Assembly: GCA_025362495.1 (NCBI GenBank)
Contig: JANYGI010000042.1
Location: 62,001 to 126,000 of the forward strand
Direction: 5' to 3'
Source: Byssovorax sp.
Lineage (GTDB): Bacteria > Myxococcota_A > Polyangia > Polyangiales > Polyangiaceae
DNA: 64,000 nt
Shown here: positions 1 through 64,000 of the stretch, piece by piece
Layout: the number at the start of each line of letters is the position of its first letter
Numbering within the stretch: position 1 is the first letter of the stretch
Program-made: the position numbers and the translations under genes
The notes under the pieces: model-generated
Database searches by the model: none
The model's input: the letters and a program-made list of their open reading frames with translations, nothing else
Told to the model about the DNA's origin: nothing

Positions 1-759
1 GACGACTCGAACGAGGGCGAGGCCGAAGAAGCCGAGGAGCGCCCCGCAGTCTCCGCCCGCGCCGTCGCCGACGAGCGCCGCGCCCGTCGCGTCGCCGCCG
101 CCGCCAAGGCCCCGAAGAAGACCGACGCGCACGACGATCACGGCCACGCGCACGACGACGAAGACGAAGAGTCGGCCGATGGCGAGGATCCCTCGTGGTG
201 GGTCCCCCACGCCGTGATGAGCGCCCTCGTGCTCATCGGCGTGCTCGGGTTCTTCGGCACGTTCAACAAGCTCCTCGCGCCCCTCGCCGCGCACCCGGCC
301 GGCTCGACCGAGACGACGACGAAGGAAGAGACGAAGGCCGTCGAGCCCGCGAAGGCGCCCACGCCGACGCCGCCGATGCCCCAGGCTCCGCAGGCGCCGC
401 GCGAGATGTTCGCCGCCAAGCACCTGCTCGTCATGTACAAGGGCGGTCGCCGCGCCCCCGAGGGCGTGACCCGCACGAAGGACGAGGCGAAGGCCCGCGC
501 GACCGAGGCCTGGAAGAAGGCCAAGGCGGGCAAGACCAAGTTCGAGGATCTCGTGAAGGAGTACTCGGACGAGCCCAAGGCCGGCGAGCGCGGCGGCGAC
601 CTCGGTACCTTCCCCAAGGGCTCGATGGTCCCGGAGTTCCAGGCCGGCCTCGAGAAGATCAAGATCGGCGAGATCAGCGACGTGGTGGAGACGCCCTTCG
701 GCTTCCACGTGATCCTGCGCACGGCCCCCGCCGCGCCGGGCATGCCCCCCGGTCACTAG
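1..759 (+). CDS. Membrane-anchored parvulin-type peptidyl-prolyl isomerase (5'-truncated)
   Basis: The reading frame is open from the first base, so the true start lies left of the window. The visible part begins with an acidic, Ala/Arg-rich region, then one membrane segment (about residues 71-85, from AVMSALVLIGVLGFFG), a low-complexity Thr/Pro/Ala linker, and a C-terminal PpiC/rotamase domain starting near FAAKHLLVMYKGG. Family hallmarks are visible: the FEDLVKEYSDEP helix, GGDLGTFPKGSMVPEF and the final TPFGFHVI strand. Such proteins catalyse cis-trans isomerisation of prolyl bonds; with an N-terminal anchor the domain probably works on the outer face of the inner membrane. It is followed directly by two perfect hairpins. 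The family call is firm; the partner proteins are unknown. Confidence 0.88.
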   Translation, partial: DDSNEGEAEEAEERPAVSARAVADERRARRVAAAAKAPKKTDAHDDHGHAHDDEDEESADGEDPSWWVPHAVMSALVLIGVLGFFGTFNKLLAPLAAHPAGSTETTTKEETKAVEPAKAPTPTPPMPQAPQAPREMFAAKHLLVMYKGGRRAPEGVTRTKDEAKARATEAWKKAKAGKTKFEDLVKEYSDEPKAGERGGDLGTFPKGSMVPEFQAGLEKIKIGEISDVVETPFGFHVILRTAPAAPGMPPGH

Positions 760-764
760 TCTCA

Positions 765-812
765 GGAAAGGGCTCGAAGCCCTTTCCCCCCGCGGAGCAA
801 AGCTCCGCGGGG
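765..812 (+). terminator. Two back-to-back perfect hairpins after the isomerase gene
   Basis: Two perfect inverted repeats abut. GGAAAGGGCT at 765-774 pairs with AGCCCTTTCC at 778-787 (3-nt loop), and CCCCGCGGAGC at 788-798 pairs with GCTCCGCGGGG at 802-812 (loop AAA). They start 5 bases after the stop codon. No U-tract follows, as is common in GC-rich genomes, so calling this a terminator is inference from position and stem strength. Confidence 0.6.
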
Positions 813-912
813 CCACCCATACCCCGTACCGCCAGCGCCCTTCTGGTCGTTCTGCCGCCCTGGCAAGGACGGGGTAGCCACCTGCGACCAATCCCTCTGG
901 CAACGCTCGAGT

Positions 913-949
913 GATCGTTGGAGCTCCAACTGTTGGACCTCCAACGATC
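913..949. terminator. 37-base near-perfect palindrome between convergent genes
   Basis: GATCGTTGGAG at 913-923 pairs with CTCCAACGATC at 939-949, and the inner bases extend the stem by six more pairs after one mismatch. It lies between the end of the isomerase gene and the end of the convergent lipoprotein gene, so it could serve as a bidirectional terminator. Confidence 0.45.
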
Positions 950-976
950 GCTGCGCCCTGCCGCGGACCGGGGACG

Positions 977-2098
977 CTAGAGCGACTTCTTCAGGCGCTC
1001 GATCTTCTCTGTGGTCGTCAGCGTCACCTTGGCGTGCTCGTCGGCGCTCATCGTCGCCTTGAGAGAGCGCAGCTCGTCGCCGACGCCGACGACGAGCTTG
1101 CCGGAGCGGGCGAACACCCACTCGGTCGGCGGGGTCTCGCCGTCCTTGTGCATGAAGCGCACGGCGCCGTCACCGATGTTCTTCTCCTTCGCGGAGCCGC
1201 GGATCTTCGCGAGCGTGGAGAGCACGTCCTTGGCCTGGTCGACGTCGCCGCGCGCGATCACGCCGACGCGCCAGCGCTTGTCGCCGGCGCGGTAGTAGCC
1301 GAACGCGCCGGCGCCGCTGCCCGTCTTGCTCAGCAGATCGGCCGTGATGTAGCGAATTCCCAGGGGGATCAGGCCGTCTTTCGGGAGCGCGGCGGCCGCG
1401 GGCGGGAGCGCCGTCTCGCCGGGGAGCTCGTCGCCCATCTCGCGGACGAGTGGCGGCAAGAGCTTCTCGCTCACCGATTTCACCGCGGCCTCGGCGGCGT
1501 CCTGGTTGTTGTACGTGAGCTCGACGAGGTAGAGCCCGCGCCACACGTAGGCGTTGCCGAGGCCTAACGCGGCAGCGCCGCCGCCGGGCGTGGGCTTCGG
1601 GGTCGAGTCGTCGGCCGGATCGCCGTCGCCGACGACGCGACGAGTGAACATGGCGTACGCGCCCTCGTTCGTGGCGAAGCGCGAGATGTTGACGTCGATG
1701 TTGGCCGCCGAGCCGGCGCCGTCGACGTAGCGCGCCTGCACGACGCGGCGCACGCCGTAGCCCTTGTAGATCTCGCATTCGCCGTCGAACAGGCTGCAGA
1801 TCTCGTCGAGCGGCAGCGCGGCGGAGTCGCCAAAGGCCTTGTCGCCGCCGTTCGGATCGAGGCAGTAGCCTCCCGAGGCGCGCGGGAAGTAGGGCGCGCT
1901 GGTCGCGTCGGCGATCTTGCCGCCGCCCGCCGCGCAAGCGCCCGCTTTTGCGGCCGGCGCAGGCGGCGGAGGCGGCGCGCCGCGGGGCTCGTCGCCCTTG
2001 CTGCAGCCGGTGAGCGCGACGAACGCCGCCACGAAGATCCCCGATTTGCTTGGAAGTCCGGGGCGGGTGAGGCGAGCATGAAGGGCGGAGGAGCGCAT
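977..2098 (-). CDS. Lipoprotein, DUF6599-like
   Basis: About 373 residues. A short signal sequence ends in a lipobox (ALTGC), followed by a Pro/Ala-rich linker and a globular region. Phrases such as NEGAYAMFTRRVVGDGDP and LGNAYVWRGLYLVELTY resemble the DUF6599 family found in myxobacteria and related groups; that assignment is from memory of the family. Function is unknown, and export to the periplasm or outer membrane is predicted. I chose the ATG at 2098, which places the hydrophobic segment near the N-terminus; a GTG 21 bases upstream is possible. The gene is divergent from the pilin operon, with about 150 bases between them. Confidence 0.75.
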   Translation of the reverse strand: MRSSALHARLTRPGLPSKSGIFVAAFVALTGCSKGDEPRGAPPPPPAPAAKAGACAAGGGKIADATSAPYFPRASGGYCLDPNGGDKAFGDSAALPLDEICSLFDGECEIYKGYGVRRVVQARYVDGAGSAANIDVNISRFATNEGAYAMFTRRVVGDGDPADDSTPKPTPGGGAAALGLGNAYVWRGLYLVELTYNNQDAAEAAVKSVSEKLLPPLVREMGDELPGETALPPAAAALPKDGLIPLGIRYITADLLSKTGSGAGAFGYYRAGDKRWRVGVIARGDVDQAKDVLSTLAKIRGSAKEKNIGDGAVRFMHKDGETPPTEWVFARSGKLVVGVGDELRSLKATMSADEHAKVTLTTTEKIERLKKSL

Positions 2099-2246
2099 GG
2101 CGGGCTCTCGAACTAGCACCTTTTTTCATAGCGTCGCAATCGTTAGTGTCCGACCTCCGGCGCCCGCCGCGGGAAGGCCGATGGTTCGTGGCGCGGCTCG
2201 TTCTGCACGCGAGGGCACGCGCCTTGCGAGAGCGGCGCTTCCGGCA

Positions 2247-2873
2247 ATGCCCATCGCGTCGAACCGCCCCCGTCCCCGCCGCGCGGTACAGCGCGGGTTC
2301 ACCCTCGCCGAGATGCTCGCGGTGCTGGCGATGATCAGCATCCTCGCCGTCGCCGCGTCGCCGGTGTTCGTCGCGATGATGCGCGATCGACGCGTCAACC
2401 GCGCGGCGTTCCAGCTCGTCGACATGGTCCGCACCGCGCGCATGCGCGCCATCGGGCGCAACCTCCCGGTGCAGCTGACGTGGGACGCGGCGGGCGGCGG
2501 CCACACGCTCGCCTCGGGCCTGCTGACGATGAACGAGCCCGTCGTGGGGCTGTTCTCGAACGCCAGCTCCTGCCTCGGAACGTACGTGGCGGGCAGCCCT
2601 TCCATCGTCCAGGAGGTCACGCGCTTCGACGTCGGCAACGGCCTCTACGAGAACGCGGTCCTCAAGTTCTTCGACAACGCCGGCGTCGAGCGCCCGCAGG
2701 TGAGCCTGTGTTTCTCGGGTCGCGGCGGCACGTACATGACCGTGGGCGGCGTCGCGGCGCGCCTCGCCGGCCCGGTGATGTTCAGCGTCGACAACATCAC
2801 CGCCTCCAACGTGGTCGGCCTGAAGCGCAAGGTGTTCATCCCGCCGAACGGCGCGGCGAGGCTCGGACTGTGA
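2247..2873 (+). CDS. Type IV minor pilin / pseudopilin, FimU/GspH-like
   Basis: First gene of the minor-pilin operon, 208 residues from the ATG at 2247. A short basic leader (PRPRRAVQRG) is followed by FTLAEM and about 20 hydrophobic residues. This is a class III prepilin signal: cleavage after Gly17, Phe at +1 and Glu at +5. The remainder fits the GspH/FimT group of minor pilins that sit at the pilus tip. An upstream in-frame start at 2097 would add 50 residues unlike a prepilin leader, so I reject it. The stop overlaps the next start (GTGA), so the two genes are probably translationally coupled. Confidence 0.82.
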   Translation: MPIASNRPRPRRAVQRGFTLAEMLAVLAMISILAVAASPVFVAMMRDRRVNRAAFQLVDMVRTARMRAIGRNLPVQLTWDAAGGGHTLASGLLTMNEPVVGLFSNASSCLGTYVAGSPSIVQEVTRFDVGNGLYENAVLKFFDNAGVERPQVSLCFSGRGGTYMTVGGVAARLAGPVMFSVDNITASNVVGLKRKVFIPPNGAARLGL

Positions 2874-3463
2874 GGGCGCGAACGCGATCCAGGCGCTCCT
2901 CCCGTGGCTACACGGTGATGGAAGTCATGATGTCGCTGGCGATCCTCGGCGTCGGCGCGAGCGGCGTCATGGCCGTGCAGAAGGCGACGCTCCTCGCGAA
3001 CACCAACGCGAAGAACCTGGCGACGGCGAACTTCATCGCCGAGAGCTGGATGGAGCGCCTCCGCGTCGACGCGCTCACGTGGAACGATCCGCTGGGCGCG
3101 CCCGATCTCGCGACGGATACCGCGTGGCTGAAGAACGCGACGGCCGCGCCGCTCTGGGTCATCCCCGCGACGGTGCTGCCCGCCGGCGGATCGAACGCCG
3201 ACGTCGTCGGCGCCGACACGTTCCTCACCGATCCAGCGCCGATCGCGGCCTCCGCGTTCTGCACACAGCTCCGCCTCACACTCTTCGATCCGACCACCTT
3301 GCCCTCGTACCGCAAGCTGATCCGCGCCGAGGTCCGCGTCGTCTGGGCGCGCGGCGGTCGCGCGCTCGACTGCACCACGCTGAACCCCGCCGACGCCACG
3401 CTGCGGAGCGACTACGGCGCCGTGTACCTCACCTCCGCCGTGCAGCAGAACACCTCGCCATGA
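2870..3463 (+). CDS. Type IV minor pilin, PilV/GspI-like
   Basis: 197 residues from a GTG at 2870 that overlaps the previous stop. The leader RTRSRRSSRG precedes YTVMEVMMSLAILG: prepilin cleavage after Gly13, Tyr at +1 and Glu at +5. The SLAILGVGASGVMAVQ helix is typical of PilV-type minor pilins. The rest is not diagnostic. It overlaps the following gene by ATGA. It probably joins the priming complex at the pilus tip with the other three minor pilins and PilY1. Confidence 0.8.
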   Translation: MRARTRSRRSSRGYTVMEVMMSLAILGVGASGVMAVQKATLLANTNAKNLATANFIAESWMERLRVDALTWNDPLGAPDLATDTAWLKNATAAPLWVIPATVLPAGGSNADVVGADTFLTDPAPIAASAFCTQLRLTLFDPTTLPSYRKLIRAEVRVVWARGGRALDCTTLNPADATLRSDYGAVYLTSAVQQNTSP

Positions 3464-4719
3464 CGACGCCGAAGACGATCCGCAGAGGGGCCGCGCGCGG
3501 CTTCACCTTGATCGAGCTCGTGGTCGCGCTGAGCGCCGGGCTGATGGTGTCGATGGCGGCGCTGCTGCTCTCGCGCAACGCGACCAAGTTCTTCCAGAAC
3601 GAGGCCCGCATCTCGGCGACGCAGCTCGCGGCGACGCTCGGCATGAACCGCCTGACGCAGGACCTCCAGCGCGCGTCGTTCCTCTCGTCGCGCAACAACA
3701 TGAACGATCCGACGCTGTGCACGAACGGCGCGCTCCCGGCCTCGATTTCGGGGCTCTACGGCCTGCGGATCCGCGTCTCCGGCTCCGTGGCCGATCACGC
3801 TGCAGATCTCGTCCAGGCCACCGATACCCAGAACGGGATGAGCCCCGATCACGTCGTCATCGGCGGCAGCATGGACACCTCGGAGCGCTTCTCGATCGCC
3901 TGGACGTTCGCGGCCGGCGGGCAGCGCGTCGTCGATCTGCAGCTCGACGGCGCCATCGCTCGTCTGCGCCAGGTCGCCTCGCAGAACGCGCAGACGCTGA
4001 GCCAGGTGCTCGCGCCGATCTTCAAGACCGGGCGCTTCCTTCGCTTCGCCGACGACGGCCGCGGCCAGGGCACGCTCTGGGGGATCATCAGCGCCTTCAA
4101 CGTCAGCGGCCCGGTCGGCGCCGAGAAGATCGAGATCACCCTCAACAACAACCCGCTCATCCCGGTGAAGAACCAGAACACCACCTGTGGGCTCAGCACC
4201 GGATCGAACCGCGGGATCTTCGTGAGCGTCGTCTCGCGGATCAAATACGATCTGCGCAGCCTCAAGAACGATCCGGTCTACGGCACGCTGGTCGCGCCGG
4301 ATCCGACGACGCAGGCGCTCACCGGCGAGAACCTCCGCACCGAGCTGGTCCGCGTCGAGCTCGCTCCCGACGACTCCGAAGTACCCGGCTCGCTCGAGCT
4401 CGTCGCCGAGCTCGCGGCCAACCTCAAGTTCGCGGTCACCAAGGCGCCTCTCTCGGGCAGCGCGCTCGCGTTCAACCCCACGATGACGACATATACCTTC
4501 GACGATCCTCTGGTGATGACGGCGCCCGAGTCGGTGCGCTCGGTGCAAGTGCGGCTCTCGACGCGCGCGCGCATCCCCGACCGCGAGAACAACCTCGTCG
4601 CCAGCGGGCGGGCTTACCGCTTCGCCGTGGTACAACCCCCGATCCGCGAGCGCTGGGTCAGGCTCCGCACGCTCCACGCGACCGTCGCGCTCCCCAACAA
4701 CTCGGACTTTACCCCGTGA
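3460..4719 (+). CDS. Type IV minor pilin, PilW/GspJ-like
   Basis: 419 residues from the ATG at 3460, overlapping the upstream stop. The leader is MTTPKTIRRGAARG with cleavage predicted after Gly14, then FTLIELVVALSAGLMVSMAA, with Glu at +5. The protein is longer than an average pseudopilin, as PilW proteins usually are, and carries a large extracellular region. Position and signal support PilW; sequence beyond the helix is poorly conserved in this family, so subtype rests mainly on gene order. Confidence 0.8.
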   Translation: MTTPKTIRRGAARGFTLIELVVALSAGLMVSMAALLLSRNATKFFQNEARISATQLAATLGMNRLTQDLQRASFLSSRNNMNDPTLCTNGALPASISGLYGLRIRVSGSVADHAADLVQATDTQNGMSPDHVVIGGSMDTSERFSIAWTFAAGGQRVVDLQLDGAIARLRQVASQNAQTLSQVLAPIFKTGRFLRFADDGRGQGTLWGIISAFNVSGPVGAEKIEITLNNNPLIPVKNQNTTCGLSTGSNRGIFVSVVSRIKYDLRSLKNDPVYGTLVAPDPTTQALTGENLRTELVRVELAPDDSEVPGSLELVAELAANLKFAVTKAPLSGSALAFNPTMTTYTFDDPLVMTAPESVRSVQVRLSTRARIPDRENNLVASGRAYRFAVVQPPIRERWVRLRTLHATVALPNNSDFTP

Positions 4720-5405
4720 TGAAGCCGATGAAGCCCACTCTATCGCTCCTCATCCGCTTGCGCCGCCGCCGTCGCGAGCGCGGCGCGGCCGTGTTCGTCG
4801 TCGTGATGGTGATCACGCTGCTGCTCGGCATCGGCGTGCTCGCGGCGCGCTCGGCGACGATCGGCACCGCCGCGAGCGGCAACGAGCGCCAGATGACGCA
4901 GACGCACTACATGACGGAGTACGCGATGCTCCTCGCGGTCGCCAAGCTCTCGCCCGACCCGTCGGGCCAGAGCAGCCCGTCGAGCTACATCACTCATGCG
5001 TCGGATCCCACCTTCGGCGATTACGGCCTCTGCCTCGCCCAGAAGAACGCGGCGGTGCCGGCGGCGAACCTGGCGCGACCCACCTGTTACCGCATGTCGT
5101 ACAGCGAGATCGAGAATCAGATGGCGCCCGGCGGCCAGCACGTGCTCAACCCGTATGGCCTCGGATCGCCTTCGATTGAAGGCTATTTCTGGGTCGAGCT
5201 CACCGACGTGAGCGGGCCTGCCGCCCCCCAGGCGGGGATGCTGGCGAACGCCGGTGCGCAGAGCCCGCAGTTCTACGATGTCACCGCGACGGCGATAGCC
5301 CAGGTGCGGACCACGAACACCGGAGGCGCCGCGCTCGACCCGTCGGCGGCCGGAACCCAGAGCACCGAGCTGTCCCGCGCGTTCCTTCGCGTGGGGCCGA
5401 TTTGA
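4719..5405 (+). CDS. Type IV minor pilin, PilX/GspK-like
   Basis: 228 residues from the ATG at 4719 (a GTG at 4716 is in frame and overlaps the same stop). A highly basic leader ending RRRRRERG is followed by AAVFVVVMVITLLLGIGVL, then a polar region beginning RSATIGTAASGNERQ. The RERGAA..VVVMVI..L pattern is typical of PilX proteins. The Glu at +5 of other prepilins is absent here (Val). The gene sits exactly where PilX falls in fimU-pilV-pilW-pilX-pilY1 clusters. Confidence 0.78.
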   Translation: MKPMKPTLSLLIRLRRRRRERGAAVFVVVMVITLLLGIGVLAARSATIGTAASGNERQMTQTHYMTEYAMLLAVAKLSPDPSGQSSPSSYITHASDPTFGDYGLCLAQKNAAVPAANLARPTCYRMSYSEIENQMAPGGQHVLNPYGLGSPSIEGYFWVELTDVSGPAAPQAGMLANAGAQSPQFYDVTATAIAQVRTTNTGGAALDPSAAGTQSTELSRAFLRVGPI

Positions 5406-5444
5406 GGCAGCCGTGATACACTCGAAGATCGATTGGGAGGCGCC

Positions 5445-8400
5445 ATGCGAACGCTGAAACGAGTCCTCCTCACGGCATCCACCGCGGCCCTCGCGCTCGG
5501 GGCGTGGCCGGGCTCCGCCCGCGCCCAGCTCGACATCGATCCTCCGCTGCCGAACGTGCTGCTGATGATCGATACATCAGGCACGATGGAGTACCTGATC
5601 ACCCCCGATCCGGTCACGGGAGCCAACGTGCTGCCGGGCGGCGTCACGGGCACGGACTGCACCCTGAACAAGGGCAGCGCCTACACCCAGAACCGCTGGA
5701 CGAGCCTCGTTTCGGTGCTCACGGGCACCATCAACAACTTCTCCTGTCAGGCCACGCCGCGCAACACGCCCGCGTTCAAGACGGAGTACGGCCTCGGCGT
5801 CGTGCCGCCCAGCGCGTCGTATCTCGCGCCCTACGACTGGTCCTATTACCTGCCGTTCAACCGGATGTACTCCAACAACTGCACGCCTGGCCCGGGCGTC
5901 CAGTCGGCCAACTGGTGGGACTGGCCGTCGAACTCGATTGCCTATCACGACGCGTCCGGCAACCCCTGCAGCACGTGGTCGCAAAACTCGGACGGGCTCC
6001 TCGACACGTTCCGCGACCGCATTCGCTTCGGCATGATGACGTTCGACACGCTCCCGGATCAGCACACCGGCGTCAACAGCGGCACCATCAACAACCCCTC
6101 TGGCATGCAGGGGATGTGGAGCTATTACCCGAGCTGGAACCCGGCGAGCAGCGGCTACGCGCAGGGCTATCCGCCCAGCTGCTCCTCTGCCGCCTTCGAG
6201 GTCGGAGCGCGCAACCCGGGGGCGCCGCCGTGGGAAGGTCGCCTCATCCCGTTCGGAGCGTGGGACGCGCCGCTCACCGCCGTCCACACGACGAACGATC
6301 ACATTCAAGAGTCGCTGATCGCGATGCGTCCTTATGGCGCGACGCCGACCGCGGGCATGTTCGACGACGCCCACACCTTCTTCTCGATCGACGCAGACAC
6401 CGATCAGAACACCAGCAAGCCCTTTGGCCCCAAGGACGACAAATATTTCGTCGGCGGCTGCCGCAAGCAATACATTATCTTCCTGACGGACGGTGCCAAT
6501 GGCCCTGACTACGACCTTCGCCCGAGCTGCAATCAGGCCGGCGGGTCGTGCCCTTACCCGCCCGCGGTCACCACGGCTCTCAACCTCGCGAGCCAGCCGG
6601 GCAACAACTCCATCGAGACGTTCGTCGTCGGCTTCGCCGTGTCGAACCCGACGGCGCTGAGCACGCTCGTCCCGCCGCTGACGAGCTGCACGCAGCTCGA
6701 TCAGTCGAACGCCTCGATCTGCGTCAACCCGCCCACGGCGCTCATCCCCTGCTGCAACCTCTCCAAGCTGGCGATCGCCGGCGGCACGCAGCACGCTTAT
6801 TTCGCCGATAATCCGGTGGCGTTGCAGCAGGTGCTCTCGAACATCCTCGGGAGCATCTCGGCGGGCTCCACGGCGCGCACCATCCCGGTGTTCGCGCCGG
6901 TGAGCACCACCGCGGCGCAGGGCGGCGCAGGGGCGGCGGGCTATCGCTTCATCGCGCAGTTCACCGCCGACGCCTCCGGGCACCTCTGGCGCGGGCAGAT
7001 CAAGCGCGAGCGCTTCACCTGCGGCCCCGGCAACGTGGCGAGCCCGCAGGTCCCGACGATCAGCAGCGGCGACGACTTCGGCGAGAACGTCGACTCCAAC
7101 GATCCCAGCCGCCCGCGCCAGTTCTGGACCTTCGTCGCGCCGACGGTCGGCAGCTCCATCGCCTCCGATGGAACGATCCGCCCCGGCCTCGTCACCGACG
7201 ACGGCATGGGCACGTACGCGCAGAACGCGACGGGCATGTCGCCGCAGTCGGCGAGCGGCTTCATCACCACGATGAAGCCGCAAAGCGCGGCCCTCGCGAT
7301 CGATCCCGTCGTGCCGCCGGCCGCCTGCAACACGGCCTTCACGGCGACGACGGGCTCGGCCTGCACCGACAAGCTCCTGCAGTGGGAGACGGGCATCTCG
7401 CCGTGGCCGAAGACGCGCGACAAGGCTCAGTGCGCGAGCAACGGCGCGGTGTGCAGCCAGCTCGGCAGCGTCTATCACTCGACGCCGGCCGTCTCGGCGC
7501 CGCCGCACGAGCTGCTCCGCGACGACACCTACGACAGCTTCGTGGCCGCCCAGGTGAAGCGCCCGATCATGCTGTACTCGGCGACCACCGACGGGCAGCT
7601 CCACGCCTTCGAGATCTCCGCGAGCGATCCCGCCGATCCGTACAAGGTCGATCAGCTCTCGAACAACGAGCTCTGGTCGTTCTTTCCGCCGATGGTGCTG
7701 CCGAACCTGCTCGGCTCGTACGATCGTCAAGCGGTGCTGCTCGACGGCGCGCCGGTGATCGCCGACGTCGCGGGGCAGGTGACGAGCGGCGTGCAGGCGC
7801 CGGTGTACGAGCGTCGCCGCCAGTACCCCGTGCAGTGGAGCTCGGTGCTCGTCGCGGGCGGCGGCGCCGCGGGAGGCTTCTATTACGCGCTCGACGTCAC
7901 CGATCCGAAGAAGCCGCGCTTCCTCTGGCAGCTGTCGAAAGATCAGACCGGCGCGCCGCTCTTCGGCGACACGACGTCGACGCCGACGATCGCCACGATC
8001 ACCCTCAACGACACCGGGAGCGACGTGAAAGAGGTCGCCGTGGCGATCCTCCCCGGCGGCACGCAGGGGACGCTCTCGCCGCCGTGCGCGCCCACGGGTT
8101 ACCAGACGGCGACGAACCCGAACACCAGCAACCCGATCTCGCTGATGACGAATCCGGGCTTCCAGGAGCGCGCGCAGGTGCGCTGCTGGAAGTCGGGCGC
8201 GGGCCGCTCGCTCACCATCGTCCGCCTCGACAGCGGCGAGGTCCTGATGAACTTCCGCGGCACCCCCAACTCGGGCCCGCTCGGCCTCGACACGGTGACG
8301 CCGAAGCGCGATCAGGTCGTGCCGATGGCGTCGCCGATCACCGGCGTCCCCGTCGCGTACCCCGGGCAAACGGGGCAGGTCGCCAACCGCATCTACGTCG

Positions 8401-9161
8401 GCGACGCGGACGGCGTGCTCTGGCGCGTCGACGTGTCGGGCACCGATCCGACGAAGTGGACGATGAGCATCGCGTGGGACGGCTACTCGCTCCCCGGCGA
8501 CACGGTGCTCAGCGGCGAGGTGATCCAGACGCCGCCGGTGATCTCGACGAACCCGCTCGGCGACACGGTGATCCTGTTCTCCACGGGCGATCAGGAGCAG
8601 CTCACCGCGAGCACGATGAACACCCGCATCTGGTCGATCACCGAGAAGCGCAACGCGATCGCCAACAGCTTCCAGACCAAGCAGAACTGGTACTTCGACT
8701 TCACCGGCGGCGAGCGCGTCACCGGCCCGATGGGGATCTTCGACTCGGTCGCGTACTTCTCCACGTTCGCGCCGAACCTGCCGGGCGCGCCGGTGTGCTC
8801 GTTCGGCGTCTCGAAGATCTGGGCGCTCGACTACCAGACGGCCGCGCCGCGCTTCCCCAACGGCCCGACCACCAAGCAGTACGAGACGGCCGACAACACG
8901 ATTATCGCCGGCGTCGCCGTCACCAGGACGCCGAGCTGCGAGACGATCGGCAGCACGACGGATCCGTACCTCGGCACGCACTCGTACGTGTCGAGCGCGA
9001 ACGCGGGCGTCTATCAGCTCGTCTGGCAGAAGGGCCCGGGCGCCGGAATCACCACCAACAGCGCGGTGAAGACCGACACGTTCACGGGGATCCAGAGCAT
9101 GAACCTCCAGGCTCCTCGCCAGTCGACGCGGATCGACTCGTGGGCGACAATCATCGAATGA
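5445..9161 (+). CDS. PilY1-like type IV pilus tip adhesin/assembly factor
   Basis: 1238 residues. The start at 5445 has GGGAGG four bases upstream and gives a clean signal peptide ending near SARAQ. Residues about 36-480 form a von Willebrand A-like domain, with a MIDAS-type DTSGT at 43-47 and an IIFLTDG strand near 345. The C-terminal half is the PilY1 beta-propeller, shown by PIMLYSATTDGQLHAFE, AGGFYYALDVTDPKKP and RIYVGDADGVLWRVD; the DADG loop resembles the calcium-binding loop of this family. PilY1 proteins prime pilus assembly with minor pilins and act as tip adhesins. The stop overlaps the next start. Confidence 0.88.
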   Translation: MRTLKRVLLTASTAALALGAWPGSARAQLDIDPPLPNVLLMIDTSGTMEYLITPDPVTGANVLPGGVTGTDCTLNKGSAYTQNRWTSLVSVLTGTINNFSCQATPRNTPAFKTEYGLGVVPPSASYLAPYDWSYYLPFNRMYSNNCTPGPGVQSANWWDWPSNSIAYHDASGNPCSTWSQNSDGLLDTFRDRIRFGMMTFDTLPDQHTGVNSGTINNPSGMQGMWSYYPSWNPASSGYAQGYPPSCSSAAFEVGARNPGAPPWEGRLIPFGAWDAPLTAVHTTNDHIQESLIAMRPYGATPTAGMFDDAHTFFSIDADTDQNTSKPFGPKDDKYFVGGCRKQYIIFLTDGANGPDYDLRPSCNQAGGSCPYPPAVTTALNLASQPGNNSIETFVVGFAVSNPTALSTLVPPLTSCTQLDQSNASICVNPPTALIPCCNLSKLAIAGGTQHAYFADNPVALQQVLSNILGSISAGSTARTIPVFAPVSTTAAQGGAGAAGYRFIAQFTADASGHLWRGQIKRERFTCGPGNVASPQVPTISSGDDFGENVDSNDPSRPRQFWTFVAPTVGSSIASDGTIRPGLVTDDGMGTYAQNATGMSPQSASGFITTMKPQSAALAIDPVVPPAACNTAFTATTGSACTDKLLQWETGISPWPKTRDKAQCASNGAVCSQLGSVYHSTPAVSAPPHELLRDDTYDSFVAAQVKRPIMLYSATTDGQLHAFEISASDPADPYKVDQLSNNELWSFFPPMVLPNLLGSYDRQAVLLDGAPVIADVAGQVTSGVQAPVYERRRQYPVQWSSVLVAGGGAAGGFYYALDVTDPKKPRFLWQLSKDQTGAPLFGDTTSTPTIATITLNDTGSDVKEVAVAILPGGTQGTLSPPCAPTGYQTATNPNTSNPISLMTNPGFQERAQVRCWKSGAGRSLTIVRLDSGEVLMNFRGTPNSGPLGLDTVTPKRDQVVPMASPITGVPVAYPGQTGQVANRIYVGDADGVLWRVDVSGTDPTKWTMSIAWDGYSLPGDTVLSGEVIQTPPVISTNPLGDTVILFSTGDQEQLTASTMNTRIWSITEKRNAIANSFQTKQNWYFDFTGGERVTGPMGIFDSVAYFSTFAPNLPGAPVCSFGVSKIWALDYQTAAPRFPNGPTTKQYETADNTIIAGVAVTRTPSCETIGSTTDPYLGTHSYVSSANAGVYQLVWQKGPGAGITTNSAVKTDTFTGIQSMNLQAPRQSTRIDSWATIIE

Positions 9162-9685
9162 ACCGCTCCTTTCCCGCCGCGGCCGTCGTCGCGGCGCTCG
9201 CGCTCGCGACGGCGGGCGGGTGCAGGCGACGGCCTCCTCCTGAGCCGAACGAGGCCGCGGCCGTCACCTCGGCGGCGGCGCGCCCCGCCGATCACGCGCT
9301 GCCCGACGAGATCGCCGAGGGCGCAGACACGGCGTTCGGCCTGCCGGTGCCGCGTCAGATGCGCGTCGTCGGTCGCTTCGACGACGTGGTGTTCGCCACC
9401 GGCGACATCGCGCCCGAGCTCGTCGCCAACTACGTACGGCAGCGCGTGATCGCATCGCACGTCGAGACCGGGCCCGCCAAGACGGTCTTCACCGGCGTCA
9501 CGCTGCGGAACGATCCCGCGCATACGCTCCGCGTCGACGTCGTCTCTCGCAACGGCGACACCGATCTCACGGTGCGCGACGAGACGCGCCCGCCCGCCCG
9601 TGAAGGCCTCTCCGAAGCCGACCGCTGGAAGGCTCAAGGCCTCACGCCGCAAGGGGCTCCGCTCGATCCGACGCACCTCGAATGA
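9158..9685 (+). CDS. Lipoprotein at the end of the pilin operon, unknown family
   Basis: 175 residues, starting inside the stop of the PilY1-like gene (ATGA), so it belongs to the same operon. The signal sequence ends in ALATAGGC, a lipobox; a Pro/Ala-rich linker follows, then a globular domain (FGLPVPRQMRVVGRFDDVVF, ELVANYVRQRV). In Myxococcus xanthus, clusters of minor pilins and PilY1 can carry an accessory gene, TfcP, a cytochrome c-like protein. This protein has no CxxCH motif, so it is not a cytochrome; a pilus accessory role is inferred only from the operon. Confidence 0.72.
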   Translation: MNRSFPAAAVVAALALATAGGCRRRPPPEPNEAAAVTSAAARPADHALPDEIAEGADTAFGLPVPRQMRVVGRFDDVVFATGDIAPELVANYVRQRVIASHVETGPAKTVFTGVTLRNDPAHTLRVDVVSRNGDTDLTVRDETRPPAREGLSEADRWKAQGLTPQGAPLDPTHLE

Positions 9686-9724
9686 GGGTGGCCGCGCCCA
9701 CCGCGTCGGCCGTCGACTTCCGCG

Positions 9725-9743
9725 CCGATCCGGTCTAGATCGG
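9725..9743 (+). repeat. Short hairpin just upstream of gcvT
   Basis: CCGATC at 9725-9730 pairs with GATCGG at 9738-9743 (7-nt loop), ending 5 bases before the gcvT start codon. It could mask the ribosome binding site or end the pilin operon. No glycine-riboswitch core is recognisable here. Confidence 0.3.
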
Positions 9744-9748
9744 GCTTC

Positions 9749-10864
<1,116 letters not shown>

Positions 10865-10913
10865 CCCCGGGCGCTCACCCTTTTCGAATCCCCTTTCAGC
10901 CGAGGACATGGAC

Positions 10914-11315
10914 ATGGCGAGCGACGAAGTGAAGTCGGACCGGCGTTACACCAAGGAACACGAGTGGGCGCAGGCTCACGGAGGCAACGTCAGGATCGGC
11001 ATCACCGCGTTCGCGGTGGATCAGCTCGGCGACATCACCCTCGTCAATCTTGACGTCAAGGCTGGCGACGAGCTGACAGTGGGCAAGGCCTTCGGGACGA
11101 TCGAGAGCGTCAAGACGCTGAGCGATCTCTTCACGCCGGTCAGCGGCAAGGTCGCGAGCGTCAACCCCGCCGTCATCGACCGGGCCGAGCTCGTCAACGA
11201 CGACTGCTACGGCGCCGCGTGGATCATCGAGATCACGCCCTCCGACGCGAACGAGCTGGAGAGCCTGCTCGATCACGTCGCTTACGCCGAATTCATCAAG
11301 ACCGCCGGCCACTAG
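10914..11315 (+). CDS. gcvH: Glycine cleavage system H protein
   Basis: 133 residues, the standard size. The H protein carries the lipoyl arm that shuttles the aminomethyl group between the P, T and L proteins. The lipoylation site is Lys67 in GTIESVKTLSDLF, preceded by the conserved FAVDQLGDITLVNLD. Two ATGs lie six bases apart; GAGG at 10902-10905 is 8 bases from the second (10914) and only 2 from the first, so I chose 10914. It is followed by a strong intercistronic hairpin and gcvPA. Confidence 0.96.
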   Translation: MASDEVKSDRRYTKEHEWAQAHGGNVRIGITAFAVDQLGDITLVNLDVKAGDELTVGKAFGTIESVKTLSDLFTPVSGKVASVNPAVIDRAELVNDDCYGAAWIIEITPSDANELESLLDHVAYAEFIKTAGH

Positions 11316-11345
11316 CCGGAGCGGGCCCTCGGCCGCCAGCGGCCC

Positions 11346-11375
11346 GGTGAATGATCGCGAGCGGCATCATTCACC
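11346..11375 (+). promoter_or_regulatory. Perfect 10-bp hairpin between gcvH and gcvPA
   Basis: GGTGAATGAT at 11346-11355 pairs perfectly with ATCATTCACC at 11366-11375 around a 10-base loop, 56 bases before the gcvPA start. The arms are less GC-rich than their surroundings. It may be an attenuator, an RNA-processing or mRNA-stability element, or an operator; the sequence alone does not decide. Confidence 0.5.
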
Positions 11376-11431
11376 AGATCAATGCGGGCTTGTCCGGGCG
11401 CGATCGGGCCCCCAGGAAGAACGAACCTCCC

Positions 11432-12796
11432 ATGCGCTACCTGCCCCACACCCCCGAAGAGATCACCTCGATGCTCGCCACGGCGGGGGTCGCGTCGCTC
11501 GACGCGCTCTACGCGTCGATCCCTCCGGAGGCGCGCCTCGGGCGGCCGCTCGCGCTCGAGCCCGCGCTCGACGAGCCGTCGCTCGTGCGTCACCTCGAGG
11601 ATCTCGCCCAGAAGAACCGCGCGGCGACCATGCTCTCGTTCCTGGGCGCGGGCGCGTACGACCACCACTTCCCGCCCGCGGCCGACCAGCTCCTGCTCCG
11701 CAGCGAGTTCTACACGGCGTACACGCCGTATCAGCCCGAGGTCGCGCAGGGCACGCTCCAGGTCATCTTCGAGTTCCAGACGATCGTGAGCGAGATCCTC
11801 GGGCTCCCCGTCGCCAACGCGTCGATGTACGACGGCGCGAGCGCGACGGCCGAGGCCGTGGTGATGGCCCGTCGCCTCAACGGGCGCGAGCACACGCTCG
11901 TCTCGGAAGGCGTGCACCCGCACTACCTCGAGACGGTCGACACCTACGTCGCCGGCATCGGCACGGGCACCGCGTCGATCCAGCGCGTCGCCGTCAGCAA
12001 GACGGGCGCAGAAGACGTCGACGCGCTCATCGCCGCCATCACCGACACCACGGCGTCGGTCGTCGTCGGCTACCCGAATTTCTTCGGCTGCGTCAGCGAT
12101 CTGCGCCGCCTCGCCGAGGCCGCGCACGCCAGGGGCGCGTTGCTGATCACCGTCACGATGGACCCGTACGCGCTCGCGCTGCTCGAGTCGCCCGGCGCGC
12201 TCGGCGCCGACATCGCCGTCGGCGAAGGGCAGCCGCTCGGCCTCCCGCCGCAGTACGGCGGCCCCAACGTTGGCCTCTTCGCGTGCCGCAACGACCGCAA
12301 GTACCTGCAGCAAGTCCCCGGTCGCCTCGTCGGCGAGACGGTCGACAAGCACGGCCGGCCCGGCTACGTGCTCACCCTCGCGACGCGCGAGCAGCACATC
12401 CGCCGCGAGCGCGCGACGAGCAACATCTGCACGAACAGCGGCCTCTGCGCGACGGCCGTGACGATCAAGATGTGCATGCTCGGCAAGCGCGGCTTCGTCG
12501 ACGCCGCGGGCCAGTGCCTCGCCAAGGCCGAGCACCTCAAGAGCGAAATCGCAAAATTGCCTGGCTATTCGCTGCCTTTTTCGGCGCCGACGTTCAACGA
12601 GGTCACCGTCGCCGTCCGCGGCGGCGACGCGCACGCGCTCACCGAAGCCCTTGTTTCCAAGGGGATCATCGCCGGATACGACCTCGGTCGATCGTCGGCG
12701 TCGCGCAAGGGCGAGCTGCTCGTCGCCGTGACCGAGCGCCACACCCGCGCCGACCTCGATCGCCTCGTCGCGGCCCTCGCCGCGTACGGCGTTTGA
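11432..12796 (+). CDS. gcvPA: Glycine dehydrogenase (decarboxylating) subunit 1
   Basis: 454 residues from the ATG at 11432 (MRYLPHTPEEI, the usual N-terminus of this subunit). A longer frame starting at 11351 would begin inside the hairpin and is rejected. This is the alpha half of the two-subunit PLP-dependent P protein, which decarboxylates glycine. Family sequence includes MLSFLGAGAYDHHFP, FYTAYTPYQPEVAQGTLQ, NASMYDGASATAEAV and the late TREQHIRRERATSNICTN. The PLP-lysine subunit (gcvPB) normally follows, but the next gene is unrelated, so gcvPB must lie elsewhere. Confidence 0.95.
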   Translation: MRYLPHTPEEITSMLATAGVASLDALYASIPPEARLGRPLALEPALDEPSLVRHLEDLAQKNRAATMLSFLGAGAYDHHFPPAADQLLLRSEFYTAYTPYQPEVAQGTLQVIFEFQTIVSEILGLPVANASMYDGASATAEAVVMARRLNGREHTLVSEGVHPHYLETVDTYVAGIGTGTASIQRVAVSKTGAEDVDALIAAITDTTASVVVGYPNFFGCVSDLRRLAEAAHARGALLITVTMDPYALALLESPGALGADIAVGEGQPLGLPPQYGGPNVGLFACRNDRKYLQQVPGRLVGETVDKHGRPGYVLTLATREQHIRRERATSNICTNSGLCATAVTIKMCMLGKRGFVDAAGQCLAKAEHLKSEIAKLPGYSLPFSAPTFNEVTVAVRGGDAHALTEALVSKGIIAGYDLGRSSASRKGELLVAVTERHTRADLDRLVAALAAYGV

Positions 12797-12813
12797 CACG
12801 CGAACACCCGCAG

Positions 12814-12868
12814 GAAACGCCGAGCATCGCGACAACGTCCGCCCTCCGGCGAGAAGGCGTGGCGTTTC
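12814..12868 (+). terminator. Inverted repeat after gcvPA
   Basis: GAAACGCC at 12814-12821 pairs with GGCGTTTC at 12861-12868 across a 39-base spacer that has some internal pairing. It falls between gcvPA and the small downstream gene and may end the glycine cleavage transcript. The long spacer makes this weak. Confidence 0.25.
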
Positions 12869-12895
12869 ACATCTTCTTCAAGCGATAATCTCGCT

Positions 12896-13261
12896 GTGAA
12901 ACGCTCTGAAATGCCGACCGTCCGGGTCAGGCCTGCACCGGTCGTCCTGATCGTGGGATGCACCCCGGCCTTCACCCGCCGCTGCAACGAGGCCGCCGTG
13001 CAAGGGCGCGCCATCGCCGTCGAGGCCGACTTGACGTCGTTCACGACGCTCGCGACGCAGACGCGCGCGCGCGCCGTGCTCATGCCCGCCGCGATGTACA
13101 CGACCAACGCGCCTCTGTTCGACGCCATGGTCGCCTCGGCGGGCACGCGCCTCGTGACGTTCCCCGGCGAGTCCATCGCGCAGGACAAGCTCGTCGACAT
13201 GATCCTCGCAGCCGTGGACCGCGTCGGCCCGGACACCGAGCCTGGCGCCTCGGCCCGATAA
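12896..13261 (+). CDS. Small conserved-looking protein, receiver-like fold possible
   Basis: 121 residues from a GTG (an ATG at 12911 is an alternative). I do not recognise the family. The alternating strand/helix pattern (VVLIVGCTPAF, then RARAVLMPAAMY, GTRLVTFPGE, KLVDMILAAVDRV) resembles a response-regulator receiver layout, but there is no acidic pocket at the first strand and no aspartate at the expected phosphorylation site, so it would be non-phosphorylatable if it is one. It lies between gcvPA and the metal efflux operon, same strand, with no sign of which it serves. Confidence 0.55.
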   Translation: MKRSEMPTVRVRPAPVVLIVGCTPAFTRRCNEAAVQGRAIAVEADLTSFTTLATQTRARAVLMPAAMYTTNAPLFDAMVASAGTRLVTFPGESIAQDKLVDMILAAVDRVGPDTEPGASAR

Positions 13262-13283
13262 ATAGCTTCATCGCTGCCCCGAC

Positions 13284-13308
13284 TACGGTTAAATATTATT
13301 TAACCGTA
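13284..13308. promoter_or_regulatory. 25-bp AT-rich perfect palindrome upstream of the efflux operon
   Basis: TACGGTTAAAT at 13284-13294 and its exact complement ATTTAACCGTA at 13298-13308 flank a 3-base centre. In DNA this GC-rich, an 11-bp perfect AT-rich dyad is striking. Its centre is about 83 bases upstream of the start expected from the -24/-12-like element at 13354-13369, a typical distance for an enhancer bound by an NtrC-family activator, and such an activator is encoded at the end of this operon. A TetR- or MarR-type operator remains possible. Confidence 0.55.
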
Positions 13309-13353
13309 CAGTAAATCCTTCAGCAATCTCGCGGTTCTTCGACCATCCAGGTA

Positions 13354-13369
13354 TGGCACGCAGCGTGCT
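13354..13369 (+). promoter_or_regulatory. Candidate sigma-54 (-24/-12) promoter of the efflux operon
   Basis: TGGCACG, four bases, then GTGCT matches the consensus TGGCACG-N4-TTGCW with one mismatch, and the GG to GC spacing is the canonical 12. The predicted start near 13380 leaves a leader of about 37 bases before the TTG start of the first gene. Caution: GCACG-CAG-CGTGC is itself a short palindrome, so it could be an operator rather than a promoter. Confidence 0.45.
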
Positions 13370-13416
13370 GTGACGCCGCGCGGGCCCTACCGGGGCCGTC
13401 CTGGAGGATCCCGAAC

Positions 13417-14793
13417 TTGCTCTCAGCCGTTGCCCACCCCCACTTCGGTAGCTTCATGCGGCGAGTCACACGCCTCGTCATGCTGCCTGCCACCCTGCTC
13501 TTGACGAGCTCGCCGGCGTGGTCCGAGGTGAACAGCAGCGCGAGCTCGGTTCCTTCAAAGGCAGCTCCGGTAGGCGCCCTCCTCCGGGATGACGGCGCGC
13601 TCCTCGGCTGGATCGGCCGCCGCAACGGCGAGATCCTCGCGGCCGACGCCCGCATCTCGCAGGCCGACGCCGACGTCGGCACGAGCCGCCTCCTGCTCCC
13701 GAACCCCACCGCGGACTTCGCCGTCGGCGGCATCACGCTCGGCCGCACCAACCCGCCCGGCCTCAACTTCGGCGACACCTCGAACTTCAACTTCGGCCTC
13801 AGCCAGACCGTCGAGCTCGGCAAGCGCGGACCGCGCATGGAAGCCGCGGATCTCCGGCTGAAAGAGGCGAAGAAGAGCTACGAAGTCACCCTCGCCGACA
13901 AGCTCGCCGACACCCGACTCGCCCTCGCCCGCGTCGTTTACCTCAAGGCCCGTCTCGCCACGCTCGAAGACGGCCTCGCCTCCGCGCAGAAGTCGGACGA
14001 GCTCCAGAAGGCGCGCCTCGATCACGGCGGCATCAGCGGCAACGACTTCGATCGCCTGCAGCTCGACACCATCAGCCTCGAGACCGACGTCGCGCGCAGC
14101 CGCTCCGAGTACGTCGGCGCGCTGGCCGCGTGCGAAGGCGCTCTCTACGCGCCTTGCGACGTCGCCGCGGAGGACGCCGCCTCGCTCGACGCCGCCGCCG
14201 CCTTGCCCCCTTCGCTGCCCGAGCCGGCGACCAGCATCGCCTCCCGTCCCGACATCGCCGTCGCGCAGCTCGAGGCCGCCGCCGCGCAGCAAGACGCCGT
14301 CCTCGCGCGCCGCCGCGGCATCCCCGACCCCACGGTGCGCCTCGGGTACACCCACGACAACGGGCAGATCAGCGGCGCCCAGCCCAACACGCTCTCGCTC
14401 AGCGTCAGCGTCCCACTGGCCCTCTTCGATCACGGCCAGCACGACGCCGCCAGGGCCAGCGCGCGCGCCGCCGAGCAGCGCCACCTCGTGACGGCGCTCT
14501 CCGCGGGCGCGCAGGCGAGCTATGGCGCGCTCGTCGATCATCGCACCTTCCTCGAAGCCTCGTTGAAGCGGCTCGACGCCGTCGCCGTCCCCAAGTCGGC
14601 CGGCGTCCTCGACACCACGCAAAAGGCCTTTAGCCAGGGCCAGGTGGGCATGACAGACCTGCTCCTCGCCCGCCGCACCCACCTCGCGTTGATACTCAAT
14701 CAGATCGACATGCGGTTCGATTACTTCACCGTCCGCAACGACCTCCGGCGCGTGCTCGGGCTCGATGCGACCTCGATCGGACAGAGCAGGTAA
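13417..14793 (+). CDS. Outer-membrane efflux protein, CzcC/TolC family
   Basis: 458 residues from a TTG at 13417, chosen because GGAGG at 13403-13407 sits 9 bases upstream; the ATG at 13456 has no visible ribosome site. The N-terminus carries a signal peptide (RRVTRLVMLPATLLLTSSPAWS). Two long OEP-type repeats follow, with coiled-coil helices and LLLPNPTADFAVGGIT, QTVELGKRGPR and FSQGQVGMTDLLLAR, hallmarks of the CzcC group. It forms the outer-membrane channel of the tripartite exporter with the next two products; the adaptor gene starts 4 bases after its stop. Confidence 0.88.
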   Translation: MLSAVAHPHFGSFMRRVTRLVMLPATLLLTSSPAWSEVNSSASSVPSKAAPVGALLRDDGALLGWIGRRNGEILAADARISQADADVGTSRLLLPNPTADFAVGGITLGRTNPPGLNFGDTSNFNFGLSQTVELGKRGPRMEAADLRLKEAKKSYEVTLADKLADTRLALARVVYLKARLATLEDGLASAQKSDELQKARLDHGGISGNDFDRLQLDTISLETDVARSRSEYVGALAACEGALYAPCDVAAEDAASLDAAAALPPSLPEPATSIASRPDIAVAQLEAAAAQQDAVLARRRGIPDPTVRLGYTHDNGQISGAQPNTLSLSVSVPLALFDHGQHDAARASARAAEQRHLVTALSAGAQASYGALVDHRTFLEASLKRLDAVAVPKSAGVLDTTQKAFSQGQVGMTDLLLARRTHLALILNQIDMRFDYFTVRNDLRRVLGLDATSIGQSR

Positions 14794-14797
14794 CACC

Positions 14798-15985
14798 ATG
14801 AATCAAAGCGCCACTCCCGACCCGACCTCACCGGGCTTCCCCCTGCGCTCGCGCAAGGTGCAAGGCGTCCTCGCCGCCGTCGTCGTCAGCGGGATCTCCA
14901 TCTGGGCCGCGTCGGGGTTCACGCGCGAGCCGCCGCCTCCCACCCCGGAGGCCCCCGGCATCCAGGTCGGCGACGACAACGTCACGCTCGCGGCCGACGC
15001 GCCGCAGTGGAAGGTGCTCCGCCTCGGCACCGTCGCCGCCGCGACCACGCACTGGAGCGATCCGGTGCCGGCGCGCGTGAAGATCGACGAGACCCGCGCC
15101 TCGAAGGTGGGCAGCCCGCTCGCCGGCCGCGTCACCCAGGTGTTCGTCGAGCTCGGTCAGCCCGTGAAGACGGGCGACGCGCTCTTCACCGTCGCCAGCC
15201 CCGACATCGCCGGCCTGCGCGGCGAGCGCGAGAAGGCCGCCGTCGATCTCGAGGTCGCCAAGGGCACGCTCGAGCGCGTGAAGGCCATGGTCTCGGCGCG
15301 CGCTGTCGCCGCGAAGGAAGAGGTCGAGGCCGATCAGACCTACCGCCAGGCGAGCCTCTCGCTCCGCCTCGCGCAGAGCAAGCTCGCCTCGCTCAAGGTC
15401 TCCTCGCGCGCCGAGAACGAGTTCACCGTCGTCTCGCCGCGCGACGGCGTCCTCGTCGAGAAGAACATCCTCCCGGCGCAGCAGGTCAGCATCGAGAGCG
15501 GCCTCGTCGAGGTCGCCGATCTCTCGCAGGTGTGGGTCGTGGCCGAGCTGTTCGAGGCCGACGCCGTGGGCATCCTCGTCGGCACGCCGACCAAGATCTC
15601 CAGCCCGTCGATGCCGGATCTCGCCCTCGAGGCCAAGGTCGACATGGTCTCTGCCGTCGTCGATCCCAACCGCCACACCGTCCCGGTGCGCGTGCGCCTC
15701 GACAACGAGAAGCACCTGCTCAAGCCCAACGTCTTCGCGCAGATGCGCTTCGCGGTCGAGCCCCCCACGGGCAGCGGCGAGGTCGCGGCCTCGGCCCTCG
15801 TCTCCGACGGCGCCAAGCAGTACGTCTACGTGCAGACGGATCACGGCCGCTTCACCCGCCGCGAGGTCGTCGCCGGCTCGGTGCGCGAGAACAAGGTCCC
15901 CATTCTCTCCGGCCTCAAGCCCGGTGAGGTCGTCGTCGAGGAGGGTGCCATTCTCCTCGACAACCAGATCGCCCTCTCTCACTAG
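14798..15985 (+). CDS. RND efflux periplasmic adaptor, CzcB-like
   Basis: 395 residues. A membrane anchor at about 22-40 is followed by a barrel-sandwich (lipoyl-like) domain (SPLAGRVTQVFVELGQPVKTGDALF), a helical hairpin (DIAGLRGEREKAAVDLEVAKG), the second lipoyl half (VVSPRDGVLVEKNILPAQQV) and beta-barrel/membrane-proximal domains. The phrases VGSPLAGRV and VWVVAELFEADA are typical of heavy-metal adaptors. I see no His-rich metal-binding extension, so the metal cannot be named. The pump gene follows after a 246-base gap holding a repeat element. Confidence 0.88.
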   Translation: MNQSATPDPTSPGFPLRSRKVQGVLAAVVVSGISIWAASGFTREPPPPTPEAPGIQVGDDNVTLAADAPQWKVLRLGTVAAATTHWSDPVPARVKIDETRASKVGSPLAGRVTQVFVELGQPVKTGDALFTVASPDIAGLRGEREKAAVDLEVAKGTLERVKAMVSARAVAAKEEVEADQTYRQASLSLRLAQSKLASLKVSSRAENEFTVVSPRDGVLVEKNILPAQQVSIESGLVEVADLSQVWVVAELFEADAVGILVGTPTKISSPSMPDLALEAKVDMVSAVVDPNRHTVPVRVRLDNEKHLLKPNVFAQMRFAVEPPTGSGEVAASALVSDGAKQYVYVQTDHGRFTRREVVAGSVRENKVPILSGLKPGEVVVEEGAILLDNQIALSH

Positions 15986-16010
15986 AGCACCGGATCGGAA
16001 ATCCGGATTT

Positions 16011-16129
16011 CAACGCAAAGACGCGGAGACGCAACGACGCAAAAAAACCCGGAGATAGAACAGAGTCAGATAACAAATCTCCTCTGCTCTCGTACTTTTG
16101 CGCTTCCGCGCCTCCGCGCCTTTGCGTTG
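16011..16129. repeat. Long imperfect inverted repeat between the adaptor and pump genes
   Basis: The left arm (16011-16044, beginning CAACGCAAAGACGCGGAG) and the right arm (16096-16129, ending CTTTGCGTTG) match at 27 of 34 positions as inverted copies; the central 51 bases have further pairing (GGAGAT with ATCTCC). Arms built on CGCAAAG and CGCGGAG resemble short dispersed repeats seen in many bacterial intergenic regions. It probably forms a hairpin within the operon mRNA and could lower or separate expression of the pump. A palindrome (AAATCCGGATTT) lies just before it at 15999-16010. Confidence 0.6.
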
Positions 16130-16231
16130 AACTCTCCTTCTTTTCGCGTGGTTACAGCGCACCGCTGAGCCTGCCGCACAGCATCAATGACACCACCGGC
16201 GCGAGCCTCCTCGCGCCGCAAGGGCACTCTC

Positions 16232-19200
16232 ATGCTCGATGGAATCCTGAAGTTCTCTCTTGCCAACCGACTCGCGGCCTTCCTCCTCGCCGCGGTGATC
16301 GGTTGCTGGGGCTACTACGCTTACTCCGGCCTCACGGTCGAGGCGTTCCCGGATCCCACGGACACCCAGGTTCAGGTCATCACCCTCTTTCCCGGTCAGC
16401 CCACCGAGGAGGTCGAGCGCCGCGTCTCCGTCCCGCTCGAGCGCGCGCTCAACGGCGCTCCCGGCCTGATGCGACTCCGCAGCATCTCCCTCTTCGGCCT
16501 CTCGTTCGTCACCCTCACCTTCGACGACGCGACCGACGCCTACCGCGCGCGCCAGCAGGTCTCCGAGCGCCTCCTCGAGGCCGAGCTGCCCGAGGGCGTC
16601 AAGCCGAGCCTCGGGCCGATGGCCACGCCGATCGGCGAGGTCTACCGCTACACGCTCGACAGCAAGAGCTCTGATCCGATGACGCTGCGCACCCTCCAGG
16701 ACTGGACGGTTCGCCCCCAGCTCCTCCAGGTCCCCGGCGTCGCCGACGTCGTCTCGTATGGCGGCCTGATCAAGGAGATCCACGTCCAGCCCAACCCCAC
16801 CAAGATGGCGGCGCTCGGCGTCGGGCTCACCGACATCTTCACCGCGCTCACCAAGGCCTCGGCCAACGCCACCGGCGGCTACGTCGAGCGCGGCTCCGAG
16901 ATGTTCGTGATCCGCAGCCTCGGCATCTTCCACGACATGCCGGACCTCGAGCTGGTCCGCGTCGCCTCGCACGACGGCATCCCCGTCACCGTGAAGGACA
17001 TCGCCACGGTCACCGAGGGCTACACGCCGCGCCAGGGCATCGCCACGCGCGACGACAACGAGGACGTCGTCGAGGGCATCGTCCTCATGCGCCGCGGCGA
17101 GAACCCCACTGTCGTGCTCGACGGCCTCGCCAAGCGCATCACCGAGCTCAACGCGCGCATCCTCCCCGCGGGCGTCAAGATCACTGCATTTTACGACCGA
17201 TCCGAGCTCGTCAAGATCACGCTGAAGACCGTCTTTCACAACCTGATCGAGGGCGCCGTCCTCGTCACGCTCGTGCTCTTCGTCTTCATGCTCTCGCTCC
17301 GGGCGTCGCTGATCGTCGCCATCGTCATCCCGCTCTCGCTCGCGGCGTCGTTCATCTACCTCTCGGTCCGCGGGATGAGCGCCAACCTGCTCTCCATGGG
17401 CGCGGTCGACTTCGGGATCATCGTCGACGGCGCGGTCATCCTCGTCGAGCACCTCTTCCACAAGCTCTCGCCCGGCCACGGCGAGCCGGTGCCGACCGAG
17501 CCGATCCCGCTCGCCACGCTGGCCGATCGCATCTACCGCGCGGCCACCGAGGTCGCGCGCCCCACGCTCTTCTCGCTCCTGATCATCATCGCGGCGTACC
17601 TGCCGATCTTCTCGCTCCAGCGGGTCGAGGGCCGGATCTTCTCGCCGCTCGCCAACACCGTCGTCAGCGCCCTCGTCGGCGCCCTGCTGGTGAGCTTCAC
17701 GCTCGTGCCGGTGCTGTGCCTCTACGCCCTGCGCAAGCCGAAGATCCAGCGCGACTCGCCGGTCCTCGTCTGGGCGCGCAAGGCCTTCGAGCCCTCGATC
17801 GGCTTTGCCATGCGGAACCCGGTGCTGATCATGGTGCTGGCGTTCGGCGGCCTCTTCTCCGCGGTGACGCTGCTCCCGCGGCTCGGCTCGGAGTTCCTCC
17901 CCGAGCTCAACGAGGGCGCGCTCTACGTCACCTTCGCGCTCCCCGGGAACACCTCGGTGAGCGAGGGCCGCAAGCTCACGCCCAAGATCAAGGAGCTGCT
18001 GAAGCGCACGCCCGAGGTCATCGGCCTCCAGTCGCAGCTCGGTCGCCCCGAGGACGGCACCGACGCCAAGCTCACCAACAACCTCGAGATCTTCGTCAAG
18101 CTCAAGCCGCTCGACGCGTGGCGCCCGACCATCCACACGATGGACGATCTCGTCACCGAGATGACCACCAACCTGAACGAGATCCCCGGCGTCGAGTTCA
18201 ACGTGTCGCAGCCGATCCGCGACAACGTCGCCGAGAACATCTCGGGCCAGCAGGGCCAGATCGCGCTCAAGATCTACGGCGACGATCTGCTCAAGCTCCA
18301 GGACGCGGCCGAGAAGGCCAAGGGCGTGATCACCGCCGTGCCCGGCGCGGCCGACGTCGGCCTCGTGAAATCGGGCGACGCGCCCCAGCTCAGCGTCAAG
18401 CTCGACCGCCGCGCGCTCGCTCACTACGACCTCGATCTGGGCGAGGTGCAGGACTACATCGAGACCGCGATGGGCGGCCACGTCGCCAGCGAGCTCTGGG
18501 ACGGCGACAAGCGCTTCGACGTCACCGTTCGTTACCCACCGTCAACGAGAGAAGACGTCGGCGCGATCCGCGAGGTGATGATCCCGCTGAAGGACGGCTC
18601 GCTCATCCCGCTCGCGGCCGTGGCCGAGGTCAACATGGGCATCGGCCGCGCGGCGATCACGCGCGAGGGCGGCCGCCGCTACGTCGGGGTGCGGATGAAC
18701 GTCCGCAACCGCGACCTCGGCTCGTTCGTGAAAGAGGCGCAGCAGAAGGTCGGCGCCGCGATCACCCTCGAGCCCGGCTACGAGATGACGTGGGGCGGCG
18801 AGTTCGAGAACCAGGAGCGCGCGATGAAGCGCCTCACGCTGGTGATCCCGCTGGCGCTCTTGATCACGTTCCTGCTTCTCTTCTCGGCCTTCGGGTCGGT
18901 CTTCGACGCCACGCTCATCCTCGTCAACGTGCCCTTCGCGCTCATCGGCGGCGTGTTCGGCCTCGCCGCGGTGAAGATGACGCTCTCGGTCTCGGCCGCC
19001 GTCGGCTTCATCGCCTTGCTCGGGCAAGCGGTGCTCAACGGCGTGCTGGTCGTGGCCGCGATCCGCGGGCGCATCGACACCGGCGAGCCGCTCATGGACG
19101 CCGTCGTCGGGGGCACGCGCGATCGCCTCCGCGCCGTGCTGATGACCGCCCTGCTCGCCTCGCTCGGCCTGCTCCCCGCGGCCATGTCCCACGCCATCGG

Positions 19201-19363
19201 CAGCGAGACGCAGCGGCCGATCGCCGTGGTCGTCGTCGGCGGCACCATCAGCGCGGCGCTGCTCACGCTCATCGTCCTGCCGGTGACGTACTACTGGGCC
19301 TGCGTCCTCCGCGAGCGCCTCGCTCGTCGCCGCGACGACACGCCCGCGGTCGTGGCGCCGTGA
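16232..19363 (+). CDS. Heavy-metal RND efflux pump, CzcA-like
   Basis: 1043 residues from the ATG at 16232, with AAGGG 7 bases upstream. Inner-membrane proton-driven exporter of the HME-RND family. Transmembrane helix 4 carries VDFGIIVDGAVILVEH, with the two Asp and the Glu of the heavy-metal signature; periplasmic domains include GQPTEEVERRVSVPLERALNG and LGSEFLPELNEGALYVTF. The sequence closely resembles the second copy at 47222-50347. The substrate could be Zn, Co, Cd, Ni or Cu/Ag. A histidine kinase gene begins 31 bases later, so signalling genes are probably co-transcribed. Confidence 0.93.
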   Translation: MLDGILKFSLANRLAAFLLAAVIGCWGYYAYSGLTVEAFPDPTDTQVQVITLFPGQPTEEVERRVSVPLERALNGAPGLMRLRSISLFGLSFVTLTFDDATDAYRARQQVSERLLEAELPEGVKPSLGPMATPIGEVYRYTLDSKSSDPMTLRTLQDWTVRPQLLQVPGVADVVSYGGLIKEIHVQPNPTKMAALGVGLTDIFTALTKASANATGGYVERGSEMFVIRSLGIFHDMPDLELVRVASHDGIPVTVKDIATVTEGYTPRQGIATRDDNEDVVEGIVLMRRGENPTVVLDGLAKRITELNARILPAGVKITAFYDRSELVKITLKTVFHNLIEGAVLVTLVLFVFMLSLRASLIVAIVIPLSLAASFIYLSVRGMSANLLSMGAVDFGIIVDGAVILVEHLFHKLSPGHGEPVPTEPIPLATLADRIYRAATEVARPTLFSLLIIIAAYLPIFSLQRVEGRIFSPLANTVVSALVGALLVSFTLVPVLCLYALRKPKIQRDSPVLVWARKAFEPSIGFAMRNPVLIMVLAFGGLFSAVTLLPRLGSEFLPELNEGALYVTFALPGNTSVSEGRKLTPKIKELLKRTPEVIGLQSQLGRPEDGTDAKLTNNLEIFVKLKPLDAWRPTIHTMDDLVTEMTTNLNEIPGVEFNVSQPIRDNVAENISGQQGQIALKIYGDDLLKLQDAAEKAKGVITAVPGAADVGLVKSGDAPQLSVKLDRRALAHYDLDLGEVQDYIETAMGGHVASELWDGDKRFDVTVRYPPSTREDVGAIREVMIPLKDGSLIPLAAVAEVNMGIGRAAITREGGRRYVGVRMNVRNRDLGSFVKEAQQKVGAAITLEPGYEMTWGGEFENQERAMKRLTLVIPLALLITFLLLFSAFGSVFDATLILVNVPFALIGGVFGLAAVKMTLSVSAAVGFIALLGQAVLNGVLVVAAIRGRIDTGEPLMDAVVGGTRDRLRAVLMTALLASLGLLPAAMSHAIGSETQRPIAVVVVGGTISAALLTLIVLPVTYYWACVLRERLARRRDDTPAVVAP

Positions 19364-19394
19364 GCCCGCGCGATACTCTGCTACCAAGGCAAGC

Positions 19395-21134
19395 GTGGCC
19401 CCCTCTCCTCCCTCGACGCGCAAGCCGGCGGGCAAGGTCGACAGCCTGGCCGCGGCCCACGCACGCTTCGCGCGCGCGGCTCTCCTGATCTACCTGGGCG
19501 CCATCGTGGTCGGCATCTCGCTCCTCGTCGTCGCCCTCGTCACCGACAAAGCCCACGAAGAAGATCAGACGCGCGAGCGGCTGCTGCTCGAGACCGACGT
19601 GCGCGCGCACTCGCTCGGGCAGCACCTCGGCCTCCTCGTCGAAGAGCTGCGACGCCTCGGGCTGCGCTCCGAGGTCGACCTCCTCGATCACAATCTCGCC
19701 CCGGAAAAGAGCCTGCTCGCGCTCTCTCACGAGAAGAGCACCTTCTTCAACCTCGGCGTCGCGATCCTCAACCCGAAGGGCACCGTCCTCTGGACGGAGC
19801 CGCGAGATTTCCTCCTCGACGGCACCTCGTTCGCAGCCGAAAAATGGTTCGCCGGCGTGCGCTACAGCCAGTCGCTGCGCATCGTCCCGGTGCAGCCCGA
19901 TCGCGCTGACGCGGTGCTCTACGTCGTCTCGCCAATCGTGCGCGGCGGCGAGTTCGCGGGCGCCCTGCTCGGCGGCGTCGATCTCGCGCGGGGCGAGCCG
20001 CTGAGCGCCGCGCCGCAGGTCGTGGGCGGCGACGTGCTCACCGTCCTCGCGACGCAGGAGGGCGCCGTCGTCTACCCGCCGCGGCCGCCGGCCTTCGCCG
20101 CCGAGGGCACGTGGAAGGCGCTCTTCACCAAGGGATCGGTCGAGCCTTTCACCGAGATCGCGGTGCTCGGCGGCCACAACACCGTCGTCGCCGCCTCGCC
20201 CGTCTCGGGCACCGACTTGATCCTCCTCACGGTCGCGCTGCGCAAGCCGCTCTTCGCGCCCGCGCGCAACCGTCTCGAGACCCGGATCACGCTCGGCCTC
20301 CTGCTCGCCGCGACGCCGCTGGTGCTCCTCGTCGCGCTGCTCCGACGCTCGCTCGATCTGTTCCGCCGGAGCGAGCAGGACGCCGTCCGCGAAGAGCGCC
20401 TGGCCCTCCTCGGCGAGGCCGCGAACTCCATCGCCCACGAGGTGAAGAACGCGCTCAACGGGCTGAGCATGGGCCTCGATCTCGTCGTCCGCCGCGACGA
20501 GCGCCCCGAGGCCGCGGCGCGCCGCGAGCGCGTGCTGAACGAGCTCCGCAACGAGATCCACCGCCTCTCCGATTTCACCACGCAGCTGATGACGTTCTCG
20601 AAGGGGATCGAGCTGCGGCGGGCGCGCGTCGATCTCGTCGACTTCATCCCCAAGGTGACGAGCCTGCACCGCGACGCCGCGGTCGAGCTCGGCGCCGACA
20701 TCGATCTCGACATGCCGGCCGACCCCGCGTGGGTCAACGCCGATCCGACGCTGCTCCACGCGGTGATTGGCAATCTCACCGGCAACGCGCTCGACGCGGC
20801 CACGGGGCCCGGCGGCTCGAAGGAGCCGCGCGTCGAGGTCATGCTCGCCACCCGCGGCGGGGTCGCCGAGATCCGCGTCCGCGACAACGGGCCCGGCGTC
20901 TCGCGCACCATGCTCCCTCGCCTCTTCGAGCCCTTCCAGACCGAGAAGGCCAACGGCGTCGGCATCGGGCTCGCTCTCGCGCGCAAGATCGCCCTGGCCC
21001 ACCGCGGCGATCTCGTGCTCGAGGCCCCGCCTCCGTCCCCCACCAAGACCCCGATCCCCGGCGCGCCCTCGGCGCCTCCCCCCGCGAAACGGGGCGCCAC
21101 GTTCCTCCTCACTTTGCCGCTGGAGACCGCATGA
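19395..21134 (+). CDS. Membrane sensor histidine kinase of the efflux operon
   Basis: 579 residues from a GTG. One membrane helix at about 29-50, a periplasmic sensor of about 245 residues that looks Cache-like (NLGVAILNPKGTVLW, YVVSPIVRGGEFAGALLGGV), a second helix at about 297-316, then the kinase core. The phospho-acceptor is His348 in SIAHEVKNALNGL. The ATP-binding domain shows NLTGNALDAA (N box), DNGPGV and GVGIGLALARKIA. The stop overlaps the start of the response regulator (ATGA), so the two form a cognate pair. Envelope metal stress is a reasonable but unproven signal. Confidence 0.88.
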   Translation: MAPSPPSTRKPAGKVDSLAAAHARFARAALLIYLGAIVVGISLLVVALVTDKAHEEDQTRERLLLETDVRAHSLGQHLGLLVEELRRLGLRSEVDLLDHNLAPEKSLLALSHEKSTFFNLGVAILNPKGTVLWTEPRDFLLDGTSFAAEKWFAGVRYSQSLRIVPVQPDRADAVLYVVSPIVRGGEFAGALLGGVDLARGEPLSAAPQVVGGDVLTVLATQEGAVVYPPRPPAFAAEGTWKALFTKGSVEPFTEIAVLGGHNTVVAASPVSGTDLILLTVALRKPLFAPARNRLETRITLGLLLAATPLVLLVALLRRSLDLFRRSEQDAVREERLALLGEAANSIAHEVKNALNGLSMGLDLVVRRDERPEAAARRERVLNELRNEIHRLSDFTTQLMTFSKGIELRRARVDLVDFIPKVTSLHRDAAVELGADIDLDMPADPAWVNADPTLLHAVIGNLTGNALDAATGPGGSKEPRVEVMLATRGGVAEIRVRDNGPGVSRTMLPRLFEPFQTEKANGVGIGLALARKIALAHRGDLVLEAPPPSPTKTPIPGAPSAPPPAKRGATFLLTLPLETA

Positions 21135-22534
21135 GACCGACAGTGCTCGTCGTGGATGATGAACGCCTCTTCCGTGTCCTCGCCGAGGAAGCGCTGAGCT
21201 CGGAGGGCTTCGAGGTGCGGACCGCGAGCACCCTCCAGCGCGCGCGGATCGAGATCGACAAGGCCACACCCGACGTGATGATCCTCGATCGCCGGCTGCC
21301 CGACGGCGATGGCATCGACATGCTGCGCGAGCTCAACTCGCAGGGGCAGAGCGCGTCGCTGGTGATCGTGGTGACGGCGTACGGCGACGTCGAGAACGCG
21401 GTCGAGGCGCTGCGCGCCGGCGCGGTCGACTACCTGACCAAGCCGCTCCAGGTCACCGATCTCATCGTCAAGCTCCGCAAGGTGCTCGAGGCCCGCGGCC
21501 TGCGCGATCGCCTCGCCCTCGCCGCGAGCAGCAGCGACGCGCAGCGGCCCCTCGTCGCGCCGAAGAGCCCCGCGTCGCTCAACGTGTTCACCCAGCTCGA
21601 GCGCGTGAGCCAGAGCCCGCTGACGCCGGTGTTCCTCGTCGGCCCCTCGGGCGCGGGGAAGCAGCACGCGGCCGAGCTGCTCCACCGGATGACGTTCCCG
21701 GCTTTCACCGGCGACGGCGCCCCGTTCGTCGAGGTCAACTGCGCGGCTCTTCCGGCGCACCTCGTGGAGAGCGAGCTGTTCGGGCACGAGCGCGGCGCCT
21801 TCACCGACGCCAAGACCATGCGCCGCGGCCTGATCGAGATGGCCGATGGGGGGACTCTGTTCCTCGACGAGATCACCGAGCTGCCCGAGCCTTCGCAGGC
21901 CAAGCTGCTGAAGTTCCTCGACTCGATGCGCTTCCGGCGCCTGGGCGGGCAGCGCGAGATCGAGGTCTCCTTGCGGATCGTGGCGGCCACCAACCGGGAC
22001 CTCAAGACGCTCGACAACAGCCGCTTCCGCGAGGATCTGTATCACCGACTGGCTGTTTTCCTGGTGAACATTCCCTCTCTGGCGGACCGCAAAGAGGATA
22101 TCTCCGAGCTGGCCAAGGGGTTCGTGAGTTACTTTGCAGGGCGGGTGAAGAAGCGGATCACGGGGATCAACGCCGAGGCCCTGGAGGCGCTCTGCGGGTA
22201 CAATTTCCCGGGGAACGTGCGGGAGCTGCGGAACATCATCGAGCGGGCCATGATCCTGACCTCGGGGCCGGAGATCGAGGCGCGGGACATCATTTTACCC
22301 GAGCTCGGGGAGCTGCGCGGGAAGGGGAAGAGCAAGGGGGAGGATTCTTTCTTTTCCATGGCGCTGGGCGCTGACGGGGTCCCTCCTCCGGCGGAGGTCG
22401 TGGAGCGGGCTTACGTGGCGCGAGTGCTGGAGCATTTCCATGGGAAGCGCGTGGTGGCTGCGCAGGCGCTCGGGATTTCTTATCCGACGTTCTTGAAGCG
22501 GCTGCGGGAGCTCGGGTTTGCTAATGATTCTTGA
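21131..22534 (+). CDS. NtrC-family sigma-54-dependent response regulator
   Basis: 467 residues. Receiver domain at 1-120 with Asp9/Asp10, phospho-acceptor Asp53, Thr82 and Lys104. AAA+ domain with Walker A GPSGAGKQ (171-178), the sigma-54 contact loop as GAFTDA (222-227; canonical GAFTGA, with the contacting Phe and Thr kept) and Walker B GGTLFLDEI. A C-terminal Fis-type helix-turn-helix ends the protein (AAQALGISYPTFLKRLRELG). Phosphorylation by the overlapping kinase should let it remodel sigma-54 RNA polymerase. The candidate palindrome and -24/-12 element upstream of the same operon fit autoregulation. Codon choice becomes more CTG/CGG-rich near the 3' end. Confidence 0.9.
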   Translation: MRPTVLVVDDERLFRVLAEEALSSEGFEVRTASTLQRARIEIDKATPDVMILDRRLPDGDGIDMLRELNSQGQSASLVIVVTAYGDVENAVEALRAGAVDYLTKPLQVTDLIVKLRKVLEARGLRDRLALAASSSDAQRPLVAPKSPASLNVFTQLERVSQSPLTPVFLVGPSGAGKQHAAELLHRMTFPAFTGDGAPFVEVNCAALPAHLVESELFGHERGAFTDAKTMRRGLIEMADGGTLFLDEITELPEPSQAKLLKFLDSMRFRRLGGQREIEVSLRIVAATNRDLKTLDNSRFREDLYHRLAVFLVNIPSLADRKEDISELAKGFVSYFAGRVKKRITGINAEALEALCGYNFPGNVRELRNIIERAMILTSGPEIEARDIILPELGELRGKGKSKGEDSFFSMALGADGVPPPAEVVERAYVARVLEHFHGKRVVAAQALGISYPTFLKRLRELGFANDS

Positions 22535-22805
22535 TTGGGGGGTTGGCCCCTCTCCCCTTCGGAGGAATGATTGATTTCCCTGCCGGGGTGAGGGATCTGC
22601 AACTTGCCAGTTGGGGGGCATTTCGACCCCACCTCCCCCACCCCTCCTACTCTTGGTCTCCAGGGGTAGGAGGGGCTTCTCCTCGGTAGTGGGGCGAGAA
22701 TCGTTGGGCGGGGGTGGGGTGCGAATGATCGGCGGGGTGGGGGCGGATGGTTTAGGCTTCGGGGGCGGAGCCCTGCGATGGACGGGGGCGCGGAGGCGCG
22801 GGTCA

Positions 22806-23108
22806 ATGGAACGGCACATCGAATCGAACGCGACACTTCCCACGTTTGCGCAGGATCTGGTCGAGCGGGGGAAGCGGGAGGGGATGCGGGAAGGGGCGCG
22901 CGAAGGGCGGCTTCAGGGGAAGCTGGAGGGGTTTCGCGAGGGGAAGCTCCAGGGGAAGCGCGAGGTGCTTCTGCGGCTGATGGGGCGCGGCGAGGGCGTC
23001 GTCGAGGCGGAGCGGACGCGCATCGTGACGTGCACCGACGCGGCGAAGCTCGACCGGTGGATCGACAATGCGGTGGCCGGGGCGGCGAGCGACGACCTGC
23101 TGGCGTGA
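22806..23108 (+). CDS. Short Rpn/DUF4351-like C-terminal remnant
   Basis: 100 residues from the ATG at 22806. The middle is a charged repeat (REGMREGAREGRLQGKLEG) typical of the linker in Rpn/PD-(D/E)XK recombination-promoting nucleases; the end (LLRLMGRGEGVV, then DAAKLDRWIDNAVAGA) resembles their C-terminal DUF4351-like module. The nuclease domain itself is missing: upstream bases 22535-22805 are G-rich low-complexity DNA without a convincing reading frame. It may be a decayed nuclease gene or a small standalone protein. Confidence 0.5.
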   Translation: MERHIESNATLPTFAQDLVERGKREGMREGAREGRLQGKLEGFREGKLQGKREVLLRLMGRGEGVVEAERTRIVTCTDAAKLDRWIDNAVAGAASDDLLA

Positions 23109-23198
23109 CTCCCCAGGAGTCTGGTGTCGAACGACGCCCGGCCCGGAGCCGTCGGTGATTTTCGTCGAGCCGTGGGCGCGGCCAAGGCGGAGGAGGAG

Positions 23199-23214
23199 CC
23201 GTACGCAAGTACGG
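23199..23214. terminator. Small hairpin between convergent genes
   Basis: CCGTAC at 23199-23204 pairs with GTACGG at 23209-23214 with a GCAA tetraloop, between the Rpn-like remnant and the convergent ClC gene. A terminator role is plausible from position; the stem is short. Confidence 0.3.
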
Positions 23215-23267
23215 TGACGACGACAACGCCGGCCCCGCCCGCGGATCGGCGAAAAGCACCAGGCTCC

Positions 23268-25241
23268 CTAGCGCGACGAGAATGGCGTCGCGTCGGCGGG
23301 GCCCTGGAGCTTCGCCGTGGCCAGGAGATAGGCTCGGCTGATGTCGGCCTCGTCGAGGAGGCCAATGAGGCGGCCCGCGGCGTCGATGACCGGGACCTCG
23401 CGGAGCGTGTTCGATTGCATCGACTCCACCGCGGTGCGGAGATCGTCGTCGGGGGCGATCGACACCGGGGGATGGGCGATGTCGGCGGCGACCGTCATCC
23501 CCTCCAGCTCGCGCTCCGAGGCGATGACGCGGAGCGACTCCGAGGTGATGATCCCGAGCATTTTCCCCCCGGGATCGAGCACCGGGAAGACGTCTTGCCA
23601 GCTGGTGTCGGCGACCCGGTGCAGCATCTCCGAGGCCCGCGTCGCCGGCGCGAAGGTGCAAAACGTCCGGCCCTCGACCAGCGCGTCGCGCACCAGCAGC
23701 GTCTTCAGGATGTCGGCCATCGGGACCCGGTGCGCCGGGGACTCGCGCTTCGTCGGCACTTGCGCCGAGTAGAGCGAACGATGGCGGAGCGCGACGAAGG
23801 CGATGCCCTCGGCGAGCATCATCGGCACGAGGAGATCGTAGCTGCCGGCCAGCTCGCACACCATCACGAGAGAGCTTATCGGCGCGTGGGCGATCCCCCC
23901 GTAGAACGTGCCCATGCCGACGAGGGCGAACGCGCCGGGATCGATGCGAGGATCGTGGAGGATGAGCTGCGCGGCGCGGCCAAAGGCCCCTCCGAAGAGG
24001 CCGCCGAGCACCAGCGAAGGAGCGAAGTCGCCGGCGCTGCCGCCGCTGCCGAGCGTGAGAGACGCGGCGACCAGCTTGGCCCCGCAGAGCAGAAGCAAGA
24101 GCTCGACTCCCGTCCACCCCGCAGGGAGCCACGACGCGCCGGTGATGCTCACCTGCACCGCGCCGTAGCCGCTCCCGAGGAGGCCAATCCCCTGCCCCGG
24201 CGTGTTCAGCTTGCGGTCGACGAACCAGAGCACCGCCGTGCAGAAGACGCCGAGCGCGAGGCCGCCGACGCCCGGCCGAACCCACGCCGGACCGGGGAGC
24301 CGCAACGAGAGCTTCTTCACCCCGGCCAGCGTGTTGAGGAACACGATGGCGAGCAGCGAGAGCAGGAGGGAGAACAGCGCATAGAGCGGCAGATGCGCCG
24401 GAACGAAGGGGAAATGCGCCGCGTGGGCGAAGAGCGTCGACTCGCCGAAGACCGAGATGAAGATTGAATACGACACCACGCTGGCGAGGAGCGCCGGGAT
24501 CAGAGCGTCGGACTCGAAGTCGTCGCGATAGAGCACCTCGGTCGCGAGGAGGGCGGCGCCGAGCGGCGTGCGGAACACGGCCGACATGCCCGCCGCGACG
24601 CCGGTGAGCATCAGTATCCGGGCCTCCCGGCGGCTGACGTTGAGGCCGCGCGCCACGAGGGATCCGAGGGCGCCGCCGATCTGCATCGTCGGCCCTTCGC
24701 GGCCGCCCGCGCCGCCGGTGCCGAGCGTGAGGATCGACGCCAGCGCCTTCACCCAGGCGACGCGCTTGCGCATCACCCCGCCCTGGTGATGAAACGCGGT
24801 GATCATCGCGTTGCCGCCGCCGCCCGCGGCCTCAGGCGCGATCTTGGCCGTGAGGATCCCGCCGAGGAGCGCGCCAATCGCCGGGATGATCGGGATGAGC
24901 CACAGGCGCACCGTGGGGCTCTCGACGACGTGACTGAACACCTTCTCGCCGTCGGCGCGGAGCGGCTTGTAGCCGGCGAGCCCGCCGAGGACGAGCTCTT
25001 CCAGGAGCTCGAGGGCGCCGAAGAACAGCACCGCCATCACCCCGGCGACGGCGCCGATGATCGCGGCGTGAAGGAGCGTTCGACCGATGAGGCGGAGATC
25101 GAGCGGTGAAGTGTCGGCGAGCAGCGCGTAAAAGGGCCGGCGCGGGCCCGGTGCGGGGCCGCGCTCGGGAGAGCTTTGCTCTGGCATGGCGAACTGGCGG
25201 ATCCAGGCTCGTCGCGGGAGCGGTGTGCTCCGCGGCCGCAT
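23268..25241 (-). CDS. ClC-family chloride channel/transporter with tandem CBS domains
   Basis: About 657 residues from the ATG at 25241, which has GGAG 7 bases upstream; an ATG at 25187 without a ribosome site is the alternative. The membrane part carries the ClC signatures GTGGAGGREGPTMQIGG (selectivity loop with the gating Glu) and LGSGGSAGDFAPSLVLGG, and about ten hydrophobic helices. The C-terminal cytoplasmic part has two CBS modules (ATRASEMLHRV to GKMLGIITSE, and DDDLRTAVESMQ to GRLIGLLDEADI) that usually bind adenine nucleotides. Whether it is a channel or a Cl-/H+ exchanger cannot be told by eye. It diverges from the next gene by 75 bases. Confidence 0.92.
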   Translation of the reverse strand: MRPRSTPLPRRAWIRQFAMPEQSSPERGPAPGPRRPFYALLADTSPLDLRLIGRTLLHAAIIGAVAGVMAVLFFGALELLEELVLGGLAGYKPLRADGEKVFSHVVESPTVRLWLIPIIPAIGALLGGILTAKIAPEAAGGGGNAMITAFHHQGGVMRKRVAWVKALASILTLGTGGAGGREGPTMQIGGALGSLVARGLNVSRREARILMLTGVAAGMSAVFRTPLGAALLATEVLYRDDFESDALIPALLASVVSYSIFISVFGESTLFAHAAHFPFVPAHLPLYALFSLLLSLLAIVFLNTLAGVKKLSLRLPGPAWVRPGVGGLALGVFCTAVLWFVDRKLNTPGQGIGLLGSGYGAVQVSITGASWLPAGWTGVELLLLLCGAKLVAASLTLGSGGSAGDFAPSLVLGGLFGGAFGRAAQLILHDPRIDPGAFALVGMGTFYGGIAHAPISSLVMVCELAGSYDLLVPMMLAEGIAFVALRHRSLYSAQVPTKRESPAHRVPMADILKTLLVRDALVEGRTFCTFAPATRASEMLHRVADTSWQDVFPVLDPGGKMLGIITSESLRVIASERELEGMTVAADIAHPPVSIAPDDDLRTAVESMQSNTLREVPVIDAAGRLIGLLDEADISRAYLLATAKLQGPADATPFSSR

Positions 25242-25316
25242 CCTTTTACTCCACTCGCCGCCGTCGGGGCACGAAAGCGCACGAGAACGACGCCCGCCGG
25301 TAGTAGAACGGAGAAC

Positions 25317-26078
25317 GTGAGCGAAATCGCCTTCTTTCACGGCCTCCTCTGGGCCTTCGTCGGGCTCGGCGCGGTGGTCTTCGTCGCGCTCTTCTTCATC
25401 GACGCTCCGTACGGTCGCCATCGCCGGGCCGGCTGGGGCCCGACGATCGATGACACGCTCGGCTGGGCGCTGATGGAAGGCACCTCGGCTACCGTCGTGG
25501 CCGCCTGCTTCGCCCTGGGCGATCGGCGCACGAGCCCTGTCGCCATCACCTTTTTCCTGCTCTGGGAGGCGCACTATGTCCATCGCGCCTTCATCTTCCC
25601 CTTTCGCCGCTCCGGGGCGCCGCGGCGGATGCCGGTCGTCGTCGCGGGCATGGCCGTCGTCTTCAACCTGATGAATGGCTATCTCAACGGCCGCTGGCTC
25701 AACACCCTGTCTCCGCCGTACCCCGACGGGTGGCTCACGGAGGCTCGCTTCCTCGCCGGAGCGGGGCTGTTCGTCGCGGGGTTCCTCGTCAACCTTCAAT
25801 CGGACGAGACCCTGCGCCGCCTCCGCGCCCCGGGCGAGACTGGCTACAAGATCCCGGTGGGCGGGCTCTATCGGTGGGTGTCGAGTCCCAATTACCTCGG
25901 CGAGATCGTCGAGTGGTGTGGGTTCGCCCTCGCGACGTGGTCGCTGCCCGGGCTCGCCTTCGCCGTCTGGACGATCGCCAATCTCGCTCCCCGCGCCCGC
26001 GCGCACCACCGCTGGTATCGCCAGAAGTTCCCCGACTACCCGGCGGAGCGGCGCGCGTTGATACCCTATCTGCTCTGA
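25317..26078 (+). CDS. Steroid 5-alpha-reductase-like membrane protein
   Basis: 253 residues from a GTG at 25317 (GGAG three bases upstream). Several hydrophobic helices; the C-terminal third carries the hallmark of the 3-oxo-5-alpha-steroid 4-dehydrogenase family: GLYRWVSSPNYLGEIVEWCG, then ARAHHRWYRQKFPDYPAERR and the final ALIPYLL. Length and layout match SRD5A-type proteins, which use NADPH to reduce an enone double bond. The bacterial substrate could be a sterol or another lipid; nothing nearby identifies it. Confidence 0.85.
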   Translation: MSEIAFFHGLLWAFVGLGAVVFVALFFIDAPYGRHRRAGWGPTIDDTLGWALMEGTSATVVAACFALGDRRTSPVAITFFLLWEAHYVHRAFIFPFRRSGAPRRMPVVVAGMAVVFNLMNGYLNGRWLNTLSPPYPDGWLTEARFLAGAGLFVAGFLVNLQSDETLRRLRAPGETGYKIPVGGLYRWVSSPNYLGEIVEWCGFALATWSLPGLAFAVWTIANLAPRARAHHRWYRQKFPDYPAERRALIPYLL

Positions 26079-26482
26079 CCCGCCCCGGGCGACCGGCGGC
26101 ACCCCCTTCGTCGCAAATTCGGCGAAAGTCAAGGCCCCGGGGGCGTCGCGCCGGGTCGTGCGCGGCTGCACGACTCCGATCGTGCGTCAGTGCACGACGT
26201 CAGTCGTGCACCGTGGCACGAGCCGTGCGCCATTGCATCTCTCGACGAGCTGGTTCATGGTGCGCGCCACGCCGAATGACCGGAACAACCGGTCAACGGG
26301 GGACCCAGGCCGCAGCACCGGAGCACCGGACTGCGGCTTCCCTCTTCGAAAAAGGGTCGCCACGCCGTTCTGCACGGCGCGGCGAAGGGGCGAACCGACG
26401 CGAGGCTGAAACCCCCGGTCGGCGGGCACTCCATGCCCGAGCCCGTCAGCTAACCCCGTAGGCGCTTGGAGAAGTCGAAGTC
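26079..26482. other. 404-base intergenic region rich in short palindromes
   Basis: No convincing gene. It contains TGCACGAC/GTCGTGCA (26191-26210, 4-base centre), GCACGA/TCGTGC (26168-26185), TGACCGG/CCGGTCA (26278-26296) and several looser copies of GCACGA. One copy, TGGCACG-N4-GTGC at 26214-26228, also looks like a -24/-12 element. The region leads into the KimA-like transporter gene, so regulatory function is likely, but which element matters is unclear. Confidence 0.4.
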
Positions 26483-28579
26483 ATGGCCTCGCTCACGGAC
26501 CGCCTCCGTCACGCCGTCATCGGCGCGCCGAAGGACATCAAAGATCCCAACGCATTTCACAAGCTCTCGCTCGTCGCGCTCCTGGCCTGGGTCGGCCTCG
26601 GCGCCGACGGCCTCTCGTCGAGCTCGTACGGCCCCGACGAGGCGTTCCGCGCCCTGGTCGACGAGCAGGGCCGGTTCCACACCGGGCTCGCCGTCTTCCT
26701 CGCCGCGGCGACGGCGCTCACCGTCTTCATCATCAGCTACGGGTACAGCCGGATCATCGAGCAGTTCCCGTCCGGCGGCGGTGGCTACGTCGTCGCGAGC
26801 AAGATCCTCGGGCCGCGCGTCGGCGTCGTCTCGGGCGCGGCGCTCCTCGTCGACTACGTCCTCACGATCACCATCTCGATCTCCTCGGGCGCCGACGCGA
26901 TCTTCAGCTTCATGCCCTCGCTCGTCCCCTACAAGCTCGCGTTCGCCTTCGCAGGCCTCGCGCTGCTCACGGTGATGAACCTCCGCGGCGTGAAGGAGAG
27001 CGTCACGGCAATAGCGCCAATTTTCGGCCTCTTCGTCGTCACCCACGCCATCGCACTCGTCTACACCATCGGCAGCCACGCGACCGAGATCGGCGCCGTC
27101 TCGCAGCAAGTGCACGCGAGCGTGACCGACACCTGGAAGACGCTCGGCTCGATGGGGGCGCTCCTGATCTTCGTCCGCGCCTACTCCATGGGCGGCGGCA
27201 CGTACACCGGTATCGAGGCCGTCTCCAACGGCCTCCAGATGATGCGTGAGCCGCGCGTACAGACCGCCAAACGCACGATGGTGCTCATGGCCACCTCGCT
27301 GGCTATCACCGCCGGCGGCATCCTGCTCTGCTATCTGCTCGTCGGCCTCACACCCAACCTCCCCCGTGACAAGACGCTCAATGCCTTTCTCCTCGAGCGC
27401 GTCGCCGGCCACTGGTCGATCGGCGGCTTTCACTTCGGCGGCGGCTTCGTCATCGGAGCGCTGCTGAGCGAGGGCGCGCTGCTCTTCGTCGCCGCCCAGG
27501 CCGGCTTCCTCGACGGCCCCCGCGTCATGGCCAACATGGCCACCGACTCGTGGCTTCCTCACCGCTTCTCCGCCCTGTCCGAGCGCCTGACGATGCGCAA
27601 CGGCGTGCTGCTCATGGCCATCGCCGCGGGCCTCGCCCTCGCGTACACAAAGGGCGACGTGACGAAGCTCGTCGTCATGTACTCGATCAACGTGTTCGTC
27701 ACGTTCTCGCTCTCGAACATCGCGATGACGGTGTTCTGGATCCGCCACCGCAAGGACGATCCCACCTGGTGGCGCCACCTCCCGGCCCACATCACGGCGA
27801 CCATCCTCTGCGTCACGATCCTCACGATCACCGTCCTCGAGAAGTTCGCCGAGGGTGGCTGGCTCACCCTGCTGATCACCGCCGCTCTCACCGTGTTCTG
27901 CTTCCTGGTGAAGCGTCATTATGGCCTGGTGATCCAGGCGATCCGCCGCCTCGACAAGGAGCTCCCCGGCCCCGAGGCGGGCGAGCACGCGATGGCGCTC
28001 TACAGCGACGGTATCAACGCTCCCGCCGAGGGCGAGCCCGAGGCCCGCCAGCCGGTCGCCGTCCTCTTCGTCGGCGGCTACGGCGGCCTCGGCCGTCATG
28101 CCCTGCTGACGATGCTCCGCATGTTCCCCAACCACTTCAAGGGCGTGGTCTTCGTCAGCATCGCCGTGGTCGACTCGGACACCTTCAAGGGCGTGCGCGA
28201 GGTCGAGGCCCTGGAGCAGCGCACCAAGGAGAACCTCGAGCAATACTGCCGCTTCGGTCGGGCCCTGGGCTTGCCCTCTACGAGCGCCTTCTCCGTGGGA
28301 ATCGAGGTCGCCGTCGAGGCCGAGAAGCTCGGCACCTTGCTGATCAAGCGCTATCCGAAGGCGCTGGTGGTGGCCGGGCAATTGATCTTCGAGGAGGACA
28401 CCGGGTGGAACCGGATCCTCCACAACGAGACTGCGTTCCTGATCCAGCGGCGGCTCCAGCACGTGGGCGTGCCGATGATCGTTTTGCCGGTGCAGCTCGA
28501 TCTCAAGCCCTTCGAGGGGAAGCCGCGGCGATCGCGGCGGATCGACGGCGGCACATCGGACATCGACGCCGCGGAGTAG
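26483..28579 (+). CDS. KimA-like APC-superfamily potassium transporter with cytoplasmic tail
   Basis: 698 residues. The membrane part (about 25-480) follows the Bacillus KimA pattern: LGADGLSSSSYG, QFPSGGGGYVVASKILG, SGAALLVDYVLTITISISSG, GIEAVSNGLQMM and later NVFVTFSLSNIAMTVFWIRH. After a 40-residue linker a cytoplasmic domain (VAVLFVGGYGGLGRHALL to MIVLPVQLDL) looks like the universal-stress-protein-type tail of KimA, longer than in Bacillus. KimA imports K+ with H+ and is inhibited by c-di-AMP; whether c-di-AMP is used here is not shown. Other APC substrates are possible. Confidence 0.8.
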   Translation: MASLTDRLRHAVIGAPKDIKDPNAFHKLSLVALLAWVGLGADGLSSSSYGPDEAFRALVDEQGRFHTGLAVFLAAATALTVFIISYGYSRIIEQFPSGGGGYVVASKILGPRVGVVSGAALLVDYVLTITISISSGADAIFSFMPSLVPYKLAFAFAGLALLTVMNLRGVKESVTAIAPIFGLFVVTHAIALVYTIGSHATEIGAVSQQVHASVTDTWKTLGSMGALLIFVRAYSMGGGTYTGIEAVSNGLQMMREPRVQTAKRTMVLMATSLAITAGGILLCYLLVGLTPNLPRDKTLNAFLLERVAGHWSIGGFHFGGGFVIGALLSEGALLFVAAQAGFLDGPRVMANMATDSWLPHRFSALSERLTMRNGVLLMAIAAGLALAYTKGDVTKLVVMYSINVFVTFSLSNIAMTVFWIRHRKDDPTWWRHLPAHITATILCVTILTITVLEKFAEGGWLTLLITAALTVFCFLVKRHYGLVIQAIRRLDKELPGPEAGEHAMALYSDGINAPAEGEPEARQPVAVLFVGGYGGLGRHALLTMLRMFPNHFKGVVFVSIAVVDSDTFKGVREVEALEQRTKENLEQYCRFGRALGLPSTSAFSVGIEVAVEAEKLGTLLIKRYPKALVVAGQLIFEEDTGWNRILHNETAFLIQRRLQHVGVPMIVLPVQLDLKPFEGKPRRSRRIDGGTSDIDAAE

Positions 28580-28592
28580 TCGCCCCGGAAGC

Positions 28593-28646
28593 CTGACGTG
28601 ACGTCGATGCGCTGACGCGCAGCAGCGGCAGCGCCGCTCACGTCAG
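28593..28646. terminator. Inverted repeat between convergent genes
   Basis: CTGACGTGA at 28593-28601 pairs with TCACGTCAG at 28638-28646, with a second possible pairing of GCTGACG (28611-28617) and CGTCAGC. It spans the gap between the KimA-like gene and the convergent membrane protein gene and covers the latter's stop codon; a bidirectional terminator is likely. Confidence 0.4.
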
Positions 28647-29143
28647 CGCGCGTCTCCTTCGCGACCCGGGCCCACAGGGCGGCAAATCCCGATCACCAGG
28701 GCGAGGAAGGAGAGCACGGTGAGCAGCGCGCGCGCACCGTTCACCGCCCCCGCGTGCGCTCGAATCGCCGCCCAGTCCGGCGACACCGCATCTGCGTGAA
28801 GCGCGAGAATGGCCTGGTTGCTCGGCACCCCCATCGCCACCGTGACCACCGTGGAGAGCACCATGAGCGCGACCCCCGCCGCGATGAACGGGAAAGCCGG
28901 GCCGCGCCGCTCCTTCCACGTCAGCGCGAAGAGCGCCAGACACGCGAGGAGCGCCGTGATGCCCTCTATCGGCATCGCGGGATCGTAGTGGTGGATGAGG
29001 TCCTGCTCGATCCGCACGTAGTCGCTGGCAGAGAGCGTCTCCAGCATCGGGACGATGCCCAGCCAGTCCGCGAAGAACACCCCGGCGAGGAGGCCAGTGG
29101 CGAACAGAGCGACGACCCGAACGACGTTGGTGACCAGGTTCAC
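28643..29143 (-). CDS. DUF1772 (anthrone oxygenase-like) four-helix membrane protein
   Basis: 166 residues from a GTG. Four hydrophobic helices (VVALFATGLLAGVFFADWL, TALLACLALFALTW, FIAAGVALMVLSTVVTVAM, ALLTVLSFLALVIG) with the family's VPSNQAI stretch after helix 3. DUF1772 members include the anthrone oxygenases of polyketide pathways, but most bacterial members are uncharacterised, and no polyketide gene lies nearby. Function unknown. Confidence 0.72.
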   Translation of the reverse strand: MNLVTNVVRVVALFATGLLAGVFFADWLGIVPMLETLSASDYVRIEQDLIHHYDPAMPIEGITALLACLALFALTWKERRGPAFPFIAAGVALMVLSTVVTVAMGVPSNQAILALHADAVSPDWAAIRAHAGAVNGARALLTVLSFLALVIGICRPVGPGREGDAR

Positions 29144-29286
29144 CGGCCGAGCGTACCACGAAGGTTCCGGGCGAGAACAGCGTCACGGCGACCCCCGAGG
29201 ACGAGCGCCGTGCGCCCATGGTCAGCGACGTTGCCATGAAGAACGGAGTCGCGACCAGGGCGAGCAGGCATCGAGGACCTCGCACG

Positions 29287-29577
29287 CTACGAAGAGGGCC
29301 CCGTCGCACCCTGACTCGCCCTGGCGCGACGCCGGTGATGGCGGACGATCGCATACCCCACGACGGCGTTGACGACGAGCACGGCGTTGGTCGTCGTGAA
29401 CACCCAGTCACGCACGAGCGCGCTGTAGGTCGTGAACCCGATCGAGGCCGCCGTCTGCCCGATCCAGAGCCACCTCGACACCCCCTCGACCGAGCCGGAG
29501 CGCCATTGCTTCCAGTTCTGCTTCACGAGGGTGAGGATCAGGATGAACGAGCTGAGCCAGCCAACGATCTGGGTCAC
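29287..29577 (-). CDS. PQ-loop/SemiSWEET-like small membrane protein
   Basis: 96 residues from a GTG. Three hydrophobic segments: VGWLSSFILILTLVKQNW, LWIGQTAASIGFTTYSAL and TTTNAVLVVNAVVGYAIV. The KQNWKQWRSGSVEGVSRWLW stretch matches the pattern after helix 1 of SemiSWEET/PQ-loop proteins, which dimerise to move sugars or other small solutes; the exact Pro-Gln pair is absent. Substrate unknown. Confidence 0.65.
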   Translation of the reverse strand: MTQIVGWLSSFILILTLVKQNWKQWRSGSVEGVSRWLWIGQTAASIGFTTYSALVRDWVFTTTNAVLVVNAVVGYAIVRHHRRRARASQGATGPSS

Positions 29578-29613
29578 GCAGCCTCACTGCTCCCTGGTGA
29601 GGTTCGCTTCCCG

Positions 29614-30018
29614 TCACCGCTCGACGGTCGCGAAGAGGACGCGCGGGCCCTTCGGGAACACCGCCGCCGGATCCTCCTCCGCGGTGATCACCAGGTTGAA
29701 GCGGTGGAACGGAGTGACGGTATCGAGGCTCCCTGTCAGCTCCTTGCTGACCCGGAGAGCGCCGATGTTCTGCGGCGTCCCCCCCTCTCGCTCCACCCAG
29801 ACCACGTAGACCGTGGCGGTCCGCTCCACCTTCGCCGGCGGCGCGAGGTGCTTCACCTCGATCTTCAGCTTCAGGTTGCCATTGCCCCCCTCGTCCGAGG
29901 TGGTGATCTCCCCGCTCGCGGCAGGCACCGCGGGGCTGCTGATGAGCTCTATCGGCGCCGGGCCGCAGCCCGCGAGGCCGAGGGCCGCGGCGAGCAGCAT
30001 GGACAGGTGGGTTCGCAT
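29614..30018 (-). CDS. Small lipoprotein
   Basis: 134 residues from the ATG at 30018. The signal peptide ends in a lipobox (LGLAGC). A mature beta-rich domain follows (GNLKLKIEVKHLAPPAKVE, ATVYVVWVE, GALRVSKELTG, RFNLVITAEEDP), perhaps an immunoglobulin-like or DUF-type sandwich. No family recognised. A short hairpin (CCTCAC 29582-29587 with GTGAGG 29597-29602) downstream may end the transcript. Confidence 0.65.
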   Translation of the reverse strand: MRTHLSMLLAAALGLAGCGPAPIELISSPAVPAASGEITTSDEGGNGNLKLKIEVKHLAPPAKVERTATVYVVWVEREGGTPQNIGALRVSKELTGSLDTVTPFHRFNLVITAEEDPAAVFPKGPRVLFATVER

Positions 30019-30401
30019 GATCGGTCCTCCATGGCAATCCTGCCTGGCTACTAGCGCCGCGGATCTCCGGCGCAATCAGTCAAATCGGCGAGCACGGCGG
30101 ACGAGCGAGCGAGCGATCAAATCCGGGATACCGTACCTGGCGTGCGCGCTGGCCTACGCTGTTCGGGCCCTGCTCGCCGCTCGGGCAGGATGCTCCAATG
30201 CTCGATTTCTGGCGCTTGCGGTGTGGCGAGAGTGCCTGTTTCGACAATCCCTCGACGAGCACGTCCGCCTGCCATTGCCACCCTGAATTTCGACCCGGCA
30301 ACCTTGATTTGCGCGCGAGGAGGCTCATTGTTGGCGCGCTGTTCACTCGCGGAGTCGGGGCATCGTGCGCCCGAAAACAATTCAGACCAGGAATCGCTCG
30401 A
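30019..30401. other. 383-base divergent intergenic region
   Basis: Lies between the lipoprotein gene (-) and the histidine kinase gene (+) and must hold both promoters. In-frame sequence upstream of 30402 could extend the kinase by 68 residues, but it is Cys-rich and unlike a protein domain, and AGGAA sits about 9 bases before the ATG at 30402. I see no clear operator or RNA element. Confidence 0.35.
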
Positions 30402-32840
30402 ATGAACGACGGGACGAGAGCACAACCTTCGACAGGGGCTCCAGGAGACGCGGCTCGGCGGCTTGCCGAGAAATCCGACGAGATCGCCATGCGCTGGGAA
30501 GAGCGTTTACGGCAGGAGCTCCCGACCGCTCGGGTCCTGTCGCACCCCGACATGATCACCACCCTTCCCCAGTACCTGGAGCAGCTCTCGGTCGCGCTGT
30601 CGACTGGCGGCCTCAACCGCGACGCGCTGGAAGAGACGTCGCGTCGCCACGCGGCCGAGCGGGCCCGGCAGCCGTTCTCGCTCGATCAGCTCCTGCTCGA
30701 GTACAGCGTGCTCCACGAGACGATCCTCGACGTGCTCCAGCGCGACGCCCGCCTCGACGCGCTGGACGAGCGAACGCTGCTCGAGGCGATCGAGCACGGC
30801 ATGAAGGACGCGGCGTCGGAGTACGTCCGCGCCTTGCAGCTCCGCGAGGAGTCGATCACCGCGGAGTCGCAGCGCGTCCGCACCCAGATTGACAATCTTC
30901 TCCAGGGTACGACCGACGGGGTCGTCACCGTCGATCTCGACCGGCGCTACCTCTACATGAACGACGAGGGCGCGAGCATCCTCAGCTCCGGCCTGAAGGT
31001 CAAGGAAGAGCTCCTCGGCAAGACGATGATGGAAGAGCCCCCCGCGGAGCTGGGCGATCGCTTCTTCTGGGCGCAGATCAAGGCCATCGAGCAGCAGGTC
31101 CCGGTCGAGATCGAGGAGCAGCTCCCCGCCCTCGGGCGCTGGGTCCAGATCAGCGTCTATCCCGCGCCGACGAGCCTCAACATCTACTTTCGCGATCTGA
31201 CGCAGCATCGCCGGGCCGAGGAGGAGCTGCGGCAAGGCGAGGAGCGGTTCCGCTCCATGGTCGAGTCCGTCAAGGACTACGCGATCTTCATGCTCCACCC
31301 GGACGGCACCATCGCGAGCTGGAACACGGGGGCTCAGCGTATCAAGCAGTACCGGGCCGAGGAGGTCATCGGCACTCATTTCCGCGTTCTCTATCGGCCC
31401 GAGGATCGAGAGACGGGGCGGCCGACGCGCAACCTCAACATCGCGAAGATCAAGGGTCGCTGCGAGGACGAGTGGTGGCGTCGGCGCAAGGACGGTTCCA
31501 GCTTCTGGGCCAACGTCATCATCACCGCGCTCTACGACGAGGCCGGGCGCTTGACGGGCTTCACCAAGGTGATCCGCGATCTGACGGAGCGGAAGCGACG
31601 CGAGGTCAACGAGCACTTTCTCGTCGAGCTCACGAGCGTGCTCTCGACGTCGATCGACTTCGAGGACAGCCTGCGTCAGGTCGCGCAGCTCGTCGTCAAC
31701 GGGTCGTACGCCGACTGGTGCACCGTCGTGACCGCCAACGCCAATCGAGCGATCCAGCGAATGGCGTTCGTCCACCGCGACCCGAGCATGCAAGAGGTCG
31801 TGCAGCGCCTCGTGCCCGAGCCTGCGAGTCACCTCGGGCTTGGCGCCTGCGCGAGCCGCGTGCTCCGCACCGGGCACTCCGAGCTCGTCAGCACCGTCGA
31901 CGCGTCGAGCCCGATTTCGCTCCCGAGCGATCGACGCGCCGTGGAGCTGCTCGGGACGCTGGGAATCGACTCGTACATGTGCGTGCCTCTGACGACCGGA
32001 GGGCGGACGCTCGGTGTGATCACGATCGTCTCCGCGGATCCGGGGCGTCGCTACCGGACCGAGGATCTGTACTTCGCGGAGGAGGTCGGCCGGCGCGCCG
32101 CGCTGACCATCGACGCCGTCTACAGCCGCCACATGGTCGGCGCGCGCGAAGAGGTGCTGGCGACAGTCTCTCACGATCTCCGGAGCCCGCTCAGCGCCGT
32201 GCTCTCGGGCGCGGAGCTCGTCACCCAGTTCGCTCCGCAGGGCGCCGGCGGGGACGCGCTGCGCAAGCACGCCAGCATCATTCATCGCGCCGCCCGGCGG
32301 ATGGAGCGCTTGATCTCGGATCTCCTGGATCTGGCGAAGATCGAGGCCGGGCGCTTCGCCGTGGAGCGCAAAGCGATCGACGTGCGCGCGCTGCTGCAAG
32401 AGGTCGCCGAGTCGCACGAGCCCACGGCGCGCGAGAAGTCGATCCACCTCGCGACCGCGACGGTCGACCACCCGTGCGAGCTCCTGTGTGACCGGGATCG
32501 GATGCTCCAGGTCTTCTCCAACCTGGTGGGCAACGCCATCAAGTTCACGCCCGAGGGCGGCGACATCACGCTCGGGCTCGACCACTGCGGCGAGGAGGTG
32601 CAGCTCTCGGTCCGCGACACCGGCCCCGGGATCGGCGAGGACGAGCGCGCTCACATCTTCGAGCGCTACTGGCAAGCGCAGCCGACGGTGAACCGCGGGG
32701 CCGGACTCGGCCTCTTCATCACCAAAGGGATTGTCGAGGCCCACGGCGGCAGGATCTGGATCGAGAGCCAGCCCGGCGCGGGGAGCACCTTCCGCTTCAC
32801 CGTCCCGAGGGCCGTGAAGACCGAGAGCAGGGCCGCCTGA
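30402..32840 (+). CDS. Soluble multi-domain sensor histidine kinase (RsbRD_N-like, PAS, PAS, GAF, kinase)
   Basis: 812 residues, no membrane segment. The N-terminal 150 residues (LAEKSDEIAMRWEERLRQEL, RRHAAERARQPFSLDQLLLE) resemble the RsbRD_N domain of stressosome-like regulators. Two PAS domains (about 160-270 and 285-405, with SMVESVKDYAIFMLHPDGTI and WWRRRKDGSSFWANV) and a GAF domain (about 410-570) follow. The phospho-acceptor is near His591 (ATVSHDLRSPLSAVLS). The ATPase domain has NLVGNAIKF, DTGPGIG and GAGLGLFITKGIV. No partner regulator is adjacent, so it is an orphan kinase. Confidence 0.87.
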   Translation: MNDGTRAQPSTGAPGDAARRLAEKSDEIAMRWEERLRQELPTARVLSHPDMITTLPQYLEQLSVALSTGGLNRDALEETSRRHAAERARQPFSLDQLLLEYSVLHETILDVLQRDARLDALDERTLLEAIEHGMKDAASEYVRALQLREESITAESQRVRTQIDNLLQGTTDGVVTVDLDRRYLYMNDEGASILSSGLKVKEELLGKTMMEEPPAELGDRFFWAQIKAIEQQVPVEIEEQLPALGRWVQISVYPAPTSLNIYFRDLTQHRRAEEELRQGEERFRSMVESVKDYAIFMLHPDGTIASWNTGAQRIKQYRAEEVIGTHFRVLYRPEDRETGRPTRNLNIAKIKGRCEDEWWRRRKDGSSFWANVIITALYDEAGRLTGFTKVIRDLTERKRREVNEHFLVELTSVLSTSIDFEDSLRQVAQLVVNGSYADWCTVVTANANRAIQRMAFVHRDPSMQEVVQRLVPEPASHLGLGACASRVLRTGHSELVSTVDASSPISLPSDRRAVELLGTLGIDSYMCVPLTTGGRTLGVITIVSADPGRRYRTEDLYFAEEVGRRAALTIDAVYSRHMVGAREEVLATVSHDLRSPLSAVLSGAELVTQFAPQGAGGDALRKHASIIHRAARRMERLISDLLDLAKIEAGRFAVERKAIDVRALLQEVAESHEPTAREKSIHLATATVDHPCELLCDRDRMLQVFSNLVGNAIKFTPEGGDITLGLDHCGEEVQLSVRDTGPGIGEDERAHIFERYWQAQPTVNRGAGLGLFITKGIVEAHGGRIWIESQPGAGSTFRFTVPRAVKTESRAA

Positions 32841-33108
32841 GCACCGGTGGGACGGTCGCGCGGCTCCTCCGCGCGATCGCCCCGTCATCAATGAAGCACC
32901 GCAATCGTCTCAATTGGGTGTCGCAATATGTCCATTGATGCCCCGCTATTTTTCAATTGAAGTACCTCAATACAAACGCCTGAATTCCAGCTCTTTTTGA
33001 GGGCTCCAACCTCGACGGATCGAGGGTGCGATAGAAACGCTCGCTCCAGCTCACGAAGGCTTGCAGAACAAATCTCGCAACCGGTAAGGTGGCTCCGGAA
33101 GTCGCCCG

Positions 33109-34083
33109 ATGGTCGCGTGCCGTTTGCTCCTCGCATCTGCCATGCTGTTGCTCAGCGTCCCTGCGCGCGCGTCGCGTCCTCACGACGCGATAGCGCTGTC
33201 GTATCTGCCCAGCTCGGCCACCGCCGCCGGCTGCCCCGCGGCCAGCTTTCTGCGTGAAGAGGTGGAGAAGCGCCTCGGCTACGATCTCTTCGAGCCCGGG
33301 GCGACACCGCGTCTCACCGTGACGATCGATCGATTCGACAGCGACTATCGCGTCACCGGCGAGCTGCGCTCGGACGAGGGGGACGTCACCCTGACAAGCA
33401 CCTTCACCGAGGGGGAATGCGGGGTCGCGGTTCGCTCCCTGGCCGTCGCGGTGGCCATTCGCTTCACTCACGTGCCATCGACATGCCTGCTCCCGGCCGC
33501 GCCCGCGCCGGCTCCCGCGCGCGCCACGCTCGCGACGGCGCCGGCCAGCACGGCCCCACGCCCGGTCACGCTGCCCGAGCCACCCCGCGTTCAGATGGGG
33601 ATTGCGTCGATGGTCTCCATCGGATCCGCGCCGGTCGTGGTCGGCGGGGCCGCGTGGTTCGTCGGCGCGCGCTGGGCCCGGTTCTCCGGGGCGCTCGAAG
33701 GGCGGGCGCTCCTCGCCTCGGCGACTGACATCCTCGGACCGCGCGTGCGCGACGGATATCACTTCCTCGTGGTCGGCGTCGCCGCCTCGGCGTGCGTTCA
33801 CCCGGGGTGGGCCTTCGCCTGCGCGCAGCTCGGGTGGGGCTCGCTCTCCACCCGCAACAGCGCGGTCGACATCGATCCCGACCGCGTGACGCACGTGGGC
33901 TTCGGCTTTCGCTTCGGCGGAGAGCGCGCGCTGACGCGCACCATCGCTCTGCGCGCCTACGTCGATACCCTGTTCGAGCTCAGCCCCGGCAACCTGAGGA
34001 CGCGGACGACGGGCGCTCCTGTCGTCTGGCACAAGCCGGCGTTCTCCGGCGCGATGGGCCTTGGCCCGGTCATCACCTTCTGA
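33109..34083 (+). CDS. Secreted protein, predicted outer-membrane beta-barrel
   Basis: 324 residues. Signal peptide (RLLLASAMLLLSVPARAS), a domain of about 100 residues (FLREEVEKRLGYDLFEP, RLTVTIDRFDSDYRVTGEL), a Pro/Ala linker, then alternating short amphipathic strands ending in a terminal Phe (GAMGLGPVITF), typical of outer-membrane barrels. Long uncharacterised proteins of this layout are common in myxobacteria. It begins an envelope cluster with the two lipoproteins downstream. The upstream 268 bases (32841-33108) include an AT-rich stretch with two TCAATTG copies, probably promoter DNA. Confidence 0.6.
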   Translation: MVACRLLLASAMLLLSVPARASRPHDAIALSYLPSSATAAGCPAASFLREEVEKRLGYDLFEPGATPRLTVTIDRFDSDYRVTGELRSDEGDVTLTSTFTEGECGVAVRSLAVAVAIRFTHVPSTCLLPAAPAPAPARATLATAPASTAPRPVTLPEPPRVQMGIASMVSIGSAPVVVGGAAWFVGARWARFSGALEGRALLASATDILGPRVRDGYHFLVVGVAASACVHPGWAFACAQLGWGSLSTRNSAVDIDPDRVTHVGFGFRFGGERALTRTIALRAYVDTLFELSPGNLRTRTTGAPVVWHKPAFSGAMGLGPVITF

Positions 34084-34104
34084 TTCGAGAAATGGAGACG
34101 AAAC

Positions 34105-34317
34105 ATGGTTCAATCACTCTGGCTACGCATCTCCCGGCGATCCAGCATCCTCGGCGCCGTCGCGCTGACGTGCTTGGCCCTCGCGCACGCCATCGCCGCG
34201 AGCGCCTGCTGCGGCCCGAACGACGCGATCATTCACGACGAGTGCTTCGACGCAGGGGCGATCGACGCGGGCGACGCCGGGGCCGGAGGCGCGTCGTCCG
34301 ATCCGGCATGCAACTGA
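34105..34317 (+). CDS. 70-residue lipoprotein with CGPNDAII motif
   Basis: Starts 22 bases after the barrel gene with GGAG upstream. The signal peptide ends LAHAIAASAC, so lipidation of one of two adjacent Cys is likely. The mature part begins CGPNDAIIHDECFDAG and is otherwise Asp/Ala/Gly-rich (DAGDAGAGGASSDPAC). The CGxNDAII-x-D start also occurs in the next gene, so the two are related at their mature N-termini. No known family. The size is at the limit of gene calling, but the shared motif supports it. Confidence 0.55.
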   Translation: MVQSLWLRISRRSSILGAVALTCLALAHAIAASACCGPNDAIIHDECFDAGAIDAGDAGAGGASSDPACN

Positions 34318-34354
34318 CCACGATCCTCCGCAAACGAACGAACGAGGTGGGGCA

Positions 34355-35443
34355 ATGAGAGCACTCGAAGCAACGAAGACGATGGGGCGCGGAGGCTGCC
34401 TGCTGCTGACGCTCGCAGCGCTCGGCTGTGGCAGCAACGACGCGATCATCCGCGACGATTACGCAGGCTCCAGCGCCTCCGGCGCCGGCGGGACGGGTGG
34501 AGTCGGCGGCGCCGGGGGCGGCGGCGGCGCGAGCACGACAGGGCCGCTCTGCGCGGGTCAGTGCGCGCCGCTCGGCCCGGCCGAGTGGCAAGGTCCCGCC
34601 CTCGTGTGGATGGGCCCGCCCGGGCACGCCCCGGAGTGCCCGCCGAGCGCGCCAGTCGCGGGCGATCTCGGCCTCGCCGATCTGACCGCGCCTCTCACCT
34701 GCGGCGCGTGCACATGTGATCCGCCACAGGGATCCTGCGCGCTCCCCACCACGTGGACGGCCGCCGCGGCCCCGTGCGCCGGCGACGGGCCCGGCATCAA
34801 GCACACGTCGTTCGACGCGCCCGCCGGCTGGAGCGGCGCGTGCACCGCCAAGAACCCTGTCGCGGCCGCGCAGAAGTGCGATGGTCTCAACTGTGTTCAA
34901 TCGTTGACGATCGCCCCGTCGACGCTCGTCGAGGGCCCGTGTGGCGTCAGCGTCGCGGCGCCGTCCCGGCCCGTCACCGCGACCTGGGGCGAGGCCGCGC
35001 GCTCATGCCATGGAGTCACCGTCGGAGGATGCGCGGGGCCGGGAGAGCTCTGCGCGCCCCCCGCGGAGCCCGGCTATCGGCGCTGCCTGGTCCGCGACGG
35101 CGAGCACGCCTGCCCCGAGGTCTACACCGTCGCCCACCACTTCTTCACCGGCCTCGACGACACCCGCGCTTGCTCGGCCTGCGGCTGCGGCGCGCCGCTC
35201 GGGAGCACCTGCACGACGCTGGTCTCCGCGTACGCCGACGGCGCGTGCGGCTCGCCCATCGCCTCCGTCACCGTCGACACCACGAAGCCGGCGTGCGTCG
35301 ATATCCTGCCCTCCGGCGCGGCCCTCGGGAGCAAGCTCGCCGAGGAGCCCACGTACGCTCCCGGTACGTGCCAGCCCAGCGGAGGCGAGGCCATGGGAGC
35401 CGCGTTGCCTGCCAATCCGGTGACGGTCTGCTGTCTCCCCTGA
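34355..35443 (+). CDS. Cys-rich lipoprotein with CGSNDAII motif
   Basis: 362 residues with GAGGTGGGG shortly upstream of the ATG. The lipobox AALGC is followed by GSNDAIIRDDYAGSS, echoing the preceding small lipoprotein. A Gly-rich spacer leads to a domain with many Cys (CGACTCDPPQGSCALP, ACSACGCGAPLGSTC), probably disulfide-stabilised and displayed at the surface. It resembles other myxobacterial Cys-rich lipoproteins of unknown role. Possibly co-transcribed with the two upstream genes (22- and 37-base gaps). Confidence 0.68.
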   Translation: MRALEATKTMGRGGCLLLTLAALGCGSNDAIIRDDYAGSSASGAGGTGGVGGAGGGGGASTTGPLCAGQCAPLGPAEWQGPALVWMGPPGHAPECPPSAPVAGDLGLADLTAPLTCGACTCDPPQGSCALPTTWTAAAAPCAGDGPGIKHTSFDAPAGWSGACTAKNPVAAAQKCDGLNCVQSLTIAPSTLVEGPCGVSVAAPSRPVTATWGEAARSCHGVTVGGCAGPGELCAPPAEPGYRRCLVRDGEHACPEVYTVAHHFFTGLDDTRACSACGCGAPLGSTCTTLVSAYADGACGSPIASVTVDTTKPACVDILPSGAALGSKLAEEPTYAPGTCQPSGGEAMGAALPANPVTVCCLP

Positions 35444-35466
35444 TGGGGTGACGGCGGACGACGCAT

Positions 35467-35490
35467 CCACACACGAGATTGTGTGTGTGG
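35467..35490. repeat. Inverted repeat of CA/GT dinucleotides
   Basis: CCACACAC at 35467-35474 and GTGTGTGG at 35483-35490 form an 8-bp dyad between the Cys-rich lipoprotein and the sigma factor gene. It could be the lipoprotein terminator or an operator for the sigma factor, whose start lies 30 bases later. Confidence 0.35.
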
Positions 35491-35519
35491 ACATCCATCG
35501 AGCGAAATTGGGGGGGCCG

Positions 35520-36815
35520 ATGCCGAATTCTTCACCGGATCTCATTTCAGGCGACACTCGTCCGGGCATGGTACCGGGAGACGCCGCAGCTCTGCTGCGG
35601 CAATGGTTCATTGCCCACCTCAGAACGGTAGGGCGCGCGCTGGCGTGGTTCGGCGTGACGCTCCGGGAAGACCGGGCCGACCTCGCGCAAGACGTCTTCT
35701 TCGCGGCGTACCTCGCACTTCTTCGCGGCGAGGAGATCGACAACCCGCGGGCCTGGCTGCGGGAGTGCGCCCGCAAGCACGCCAGTAACCACCGCCACAA
35801 GGAGCTTCGACGGAGCGCGCCTCCACGCGAGCTGGCGACCGGCGTGGCCCAGGATCCCGAGCGGATCGCGGCCGAGCGCGAGCGCCTGCGACGAGCCTTT
35901 GCCAGCCTCGACGAGGACGCCCAAGGCATCGTGTTCGACGTGCGCGCCGACGAGGTGAGCTGGGGCGATGTCGCCCGGGAGCGCGGGATCACCATCGACC
36001 AGGCCCGGTATCTCTACCAGCGCGCCGTGACGCAGATGGAGGAAGTCTTGAAACGCGACGATTCGAACGAGAAGGAGCGCCGCTCGATCGGGCCTCCGAT
36101 CGCGCTCTCGCTGCTCGAAGGCTCCCTCCGCGACGAGGCCGACGACGTCTCGCCCGACACCCGTCGTCGCATCTGGGACTCGCTCGAGCAGCGAATGGAC
36201 GCAACCTCACCCGGCCGCCCCGGCGCGCCCCGCGAGGCGCCGCACCGCGCTCCGCGCCTGGAGATCGGCGCGACGCTGGGCCTGCTCGGCGGCGGGATCG
36301 CCATCGGCCTCGTGATTGGCTATCTCCTGCGCGGCCCCCTCCCGGCGCCGCCGCGCCCGCCGTTCGCAGCCGCGTCCGCCGGCGTCGTGCCCGGCGCCAC
36401 GCCGGCGACGAGCGCGCCGCTGCAAACGACGATCGCCAGCGCGAGCCCCGTCGAGGCGCCGCCGGAGATCCCGTTCAGGAGCCCGGGTCCACCGCCGGTC
36501 GAGGCCGCGACGGCCCCCGCCGCGACGCGCGAGTCGCCTTCAATTCGCGCCCAACTGCGCGTCAAAGGCCTCTCCACGTCCGCCGCGACGCGCGCGCGGT
36601 CAGGCTCGATGACGCTGCTCGACTACGCGAGAGCCGCCCTCGCGTCCGGCGACGTGACAACGGCGCTCGCGCAGCTCGCGCTCCATGCGCGCCGGTTTCC
36701 CGCGGGACAGGACGCCCGAGCCCGACGCGAGCTGCAAGCGCTCGCCTGCGCCGCTCCCGAAGCGACAGGAGCGCAGGAGTGCACGGCCGCGGTGTCCAGC
36801 GCGCCGCCGGATTGA
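35520..36815 (+). CDS. ECF-type sigma factor fused to a membrane segment and periplasmic tail
   Basis: 431 residues from the ATG at 35520 (a run of G lies just upstream). Region 2 covers about 25-95 (DRADLAQDVFFAAYLALLRG, NPRAWLRECARKHASN) and region 4 about 115-178 (FASLDEDAQGIVFDVRADEVSWGDVARERG with a helix-turn-helix). A linker leads to one membrane helix at about 249-270 (GLLGGGIAIGLVIGYLLRG), then a Pro/Ala-rich tail ending in a helical repeat (LLDYARAALASGDVTTALAQL, LHARRFPAGQ). A membrane-tethered sigma factor could be released by proteolysis or held inactive by its own tail. No separate anti-sigma gene is adjacent. Confidence 0.8.
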   Translation: MPNSSPDLISGDTRPGMVPGDAAALLRQWFIAHLRTVGRALAWFGVTLREDRADLAQDVFFAAYLALLRGEEIDNPRAWLRECARKHASNHRHKELRRSAPPRELATGVAQDPERIAAERERLRRAFASLDEDAQGIVFDVRADEVSWGDVARERGITIDQARYLYQRAVTQMEEVLKRDDSNEKERRSIGPPIALSLLEGSLRDEADDVSPDTRRRIWDSLEQRMDATSPGRPGAPREAPHRAPRLEIGATLGLLGGGIAIGLVIGYLLRGPLPAPPRPPFAAASAGVVPGATPATSAPLQTTIASASPVEAPPEIPFRSPGPPPVEAATAPAATRESPSIRAQLRVKGLSTSAATRARSGSMTLLDYARAALASGDVTTALAQLALHARRFPAGQDARARRELQALACAAPEATGAQECTAAVSSAPPD

Positions 36816-36900
36816 AGCTCTGGAGCCGGGCGGCGCCGCGAGCAATTTCACGTGGGGAGGAGCTGGGCCTGGATCACCCCGGGCTCGGGAGGGTTCGTTC

Positions 36901-37764
36901 ATGGTGCTCGAGATCATTCACCTGATAATCATGACAGCCACGCTCACCTGCGGCTTCGTCGTGGCGTGGTATGGCCACCGGATCCACGCGGCGCTGGCCC
37001 GCGAGCTGTCCTTCCTCGACGCTCGCGACGTCGATCAGCGCCGCCAGCGGGCCGAGGCGCGCCACGCGGGACAGGCCTGGAACAAGGAGCTCAGCAACTG
37101 GCACCGTGACACTCGCGCCATACTCGGCAAGCTCTACGCGATCGCCGCCGAGAGCAGCCCCGAGGAGCGCGATACGCGCCTCATACCTCCTCCGACGTCG
37201 CCCCCGTCCATTCCCGAGACGTCACCGCGGCCCGGCGCAGCGCCGGTGTCGCGGGAGCGGCCGAGTCCGGGGGCGCCGACGACGGCCCCGTATCGTGCGG
37301 TATCGCCGCCTGGCTCGGCCTCGATACTCGCGCCCGCGCCGGCCCTCGTGGCGGCCGGGATGGGGCCTCGTCCGCCGGCCTCCTCGCTCGTGTCGACGCG
37401 GCGCCCACCGCCGATCACCGTCGACGATACTCCCTCACCCTCGCGCCGCGCGCCGTCACGCCGCGCGACGGTGATGGGTTTGCAGCCGGTCGACGGCGAC
37501 GCGCCCGATCGCGTCTCGTGGGAGGCCTTGAAGCACACCGGCGGGCTCGGCGGCTCCACGCAGCCCGCGCGGATCGAGCCGCGTTTTCCCGGGACCCTGC
37601 TCTCGATGCCCTCGGCCGCGGCACCCACCAGCTCGCGCCCGATAGCCCCGGTCGAGACGAAGTCCATCTGCCACGGGTGCGACGGCGGCTTCATCGCCGT
37701 GGGCCAAGGCGGCATCGGCAAGTGCCATGATTGCGACGGCTCGGGGTTCATCGATGCGCGCTGA
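36901..37764 (+). CDS. Membrane-anchored protein with DnaJ-type CxxCxG cluster
   Basis: 287 residues. One N-terminal helix (IIHLIIMTATLTCGFVVAW), a short charged coiled-coil-like segment (FLDARDVDQRRQRAEARH), a long Pro/Ser/Arg low-complexity linker and a C-terminal cluster CHGCDGG...CHDCDGSGF. Two CxxCxG units of the DnaJ zinc-finger type should bind one Zn2+. It has no J-domain. Family not recognised; it overlaps the next gene by 11 bases. Confidence 0.62.
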   Translation: MVLEIIHLIIMTATLTCGFVVAWYGHRIHAALARELSFLDARDVDQRRQRAEARHAGQAWNKELSNWHRDTRAILGKLYAIAAESSPEERDTRLIPPPTSPPSIPETSPRPGAAPVSRERPSPGAPTTAPYRAVSPPGSASILAPAPALVAAGMGPRPPASSLVSTRRPPPITVDDTPSPSRRAPSRRATVMGLQPVDGDAPDRVSWEALKHTGGLGGSTQPARIEPRFPGTLLSMPSAAAPTSSRPIAPVETKSICHGCDGGFIAVGQGGIGKCHDCDGSGFIDAR

Positions 37765-38038
37765 CCGCGGAGCATTCGCCTTTGAATCCAGGCTGGTTCG
37801 CATGGTCCTGCGCGTCTCTCCCGCGCTCCAGGAAGACCTGACCGCCATCAGCGAGCGCCTCTTCGACGAGACGCGCCTCGAGTACTCCTACGCCGCGATC
37901 ATCCGTGGGCTCATCGCCCTCGGCCTCGCCTCCATCGCCGGCAAAGCCAGCCTCGCCGTCGAGTTCGCCGGGACCCGGATCCCGCGCGGAAGAAAGCGCG
38001 GCGGCAGCTGGAAGCCCAACGACGACGACGACGAATGA
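37754..38038 (+). CDS. Small helical protein, possible DNA-binding/antitoxin-like
   Basis: 94 residues from the ATG at 37754, overlapping the previous gene; a second start at 37802 would leave 78 residues. The core VLRVSPALQEDLTAISERLFDETRLEYSYAAIIRGLIALGL (given here only as landmarks: VLRVSPALQEDL, then YSYAAIIRGLIALG) resembles a ribbon-helix-helix layout, a strand followed by two helices. The C-terminus is basic then acidic (RGRKRGG, DDDDE). No toxin gene is adjacent, so the antitoxin idea is weak. Confidence 0.5.
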   Translation: MRADRGAFAFESRLVRMVLRVSPALQEDLTAISERLFDETRLEYSYAAIIRGLIALGLASIAGKASLAVEFAGTRIPRGRKRGGSWKPNDDDDE

Positions 38039-38212
38039 GGCCCACGCCACCGCGGGGCGCGGCACTTTGCTCCGTGGCTACAGTGGCCTTTCGCGCCGCC
38101 CCGTTTGCGCTATCCATGCCGCCATGCTCATTGCCCGCGCCCGCGTCGTCGCTCGCTCAATCGCCCTCTCCCCCGCGATCTCGCGGTCCTCGCGCGCGCG
38201 GCAGGTGGCGTC

Positions 38213-38761
38213 GTGAGCGCCGACGCGGCCCCGCGAAAGCATAAAAAATCCCACAAAAGGAAGCCGGAATCGAAGATCGGCGCCGCCATGGAGCGCGCGT
38301 CTCGCCTCGTCACCGAGTGGTCGGGCAGCTCGTGGGCGTTCGGCCTCGCCGCGGCCGTCATCCTCGTGTGGCTGCTGACGGGCCCGATCTTCAAGTACTC
38401 GGACACCTGGCAGCTCGTCATCAACACCGGGACGACGATCGTCACCTTCCTGATGGTGTTCCTGATCCAGCGCTCGCAGAACAAGGAGTCGCTCGCGGTG
38501 CAGCTCAAGCTCAACGAGATCGTCGCGGCGCTGACGGGCGCGAGCAACCGGCTCATCGACGTCGAGAACCTCGACGAGGCCGAGCTCAAGCAGCTCCATC
38601 TCTTCTATCGAACGCTCGCGAAGATGGCGAAATCGGACATGCACCTCGGCCAGTCGCACTCGATCGACGAGGCCGAGGCGAAGCACCATCGCAAGACCAA
38701 GCTGCAGGCCGTCGAGCTCGGAGACGACGAGACGACCGACGAGGCCCGGAAGGTCGGCTGA
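38213..38761 (+). CDS. Low-affinity iron permease-like membrane protein
   Basis: 182 residues from a GTG at 38213 with AGGTGG upstream. A basic N-terminus (RKHKKSHKRKPESK) precedes two helices: WAFGLAAAVILVWLLTGPIF and TWQLVINTGTTIVTFLMVFL. The stretch YSDTWQLVINTGTTIVTFLM plus IQRSQNKES is the signature of the Iron_permease family (PF04120). Despite the name, most bacterial members are untested for iron transport. The C-terminus is a charged cytoplasmic helix. Confidence 0.85.
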   Translation: MSADAAPRKHKKSHKRKPESKIGAAMERASRLVTEWSGSSWAFGLAAAVILVWLLTGPIFKYSDTWQLVINTGTTIVTFLMVFLIQRSQNKESLAVQLKLNEIVAALTGASNRLIDVENLDEAELKQLHLFYRTLAKMAKSDMHLGQSHSIDEAEAKHHRKTKLQAVELGDDETTDEARKVG

Positions 38762-38795
38762 CACTCGGAGCGTGGCTGGGAATTGCCTTGCCGCC

Positions 38796-38816
38796 CCACT
38801 CCCGCTTCGAGAGTGG
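38796..38816. terminator. Hairpin between convergent genes
   Basis: CCACTC at 38796-38801 pairs with GAGTGG at 38811-38816 around a 9-base loop, in the 74-base gap between the iron permease-like gene and the convergent AsmA-like gene. A bidirectional terminator is plausible. Confidence 0.3.
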
Positions 38817-38835
38817 CAGATCAACAGCCACTCGC

Positions 38836-41800
38836 TCAGGGGAGCGGCGGGCCGGTCCCGCCGGCGAGGCCGTTGCGGATCGATCCCGCGAGGGCGCGCA
38901 CGCTCTCGGCGAGCTCGAGGACCTCGATCTCGAGCCCTTTCGGCCCGCCGACGATACGGAGCTGCACCGGGATCGGCCGCACCGGGACGAGCGCACCGTC
39001 GGTCGCGGCCGCGACGGCGCGCGCCGCGAGCTCGAGCCGTCCATCGAGCGCCAGCGCCTGATCGAAGCCGATCGTGCCGCGCAGGCTCACCGCGAGATCG
39101 TCGGAGCGGACGACGATCGGATCGGTCGTGGTGAGCCCCTTCGATCCGACGTCGAACAGCGCCGACGCCTCGCGCAGATCGAGGCCCCGGATCCTCCCGG
39201 CGCTCTTCTTCGCCTCGCGCGCAAAGATCTCGCCGAGCAGCGGGTTCACCACGGTCACCTTCCGGGTGAACGCGTGGCGCGCGTGGACATCATGAAGCGC
39301 GAGCCGCGCTGAGCCCCGCAGCGAGCGCACGATCGCGTCGCTGCCGTCGCCGGCTCCGTGGAGATCGACGCGCCCGGTCGCGCGCCCGCGCAGCTCGGTC
39401 TCGGCGCTCGCGCCGATCTTGGCGAGGTCGATGGCGTCGACGCGCGCGTGGAGATCGATCTCCGGCGCGCTCGTGAGATCGACCCAGCTCTTCTCGACGT
39501 CGACAGAGCCGCCGAGGGCGCCGGCGTGGAGGCTCTTCACCGTCAAGCGGCCATGCTCGAGGCCGAGCTCCGCGTCGACAGGGTGCAGCGTGGCGCCGCG
39601 CGCGCGCACGCTGTCGAGGTGAACGCTCCCGGTCATCGCGAGATCGCCGGGCGCCTCGAACGTGGGCTCCTGGCTGCCGTCGAGCGCACCGAGATCGAGC
39701 GCGCCGTCGGTGATCTGAACATGGACCGCGCGCGTCGGTCGGAGGCCGTCGAAGTCGACCGAGCCCACCACGCGCCCGAGGCCGCTCTGGATTTCGAGCG
39801 CGCCGACGTGGACGGCGGCCGAGGCGAGATCGTCAGGATCACCGCTGAAATCAAGGCTGAAACGCGCCGTCGCGCCGGCGAGCTTCGGGGGCACGAGGGC
39901 GCCGAGGAGCGGGATCATCTCCCCCATCGGCGCGAGCGCGAGCGTCGCCGCCGCGACCACGACGTGCGCGTGGTGCGGCGCGACGTCGATCGTCAGGCCG
40001 TCGAGCGTCGCGCCGGGCAGGGCGAGCTGCGCGTCGAGCACGCTCAGGTGATCGCCCTCGCGGGTGACGGCGACCGCGAGGCGCGCCGGCCGCCCCGCCG
40101 CCTTGCTGAAGACCGGCGCCACCGCCACCGTCGCGGCCCCGAGATCGGCGGAAATCCTCGCGGAGACTTTGTCCCCGGTCGTTGCCACCGCCACCATCAC
40201 CGAGGGCGCGCCGAGCAGCGCGAACACCCCGCGGCGCAGTAGCGCGCCGCGGAGGCGCAGCGTCGTCGCGATCTCGGTCTTGCCGCCGCCGCGCTGGAGG
40301 GTGCCCGAGCCCTTCACCAGCCCCTCGACGGTGGCGCCCGCGAGGCGCGCCGCAGCGTCGGGAAAGAGCGCGAGGAGCGGCGCGAGCGCGGCCTCGGTCC
40401 AGTCGAAGGCGAGGTCGAGGTGATCAGCGCTCCACACCTTGCCGCGCGCCCCCAGCGTGAGCGGCCCGACGCGGAGCGAGCCGCGCGTGAGCTCCGAGAT
40501 CGCGGCGAGGTGCCCCTCGAGATCGACGCCGAGCCGCGCGCCCGCGGGCTTCTGGAGGCCGGGCACGTGGACGCTGGCGCGATCGAGATCGACCGTGATT
40601 CGCCCCGTGAGATCGGAGTGCTTGCCCTCGAGGGTGAGCGTCGCCGACGCGGGCCCGCGCAGGGTGACGCCCGGCCGCCGATGGGCTGGTGGGACCAGAT
40701 CGAGCAGGTGATCGAGCGGGCCCGACGCCTTGATCGAGAGCCCATCGATCGCCGGATCCGTCGCGAGATCGTGGGCCGTCGCCTCGCCCTCGAACACCAG
40801 ATCGCCGACGTGGAGCCGGGCCTCGGCGACGTGGATCGCGCGGCTCGCCTTCGTGAAGGTGATCGCCGCGGCGAGGGTGATCGCCGCGGGCGCGCCGGGC
40901 AGCGTCAGGCCCGTGGTGTCCGCCGCGAGCGCGCGGATCTCGTGGAGATCGAGCTTCACCGTGCCCTGCGCGGCGTCGGGGCCGTCGCCGCCGCGGAGGG
41001 CGATCGTGAACGGCCCCGCGACCGTGAGCTGGCGCGGGCGCACCACGTCGGGGAGCAGCGCGACCAGCGCGCCGGCGTCGCCCGAAGCGTCGAGCTGGAG
41101 CGCGTCGATCACCGGCGCGCCGCCGAGCGCGTGCGCCTCGATCGTCCCGTGCGCGAGCGCGCCAAAGGCCGCGAGGTCAAACGATCGCGCGAGCAGCGAG
41201 CCGCGCTCGGCGTTCACCATCGCGTCGAGGCCGAGCGAGAGATCGAGCGGAGCGCCGAGCTCGCGCTCTCCCGACGCCCCGATCGCCGCGAGCCGCGCGC
41301 GGGCCAGGGACGCCTTGCCGAGCACCGATCCGATCGGCCCCGGCGCGATCACGACATCGACGCGCAGCTCGGCGTCCGCGAGATCGATCGACGGCGCCGC
41401 GGGCACGCGCAGCCACGCGAGGATCGGCGCGACGCGCACGCCGGCGCCGTGGATCTCGACCTTCGCGAGCGCCGCCGCAGCGCCGGCCGCGGCCCCCTCG
41501 GGCAGCGCGAGATCGAGGGTGGCGTCGAGCGTCGCGCCCGGCGCGATCGCTGCGCCGAGCGTGAAGCGCGAGGCCGCGTCGGGCCGCACATCGACGCCGC
41601 GGATGGTGATCGGCTCGACGTCGAGCGCGCCCGCGGGAGCCCCTTCCCCGCTGCGGAGGTGCAGCTTCGCCGCCGAAAGCTCGACGCGATCGAGGGCAAT
41701 GCGCGTCCGCGATGTCGGCGGCGGCCGCGAGCGCGGCGGCAGCGCGGCGAGGCGGGCGCGCACGTCGTCCGTCGACAGCCCGTCGGCCGTGCGCACCAGC

Positions 41801-42198
41801 GTAAGCTCAGGGCCTTCGACGTCGAAGCGGGTGACCTCGATCGCGCTCCCCCACGAGCGCACGAGAGGCCCGAGGCGGACCCCGAGGCGGATCGTCGGGA
41901 TGCGGAGCAGCGGCTCGGCGAGGCTCCCCGTGACCCCCGGCGCGCCGGCGATCATCACCTCGCTCACCACGATCTCCGAGGTGCTCCCCACCGCGACGTG
42001 GACCGCGCCGATGGTCACGGCGCGCCCGATCACCTGCTCGAGGTCCGCGGCTTGCGCCATCAGCGCGGCGCGCACGCGCCCGTCGAGATCGTGCAGGACC
42101 ACCGCGAGCGCGGCGAGCGCGAGCACCAGCAGCAGCGCGAGAGCGCGCGCCAGCCCCCGGAGGACCCAGCGCGCGCGGCCGATCCCCGGAGGGCGCAT
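38836..42198 (-). CDS. AsmA/TamB-like giant envelope protein
   Basis: 1120 residues from the ATG at 42198; upstream in-frame GTG codons (for example 42264) lack a ribosome site but cannot be excluded. One N-terminal helix (ALALLLVLALAALAVVL) anchors a very long, beta-rich, Asp/Ala/Gly-rich periplasmic region with repeating short strands, ending in an AsmA-like C-terminal domain (ASALFDVGSKGLTTTDP, RGTIGFDQALALDGRLEL). AsmA-like proteins span the periplasm and are linked to phospholipid transport to the outer membrane. Which lipid it handles here is unknown. It diverges from a histidine kinase gene. Confidence 0.82.
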   Translation of the reverse strand: MRPPGIGRARWVLRGLARALALLLVLALAALAVVLHDLDGRVRAALMAQAADLEQVIGRAVTIGAVHVAVGSTSEIVVSEVMIAGAPGVTGSLAEPLLRIPTIRLGVRLGPLVRSWGSAIEVTRFDVEGPELTLVRTADGLSTDDVRARLAALPPRSRPPPTSRTRIALDRVELSAAKLHLRSGEGAPAGALDVEPITIRGVDVRPDAASRFTLGAAIAPGATLDATLDLALPEGAAAGAAAALAKVEIHGAGVRVAPILAWLRVPAAPSIDLADAELRVDVVIAPGPIGSVLGKASLARARLAAIGASGERELGAPLDLSLGLDAMVNAERGSLLARSFDLAAFGALAHGTIEAHALGGAPVIDALQLDASGDAGALVALLPDVVRPRQLTVAGPFTIALRGGDGPDAAQGTVKLDLHEIRALAADTTGLTLPGAPAAITLAAAITFTKASRAIHVAEARLHVGDLVFEGEATAHDLATDPAIDGLSIKASGPLDHLLDLVPPAHRRPGVTLRGPASATLTLEGKHSDLTGRITVDLDRASVHVPGLQKPAGARLGVDLEGHLAAISELTRGSLRVGPLTLGARGKVWSADHLDLAFDWTEAALAPLLALFPDAAARLAGATVEGLVKGSGTLQRGGGKTEIATTLRLRGALLRRGVFALLGAPSVMVAVATTGDKVSARISADLGAATVAVAPVFSKAAGRPARLAVAVTREGDHLSVLDAQLALPGATLDGLTIDVAPHHAHVVVAAATLALAPMGEMIPLLGALVPPKLAGATARFSLDFSGDPDDLASAAVHVGALEIQSGLGRVVGSVDFDGLRPTRAVHVQITDGALDLGALDGSQEPTFEAPGDLAMTGSVHLDSVRARGATLHPVDAELGLEHGRLTVKSLHAGALGGSVDVEKSWVDLTSAPEIDLHARVDAIDLAKIGASAETELRGRATGRVDLHGAGDGSDAIVRSLRGSARLALHDVHARHAFTRKVTVVNPLLGEIFAREAKKSAGRIRGLDLREASALFDVGSKGLTTTDPIVVRSDDLAVSLRGTIGFDQALALDGRLELAARAVAAATDGALVPVRPIPVQLRIVGGPKGLEIEVLELAESVRALAGSIRNGLAGGTGPPLP

Positions 42199-42574
42199 GA
42201 AGCGCCGCCACCAGTGAGCTCGGAATGGAGGCGGCGTCGTCAAGTCAGGAGGTTCCTGGTTCACGGGTGAGGCAACGGCGCGAGAGTCGGTGTGCAGATC
42301 TCGGTTGGCGGACCTCCCGTGGTGCCGACAACACGTTGAGATCAATAAAAATATTGCCAGCTGGCGGCGCTCCGGAAACGTTGCAGAACAGACCACCAGG
42401 CGTTACCGTGCGGTCGTTCGCCATTGAATACCCCCGGCGAAGAGCGCCGACAGCGATAAAGTCGACCCCGCCGATGATTCCTCGCGCATCCGTTCGTCAA
42501 TGCCTGAGTGCGCGTCCCCCTCGGAGCGGGGTATCGGGCGTCGTCGGGCAGGCGCGGACGGCCACGTGCACACG
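42199..42574. other. 376-base divergent intergenic region
   Basis: Between the AsmA-like gene (-) and the kinase gene (+). It contains a short AT-rich run (ATCAATAAAAATATTG, 42341-42356) directly beside a 10-base palindrome GCCAGCTGGC at 42356-42365, a plausible promoter/operator pair. An ATG at 42500 would extend the kinase by 25 residues into this region. Confidence 0.35.
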
Positions 42575-45181
42575 ATGAGCGCGCCTCGCTCGTTGCGTGA
42601 TCGCCTCGTCGAGGCCCGAGCAGCGCTCTCGGATATCGCCCCGGCGGATGGCCCGCTCGTCGCGCCGGTGCTCGCGCAGATCGAGCGCGCCCTCGCGCGG
42701 ATCGACGTGTCGGCGCCCGCCGACGGCGTGGCGACGCTCGACGGCGCGCCGGTCTCGCTGCAGCGCGAGAGCCTGAACCAGGAGCTCGAGCGCCTCACGC
42801 CATCGGGCGAGCGCGGCGGCCTCCTCGACGCGGTCCTCAACCAGAGCCCACACGGCATCTTGATCGCCGACGCCAGCGGGAAGCTCATCCTTCAGAACCC
42901 CGCGGCCGAGCGGATCTGGGCGGGCAGCGCCGCGGCGGACAGCGTCGAAGGCTGGGGGCAATACCGGGCCTTTCACCCCGACGGCCGCTCGTTCGAGGCC
43001 ACCGACTGGGCGATGGCCCGGAGCCTCGCCGAGGGCGTCGTCAGCGACGCGCGCGAGATCCATTTCCTCCGCTTCGACGGCACGCACGGGCACATGATCG
43101 GCAGCGCTGCGCCGATCTTCGGCGCGGGGAAACGCGTGATCGGCGCCGTGTCGATCTTCGCCGACGTCACGCGGATGAAGCAGGTCGAGGAGACGCTCCG
43201 GGTCACCGAACAGCAGCTCTCCACCACGCTGCGGAGCATCGGTGACGCGGTGATCGCCACCGACGCAGCAGGCCTGGTGACGTTCCTGAACGAGGTCGCC
43301 GAGTCACTCACGGGGTGGACGACGGCCGAAGCCCAGGGCGTCCCCCTCTCGGAGGTGTTTCACATCGTCGACGAGGCCAGCGGCCTCCCCGTCGAGAGCC
43401 CCGTCGTGCGCGTGATCGAGCAAGGCGGCATCGTCGGCCTCACCGGCCACACGTCGCTGCTCCGGCGCGACGGCACGTCGCTCTCGATCGACGACAGCGC
43501 CGCGCCGATCCGCGACACCCGGGGCGAGCTCGTCGGCGTGGTGCTCATCTTCCGCGACATCACCAGGAAGCGGCGCGAAGACGAGCGGAGCGCGTTCCTC
43601 GCCGACATCGCGTCGCAGCTCCTCGAGTCCTCGCTCGACTACGACTCGCGGCTGGCCCGCGTCGCGCAGCTCGCGGTGCCGCGGCTCGCCGACTGGGCCG
43701 CGATCGACATGCTCGCCGACGATGGCTCGATCCGCCGGCTGGCGATCGCCCACACCGACCCTCGAAAGGTCGAGTACATCGAGGCGCTCGAGCGGCGGTA
43801 TCCCGGCGATCCGACGCGGACCTACGGCGTCCCCCAGGTCATCCGCGCGGGCGTGAGCGAGATGGTCCCGGAGATCACCGACGAGATGCTCGTCGCCTCC
43901 GCGAGCGACGACGAGCAGCTCCGCTTGATCCGCGCGATCGGGCTCCGCTCGTACATCTGCGTGCCTCTCACGGTCGACGGGCGCACGCTCGGTGCGATTA
44001 CTTTCGCCACGGCCGAGACCAATCGCAGGTTCGATTCCGACGATCTCGCGTTCGCGCAGGAGATCGCCCGGCGAGCGGCCACACCGATCGACAACGCGCG
44101 GCTCTACGCTGAAGGGAAGGAGGCCCGCGATCGCGCCGAGGCCGCCGAGACGCGCTTTCGCTCGCTGGCCGAGGCGATACCGCAGATCGTCTGGGCGATG
44201 AAGGGTGACGGCGGCCAGGACTACCTCAGCCCCAAGTGGCACGAGTACACCGGTCAACCGCTCGACATGCCACTCGCGGAGCGCTGGAGGAAGGCGCTCC
44301 ACCCCGACGACTACGACGAGTGCTTTCGGCGCTTCGCCGTCGCCGCGGAGTCGAGCTCATCGTGGCAGGTGGAGTACCGTATTCGCCGCGCCGACGGGGT
44401 CTATCGCTGGCACCTCGGGCGCTCCGTTCCGGTGATCGAGGACGGGCGCATCGTGAAGTGGTACGGCACCGCGACCGACATCGACGAGCAGAAGCGGGCC
44501 GTTCGCACCCGGGACGACGTCCTCGCGACCGTGAGCCACGATCTCCGCAACCCTCTCGGCAACATCCTGTTTTCGGCCGAGCTCCTCGAGGAAGAGGGCC
44601 TGGAGCAGGATCCGGGGCTGATCCACGCCATCAAGCGCGCCGCGAACCGCATGTCGACGCTGATCCGCGATCTGCTCGACATCACGGCGGTCGACGGCGG
44701 CGAGCTATCGATTCATCGCCGACCGGTGCACCTCGGCTCGCTCGTCGCCGAGGCCGTCTCGCAGCAAGAGCAGCTCGCGAAGCAAAAGCACGTGACCCTG
44801 ATCCTCGCGCCGAGCGACGTGCCTCCCGAGGTGATCGTGGAGTGCGATCAGGACCGGATCCTCCAGGTCTTCGCCAACCTGCTCGGCAATGCCCTCAAGT
44901 TCACGCCGGCCGCGGGCACGATCACCGTGGCTCACCGCCTCGTCCGCGGCCACGCCGAGCTCTCGGTGAAGGACACCGGCGCGGGTGTCCCCCTGGAGCA
45001 GCAGCGTCACGTGTTCGATCGCTTCTGGCGCAACAAGGAGAGCGAGAACGCGGGCAGCGGCCTCGGTCTCGCGATCTGCAAAGGCATCATCGAGCAGCAC
45101 GGCGGCGAGATCCGGGTCGAGGGCCGCGAGGGCGAGGGCGCGACCTTCGTCTTCACCCTCCCGCTGCGCGCCGAACCATGA
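42575..45181 (+). CDS. Soluble PAS/PAS/GAF/PAS sensor histidine kinase
   Basis: 868 residues from the ATG at 42575 (893 if the ATG at 42500 is used; neither has a clear ribosome site). Domains: PAS near 90-220 (GLLDAVLNQSPHGILIADAS), PAS near 220-345 (IGDAVIATDAAGLVTFLNEVA), GAF near 345-510, PAS near 520-640 (LAEAIPQIVWAMKGDGG). The phospho-acceptor His (near 655) lies in ATVSHDLRNPLGNILFS. The ATPase domain has NLLGNALKF, DTGAGVP and GSGLGLAICKGII. No membrane segment and no adjacent regulator. It resembles the kinase at 30402 in its GAF and kinase parts. Confidence 0.88.
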   Translation: MSAPRSLRDRLVEARAALSDIAPADGPLVAPVLAQIERALARIDVSAPADGVATLDGAPVSLQRESLNQELERLTPSGERGGLLDAVLNQSPHGILIADASGKLILQNPAAERIWAGSAAADSVEGWGQYRAFHPDGRSFEATDWAMARSLAEGVVSDAREIHFLRFDGTHGHMIGSAAPIFGAGKRVIGAVSIFADVTRMKQVEETLRVTEQQLSTTLRSIGDAVIATDAAGLVTFLNEVAESLTGWTTAEAQGVPLSEVFHIVDEASGLPVESPVVRVIEQGGIVGLTGHTSLLRRDGTSLSIDDSAAPIRDTRGELVGVVLIFRDITRKRREDERSAFLADIASQLLESSLDYDSRLARVAQLAVPRLADWAAIDMLADDGSIRRLAIAHTDPRKVEYIEALERRYPGDPTRTYGVPQVIRAGVSEMVPEITDEMLVASASDDEQLRLIRAIGLRSYICVPLTVDGRTLGAITFATAETNRRFDSDDLAFAQEIARRAATPIDNARLYAEGKEARDRAEAAETRFRSLAEAIPQIVWAMKGDGGQDYLSPKWHEYTGQPLDMPLAERWRKALHPDDYDECFRRFAVAAESSSSWQVEYRIRRADGVYRWHLGRSVPVIEDGRIVKWYGTATDIDEQKRAVRTRDDVLATVSHDLRNPLGNILFSAELLEEEGLEQDPGLIHAIKRAANRMSTLIRDLLDITAVDGGELSIHRRPVHLGSLVAEAVSQQEQLAKQKHVTLILAPSDVPPEVIVECDQDRILQVFANLLGNALKFTPAAGTITVAHRLVRGHAELSVKDTGAGVPLEQQRHVFDRFWRNKESENAGSGLGLAICKGIIEQHGGEIRVEGREGEGATFVFTLPLRAEP

Positions 45182-45204
45182 GATAGCCTGTCGTCGCCGC
45201 GAGC

Positions 45205-45636
45205 TCAGGCCTTCGGGTTGTACTCGTACCCATGGCGGACGATCTTCTCGACCTCGGGCCACGCCTTGCGGGGCGATCCGGCCTTGTTCGACTCCCACTC
45301 GGAGCGGAGCCTGAGCTCGACACCCTCGTTCCAGATGGGATGCTCGGCGCCGAACTTCTGGCGCGCCGTGTAGCCATAGCCCATCGGGACTTCGTCCTCG
45401 TCCCAGCTCCCGATCACCCTGGGCGGGTTGGGCCGGTCCGCCGGCGGGATCGGCTCGCTGCCGACCGCCTGCTTGACGGTGTCGAGCACGCCTTGATTGA
45501 GCTCGTGGCCGTGCGGCAACGAGAGATCGTGCTTCGTTTGCTCCCAGTCGCGCTTCAGAGCCTCCTTGACGCGATCCCACGCGCTGCCCTGCGAGTCGTC
45601 CCACCAGCTCGGCTGCCAGTTTGCTGTCGTGGCCAT
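45205..45636 (-). CDS. Small acidic protein of unknown function
   Basis: 143 residues from the ATG at 45636, with GAGGAG upstream. Soluble, Trp/Glu-rich: WQPSWWDDSQGSAWDRVKEAL and WEQTKHDLSLPHGHELNQG at the start, later GYGYTARQKFGAEHP and LRSEWESNKAGSPRKAW. The AWDRVKEALKRDWEQTKHD part resembles helices of small stress proteins that precede surface or CsbD-like genes, but I do not recognise a named family. It is next to a YtxH-like gene on the same strand, which suggests a general-stress pair. Confidence 0.65.
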   Translation of the reverse strand: MATTANWQPSWWDDSQGSAWDRVKEALKRDWEQTKHDLSLPHGHELNQGVLDTVKQAVGSEPIPPADRPNPPRVIGSWDEDEVPMGYGYTARQKFGAEHPIWNEGVELRLRSEWESNKAGSPRKAWPEVEKIVRHGYEYNPKA

Positions 45637-45730
45637 GATCTGCTCCTCGGTTGAATCGTTGGTTCTGCCAGAGGGGAAGATCGGGTATCGACGATCTTCC
45701 CCTGGTGCGGTCCGAAGCTGCGGCAAAAGC

Positions 45731-46372
45731 TCAGCTCGGGCGGTGGCCGGCGCCGGTACCGCGGGTCGCGGGCTTGCCGGTCTCGGCGCTGTCATGCGCG
45801 GGATCCGAGGAGGCCGCCATCATCGACTTCGCGTCATGCGCGGCGTCCTTGACGGTGCTCACGGCCGCAGCAGCCTTGTTCTTCACGCTGTCCTCGACCG
45901 TCTTGGCGGTGTCGACGACCTTCGTCTCGACCTTGCCCTCGGCCTTTTTCACGGCGTCCTTGGCCTTACCCGCGAGATCCTCGGCCTTGTGCTCGAGCGT
46001 CTCGACCTCGGCTTCGGCCTTCTCGGCGACGACCTTGGCGTCACCCCAGAGGCCCATGAGGCCCTTCATCAGGTTACGACGAAGGTCGGCGCCGGACGTC
46101 GGCGCGAGGAGCATGCCGGCTCCGGCGCCGGCCGCAAAGCCCGCTCCGAAGATGGCCATGGACACGAGCGGGCTGCGGCGGCGCGAGAGGCCGACCCAGC
46201 CGAGCGCGTCATTGGAGTCGAGGCTGCGCAGCATCGCGGCGACGCTCGTCACGGCGTGGACGCCGTCCATCACCGAGGAACGAACGCTGGAGGCCGCCTG
46301 CTCGGTGCCCTCCTTGGCCGAGCCCATGAGGTTCTTCGCGGTCGCCATCGTGTCGTCGAGCATGGTTGCCAT
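45731..46372 (-). CDS. YtxH-like general stress membrane protein
   Basis: 213 residues with AAGGAG upstream of the ATG. An amphipathic N-terminus precedes one membrane segment (about 69-92), which ends in the YtxH signature GAGAGMLLAPTSGADLRRN. The rest is a long Ala/Lys/Glu-rich helix (KAEAEVETLEHKAEDLAGK, KDAVKKAEGKVETKVVD) that probably forms a coiled coil or lies on the membrane. YtxH-type proteins are stress-induced in other bacteria; molecular function is unknown. Confidence 0.75.
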   Translation of the reverse strand: MATMLDDTMATAKNLMGSAKEGTEQAASSVRSSVMDGVHAVTSVAAMLRSLDSNDALGWVGLSRRRSPLVSMAIFGAGFAAGAGAGMLLAPTSGADLRRNLMKGLMGLWGDAKVVAEKAEAEVETLEHKAEDLAGKAKDAVKKAEGKVETKVVDTAKTVEDSVKNKAAAAVSTVKDAAHDAKSMMAASSDPAHDSAETGKPATRGTGAGHRPS

Positions 46373-46626
46373 GATCCGTCGTCTCCTTCAGGTGGACAGT
46401 CTGTCCGTTGCTGGTTGGCGAGAGGGATTGCAGGCTTCGGGCCAAGTCGACGAATCTGCGCCGCAGCGCGTCTCGACGGCCTCGACGCTCTCGAGATCGG
46501 GGCGATATGCCCCAGCGGATCCGCGCGCGCCCCCCGAGCGCCACACTCCGCATCGACCGAGCGACCTCGATCGACGCGGAAATCAACACTATCCGATGAG
46601 AACGGATTGATCAGTGCGCGGGCTAC

Positions 46627-47163
46627 TCAGAACGTCACGCGCAAATCGGCGCCCGTGGGGCGCAGAAGCAGCGACGTCTCGAGCCCGGTCGTCGGAACCT
46701 TGCGCGCGCCGAGGACGATCATCGTCACGCCGCCGGCCATCGCGAGAGCGCCGCCGACCATCAGCGCGATGCCCGGGGCCCTCGGCCCACCGCAGCTCCC
46801 GCTGCCGTCGATGCCACCGTCGCAAACGAAGCTGGTGTTGATCACGTAGACCAGGCCGCCGACGGCCGTGACGCCGAGTCCCACGAACGTCGTAACGGCA
46901 CCTCCGATGATCAGCCCCGGGCTCGCCCGGTGCTCTTCGCGGACCATGAGCGGTTGAGAGCCCGGAGGCGCCATCCAGGGGCCGTAAGCGCCCGGCGCCT
47001 GACCGGGAGGCATCACGTAGGCGGGAGGCGCCACGACGGGCGCTGCGACGGCGGCCGGAGGAGGAGGGGGAGGAGCGGCGGCCTCGTCGGCGAGAGCCGG
47101 GGCGACGACGAGCAAGCAGGCGAGCAGCGAACACGACGAAGCGAGCGTAAGGTGTAAGTTCAT
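46627..47163 (-). CDS. Secreted/membrane protein with Pro-rich linker
   Basis: 178 residues from the ATG at 47163. Signal peptide (LACLLVVAPALADE), a Pro/Ala linker (PPPPPPAAVAAPVV), then two hydrophobic segments (GLIIGGAVTTFVGLGVTAVGG and GIALMVGGALAMAGGVTMIV) separated by a Cys/Gly loop (CDGGIDGSGSCGG). This layout recurs in myxobacterial proteins of unknown function. No catalytic motif is visible. Confidence 0.62.
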   Translation of the reverse strand: MNLHLTLASSCSLLACLLVVAPALADEAAAPPPPPPAAVAAPVVAPPAYVMPPGQAPGAYGPWMAPPGSQPLMVREEHRASPGLIIGGAVTTFVGLGVTAVGGLVYVINTSFVCDGGIDGSGSCGGPRAPGIALMVGGALAMAGGVTMIVLGARKVPTTGLETSLLLRPTGADLRVTF

Positions 47164-47221
47164 GCGTCCACCGTAGCGCATCGATCCGGGCCTTGCTGCA
47201 GCGGAAAAAAGGAGCCGGCGA

Positions 47222-50200
47222 TCACTCGACCGACGCGGGCATTTCGCGGCGGCGCAGGAGGCGCTCCCGCAGCACGCAGGCCCAGTAATACGTCACTGGC
47301 AAGACGATGAGCGCGAGCACCGCGGCGCTGATCGTACCGCCGACGACGACGACGGCGATCGGCCGCTGCGTCTCGCTCCCGATGGCGTGCGACATCGCGG
47401 CCGGCAGCAGGCCCAGCGAGGCGAGCAGCGCCGTCATCAGCACCGCGCGCAGGCGGTCGCGCGTGCCCCCGACCACGGCCTCGTAGAGCGGCTCGCCCGC
47501 GTCGAGGCGCCCGCGGATCGCGGCCACGACGAGCACGCCGTTGAGCACCGCTTGCCCGAGCAAGGCGATGAAGCCGACGGCGGCCGAGACCGAGAGCGTC
47601 ATCTTCACCGCGGCGAGGCCGAGCACGCCGCCGATCAGCGCGAAGGGCACGTTGACGAGGATCACCACCGCGTCGAACACCTGCCCGAAGGCCGAGAAGA
47701 GCAGGAAGAACGTGATCAAGAGGGCCAGCGGGATGACGAGCGTGAGGCGCTTCATCGCCCGCTCCTGGTTCTCGAACTCGCCGCCCCAGACCATCTCGTA
47801 GCCCTGCGGGAGGGCGAGGGCGGTGTTGACCTTCTCCTGCGCTTCCTTCACGAAGGAGCCGAGATCGCGGTTGCGCACGTTCATGCGAATACCGACGTAG
47901 CGGCGGCCGTTCTCGCGGGTGATCGCGGCGCGGCCGGTGCCCATCTTCACGTCGGCCACGGCGGAGAGCGGGATGAGCGAGCCGTCGTCGAGGGGCAACA
48001 GCATCTCGCGGATCGCGCCGACGTCTTCCCGCGTTGACGGTGGGTAACGGACGGTCACGTCGAATCGCCGCTCGCCCTCCCAGAGCTCGCTGGCCACGTG
48101 GCCGCCCATGGCCGTCTCGGCGTAGTCCTGCACGTCGGCGAGATCGAGGTTGTAGTGCGCGAGCGCATCGCGATCGATGGTGACGGAGATCTGCGGCGAC
48201 TCTCCGCTCTTGACGATGCCCACGTCGGCGGCGCCGGGGACGAGGGAGATCACGTCCTTGGCCTTGTCCGCCGCCGCGGAGAGCTTGTCGAGATCTTCGC
48301 CGTAGATCTTCACCGCGATCTGGCCGAACTGACCGGAGATGTTCTCGGCCACGTTGTCCTTGATCGGCTGGGAGAAGTTGTACTCGAGGCCCGGTATCTC
48401 CTGGAGGTTCCGGGCCATCTCGGTGACGAGATCGTTGATGGTCTTCATCTGCGGTCGCCAGGCGTCGAGGGGCTTGAGCTTGACGAAGACCTCGAGGTTG
48501 TTGGGCAAGCTGGGATCGGTGCCGTCCTCGGGGCGGCCGAGCTGGGTGAGCAGGCTCGTGGCCTCGGGGCTGCGGCGGAGGATCTCCTTGATCCGCGGCG
48601 TGAGCTTGCGACCCTGGGTGAGTGACACGTTGCCGGGGAGGCTGAAGGTCACGTAGAGCGAGCCCTCGTTGAGCTCGGGGAGGAACTCGGAGCCGAGGCG
48701 CGGGAGCAGCGTGACGGCCGAGACGAGCCCGCCGAGGGCCAGGATCGCCACCACGATCGAGTGCTTCATCGAGGCGTCGAGGAGCGGATCGTAGAGCCGC
48801 TTCGCCAGACGAAGGACCGGCGACTCGCGGTGAGCCTTGGGCTTGCGCAGGGCGTAGAACGAGAGCACCGGCACCACGGTGAAGCTCACGAACAGGGCGC
48901 CGACGAGGGCGCTGACGACGGTGTTGGCGAGCGGCGAGAAGATCCGCCCCTCGACCCGCTGGAGCGAGAAGATCGGCAGATACGCCGCGATGATGATCAG
49001 GAGCGAGAACAGCGTGGGGCGGGCGACCTCGCGAGCTGCCGTGAAGAGGCGGTCAATCAGCACGCCCGTGGGGATTGGCTCCTTCGCGGGCGGCGCGCCC
49101 TCGGGCAGCGAGAGCCGATGGAAGAGGTGCTCGACCAGGATGACGGCGCCGTCGACGATGATCCCGAAGTCGACCGCGCCCATCGAGAGCAGGTTGGCGC
49201 TCATCCCGCGGACGGACAGGTAGACGAACGAGGCCGCGAGCGAGAGCGGGATGGCGATGGCCACGATCAGCGACGCGCGCACCGAGAGCATGAAGATGAA
49301 GAGGATGAACGTGACCAGCACCGCGCCTTCAGCGAGGTTGTGGAACACCGTCTTCAGCGTGGTGTTGACGAGGTCGGAGCGGTCGTAGAAGGGGGTTATC
49401 TTCACGCCCTTGGGGAGCACGTGCTCGTCGAGATCGGTGATGCGGCCGCGGAGGCCGTCGAGCACGACGGTGGGGTTCTCGCCGCGGCGCATGAGGATGA
49501 TGCCTTCGACGGCGTCCTCGTTGTCGTCGCGCGTGACGATGCCTTGCCGCGGGGCGTACCCCTCCGTCACCGTGGCGACGTTGCGCACGAGGACGGGTAC
49601 GCCGTCGTGGAAGCCGCAGCGGACCTTCTCGATGTCGCTGAAGCTGCGGAAGATCCCTAGGCTGCGGATCACGAACGTCTCGGCGCCGCGCTCGACGTAG
49701 CCGCCGGTGGCGTTGGCCGAAGCCTTCTTGAGCGCCGTGAAGATGTCGGAGAGATCGACGCCGAGCGCCGCCATTTTCATGGGATCGGGCTGCACGTGGA
49801 CCTCGCGCTGGAGGCCGCCGTACGAGACCACGTCGGCGACTCCGGGGACCTGCAAGAGGCGCGGGCGCACCGTCCATTCTTGCAGGGTGCGCAGCGACAT
49901 CGGATCGGTGCCTTTGCCCTCGAGCGTGTAGCGATAGACCTCGCCGATCGGCGTCGCCATGGGCCCTAGGCTCGGCTTCACGCCCTCGGGCAGCTCGGCC
50001 TCGGCGAGGCGCTCGACCACCTGCTGGCGCGCTCGGAGCGAGTCGGTGGTGTCGTCGAACGTGAGGGTGACGAACGAGAGGCCGAAGAGCGAGATGCTCC
50101 GCAAACGGAAGAGCCCCGGCGTGCCGTTGAGCGCGCGCTCGAGGGGGAGCGACACCCGCCGCTCGACCTCTTCGGTGGGCTGCCCCTCGTAGATCGTGAT

Positions 50201-50347
50201 GACCTGGACCTGGGTGTCGGTCGGATCCGGGAACGCTTCGACGGTGAGGTGCGAGTACGCGTAGTACCCCCAGATCGCCAGCGTCGCGGCGAAGATGAAC
50301 GTCGCGAGCCGGTTGCCGAGCGAGAACCGGAGGAGCCCTTCGAGCAT
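47222..50347 (-). CDS. Orphan heavy-metal RND efflux pump, second CzcA-like copy
   Basis: 1041 residues. Co-linear with, and nearly the same as, the pump at 16232-19363 over most of its length, including VEAFPDPTDTQVQVIT, VDFGIIVDGAVILVEH and the LGSEFLPELNEG periplasmic motif. The heavy-metal signature Asp, Asp and Glu are intact, so it should be functional. Unlike the first locus there is no adaptor, channel or two-component gene beside it; it may share the first locus's CzcB/CzcC. Differences cluster in loops and around QRESP versus HRESP-type linkers, suggesting divergence after duplication rather than a recent copy. Confidence 0.93.
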   Translation of the reverse strand: MLEGLLRFSLGNRLATFIFAATLAIWGYYAYSHLTVEAFPDPTDTQVQVITIYEGQPTEEVERRVSLPLERALNGTPGLFRLRSISLFGLSFVTLTFDDTTDSLRARQQVVERLAEAELPEGVKPSLGPMATPIGEVYRYTLEGKGTDPMSLRTLQEWTVRPRLLQVPGVADVVSYGGLQREVHVQPDPMKMAALGVDLSDIFTALKKASANATGGYVERGAETFVIRSLGIFRSFSDIEKVRCGFHDGVPVLVRNVATVTEGYAPRQGIVTRDDNEDAVEGIILMRRGENPTVVLDGLRGRITDLDEHVLPKGVKITPFYDRSDLVNTTLKTVFHNLAEGAVLVTFILFIFMLSVRASLIVAIAIPLSLAASFVYLSVRGMSANLLSMGAVDFGIIVDGAVILVEHLFHRLSLPEGAPPAKEPIPTGVLIDRLFTAAREVARPTLFSLLIIIAAYLPIFSLQRVEGRIFSPLANTVVSALVGALFVSFTVVPVLSFYALRKPKAHRESPVLRLAKRLYDPLLDASMKHSIVVAILALGGLVSAVTLLPRLGSEFLPELNEGSLYVTFSLPGNVSLTQGRKLTPRIKEILRRSPEATSLLTQLGRPEDGTDPSLPNNLEVFVKLKPLDAWRPQMKTINDLVTEMARNLQEIPGLEYNFSQPIKDNVAENISGQFGQIAVKIYGEDLDKLSAAADKAKDVISLVPGAADVGIVKSGESPQISVTIDRDALAHYNLDLADVQDYAETAMGGHVASELWEGERRFDVTVRYPPSTREDVGAIREMLLPLDDGSLIPLSAVADVKMGTGRAAITRENGRRYVGIRMNVRNRDLGSFVKEAQEKVNTALALPQGYEMVWGGEFENQERAMKRLTLVIPLALLITFFLLFSAFGQVFDAVVILVNVPFALIGGVLGLAAVKMTLSVSAAVGFIALLGQAVLNGVLVVAAIRGRLDAGEPLYEAVVGGTRDRLRAVLMTALLASLGLLPAAMSHAIGSETQRPIAVVVVGGTISAAVLALIVLPVTYYWACVLRERLLRRREMPASVE

Positions 50348-50563
50348 GGGCTCACGGTAGTTCAGTTTTCTTTAAATGGGACCCGCGACGATGAAGCGGA
50401 TCTTCGAAAAAACAAGCGCGAGTTTCACCTTCACGCTCTTTTATCGAAGATTATTTTTGTTTCCTCGATCGGTAATCCAATATTGTTTAACAAACGGGGT
50501 GCCGGCGCGCGTGGGGCCAAAATTTTCTTGAAGGTGCGCCGCTCCCGCCGACCGAGTTTTCTT
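50348..50563. promoter_or_regulatory. AT-rich region upstream of the orphan pump gene
   Basis: Much richer in A/T than the rest of the window, with runs such as TTATTTTTGTTTCC. It holds an 8-bp dyad (ATCTTCGA at 50400-50407 and TCGAAGAT at 50444-50451). At 50479-50491, AATATTGTTTAAC differs by one base from AATATTATTTAAC of the palindrome at 13284-13308 in front of the czcCBA-like operon. No -24/-12 element is evident on the pump strand. Confidence 0.45.
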
Positions 50564-51250
50564 TCACAGCGGGGCGATGGCGAGGAAGCCCGCCTGCGCG
50601 TGAGCGCGCCAGATCGTCTCGACGGCAGCGAAGCCGACGCGCTGGAGCAGCGCGAGGTGCTCGCTCGCGCGGAGCGGGAAGAACTTCGCGCCCTCGCGCG
50701 CGAGGTGGAGATCGACCGTCGCCTGATCGCGGCCCTGAGCGTGCTGGAACGCGGCCCACCGGCGACGCTGGAGCGCGTGGCCGAGGTCGGTCTCGGCGCG
50801 CACGTTCTCGAACACGAGGAGCGCGCCGCCGGGGCGAAGGAGCTCGAAGCAGCGGAGGAGAGCGCGCTCGCGGCCGCTCGGATCGGCGTAGTAGTGGTGG
50901 CTTTGCACCGCGGTGATCACGTCGAACGGCGCGAGCGCGGGCAGACCGTGCGAGGGCGCGACGAGGAAATTCTCGGCGGGGATCTCCGGGTTCTTCGCGC
51001 GCGCGAGGGCCAGCATGGCCTCGGAGGGATCGGCGAGGATGAAGGTGACATCGGGCGCGAATCTACGCGCCTCGGCGACGAGCGCGCCGGGACCGCAGCC
51101 GGTGTCGAGCCAGCGCGTCGCGCCGGGGGCCGCGGCGAAGCCGATCTCGATCGCGAGATCGACCATCTGCGCGTGGCAGGGGATCGTCTTCCTGACCTCG
51201 GCGGCGTAGTCCTCGGCGGCGTGGGCGCTGGTGTTGTCGGGGGTGCTCAT
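50564..51250 (-). CDS. SAM-dependent class I methyltransferase
   Basis: 228 residues. Motif I is WLDTGCGPGALV (about 47-58), followed by an acidic residue at the end of strand 2 (FILADPSEAMLALAR) and the post-motif strand FDVITAVQSHHYY, then LLRPGGALLVFENV. This is the Methyltransf_11/25-type fold that methylates small molecules; the substrate is not evident. Its start is 11 bases after the stop of the hybrid kinase upstream, so the two genes are probably one transcript. Confidence 0.85.
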   Translation of the reverse strand: MSTPDNTSAHAAEDYAAEVRKTIPCHAQMVDLAIEIGFAAAPGATRWLDTGCGPGALVAEARRFAPDVTFILADPSEAMLALARAKNPEIPAENFLVAPSHGLPALAPFDVITAVQSHHYYADPSGRERALLRCFELLRPGGALLVFENVRAETDLGHALQRRRWAAFQHAQGRDQATVDLHLAREGAKFFPLRASEHLALLQRVGFAAVETIWRAHAQAGFLAIAPL

Positions 51251-51261
51251 CGCCGCGGAGC

Positions 51262-53466
51262 TTACGATCGAACTGCGCCGAGGGGGCCAGTCACGAGATC
51301 GGGAGTCGACGCCTCGCGCCGGGGGCCGAGCGACCTTTGCCGCTCACTCGCTCCCGAGTCTTCCCCGGTGCGCGTGCGCAAGAGCGCTTCGAGCATCGTC
51401 AGGTCGAAGGGCTTGTCGAGAGCGGGGTTGGGGATCGAGGCCAGGAAGTCGCGCGCGCGCCGGGTGAACGTGCCTCCGGTCATGAAGATGATCCGCGAGG
51501 TGAGATCGGGATCGCTCTCTTTCAAGGCCTCGTAGACATCCATGCCCGTCATCTCGGGCATGATCAGATCGCAGAGGACGGCGTCGAAGGGGGGAGCGCG
51601 GCGGAGCCTCGCCAGGGCCTCGCGGCCGTTGCCGAGGACCTCGACCTCGAACTCGGGCTCGAGCGATCGGCCGAGCGCGGCGGCGAGGACGGGCTCGTCG
51701 TCGACCACGAGGACGCGGCCGCGCGGCGTGCGCGCCGGCGGGATCGAGGGGCGGCTGTCGGCGCGAGCCGCGGCGTGATTGCCCTCGATCGGCTGCACGC
51801 TCGGGAGGACGACGCGGAAGACGCTGCCCTGGCCGATGCGGCTCTCGACGGCGATCTCGCCGCCGAGCGACGCGACTATTCCGTGGCAGATCGAGAGGCC
51901 GAGGCCGGTGCCGACGCCCGACGGCTTGGTGGTGAAGAAGGGCTCGAACACGTGAGCGAGGATGTCGGCGGGGATGCCAGCGCCGGTGTCGCTGACGGTG
52001 ACGGCGACGCGCCCCGCGGCGTCGATCGATGTGCCGACCGTGATCTGGTTGTGCTCGACGTCGCCCTCGGCGATGGCCTGCCCCGCGTTGAGGAGCAGGT
52101 TCAAGAACACCTGGCCGAGGCGCGAGGCGTTGGCCTCGACCGGCGGCACGTCGTCGAAGGCGCGCACGAGGCGGGCGCGGTGGCGGATCTCGCCGGCGGC
52201 GATCTCGATCGTTTCGTCGAGCACGCGGCGCACGTCGACCGGGCCGCGGCGCTCGGTGTCGACGCGCGAAAACGCCTTCAAATCCTGGACGATCACCCGC
52301 ACGCGGTCGACGCCGCGGCGGGCCTCGCGCAGGCGCGTGACGAGGTCGGTGCAGGGGACGGCGGCCTCGGCGCCGAGGCAGCGCGCGTCGAGCTCGCGCA
52401 GGACGAGGTCGAGGTTGAGCAGCACGTACGAGAGCGGGTTGTTGATCTCGTGGGCCACGCCCGCGGCCAGCGTGCCGAGCGAGGCGAGGCGATCGGCCTC
52501 GACGAGGCGCGCCTCGGACTGCTGGAGCGCGGCCTCGGCGCGGCGTCGCTCGGTGATGTCGATGGCGACGCCGAGGACCTCGACGACCGAGCCGTCGGGG
52601 CCGCGGCGCGGGGTGTAGCGCGTCTCGTACTGGAGCCCCTCCGGCCCGAGGTGCGTCATCGTGGTGAAGGCCTCGCCGCGGAGCGCGGCGCGCGCGTGAG
52701 CGACGATGTGCGGCGAGTCGCGGTAGACGTCGAAGATCGATCGACCGATGTACGAGCCCGCCTCGAGGCCGGTCGCCGCGAGGCCGCGGCCGGCGCCGAG
52801 CGTGAAGCGGCCCTCGGCGTCGAAGGCGAAGAGCACGATGGGCGCGTGCGACACGACGCCGAAGAGGCGCTCTTCCGAGCGCGCCAGGGCCTGCTCGAGC
52901 GCGCGGCGCTTCCAGGTCTCGCCGAGGCGCGCGCCCACCGAGGCGAAGATCGACGCGAGCGCGGGATCGATGGCGCGGGGGGTGCGGCCGAAGAGCTCGA
53001 TCACGCCGAGGACCTCGCCGCCGGCGCTGAAAGGAAAAGCGCACGCGGATCGCAGGCCATCGCGCGCGGCCCAGAAGCCGCGATGGAAGCCGGGCTGCGC
53101 GGTCAGATCGGGGATCGAGCGCACGGCCGCGCGCGACCACGCTTCGCCGGGAAGGCCTTCGCCGCGAGGGAACCACGTGCGGCGGCTGATGCTCTCGAGC
53201 TCGGGCACGGGCGCGTGCTTCGGGGCCCAGTGCTCTTCGCAGCGCAGCTCACCGAGGGCGTCGTCGATGCGATAGAGGTTCGCCGCGGCCCAGCCGCCGG
53301 CCTCGCCGAGGTGCTGCAAGACGGCGCGCCCGGCCTCGACGTTGCTGCCTTCGCGCGCGAGGGAAGCGTCGATCGCGAGCAGCATGGCGAGCCAGCCGGC
53401 TTCGGCCAAGAGCGGCGTGCCATCGCGCGACGCAGGTATTGAAGTGTCGAAGCTATGCTCTCCCAC
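51262..53466 (-). CDS. Hybrid histidine kinase: GAF, PAS, kinase, receiver
   Basis: 734 residues from a GTG with GAGGGG upstream. GAF domain at about 30-188 (AAANLYRIDDALGELRCEEHW, GLRSACAFPFSAGGEVLGVI), PAS at about 195-308, phospho-acceptor His339 in TLAAGVAHEINNPLSYVLL, ATPase motifs NLLLNAGQAI, DTGAGIP and GTGLGLSICHGIV. A C-terminal receiver (GRVLVVDDEPVLAAALGRSL, DAVLCDLIMPEMTG, IIFMTGG, ALDKPFD) makes it hybrid. No membrane segment. With no output domain, it must pass phosphate to another protein. A methyltransferase gene follows 11 bases later. Confidence 0.88.
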   Translation of the reverse strand: MGEHSFDTSIPASRDGTPLLAEAGWLAMLLAIDASLAREGSNVEAGRAVLQHLGEAGGWAAANLYRIDDALGELRCEEHWAPKHAPVPELESISRRTWFPRGEGLPGEAWSRAAVRSIPDLTAQPGFHRGFWAARDGLRSACAFPFSAGGEVLGVIELFGRTPRAIDPALASIFASVGARLGETWKRRALEQALARSEERLFGVVSHAPIVLFAFDAEGRFTLGAGRGLAATGLEAGSYIGRSIFDVYRDSPHIVAHARAALRGEAFTTMTHLGPEGLQYETRYTPRRGPDGSVVEVLGVAIDITERRRAEAALQQSEARLVEADRLASLGTLAAGVAHEINNPLSYVLLNLDLVLRELDARCLGAEAAVPCTDLVTRLREARRGVDRVRVIVQDLKAFSRVDTERRGPVDVRRVLDETIEIAAGEIRHRARLVRAFDDVPPVEANASRLGQVFLNLLLNAGQAIAEGDVEHNQITVGTSIDAAGRVAVTVSDTGAGIPADILAHVFEPFFTTKPSGVGTGLGLSICHGIVASLGGEIAVESRIGQGSVFRVVLPSVQPIEGNHAAARADSRPSIPPARTPRGRVLVVDDEPVLAAALGRSLEPEFEVEVLGNGREALARLRRAPPFDAVLCDLIMPEMTGMDVYEALKESDPDLTSRIIFMTGGTFTRRARDFLASIPNPALDKPFDLTMLEALLRTRTGEDSGASERQRSLGPRREASTPDLVTGPLGAVRS

Positions 53467-53638
53467 GGCGCCCCTCGGATGGAGATTTGCTCCACGATAT
53501 CACGGCGCGTCGGGCGAGCGGCGCGGGTGCGCGTGACCCGTCATCGCGGTCACCATCGTTGCGGGCTGTCGGAGGATGGGCCGCGCGCCTCGACCATCGA
53601 GGGAAGCGCGCGGCGGAGAGAGGGCTTCGGGCGGGGAA

Positions 53639-55945
53639 TCAGGGCACGACGAACACGGTGCCGGTCATGCCGGAGAGCGCGTGGAAGTCGCAGTAGTACG
53701 GGAACGTGCCCGTCGTCGACATGGTGTAGGCCGCCGTCGTGCCCGTGCTCGTGCCGGCGCCGAACGGCCCCGTGGTGGCCCCCGGAACCTTCGAGCCGCC
53801 GACCACCTCGCCCGCGACGAGCGGGTGACCGGCGAAGCTCCCGTTGAACGTCACCATCGTCCCCGCGTGGACCTTGATGCAGGCCGGCGAGTAGGTGAGG
53901 CCGAGCGCGCCGCCGAAGGCGACCGTCGACGGTCCGAAGGTCGAGATCTTGCTCAGATCGCAGCCATTGACGAGCGAGCACACGTTGCCGATGCAGCCGC
54001 CGCTCGCGCAGTTCGAGTCGATCGTGCAGGCGGCGCCGAGGCACGAAGCGCAGGTCCCGCCGCAGTCCGTGCCGGTCTCGGTGCCGTTCTTCACGCCGTC
54101 GGCGCACGTCGCCGCCTGGCAGACATTGCCGGTGCACACGCCGCTCGCGCAGTTCGCGTTGACGACGCACTCGACGCAGACGCTCGCGCCGTTGCAGACC
54201 GCGCCGCTCATCTGCGAGCAGACGGTGCCGGACGCCGACGGCGGGTGCGACGGCGTCCCCGCCGTGCAGATCTCGCCGGTGCACTGATTGCCATCGTCGG
54301 CCGGGACATCGGTGTTCTTGATGACGACCGTCGAGTTGCCGGCGCCGTCACACTGGTTCTCCTTGCAGTCGCCCGTGGTCTGCGACGACGTCACCGTGCC
54401 GCCCGCCGTGTTCGCGAAGCCGCAGGCGCCGAGGGCGCACGTGCGGACCTTGCAGTCGGTGTCGACGCCGGGGCACGTCGCCGCCGTGAGGCACTGCACG
54501 CAGGTCCCGCCGCCGTTGCAGACCGTGCCGCCGTTCTGCGCGCACGTGGTGCCCGAGGCCGTCGGCGGGTTGGAGGGCGAGCCCGCGGTGCACACGTCGC
54601 TCGTGCAGGCGTTGCTGTCGACGGGCACGTCGGAGTTGTCGATCCCGTTCACGATCGAGCCCGCGCCGTTGCACGTATTCTTCTTGCAGTCGCCCGCGGT
54701 CTGCGCAGCCGTCGCGGTGCCCGCGGCGGCGAACGAGAAGCCGCAGACGTTCGCGCTGCACGTGCGCGTCTGGCACTCGGTGTCGGTGCCGGGGCAGGTC
54801 GCCGCCGTCACGCAGCCCGTGCAGGAGCCGGCGCCGTCGCAGGTCTGAGCGACGCCGCAGACGGTGCCCGTGGACGCCGGCGGGTGCGACGGGACGCCGC
54901 TCGTGCACACGTCGTTGGTGCACGGGTTGCTGTCGACCGGGAGATCGGTGTCGTCGGTGGCAGGCGCCGAGTTGCCCGCGCCGTCGCACTTGTTCGCCTT
55001 GCAATCGCCGACGACCTGCGTCGTCGTCTTGGTGCCGGCGGCGGTGAACGCGAGGCCGCAGACGCCCGCGGTGCAGGTGCGCGCCTGGCAGTCGGTGTCG
55101 CTGCCGGGGCAGGTCGACGCGACGAGGCAGGCGACGCACGCGCCGGCGCCGTTGCAGACCGTGTTGCCGCCGGTGGTGCACACGCCGCCCGCCATCGTCG
55201 GCGGGTTCGATGCCACGCCGGCGGTGCAGATGTCGTCGGTGCATTCATTGCCGTCGACGGGAAGATCGGCGTTCGCAGGCACGGTGACGACGGCGCCGTT
55301 GCCGTCGCACTGGGCCGTCTTGCAGTCACCCGCGGTCTGCTTGGTGACGGCGGTGCCGGGGGCGGTGAACGCCATCCCGCAGACGCCGGCGGTGCAGCTC
55401 GGCGCCTCGCACTCGTCGGTCATCCCGGGGCAGTCCGCGGCCGTCGCGCAGCCGACGCACTTGCCCGCGCCGTCGCAGACCAGGCTCGCGCCGCACGCGG
55501 TGCCCGAGGCCGCCGGGTTGTTCGAGGGGACGCCCGCCGTGCACGCGTCGTCGGTGCACGGGTTCGTGTCCTTCGGCACGTCGAGATCGTCGTTCGCGGA
55601 GACGCTCTTCCCGGCGCCGTCGCACTGCTGCACCTTGCAATCGCCCGCCGTCTGCGCGGCGACCGCGGTGCCCGCGGCGACCATCGTCGTGCCGCATTTA
55701 CCGGCCTCGCAGGTGCGCGTGACGCATTCGGCCCCGGGATCGGGGCAGTCGTTCGCAACCGCGCACTCGGCCATCATGCCGCCGCCGGCGCCGCCTGTAC
55801 CGGTACCGGTGCCCGTCGAGGTGCCGCTGTCGATCAAGCTGCGATCGATGGTCGTGATCAGCTCGCAGCCGAACGCGCCGAGCGCGGCCGCCGCGAACAT
55901 CGCCCACTTGGCCTTGCTGGCCAGGCCTCTACCAGGTTCATTCAT
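53639..55945 (-). CDS. Cys-rich repeat lipoprotein with C-terminal cupredoxin domain
   Basis: 768 residues. Lipobox ALGAFGC; a Gly/Thr spacer; five tandem repeats of about 105-108 residues at 67-598, each with about 14 Cys, shown by the cores CTAGVCG, AGDCK, CDGAG and CT.D.CTAG; then a Cys-rich knot (DCGGTCASCLGAACTIDSNC). Residues about 657-768 form a plastocyanin-like domain with all type 1 copper ligands: His707 (AGHPLV), Cys752, His755 and Met760 in YYCDFHALSGM (C-x2-H-x4-M). A surface-displayed, copper-binding electron carrier or copper-handling protein is a reasonable inference; the repeats may be a stalk or adhesive. Confidence 0.82.
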   Translation of the reverse strand: MNEPGRGLASKAKWAMFAAAALGAFGCELITTIDRSLIDSGTSTGTGTGTGGAGGGMMAECAVANDCPDPGAECVTRTCEAGKCGTTMVAAGTAVAAQTAGDCKVQQCDGAGKSVSANDDLDVPKDTNPCTDDACTAGVPSNNPAASGTACGASLVCDGAGKCVGCATAADCPGMTDECEAPSCTAGVCGMAFTAPGTAVTKQTAGDCKTAQCDGNGAVVTVPANADLPVDGNECTDDICTAGVASNPPTMAGGVCTTGGNTVCNGAGACVACLVASTCPGSDTDCQARTCTAGVCGLAFTAAGTKTTTQVVGDCKANKCDGAGNSAPATDDTDLPVDSNPCTNDVCTSGVPSHPPASTGTVCGVAQTCDGAGSCTGCVTAATCPGTDTECQTRTCSANVCGFSFAAAGTATAAQTAGDCKKNTCNGAGSIVNGIDNSDVPVDSNACTSDVCTAGSPSNPPTASGTTCAQNGGTVCNGGGTCVQCLTAATCPGVDTDCKVRTCALGACGFANTAGGTVTSSQTTGDCKENQCDGAGNSTVVIKNTDVPADDGNQCTGEICTAGTPSHPPSASGTVCSQMSGAVCNGASVCVECVVNANCASGVCTGNVCQAATCADGVKNGTETGTDCGGTCASCLGAACTIDSNCASGGCIGNVCSLVNGCDLSKISTFGPSTVAFGGALGLTYSPACIKVHAGTMVTFNGSFAGHPLVAGEVVGGSKVPGATTGPFGAGTSTGTTAAYTMSTTGTFPYYCDFHALSGMTGTVFVVP
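54152..55747 (-). repeat. Five tandem Cys-rich coding repeats (315-324 bases each)
   Basis: Repeat lengths are 105, 107, 105, 107 and 108 residues. Each begins with CP(G/D)-type Cys-Pro, holds AGDCK (or VGDCK, TGDCK) near position 35-37 and ends with a Cys-Val/Thr-x-Cys pair. Neighbouring copies differ at many positions, so they are old duplications kept under selection for Cys pattern rather than a recent expansion. Confidence 0.75.
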
Positions 55946-55999
55946 ATCGCCACGTGACCCGGACGGGTGGGGCGAGTCAAGCCTTGTCGTGGCCTGCTG

Positions 56000-56770
56000 T
56001 CACTCGGCGGCCATCGCGTCGCCGTCGCGGAGGCGCGCGCGGCGACGGTCGAGGATCCGTCGCTCGACGACGCGCGCGACCTCCTCGTCGAACAGCAGCG
56101 TGTTGTGGCCGCGGTCGGGCATCACCGTCACGTCGCCGCCGGGCAGCGCGTGGGCCACGGGCGTCTTCACCAGCTTGTCGGCGCCCGCGATGATCGACAG
56201 GTGCGGCACGGCGTGGCCGGCGCTGCGGAGGCGCAAGCGGCGCAGCAGCGGGCTGTCGGGATCGAGATCGCGCGCGCCCTCGAAGCCGAGCCAGGCAGCG
56301 CGCGGGACGCCGGCGAACGGGCTCGACAGCGAGATGGTCTGCACGACGCGAACGTCGGAGATCTCCTGCGCGTAGTAGCGCGCGACGATGCCGCCGAGGC
56401 TGTGGCCGACGAGGTGGACGCTCGCCGTGCTCGGCAGATCGCGGAGCAGCCCGGTGAGGCGCCCGGCGATCTCGTCGACGCCGGGGCCGGGGCCGTACGT
56501 GAGCGCGGCGGCGTGCATGCCCGCGTGACGCATGATCTGCGAGCGCATCGGGCGGAGCACGCCGGCCGAGGCGAAGAGGCCGTGAAGGAACACCACGACG
56601 TCGTCGTCGTCACCGACGTTCGCGGGCACGACGGGCTCGAAGAGATCGTGTCGAAGGAGCCAGGCTTGCCGCGCGAACGCCATCGCTTCGAGCCCCGCCA
56701 CCTTGAAGGGCAGAGCGAAGCCAATCCGGGAGCGGGCGCTGTCGTGGGCGGGTTTGGTCCTCGGCGACAT
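56000..56770 (-). CDS. Alpha/beta-hydrolase, lipase-like
   Basis: 256 residues. Oxyanion region FLHGLFASAG (61-70), nucleophile Ser124 in VGHSLGG, probable Asp198 (IIAGADKLV) and His222 (PDRGHN). Layout and sequence around the elbow resemble PGAP1/lipase-type hydrolases that act on ester bonds of lipids. No signal peptide, so probably cytoplasmic. Substrate unknown. A 270-base gap with no gene separates it from the acetyltransferase. Confidence 0.82.
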   Translation of the reverse strand: MSPRTKPAHDSARSRIGFALPFKVAGLEAMAFARQAWLLRHDLFEPVVPANVGDDDDVVVFLHGLFASAGVLRPMRSQIMRHAGMHAAALTYGPGPGVDEIAGRLTGLLRDLPSTASVHLVGHSLGGIVARYYAQEISDVRVVQTISLSSPFAGVPRAAWLGFEGARDLDPDSPLLRRLRLRSAGHAVPHLSIIAGADKLVKTPVAHALPGGDVTVMPDRGHNTLLFDEEVARVVERRILDRRRARLRDGDAMAAE

Positions 56771-57039
56771 GTCTCTGGATTACCACGCCCACGACATGCA
56801 AGACGAATTCAGGACAGCGCGAAAATTCATTCGCAGAGGCGGTATGCGTGGAAGCTCGGGAAAGCGTGGGGCACCCGCGTAGACAGGTACGCGCTGATTC
56901 TTCGATGCCAGCCACGGGAGTCGCGGCTCGCGCGGCTGGGGTCGCGCGCTCGATCGGAAATTGACGATCGCGCGGGGGCGTCGAGGAGGCGGCGGCGGGA
57001 CGACGAAGCGAGGCTGATCCCCGACGATCGGCCTCGGTG

Positions 57040-57501
57040 TCAATCCCGAAGCAGGATGGTCATGAAGACGCTGTGAGGATCTTCCACGTAGTCGGCGAAG
57101 TGCGCGCAGTACGTGAAGCCCGAGGCCGCGTAGAGCCGGCGCGCAGGGTCGAAGGCGGCGGCGGATCCGGTCTCCAGGCTCAAGCGCGTGTAGCGGCGAC
57201 TCCGGGCCTCGGCGAGGATGTGGAGCAGCAGAGCCCGCGCGACGCCCTTGCGGAGATGCGATGACGAGGTCCGCATTGATTTGATCTCGGCATGATGGGA
57301 GTCGAGCTCTTTCAGCGCGCCGCAGCCGAGCAGCTCGGCGCCGTTCCAGGCCGTCCAGAAGGTGATCTCGGGGCGGCGCAAGGCCTCGAGATCGAGGGCG
57401 TGCACGCTCTCCGGGGGCGAGTGGAGCGCCATGTTCCGGAGGTGCTCGCGCAGGAGCGCGTGGACGGCGGGGCTCTGGAGATCGTCCGTCGTGATGATCA
57501 C
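57040..57501 (-). CDS. GNAT-family N-acetyltransferase
   Basis: 153 residues from a GTG. Acetyl-CoA-binding motif A is visible as IKSMRTSSSHLRKGVARALL (the R-x-x-G-x-A loop at about 84-88), followed by ARSRRYTRLSLETGSA and the late AARRLYAASGF-type helix (here ARRLYAASGFTYCAHFADY). It resembles small YsnE/PhnO-like acetyltransferases. It lies 24 bases downstream of the DUF1552 gene on the same strand and may be co-transcribed with that pair. Confidence 0.88.
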   Translation of the reverse strand: MIITTDDLQSPAVHALLREHLRNMALHSPPESVHALDLEALRRPEITFWTAWNGAELLGCGALKELDSHHAEIKSMRTSSSHLRKGVARALLLHILAEARSRRYTRLSLETGSAAAFDPARRLYAASGFTYCAHFADYVEDPHSVFMTILLRD

Positions 57502-57525
57502 GAGCAGTCTCGTTCCGGCTCGCCG

Positions 57526-58989
57526 TCAGGCGAGCAGCTCGGTCAACGGGCCTTGTACATAGGCCGGATCGCCGAAGGTGGTGAAGTCTTTCTGGTCGAG
57601 CGCTTGCCCGACGGTGACGAAGACGTCGTTCATCGAGCGGTTGTTGTAGAAGTCGAAGTGGCCGGGCTTCAAGGCACCCTGGGCGCCGCCGAGCAGCATC
57701 ATTGGCATGTCGGTGAAGGCGTGGGTCGGGCCCTCGGCGACCTCGGTGGTCGTCATCACGCAGGTGTTTTCGAGGAGGGTCGAGCCGTCGGCCTCGACGT
57801 GGCTCCGGAGCGCCTCGCCGAAGTAGGCGAGCTGCTCCGAGTACCATTTGCTGATCGCGCTCAGGCATTGCATCGCGGTGAGCTGCGCGGGGCTGATGCC
57901 GGCGGGGATGCCGCCCGCGCCCGCGGTGCCGACCGAGATATGCGATATCGTGTGCTCGGCGGTGTTGATGCCGCCCGTGCAGGTGTCCACGCCCGCCGGG
58001 CACGAGAGCTGGTCCCACGGCGCGCTCGGGATGATCTTCTTGAAATCGAACACCGATTGCGCGCCCGACCATTGCAGGGTGGCGACGCGGGTCACGTCGC
58101 AGGCGAGGCCCGCGGCGATCAAGTCCATCTGGAGCTTGCCGAGCATCGGTATCGAGTCGTTGGCGTAGATCTGGCCGTCGGTGACGGCCGGCGCGCCGGG
58201 CTTGGCGCAGTAGGCGCCCACGTCGAGGCGGCCCTCGAGATCGCGAATCAAGCTCAGGTGCTTGTCGAGGCGGTCCTGGTCGGATTTGCCGAGCTTGCCG
58301 TTGAGGCGCTTGAAGTCGTCTTGCACGAGATCGATCATGCTCTTGCGCTGGGCGATGGCCTTCTCGAGGGCGGCCTTGGCGTCGGCCGAGTCCGGGATGT
58401 TGGCGAAGAGGCGGGTGAAGACCTTGCGAGGATCGGACTCGGAAGGTACGATGTTGGCCTGGCCGCCGCCCTCGGAGTAGCTCATGGAGCTTATCGGATC
58501 GCCGGCGAAGGCGATGACGCCGGTCTCGATCGATTTGAGCTGCCCGGGGATGGCGAGGCGCTTGGCCAGCTCCTGATCGACGCTGATGCCGGCGCCCCAG
58601 CCGACGTCGCCGAACATGGTTTGCTGGATGTCCGAGAACGGGCGGCCGGTAAGCATGCTCGTCATGCCCTTGTTGTGGGCGTTGCCGTTGAGCTTCTCGG
58701 CCGCGGCCATGCGGATGCCCGAGAGGATCGTCAGGTAAGGCCGCAGGTTCGGGGTGTCGAGCGGGGAGAGGATCGGGGAGGCCTTCCAGGCGGTGCCCGT
58801 CGTCGGAGGGCGCCAGTTGGCGATGACGGTGCCGGTGCTGGTGTACCAGGTGACGAAGCGCTTCGGCGGCTTGGGCGGGCCGGCCACGGCGTTGCGGCCC
58901 GAGAACAACGTCGACAGGAACGGGAGGGCGATGGTGATGCCCGCGGCGCCGCGCAGGAACATGCGACGGTTGATGGCGATGCGGCTCAT
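57526..58989 (-). CDS. DUF1552 protein with twin-arginine signal
   Basis: 487 residues. The N-terminus RRMFLRGAAGITIALPFL fits a Tat signal, so the protein is probably exported folded. Family features include FVTWYTSTGTVIANWRPP, LTILSGIRMAAAEKLNGNAH, TSMLTGRPF and the C-terminal TTEVAEGPTHAFTDMPMML. DUF1552 proteins almost always lie next to a DUF1592-type gene, as here: the upstream gene overlaps this start by 4 bases. Their joint function is unknown; the sequence is reminiscent of sulfatase/DUF1501-like hydrolases. Confidence 0.9.
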   Translation of the reverse strand: MSRIAINRRMFLRGAAGITIALPFLSTLFSGRNAVAGPPKPPKRFVTWYTSTGTVIANWRPPTTGTAWKASPILSPLDTPNLRPYLTILSGIRMAAAEKLNGNAHNKGMTSMLTGRPFSDIQQTMFGDVGWGAGISVDQELAKRLAIPGQLKSIETGVIAFAGDPISSMSYSEGGGQANIVPSESDPRKVFTRLFANIPDSADAKAALEKAIAQRKSMIDLVQDDFKRLNGKLGKSDQDRLDKHLSLIRDLEGRLDVGAYCAKPGAPAVTDGQIYANDSIPMLGKLQMDLIAAGLACDVTRVATLQWSGAQSVFDFKKIIPSAPWDQLSCPAGVDTCTGGINTAEHTISHISVGTAGAGGIPAGISPAQLTAMQCLSAISKWYSEQLAYFGEALRSHVEADGSTLLENTCVMTTTEVAEGPTHAFTDMPMMLLGGAQGALKPGHFDFYNNRSMNDVFVTVGQALDQKDFTTFGDPAYVQGPLTELLA

Positions 58990-60626
58990 TGGACGTCTCC
59001 CCGGGCGACGCGGTAGAGGAAGGCGGGCGTCTGGATCAGGTCGAGCAGGAGAGTCTTCACGTTGCCTCCCGACGCTTCGAAGCCGCTTTGCAGCGCGGTC
59101 ATCGAGCAGGCGTCCTTCGGGCCCTGGGCGCGGCCGTAGGCGTAGTGGAACCAGTGATCGACCATGCAGCCGCGCATCGCCTGGCTCTTCGCGAGGAGCC
59201 TGGCGAGCTGGATGTTGTCCTTGAAGGGGCCGTTGGCGTCGGCGGGGCCGATCAAGGTGCCTGTCGTATCGAGGGTGTGCGCGCCGTCGAGATCGCGAAA
59301 GCGGCCCACGGCGTCGAAGTGGTCCATCGCGAAGCCGACGGGGTTCATGCGGATGTGGCAGGTGTGACAGGGCTCCTTCGCCGTCAGCTCTTCGAGCTGG
59401 ATGCGCGCCGACTTGCTCGGATCGGGCGCGGGGAGCTGGAGGTTGACGTTGTCGGGCGGTGGCGGCGGTGGGTTGCAGAGGAGCTGTTCGAGGACGAACT
59501 TCCCGCGATAGACCTGCGACGGCTCTTCCTCGTGGGCGAGCGTTGCCATCAGCGCTCCTTGCGTGAGGAGGCCGGAATAGCGGGTCGGATCGAGATCGAC
59601 GCGCTCGAAGGCGGCGCCCGGAGGGCCCTTGATGCCATAGAAGGCGGCGAGATCGGCGTTGACGTACGTCGCCGGGGTGGTGAGCAAGGCGCTCATCGTC
59701 CCGTCGCCGTGGCGCACGACGTCGTCGACGAACATGCGCGTCTCGGTGAGCATGAGCTCGCCAATCGCGGGGGTGAACTCGGCGGCGTTCTTGTGGAGTG
59801 TGGGCGTGGCGCCGAGGCGGCCCCACTGCACGTAGAAGTCCTGAATTGCGGAGGCGCCGCGGTCGTCGTCGAGCATCTTCACGGCCTCTGCGCGGACGGC
59901 CTCCGGCGTCGCCAGCTCGCCCTTGCCGGCGCGATCGAGGAGCGCGTCGTCGGGCATGGTGCCCCAGAGGAGGTACGAGAGGCGGGAGGCGACTTCGTAG
60001 CTGTCGAGCCGGAGCGCGTCGGGCGAGGCGGGATCGGGCATGCCCAGCTCGACGCGGTAGAGGAATGAGGGCGACTGGAGGACGGCGCCGACGAACATCT
60101 CGATTGCCGTGCTGAAGCCGTACGCGGCCTTCTGGGTGGCATAGAACGTCTGGTAGGCCGTGAGCTCGGCGGGGGTGAGCGGGCGGCGGAAGGCCCGGCG
60201 GCCAAACGATGCGAGGAAGCTGGCAGCGCAGGTGTCTTCGCCCTTGGCGGCGGGATCGCAGCCGAGGAGCTTGGTCGGCGCTTGAATGGCAGTCGCGGCG
60301 AGGGCGCGGGCGGCGCCTTCGTATTCTTCCACCACCGTTGCGCTCATCGGCGTGCTCGCGGCGCCGTTGGTGAAGCCGAGCTGGCGCGATTCGGCGGAGA
60401 ACTGATCGGCCGGAGCGGTGGTGTCGCCGAGGAGATCGTGGACGGTGTTGTTGTACTCCCAGCGCGTGAGGCGGCGGAGCGGGGAGTCCGCGAGCGCGGG
60501 GTGCGAGCAGTCGAGACCGGCGTCTTCCGGCGGCGGCGCGGGCGGATCGTCACCGCCGAGGTGGCCCGTGCAGCCCGGCAGCGCTGCGAGGAGGACCATG
60601 CCTGCGAGGAGCGCGGTTGTTCGCAT
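58986..60626 (-). CDS. DUF1592/DUF1588/DUF1585 lipoprotein with c-type heme motif
   Basis: 546 residues. Signal sequence with lipobox LPGC. Domains run in the usual order: DUF1587 (RRLTRWEYNNTVHDLLGD), DUF1595 (FGRRAFRRPLTPAELTAY), DUF1592 (SFLYRVELGMPDP, DSYEVASRLSYLLWG, YGI-type DLAAFYGIKGP), DUF1588 (RYSGLLTQGALMATLAH) and DUF1585 at the end. One CHTCH motif (in AKEPCHTCHIRMNP) could bind a c-type heme, placing it in the periplasm or on the cell surface. It overlaps the DUF1552 gene (ATGA). The pair may form an exported redox or hydrolytic complex; this is not known. Confidence 0.9.
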   Translation of the reverse strand: MRTTALLAGMVLLAALPGCTGHLGGDDPPAPPPEDAGLDCSHPALADSPLRRLTRWEYNNTVHDLLGDTTAPADQFSAESRQLGFTNGAASTPMSATVVEEYEGAARALAATAIQAPTKLLGCDPAAKGEDTCAASFLASFGRRAFRRPLTPAELTAYQTFYATQKAAYGFSTAIEMFVGAVLQSPSFLYRVELGMPDPASPDALRLDSYEVASRLSYLLWGTMPDDALLDRAGKGELATPEAVRAEAVKMLDDDRGASAIQDFYVQWGRLGATPTLHKNAAEFTPAIGELMLTETRMFVDDVVRHGDGTMSALLTTPATYVNADLAAFYGIKGPPGAAFERVDLDPTRYSGLLTQGALMATLAHEEEPSQVYRGKFVLEQLLCNPPPPPPDNVNLQLPAPDPSKSARIQLEELTAKEPCHTCHIRMNPVGFAMDHFDAVGRFRDLDGAHTLDTTGTLIGPADANGPFKDNIQLARLLAKSQAMRGCMVDHWFHYAYGRAQGPKDACSMTALQSGFEASGGNVKTLLLDLIQTPAFLYRVARGDVQ

Positions 60627-60848
60627 GTGCGTAGGCTATGCTACGCGGGCGGCGGTGTATACCGGATTTGCGGGGAGGGCGGCGGGGTGGATTAATCCGC
60701 TGCGGGCGCCGGAGACGGGTAGTGCGCTGCTGACGCTCTCTGCCGCACCTGTCGTGACTTGTCTTGGCTACCGATATTCGCCCCGCTCATCCGACGTGCG
60801 ATATCACTTCTCTGGCACCAGCTCCACGTCGGCCCACGCGCAAAACGC

Positions 60849-61220
60849 TCATCGAACGTCAGCATCGGGAGAGCACCCGCTTCGAGGTGGGGTGCCAGGC
60901 GGGCTCAGCCGGTCGTTGCCACACGCTTCGTCGTCATGAGAGGCTCGCAGGAAGGTTGCGCTCGGTGGCGACGTGGGCGAGCAGTTCGTCGACTCGCGCC
61001 TTGACGAGTAGGCGACCAGGAAGGCTTCGATCGCGTCGCTGACGCACGTGTCTTCGTCGCCGACGTGCTTCTTTATCGCCGCGTTGAGGGCGCGATGGCC
61101 CTTCTCGCGGAGGAGGCACGAGAGGGTGAGCAAGCACTTTAGCGCAGGATCAGACCAGGGTTGTGCCGCAGCGGCCGGTGCCTTCGTTGCCTTGGTTGCC
61201 TTGGTTGCCTTCGTTGTCAT
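60849..61220 (-). CDS. Small protein, probably frameshifted
   Basis: 123 residues from the ATG at 61220, beginning with a (TKA)4 tract. The first part (LKCLLTLSCLLREKGHRALNAAIKKHVGDE, landmarks LKCLLTLSCLLREKGHRALN then DTCVSDAIEAFLVAY) looks like a helical domain. After residue about 70 the composition changes to Ser/Pro/Arg, whereas the +1 frame continues with LVKARVDELLAHVATERN and ends at 60934, which reads as a natural helix. A single-base indel near 61003-61010 would restore one protein of about 95 residues. Family unknown. Confidence 0.35.
   Translation of the reverse strand: MTTKATKATKATKAPAAAAQPWSDPALKCLLTLSCLLREKGHRALNAAIKKHVGDEDTCVSDAIEAFLVAYSSRRESTNCSPTSPPSATFLRASHDDEACGNDRLSPPGTPPRSGCSPDADVR
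61179..61214. repeat. Four tandem 9-base units
   Basis: Four copies of TGCCTT(C/G)GT in tandem, encoding (Thr-Lys-Ala)4 at the N-terminus of the small minus-strand protein. Tandem units of this kind can gain or lose copies by slippage without breaking the frame. Confidence 0.6.
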
Positions 61221-61579
61221 CGTGGTGAAATCGTAACTGGGGCGCAGCGTCGAGGTCAAGCGAGCGGTGGATCTGCGCGTTGCGTGGCCTCCGAGGTCAG
61301 CACCACCGAGACGCCGACGCGGTGAGCCCGGCGTTACCGACCTGCTTGCCCGGTCTTGCAGGCGATCCGATCGAGGAGCGGCCGTGAGTGGGGGCGCGCA
61401 CGGGATCCGAGATACGATGCGATGAAGACTCGGCGGTGGGACGAGCTCATTGCGAGCAGTTCGTGGGTCGACTGCAGGGACCTCTCGCGAAGGAGTAGTC
61501 GTCGCGACGAGGCTCAACGAGGGTGGAGCGGCAAGGAATTGCGTCCCTGGAACGGCCCGCGCTGCGCTATCCTGGCGCC
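61221..61579. other. 359-base intergenic region, no feature seen
   Basis: Divergent gap between the small minus-strand gene and the zinc-ribbon protein gene. No RNA gene, clear palindrome or convincing reading frame is visible; it must hold two promoters. Confidence 0.4.
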
Positions 61580-62908
61580 ATGTCTCAGCTCACTGCGGCC
61601 ACCTGCGCGCGCTGCGGAGCCCCGCTCCAGCTCGATCCCTCCACGCCAAAGCAGATCTGCTCCTTCTGCGGCAACGAGCACCTCTTCACCGCGACCGCGC
61701 CGCCGTACTCGCCTCCCGTCGCGCATCCGCCGTACGCACCGCCCTTCCCTCCGGTGCCGCCGCCGCCCACCGGAACGCGCGCGGCGCTCACGAGCCCTGG
61801 GCCCAGCCCCAATGCCTTCGTCCTCCTGGGAGCGAGCGCCTTCATGATGCTCCTCGTCGGCGGGATCGTCGCCGCCTCGCTCGCGGGTAGCGGGCACGGC
61901 TCCGCTGCCGCGCTGCCGGGCGGAGGAGGCATCGTGCCCGCGGGAGAGCGGCTGCAATGGAGCTCCACCGGCACCAGCGTGGTCCCCGCGCGCGTCGACG
62001 GCGACACGATTGAAGACTTCGTCGGACGCTACGTGATCCTGGATCTCTCGGGCGAAACGACTCAAACGCTCTTCGTGGGCGGCTTCTCGGGCGCGACGTT
62101 CCAGCGGGTCTGGAAGGCCGGCCCGTATGGCACTCTCTCGGAGGCCGCGGGATCCACGCACTTCACCGTGGTCGGCGATCGGGTCGCGGTGGCCGATTTT
62201 CGCTCGACGCTCCACGTGCTCGACGTGACCACCGGAAAGGAGCTTCGCCGCGTGCGCTTGAGCGACCGAGCCCGGAACATCTGCTCGCCCCTCGACACGC
62301 GAAAGCAGGTGTGGATCGAGCTCGCCGATCGCAACAATCAGATCGTCGACCTCGAGTCCGGGAAATCGGAGGCGGCGGCCACCCGGCCCGCGTGGTGCCG
62401 TGGCGGCGGCGACGCGTTCCGCTCGTGCGCCGGCACGCGCGCGGCGTGCGACGACGAGGACAGGAGCGCGCCAAAGCGAGGTGGCCTCCGCGTCGATCTG
62501 ATCTTCACGGACGGCAACACGACCGTCGCGACGGCACACAAGGAGCCAGGGACGGCGATCCCCATGGCGCTCGGGCTCGACGCGAAGAAGAACGTCACGT
62601 GGACAGCCGCCATCCCCGCCGATCCGGCCACGACCACCGGCGGAATGCACGACGGCGCCGGGGATCTCGCGGCCGGGCGCTTCTTCACTTCCTACGAGCT
62701 GGCCGGCGCGCAGGGCAGTCGGCTGGTGTCGCTCGACGCGAAGTCCGGAGCAAGGGTGTGGGATGTCCAGGTGACACGCAGCGAATCGGGCTCCGGCGTC
62801 GAGGGGCTCGCGGCGACGGCGACGCGCGTCTACGTGCCCCACTGGACCTGGCTCGATGTGCACGATGCGGCGAGCGGAAAGCTCCTGGGCACAGTGGGGG
62901 TGTGGTGA
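61580..62908 (+). CDS. Zinc-ribbon membrane protein with extracytoplasmic propeller-like domain
   Basis: 442 residues from the ATG at 61580. The N-terminus is a zinc ribbon, CARCGAPL then ICSFCGNEH (two CxxC knuckles). A Pro-rich linker (PPYAPPFPPVPPPP) leads to one membrane helix (AFMMLLVGGIVAASLAG), then a beta-rich C-terminal region with short strands and turns that read like a PQQ/WD-type propeller (VAVADFRSTLHVLDVTTGKE, SRLVSLDAKSGARVWDV, GVEGLAATATRVYVPHWTW). The ribbon is predicted to face the cytoplasm and the propeller the periplasm. The stop overlaps the next start. Confidence 0.72.
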   Translation: MSQLTAATCARCGAPLQLDPSTPKQICSFCGNEHLFTATAPPYSPPVAHPPYAPPFPPVPPPPTGTRAALTSPGPSPNAFVLLGASAFMMLLVGGIVAASLAGSGHGSAAALPGGGGIVPAGERLQWSSTGTSVVPARVDGDTIEDFVGRYVILDLSGETTQTLFVGGFSGATFQRVWKAGPYGTLSEAAGSTHFTVVGDRVAVADFRSTLHVLDVTTGKELRRVRLSDRARNICSPLDTRKQVWIELADRNNQIVDLESGKSEAAATRPAWCRGGGDAFRSCAGTRAACDDEDRSAPKRGGLRVDLIFTDGNTTVATAHKEPGTAIPMALGLDAKKNVTWTAAIPADPATTTGGMHDGAGDLAAGRFFTSYELAGAQGSRLVSLDAKSGARVWDVQVTRSESGSGVEGLAATATRVYVPHWTWLDVHDAASGKLLGTVGVW

Positions 62909-63609
62909 TGCGCTCATCACTCGCCTTCGTCTTCTGCCTCTCGGCGCTCTCCCCCGCGTGCACGCAGCCCGATCCTCACGTGGTGGCCTCCCCGCAACCG
63001 TCGCTCTCGCTCGCGCCCACCGCGACGCTCCCGCCCTCCGCTGCGCCGACCGCGCCTCCCTCCCCCTCGGTGTCCGCGGCGGCCTCTGCCTTCGTCCCCT
63101 CCCCTGCTCCTCCGAAGGGGGCTTGTGGCCCGACGCACGTCGTCGTCGCGGGCGAGACGCTCGCGGGCCTCGCCAGGGCTTGCTACGGCGGGCGCGCCTG
63201 TGCCGATCTGCTCAGCCGGAAGAATGCCCTCATCAGCTCGACGCTCCGGCTCGGCCAATCGCTCACCACACCGCCTCTCCGGGATCTCGCCCCCTGCGCG
63301 CCGGCCGAGGTGTGCGGCCCCCTCCACGCGGCGCACGCAGCCTTCCTCGAAGCTCAGGCCTTCACCGAGCACTCGACTGTCGCGCCCGCGGCCGCCTCAC
63401 CGCACCTCGACGAGACAACCCGCCTCCTCGAGGCCGCGCTCCAGGCTGCCGAGGCGAAGAAGATCTCGCGACCGAAGAGCCAGCTCAGGGCCGCGATCGC
63501 CGAGATCGCCTCGCTGCGCGCCGGATCCTGCGGCGAGCCCGGCTATTGCGAGAGCACGTTCCACCAGCACCTCGTGTTCGCGCTGGAGACGCTCGCCCGG
63601 GAGCCATGA
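62908..63609 (+). CDS. Lipoprotein with LysM-like domain
   Basis: 233 residues from the ATG at 62908, overlapping the previous stop (TGATG; a GTG at 62905 is also in frame). Signal peptide with lipobox-like ALSPAC, a long Pro/Ser/Ala linker, then HVVVAGETLAGLARACYGG with N and L at later LysM positions (LLSRKNALISSTLRLGQSL), a fold that binds peptidoglycan. Four extra Cys in the domain suggest a disulfide. A helical region and Cys-Gly tail finish it. With its partner it may sense or bind the cell wall. Confidence 0.72.
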   Translation: MRSSLAFVFCLSALSPACTQPDPHVVASPQPSLSLAPTATLPPSAAPTAPPSPSVSAAASAFVPSPAPPKGACGPTHVVVAGETLAGLARACYGGRACADLLSRKNALISSTLRLGQSLTTPPLRDLAPCAPAEVCGPLHAAHAAFLEAQAFTEHSTVAPAAASPHLDETTRLLEAALQAAEAKKISRPKSQLRAAIAEIASLRAGSCGEPGYCESTFHQHLVFALETLAREP

Positions 63610-63911
63610 GGGGCGCGCGGCCGGGCTCCTCGCGATCGGGTCCGGCGCAGGCAGGGCCTCGGGTGCTCGCCCTGGTTTCACACTCCTCATCTCGACCTGG
63701 CCGGCACGGAAGCGAAGGGAGGAGAGCCCGCGGCCGCGCGCCGGCGTCGAAAGGCAACCGTCCAGGCTCAGCGGCGCGCGGCGCTCGCGCTCACGGCCGG
63801 CGGACGAAGTACAAGGCGCTCCGCGGCGAGGCACAGTCGGTCGGCGACGACACGAGGATGTGCTCGTTCCACGCGGAGGGCGCGGCACGGGGGGTATCAT
63901 CGAGGGTCAAC
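63610..63911. other. 302-base intergenic region, no feature seen
   Basis: Gap between the LysM-like lipoprotein gene and the convergent partial gene at the right edge. I see no convincing gene, repeat or terminator in it. Confidence 0.35.
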
Positions 63912-64000
63912 TCACGTGGCGCAACCGGGGCTCGTCGAGGCCACGGAGGTGAGAACGATGGAGACGCCGAAGTGATCGGAGAGCGACCGATCGGGAGCGG
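63912..64000 (-). CDS. C-terminus of an endonuclease/exonuclease/phosphatase-family protein (partial)
   Basis: Only the last 28 codons are in the window, read on the minus strand from its right edge and stopping at 63912-63914. The tail reads PDRSLSDHFGVSIVL and then a short Ser/Thr/Ala end. The SDHFGV stretch is the conserved catalytic Asp-His motif at the C-terminus of the Mg2+-dependent EEP fold (endonucleases, sphingomyelinases, phosphatases). Too little is visible for a specific activity. Confidence 0.5.
   Translation of the reverse strand, partial: APDRSLSDHFGVSIVLTSVASTSPGCAT

Follow-up and report, generated by a model that had tools for sequence, protein, structure and literature searches.

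Paired dyads and a sigma-54 element before a candidate self-activating metal efflux operon of Byssovorax sp., with shortened activators in a related genus

The efflux operon and its proposed control region

The window analysed in this study is the whole stretch of 64,000 nt from Byssovorax sp. (contig JANYGI010000042.1, positions 62,001-126,000, forward strand). It carries an operon of the order OMF-MFP-RND-kinase-NtrC, i.e. outer-membrane efflux protein, periplasmic adaptor, RND permease, sensor kinase and NtrC-family response regulator, and this order, as given in the original prediction, was confirmed by open reading frames and domain models (Table 1). The kinase and regulator genes overlap (ATGA), and a 200-bp gap with an inverted repeat precedes the RND gene. 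The stretch 16000-16140 has 76 matches in the genome (both strands, self included), so the repeat is a dispersed one; no further promoter was recognised in the gap, though it could hold one. Upstream of the operon lie a gene with a glycine cleavage P-protein domain (11351-12796, plus strand) and a 121-aa ORF (12896-13261, plus strand), which is matched, at 34% identity, before the operon of Minicystis (L033:9221-9535). After the operon, on the opposite strand, a gene with a voltage-gated chloride channel domain and a CBS domain is found (23268-26171).

Table 1. Features of the proposed control region and operon in the window, and the last operon genes of three related genomes
Feature	Position	Strand	Remarks
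Upstream enhancer-like site CGATAAATAGCTTCA	13256-13270	+	7/10 to TGAAA-N5-TTTCA; overlaps stop codon of upstream ORF
Reported dyad TACGGTTAAAT-ATT-ATTTAACCGTA	13284-13308	.	core 13289-13303, TTAAA-N5-TTTAA, is the downstream enhancer-like site
Sigma-54 -24/-12 element TGGCACGCAGCGTGCT	13354-13369	+	11/12 positions of TGGCACG-N4-TTGCW; GG and GC 10 bases apart
Predicted transcription start	13379-13382	+	predicted from -12 element and general sigma-54 geometry
Ribosome-binding site GGAGG	13403-13407	+	9 bases from TTG 13417
Outer-membrane efflux protein (CzcC-like), TTG start	13417-14793	+	PF02321, E 1.2e-26
Periplasmic adaptor (CzcB-like)	14765-15985	+	PF16576; TIGR01730 over cut-off; TIGR00999 (CzcB/NccB) below cut-off
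Dispersed inverted-repeat element	16006-16134	.	imperfect, 39-nt arms; within operon, between adaptor and permease genes
RND permease, CusA/CzcA family	16232-19363 (ORF open from 16187)	+	TIGR00914, 987 bits against cut-off 701
Sensor histidine kinase	19395-21134	+	above cut-off for PF02518, below it for PF00512 and PF02743 (dCache)
NtrC-family response regulator	21131-22534	+	PF00072 receiver, PF00158 AAA+, PF02954 Fis-type HTH, all above cut-off
Sigma-54 contact loop GAFTDA (variant of GAFTGA)	21794-21811	+
Fis-type DNA-binding domain (HTH_8)	22394-22510	+
Last operon gene, G084	L108:11569-12567		332 codons; own AAGGAGG ribosome site
Last operon gene, G086	L036:15650-15937		bare DNA-binding domain
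Last operon gene, G087	L037:15841-16131		bare DNA-binding domain

Among solved structures, ZneA (4k0e, 770 bits) is closest to the permease, ahead of CusA (560 bits). In the alignment with 3k07, V, N and E, as counted by eye, stand opposite the three methionines of CusA, which we take to be M573, M623 and M672, and the CusA methionine triad is thus absent. The lead of ZneA and the residues at the methionine places make a divalent metal likelier than copper or silver, and the pump is probably of CzcA/ZneA type.

Walker A, Walker B DE and RFREDLYHRL are all present in the window regulator, and GAFTDA is common to all 12 full-length activator rows aligned. The roles of the GAFTDA loop, the Walker motifs and the arginine fingers are presumably those assigned to them in general. 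GAFTDA is also named, in passages of PMC4641369, among the GAFTGA variants that would keep activity. As the loop is shared by every full-length row and stands in that list of variants, and the catalytic motifs are intact, the activator looks competent, judged by its residues. Membership of the ZraSR system was rejected for this pair, the regulator reaching 270 bits where the cut-off for ZraR is 760, and the kinase 99 where that for ZraS is 479.

The -24/-12 element predicted before the operon was confirmed, and it is the sole exact match to TGGCACG-N5-TGCT in the 64-kb window, where 0.04 would be expected. When two mismatches were allowed, 20 matches were found in the window against 23 expected, i.e. 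no excess; the weight of this element therefore lies in its quality and place. The genome has a sigma-54 gene (one PF00309 match, 65.9 bits). At sigma-54 promoters transcription begins some 12 bases beyond the -12 element, which would put the start near 13380, about 84 bases after the dyad centre at 13296; the spacing of about 83 bases in the original prediction agrees with this. The leader ends at a GGAGG/TTG start as had been proposed, and in Minicystis rosea (L033) GGAGG is likewise present, with an in-frame TTG 8 bases on.

The exact 11-bp arms of the dyad were also confirmed. The window has 7 places where perfect inverted repeats with a spacer no longer than 10 have arms of 10 or more, and at 4 of these, the dyad among them, the arms reach 11 or more (12 rows). 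Repeats whose arms are 11 or longer and whose spacer is 3 or shorter arose in 5 of 20 first-order simulated windows, the real window having two such places, so as a bare palindrome the dyad is only mildly unusual in 64 kb. Its core matches TGAAA-N5-TTTCA at 8/10 consensus positions, and the chance of an 8/10 match anywhere in 125 starts of the local composition is 0.017. A single enhancer dyad had been claimed. The dyad is indeed there, but a second, weaker site 33 bp upstream had been missed, and the two are the only positions scoring at least 6 between 13180 and 13345. We also asked whether the 25-bp palindrome is conserved in full and rejected this, as its sequence occurs once in the 10.8-Mb genome with up to 3 mismatches allowed and the relative promoters that were read share the core only. 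The search of orthologous loci that had been suggested thus recovered the AAA-N5-TTT core, but not the exact 11-bp palindrome.

Promoter elements and paired dyads in related genomes

The first gene, encoding the outer-membrane protein, was searched in 60 genomes of the family and gave a match in 48, mostly distant; in its own genus the count was 1/1 (the window's genome), and in GTDB contigs six loci were found, including Minicystis rosea (Polyangiaceae). A match to the activator was present in 10 of 108 family genomes at E <=1e-100, the window's genome included, and in 14 of 183 genomes of the order (family included) at 1e-105. The permease was matched in 11/12 genomes at 1e-200 and the small DNA-binding domain in 14/108 family genomes at 1e-6. 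Genes were then placed by tblastn in larger stretches around the relative loci.

The complete layout OMF-MFP-RND-kinase-NtrC is shared by the window and G064 (L055); G085, in which two contigs (L139 and L049) break inside the kinase, most likely has it too. G027 (L054) has MFP-RND-kinase-NtrC, and in G020 (L056) kinase-NtrC comes first and is followed by MFP-RND-OMF. The parts are separated in Minicystis rosea, with OMF-kinase-NtrC at L033 and MFP-RND about 5 Mb away (L137), and in G015, with OMF-MFP-RND at a contig end (L034) and kinase-NtrC on another contig (L050). G029 (L057) has the pump without a close activator orthologue, the best match being 42% identical, and in G110 (L035), also with a pump, the best activator match is 41% identical. 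In Minicystis rosea the activator (L033:13403-14775) shifts its reading frame within the linker that joins AAA+ to HTH, and the frame of the HTH is open starting at a GTG overlapping the stop codon; either a true split of the gene or an error of sequencing may lie behind this.

GG-N10-GC elements were looked for at 19 relative places upstream of the first match to a pump or operon gene. An element with at least 10/12 consensus positions was found at 14 of these places (L033, L035, L036, L037, L038, L054, L055, L056, L057, L108, L137, L138, L139 and L140), the background for such elements in these loci being about 0.03 per 600 bases. L034 and L058 have an element of 9/12 only, that of L058 lying 585 bases away, and L059, L060 and L109 have none of at least 9/12 upstream of the pump. 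Most of the 14 places have one or two short TGAAA-N5-TTTCA dyads upstream. In Minicystis rosea each piece of the operon has its own sigma-54 element, preceded by one dyad at the OMF-kinase-NtrC piece and by two at the MFP-RND piece. A stretch total of 553,772 bases contains 49 sigma-54-like sites; 8 of them have an upstream dyad of at least 8/10, and all 8 are at these operons (one locus counted twice). The distances of the dyads from the -24 element are 98/65 in the window, a spacing found in no relative, the commonest being 91/68-69 and 111/79-80. When a strict combined pattern was used to look for a regulon across 11 genomes, it gave one match in the window's genome, which is the promoter itself. 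It also gave one match each in G084 and G086, neither at a pump promoter, and its reversed control gave one in G087; the strict pattern is therefore uninformative for the relatives.

A matrix was built from 19 sites of 10 relative promoters, the window and L054, L109, L116, L117 and L118 being unused. This matrix ranked positions 13256 and 13289 of the window, which are 33 bp apart, third and fourth of 63,981, and of the 20 window positions reaching 7 bits no other two lie 18-36 bp from each other; pairs 31-33 bp apart also occur in L034, L035, L137 and L139. On leaving one out, 18 of the 19 relative sites ranked 1-5 in their own locus (8.3-21.4 kb) and one ranked 10, ranks which are partly circular because the matrix sites were chosen by resemblance and position. 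Clean tests of the matrix are confined to the window, L054, L109 and L116-L118, of which L117 and L118 belong to one genus.

Pairs of two sites of at least 6.5 bits, 18-36 bp apart, were scanned in 30 loci (570,122 bases, three duplicate stretches omitted), which yielded 20 rows in 16 clusters from 15 of the loci. Twelve clusters, counting the window's, precede pump or operon genes, three lie beside distant activator orthologues and one lies elsewhere (L036:2774). The three are paired dyads of the CGAAA-N5-TTTCG type at L116:16609-16657, L117:2891-2914 and L118:12510-12533, with no pump match in the stretch, and these loci belong to two other families of the order. In L109 paired dyads are present and the sigma-54 element was not found. 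No dyad pair was detected in the 30-locus scan in L033 (which has a single strong site), L038, L049, L057, L058, L059, L060, L111, L138 and L140, nor in L119, the fourth distant activator orthologue. The same was observed in L050, L051, L052 and L053, so that none of these four complete kinase-activator loci apart from a pump has paired dyads. By its base pattern the dyad of the window is a member of the dyad family of the relatives, and it is the pairing and the blind ranking which carry this argument.

Proposed regulation of the operon

Comparison with the relatives, in which the elements and the dyad family recur, supports the original prediction of sigma-54 control through an enhancer to which the NtrC-type activator of the operon itself would bind, and the region 13256-13369 is probably the control region of a self-activating, sigma-54-dependent operon for efflux of divalent metals. 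From the sequence comparisons we infer that the regulator is phosphorylated and binds, that the genes are transcribed together from the predicted start, and that metal is the signal. In the proposed circuit excess metal would be sensed by the operon's kinase, which would phosphorylate the NtrC-type regulator, the product of the last operon gene. The phosphorylated regulator would bind at 13256-13270 and 13289-13303, centred about 117 and about 84 bases before the predicted start, and would loop to the sigma-54 polymerase at the -24/-12 element. Pump, kinase and activator would then be driven together, leading to positive feedback.

The operon may instead depend on sigma-54 while the dyad serves another enhancer-binding protein or a separate two-component system, which we consider unlikely, though it is the most probable of the alternatives. 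NtrC-family proteins are abundant, with 24-104 matches per genome in the seven related genomes searched with the activator, and G086 and G087 encode a divergent regulator, OmpR-type by its C-terminus as judged by eye, with a kinase upstream of the pump. Further, strong dyads are present at L035, in a genome without a close activator orthologue, and this locus is the clearest result against a strict link between dyad and activator; since this contig breaks off within the permease gene, the activator of G110 may be absent from the assembly only. Against a different regulator, L035 is the exception among such genomes, the distant pumps L057-L060 having no paired dyads, and three of the four loci with a distant activator orthologue and no pump match do have them (L116, L117 and L118, not L119).

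It is very improbable that the dyad is the operator of an unrelated repressor or an element of a sigma-70 promoter and that the -24/-12 match arose by chance. The AT-rich and perfectly palindromic dyad would suit an operator, and palindromes of this kind were met in the simulated windows as described above, but no sigma-70-like site was found in 13262-13417, the -24/-12 element recurs at the same place in the relatives, and the relatives share core and spacing rather than the full palindrome. Least probable of all is an RNA hairpin terminating the upstream transcript (gcvP-like gene and small ORF), since the dyad, which can form a stem of 11 pairs (-10.8 kcal/mol, z -3.0, with 2 of 200 shuffles equally good), is followed by no T run, is absent from the terminator-like sites and corresponds in the relatives mostly to short imperfect dyads.

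Shortened activators and comparison with known systems

In three of the four genomes of one related genus, the fourth being G085, the pump operon has the sigma-54 element and the dyads but lacks kinase and activator at its end. The last operon gene of G084 encodes a protein which lacks the receiver and from which exactly eight residues spanning the GAFTDA loop are deleted; R replaces the Walker B aspartate and the arginine-finger stretch is altered, and the HTH is kept. In G086 and G087 the last gene encodes 95-96 aa and starts 16-20 bp after the stop codon of the permease gene, and its HTH stretch SYPTFLKRLREL is identical to that of the window regulator. Between these two small genes 15, 7 and 41 changes were counted at first, second and third positions over 94 codons, with dN 0.15 and dS 0.74 (NG86). 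The bias of positions and the low dN relative to dS suggest that the small gene is under purifying selection and is not decaying. According to their record titles, two of the three short-form genomes are metagenome bins. Upstream of the pump in G086 and G087 (L110:7112-9351 and L141:16017-16724), and pointing away from it, lies the regulator judged OmpR-type by eye, together with its kinase, and this is a possible second input.

G084, G086 and G087 each keep a complete kinase-activator pair elsewhere in the genome (L052, L051 and L053), with 62-64% identity to the window activator. No sigma-54 element of at least 9/12 was found within 450 bases upstream of the kinase match of these distant pairs, which have at most one strong upstream dyad (L051). 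Among the neighbours of two of the loci, three genes each, no metal-transport domain was detected, one of the six genes being without any match. In a tree of 59 columns of the DNA-binding domain the short forms group weakly, with one long-branched full-length row inside (89/79), and hence the tree does not establish one origin for them.

A DNA-binding domain without a working AAA+ domain, made from a promoter it can bind, should oppose the activator. From these sequences we tentatively propose, at slightly less than an even chance, that in the related genus the activator carried by the operon has become its own antagonist. The last gene would compete with the distant activator for the pump enhancer, the feedback would have passed stepwise from positive to negative, and the route by which NtrC is proposed to have given rise to a Fis-like protein would have been taken a second time, independently. 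The short forms may also have a helper or architectural role. If the antagonist reading is true, these operons offer a natural series in which the feedback of one operon flips sign via the shortening of one gene, and a present-day view of a stand-alone Fis-like protein arising from an activator. For the window itself, a defined enhancer pair and promoter are proposed for one NtrC-type regulator in Polyangiaceae-like genomes rich in that family, and a single footprint would anchor a regulon among the dozens of NtrC-family proteins per genome.

The CzcCBA and ZneCAB exporters have an outer-membrane protein, an adaptor and an RND permease of the CusA/CzcA family, as in the window. Classical czc regulation involves the OmpR-type CzcRS and other factors, whereas sigma-54 and NtrC-type control is proposed for the window. 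The ZraP-ZraSR system of enterobacteria is a metal response in which a kinase and a sigma-54 activator regulate their own genes and the target is a periplasmic zinc-binding protein. That target is not a pump, whereas the kinase and regulator of the window sit with an RND pump and score below the ZraS and ZraR cut-offs. CorSR modulates the curA operon of Myxococcus xanthus (PMC3707914) and, in passages of that paper, this is likewise a myxobacterial metal-resistance operon with its own kinase and NtrC-type regulator and with putative sigma-54 promoters. The same passages describe nine copper genes (multicopper oxidase, P-type ATPase), with kinase and regulator third and fourth and four putative sigma-54 promoters, whereas the window has an RND tripartite pump, the regulator last and one recognised promoter; they mention no enhancer site, and paired enhancer sites are proposed here. 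Among the open-licence PubMed Central papers listed, judged by titles and abstract openings, none describes an RND metal operon under sigma-54 control that carries its own activator, nor a short copy of an NtrC activator borne by an operon.

The short forms also have partial counterparts. NtrC proteins without GAFTGA, namely those of Caulobacter and Rhodobacter capsulatus as well as VspR, are described in passages of PMC10274813 as activating or repressing at sigma-70 promoters. In Caulobacter NtrC, according to the same passages, the deletion at the sigma-54 loop is also of eight residues and DNA binding is kept, as in the G084 protein. The Caulobacter protein retains its receiver with the phosphorylation site D56, whereas the G084 protein has no receiver, is the last gene of a pump operon and has a complete copy elsewhere in the genome. 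Fis is held to derive from the DNA-binding domain of NtrC (Morett and Bork 1998, as cited in passages of PMC7166090) and is, like the small proteins of G086 and G087, a stand-alone NtrC-type DNA-binding domain. It is a global nucleoid protein, whereas the G086 and G087 proteins are operon-borne and carry the HTH sequence of the local activator. The circuit of the window joins a known type, that of CorSR/curA and ZraSR, and the unexpected part is the short activators of the related genus.
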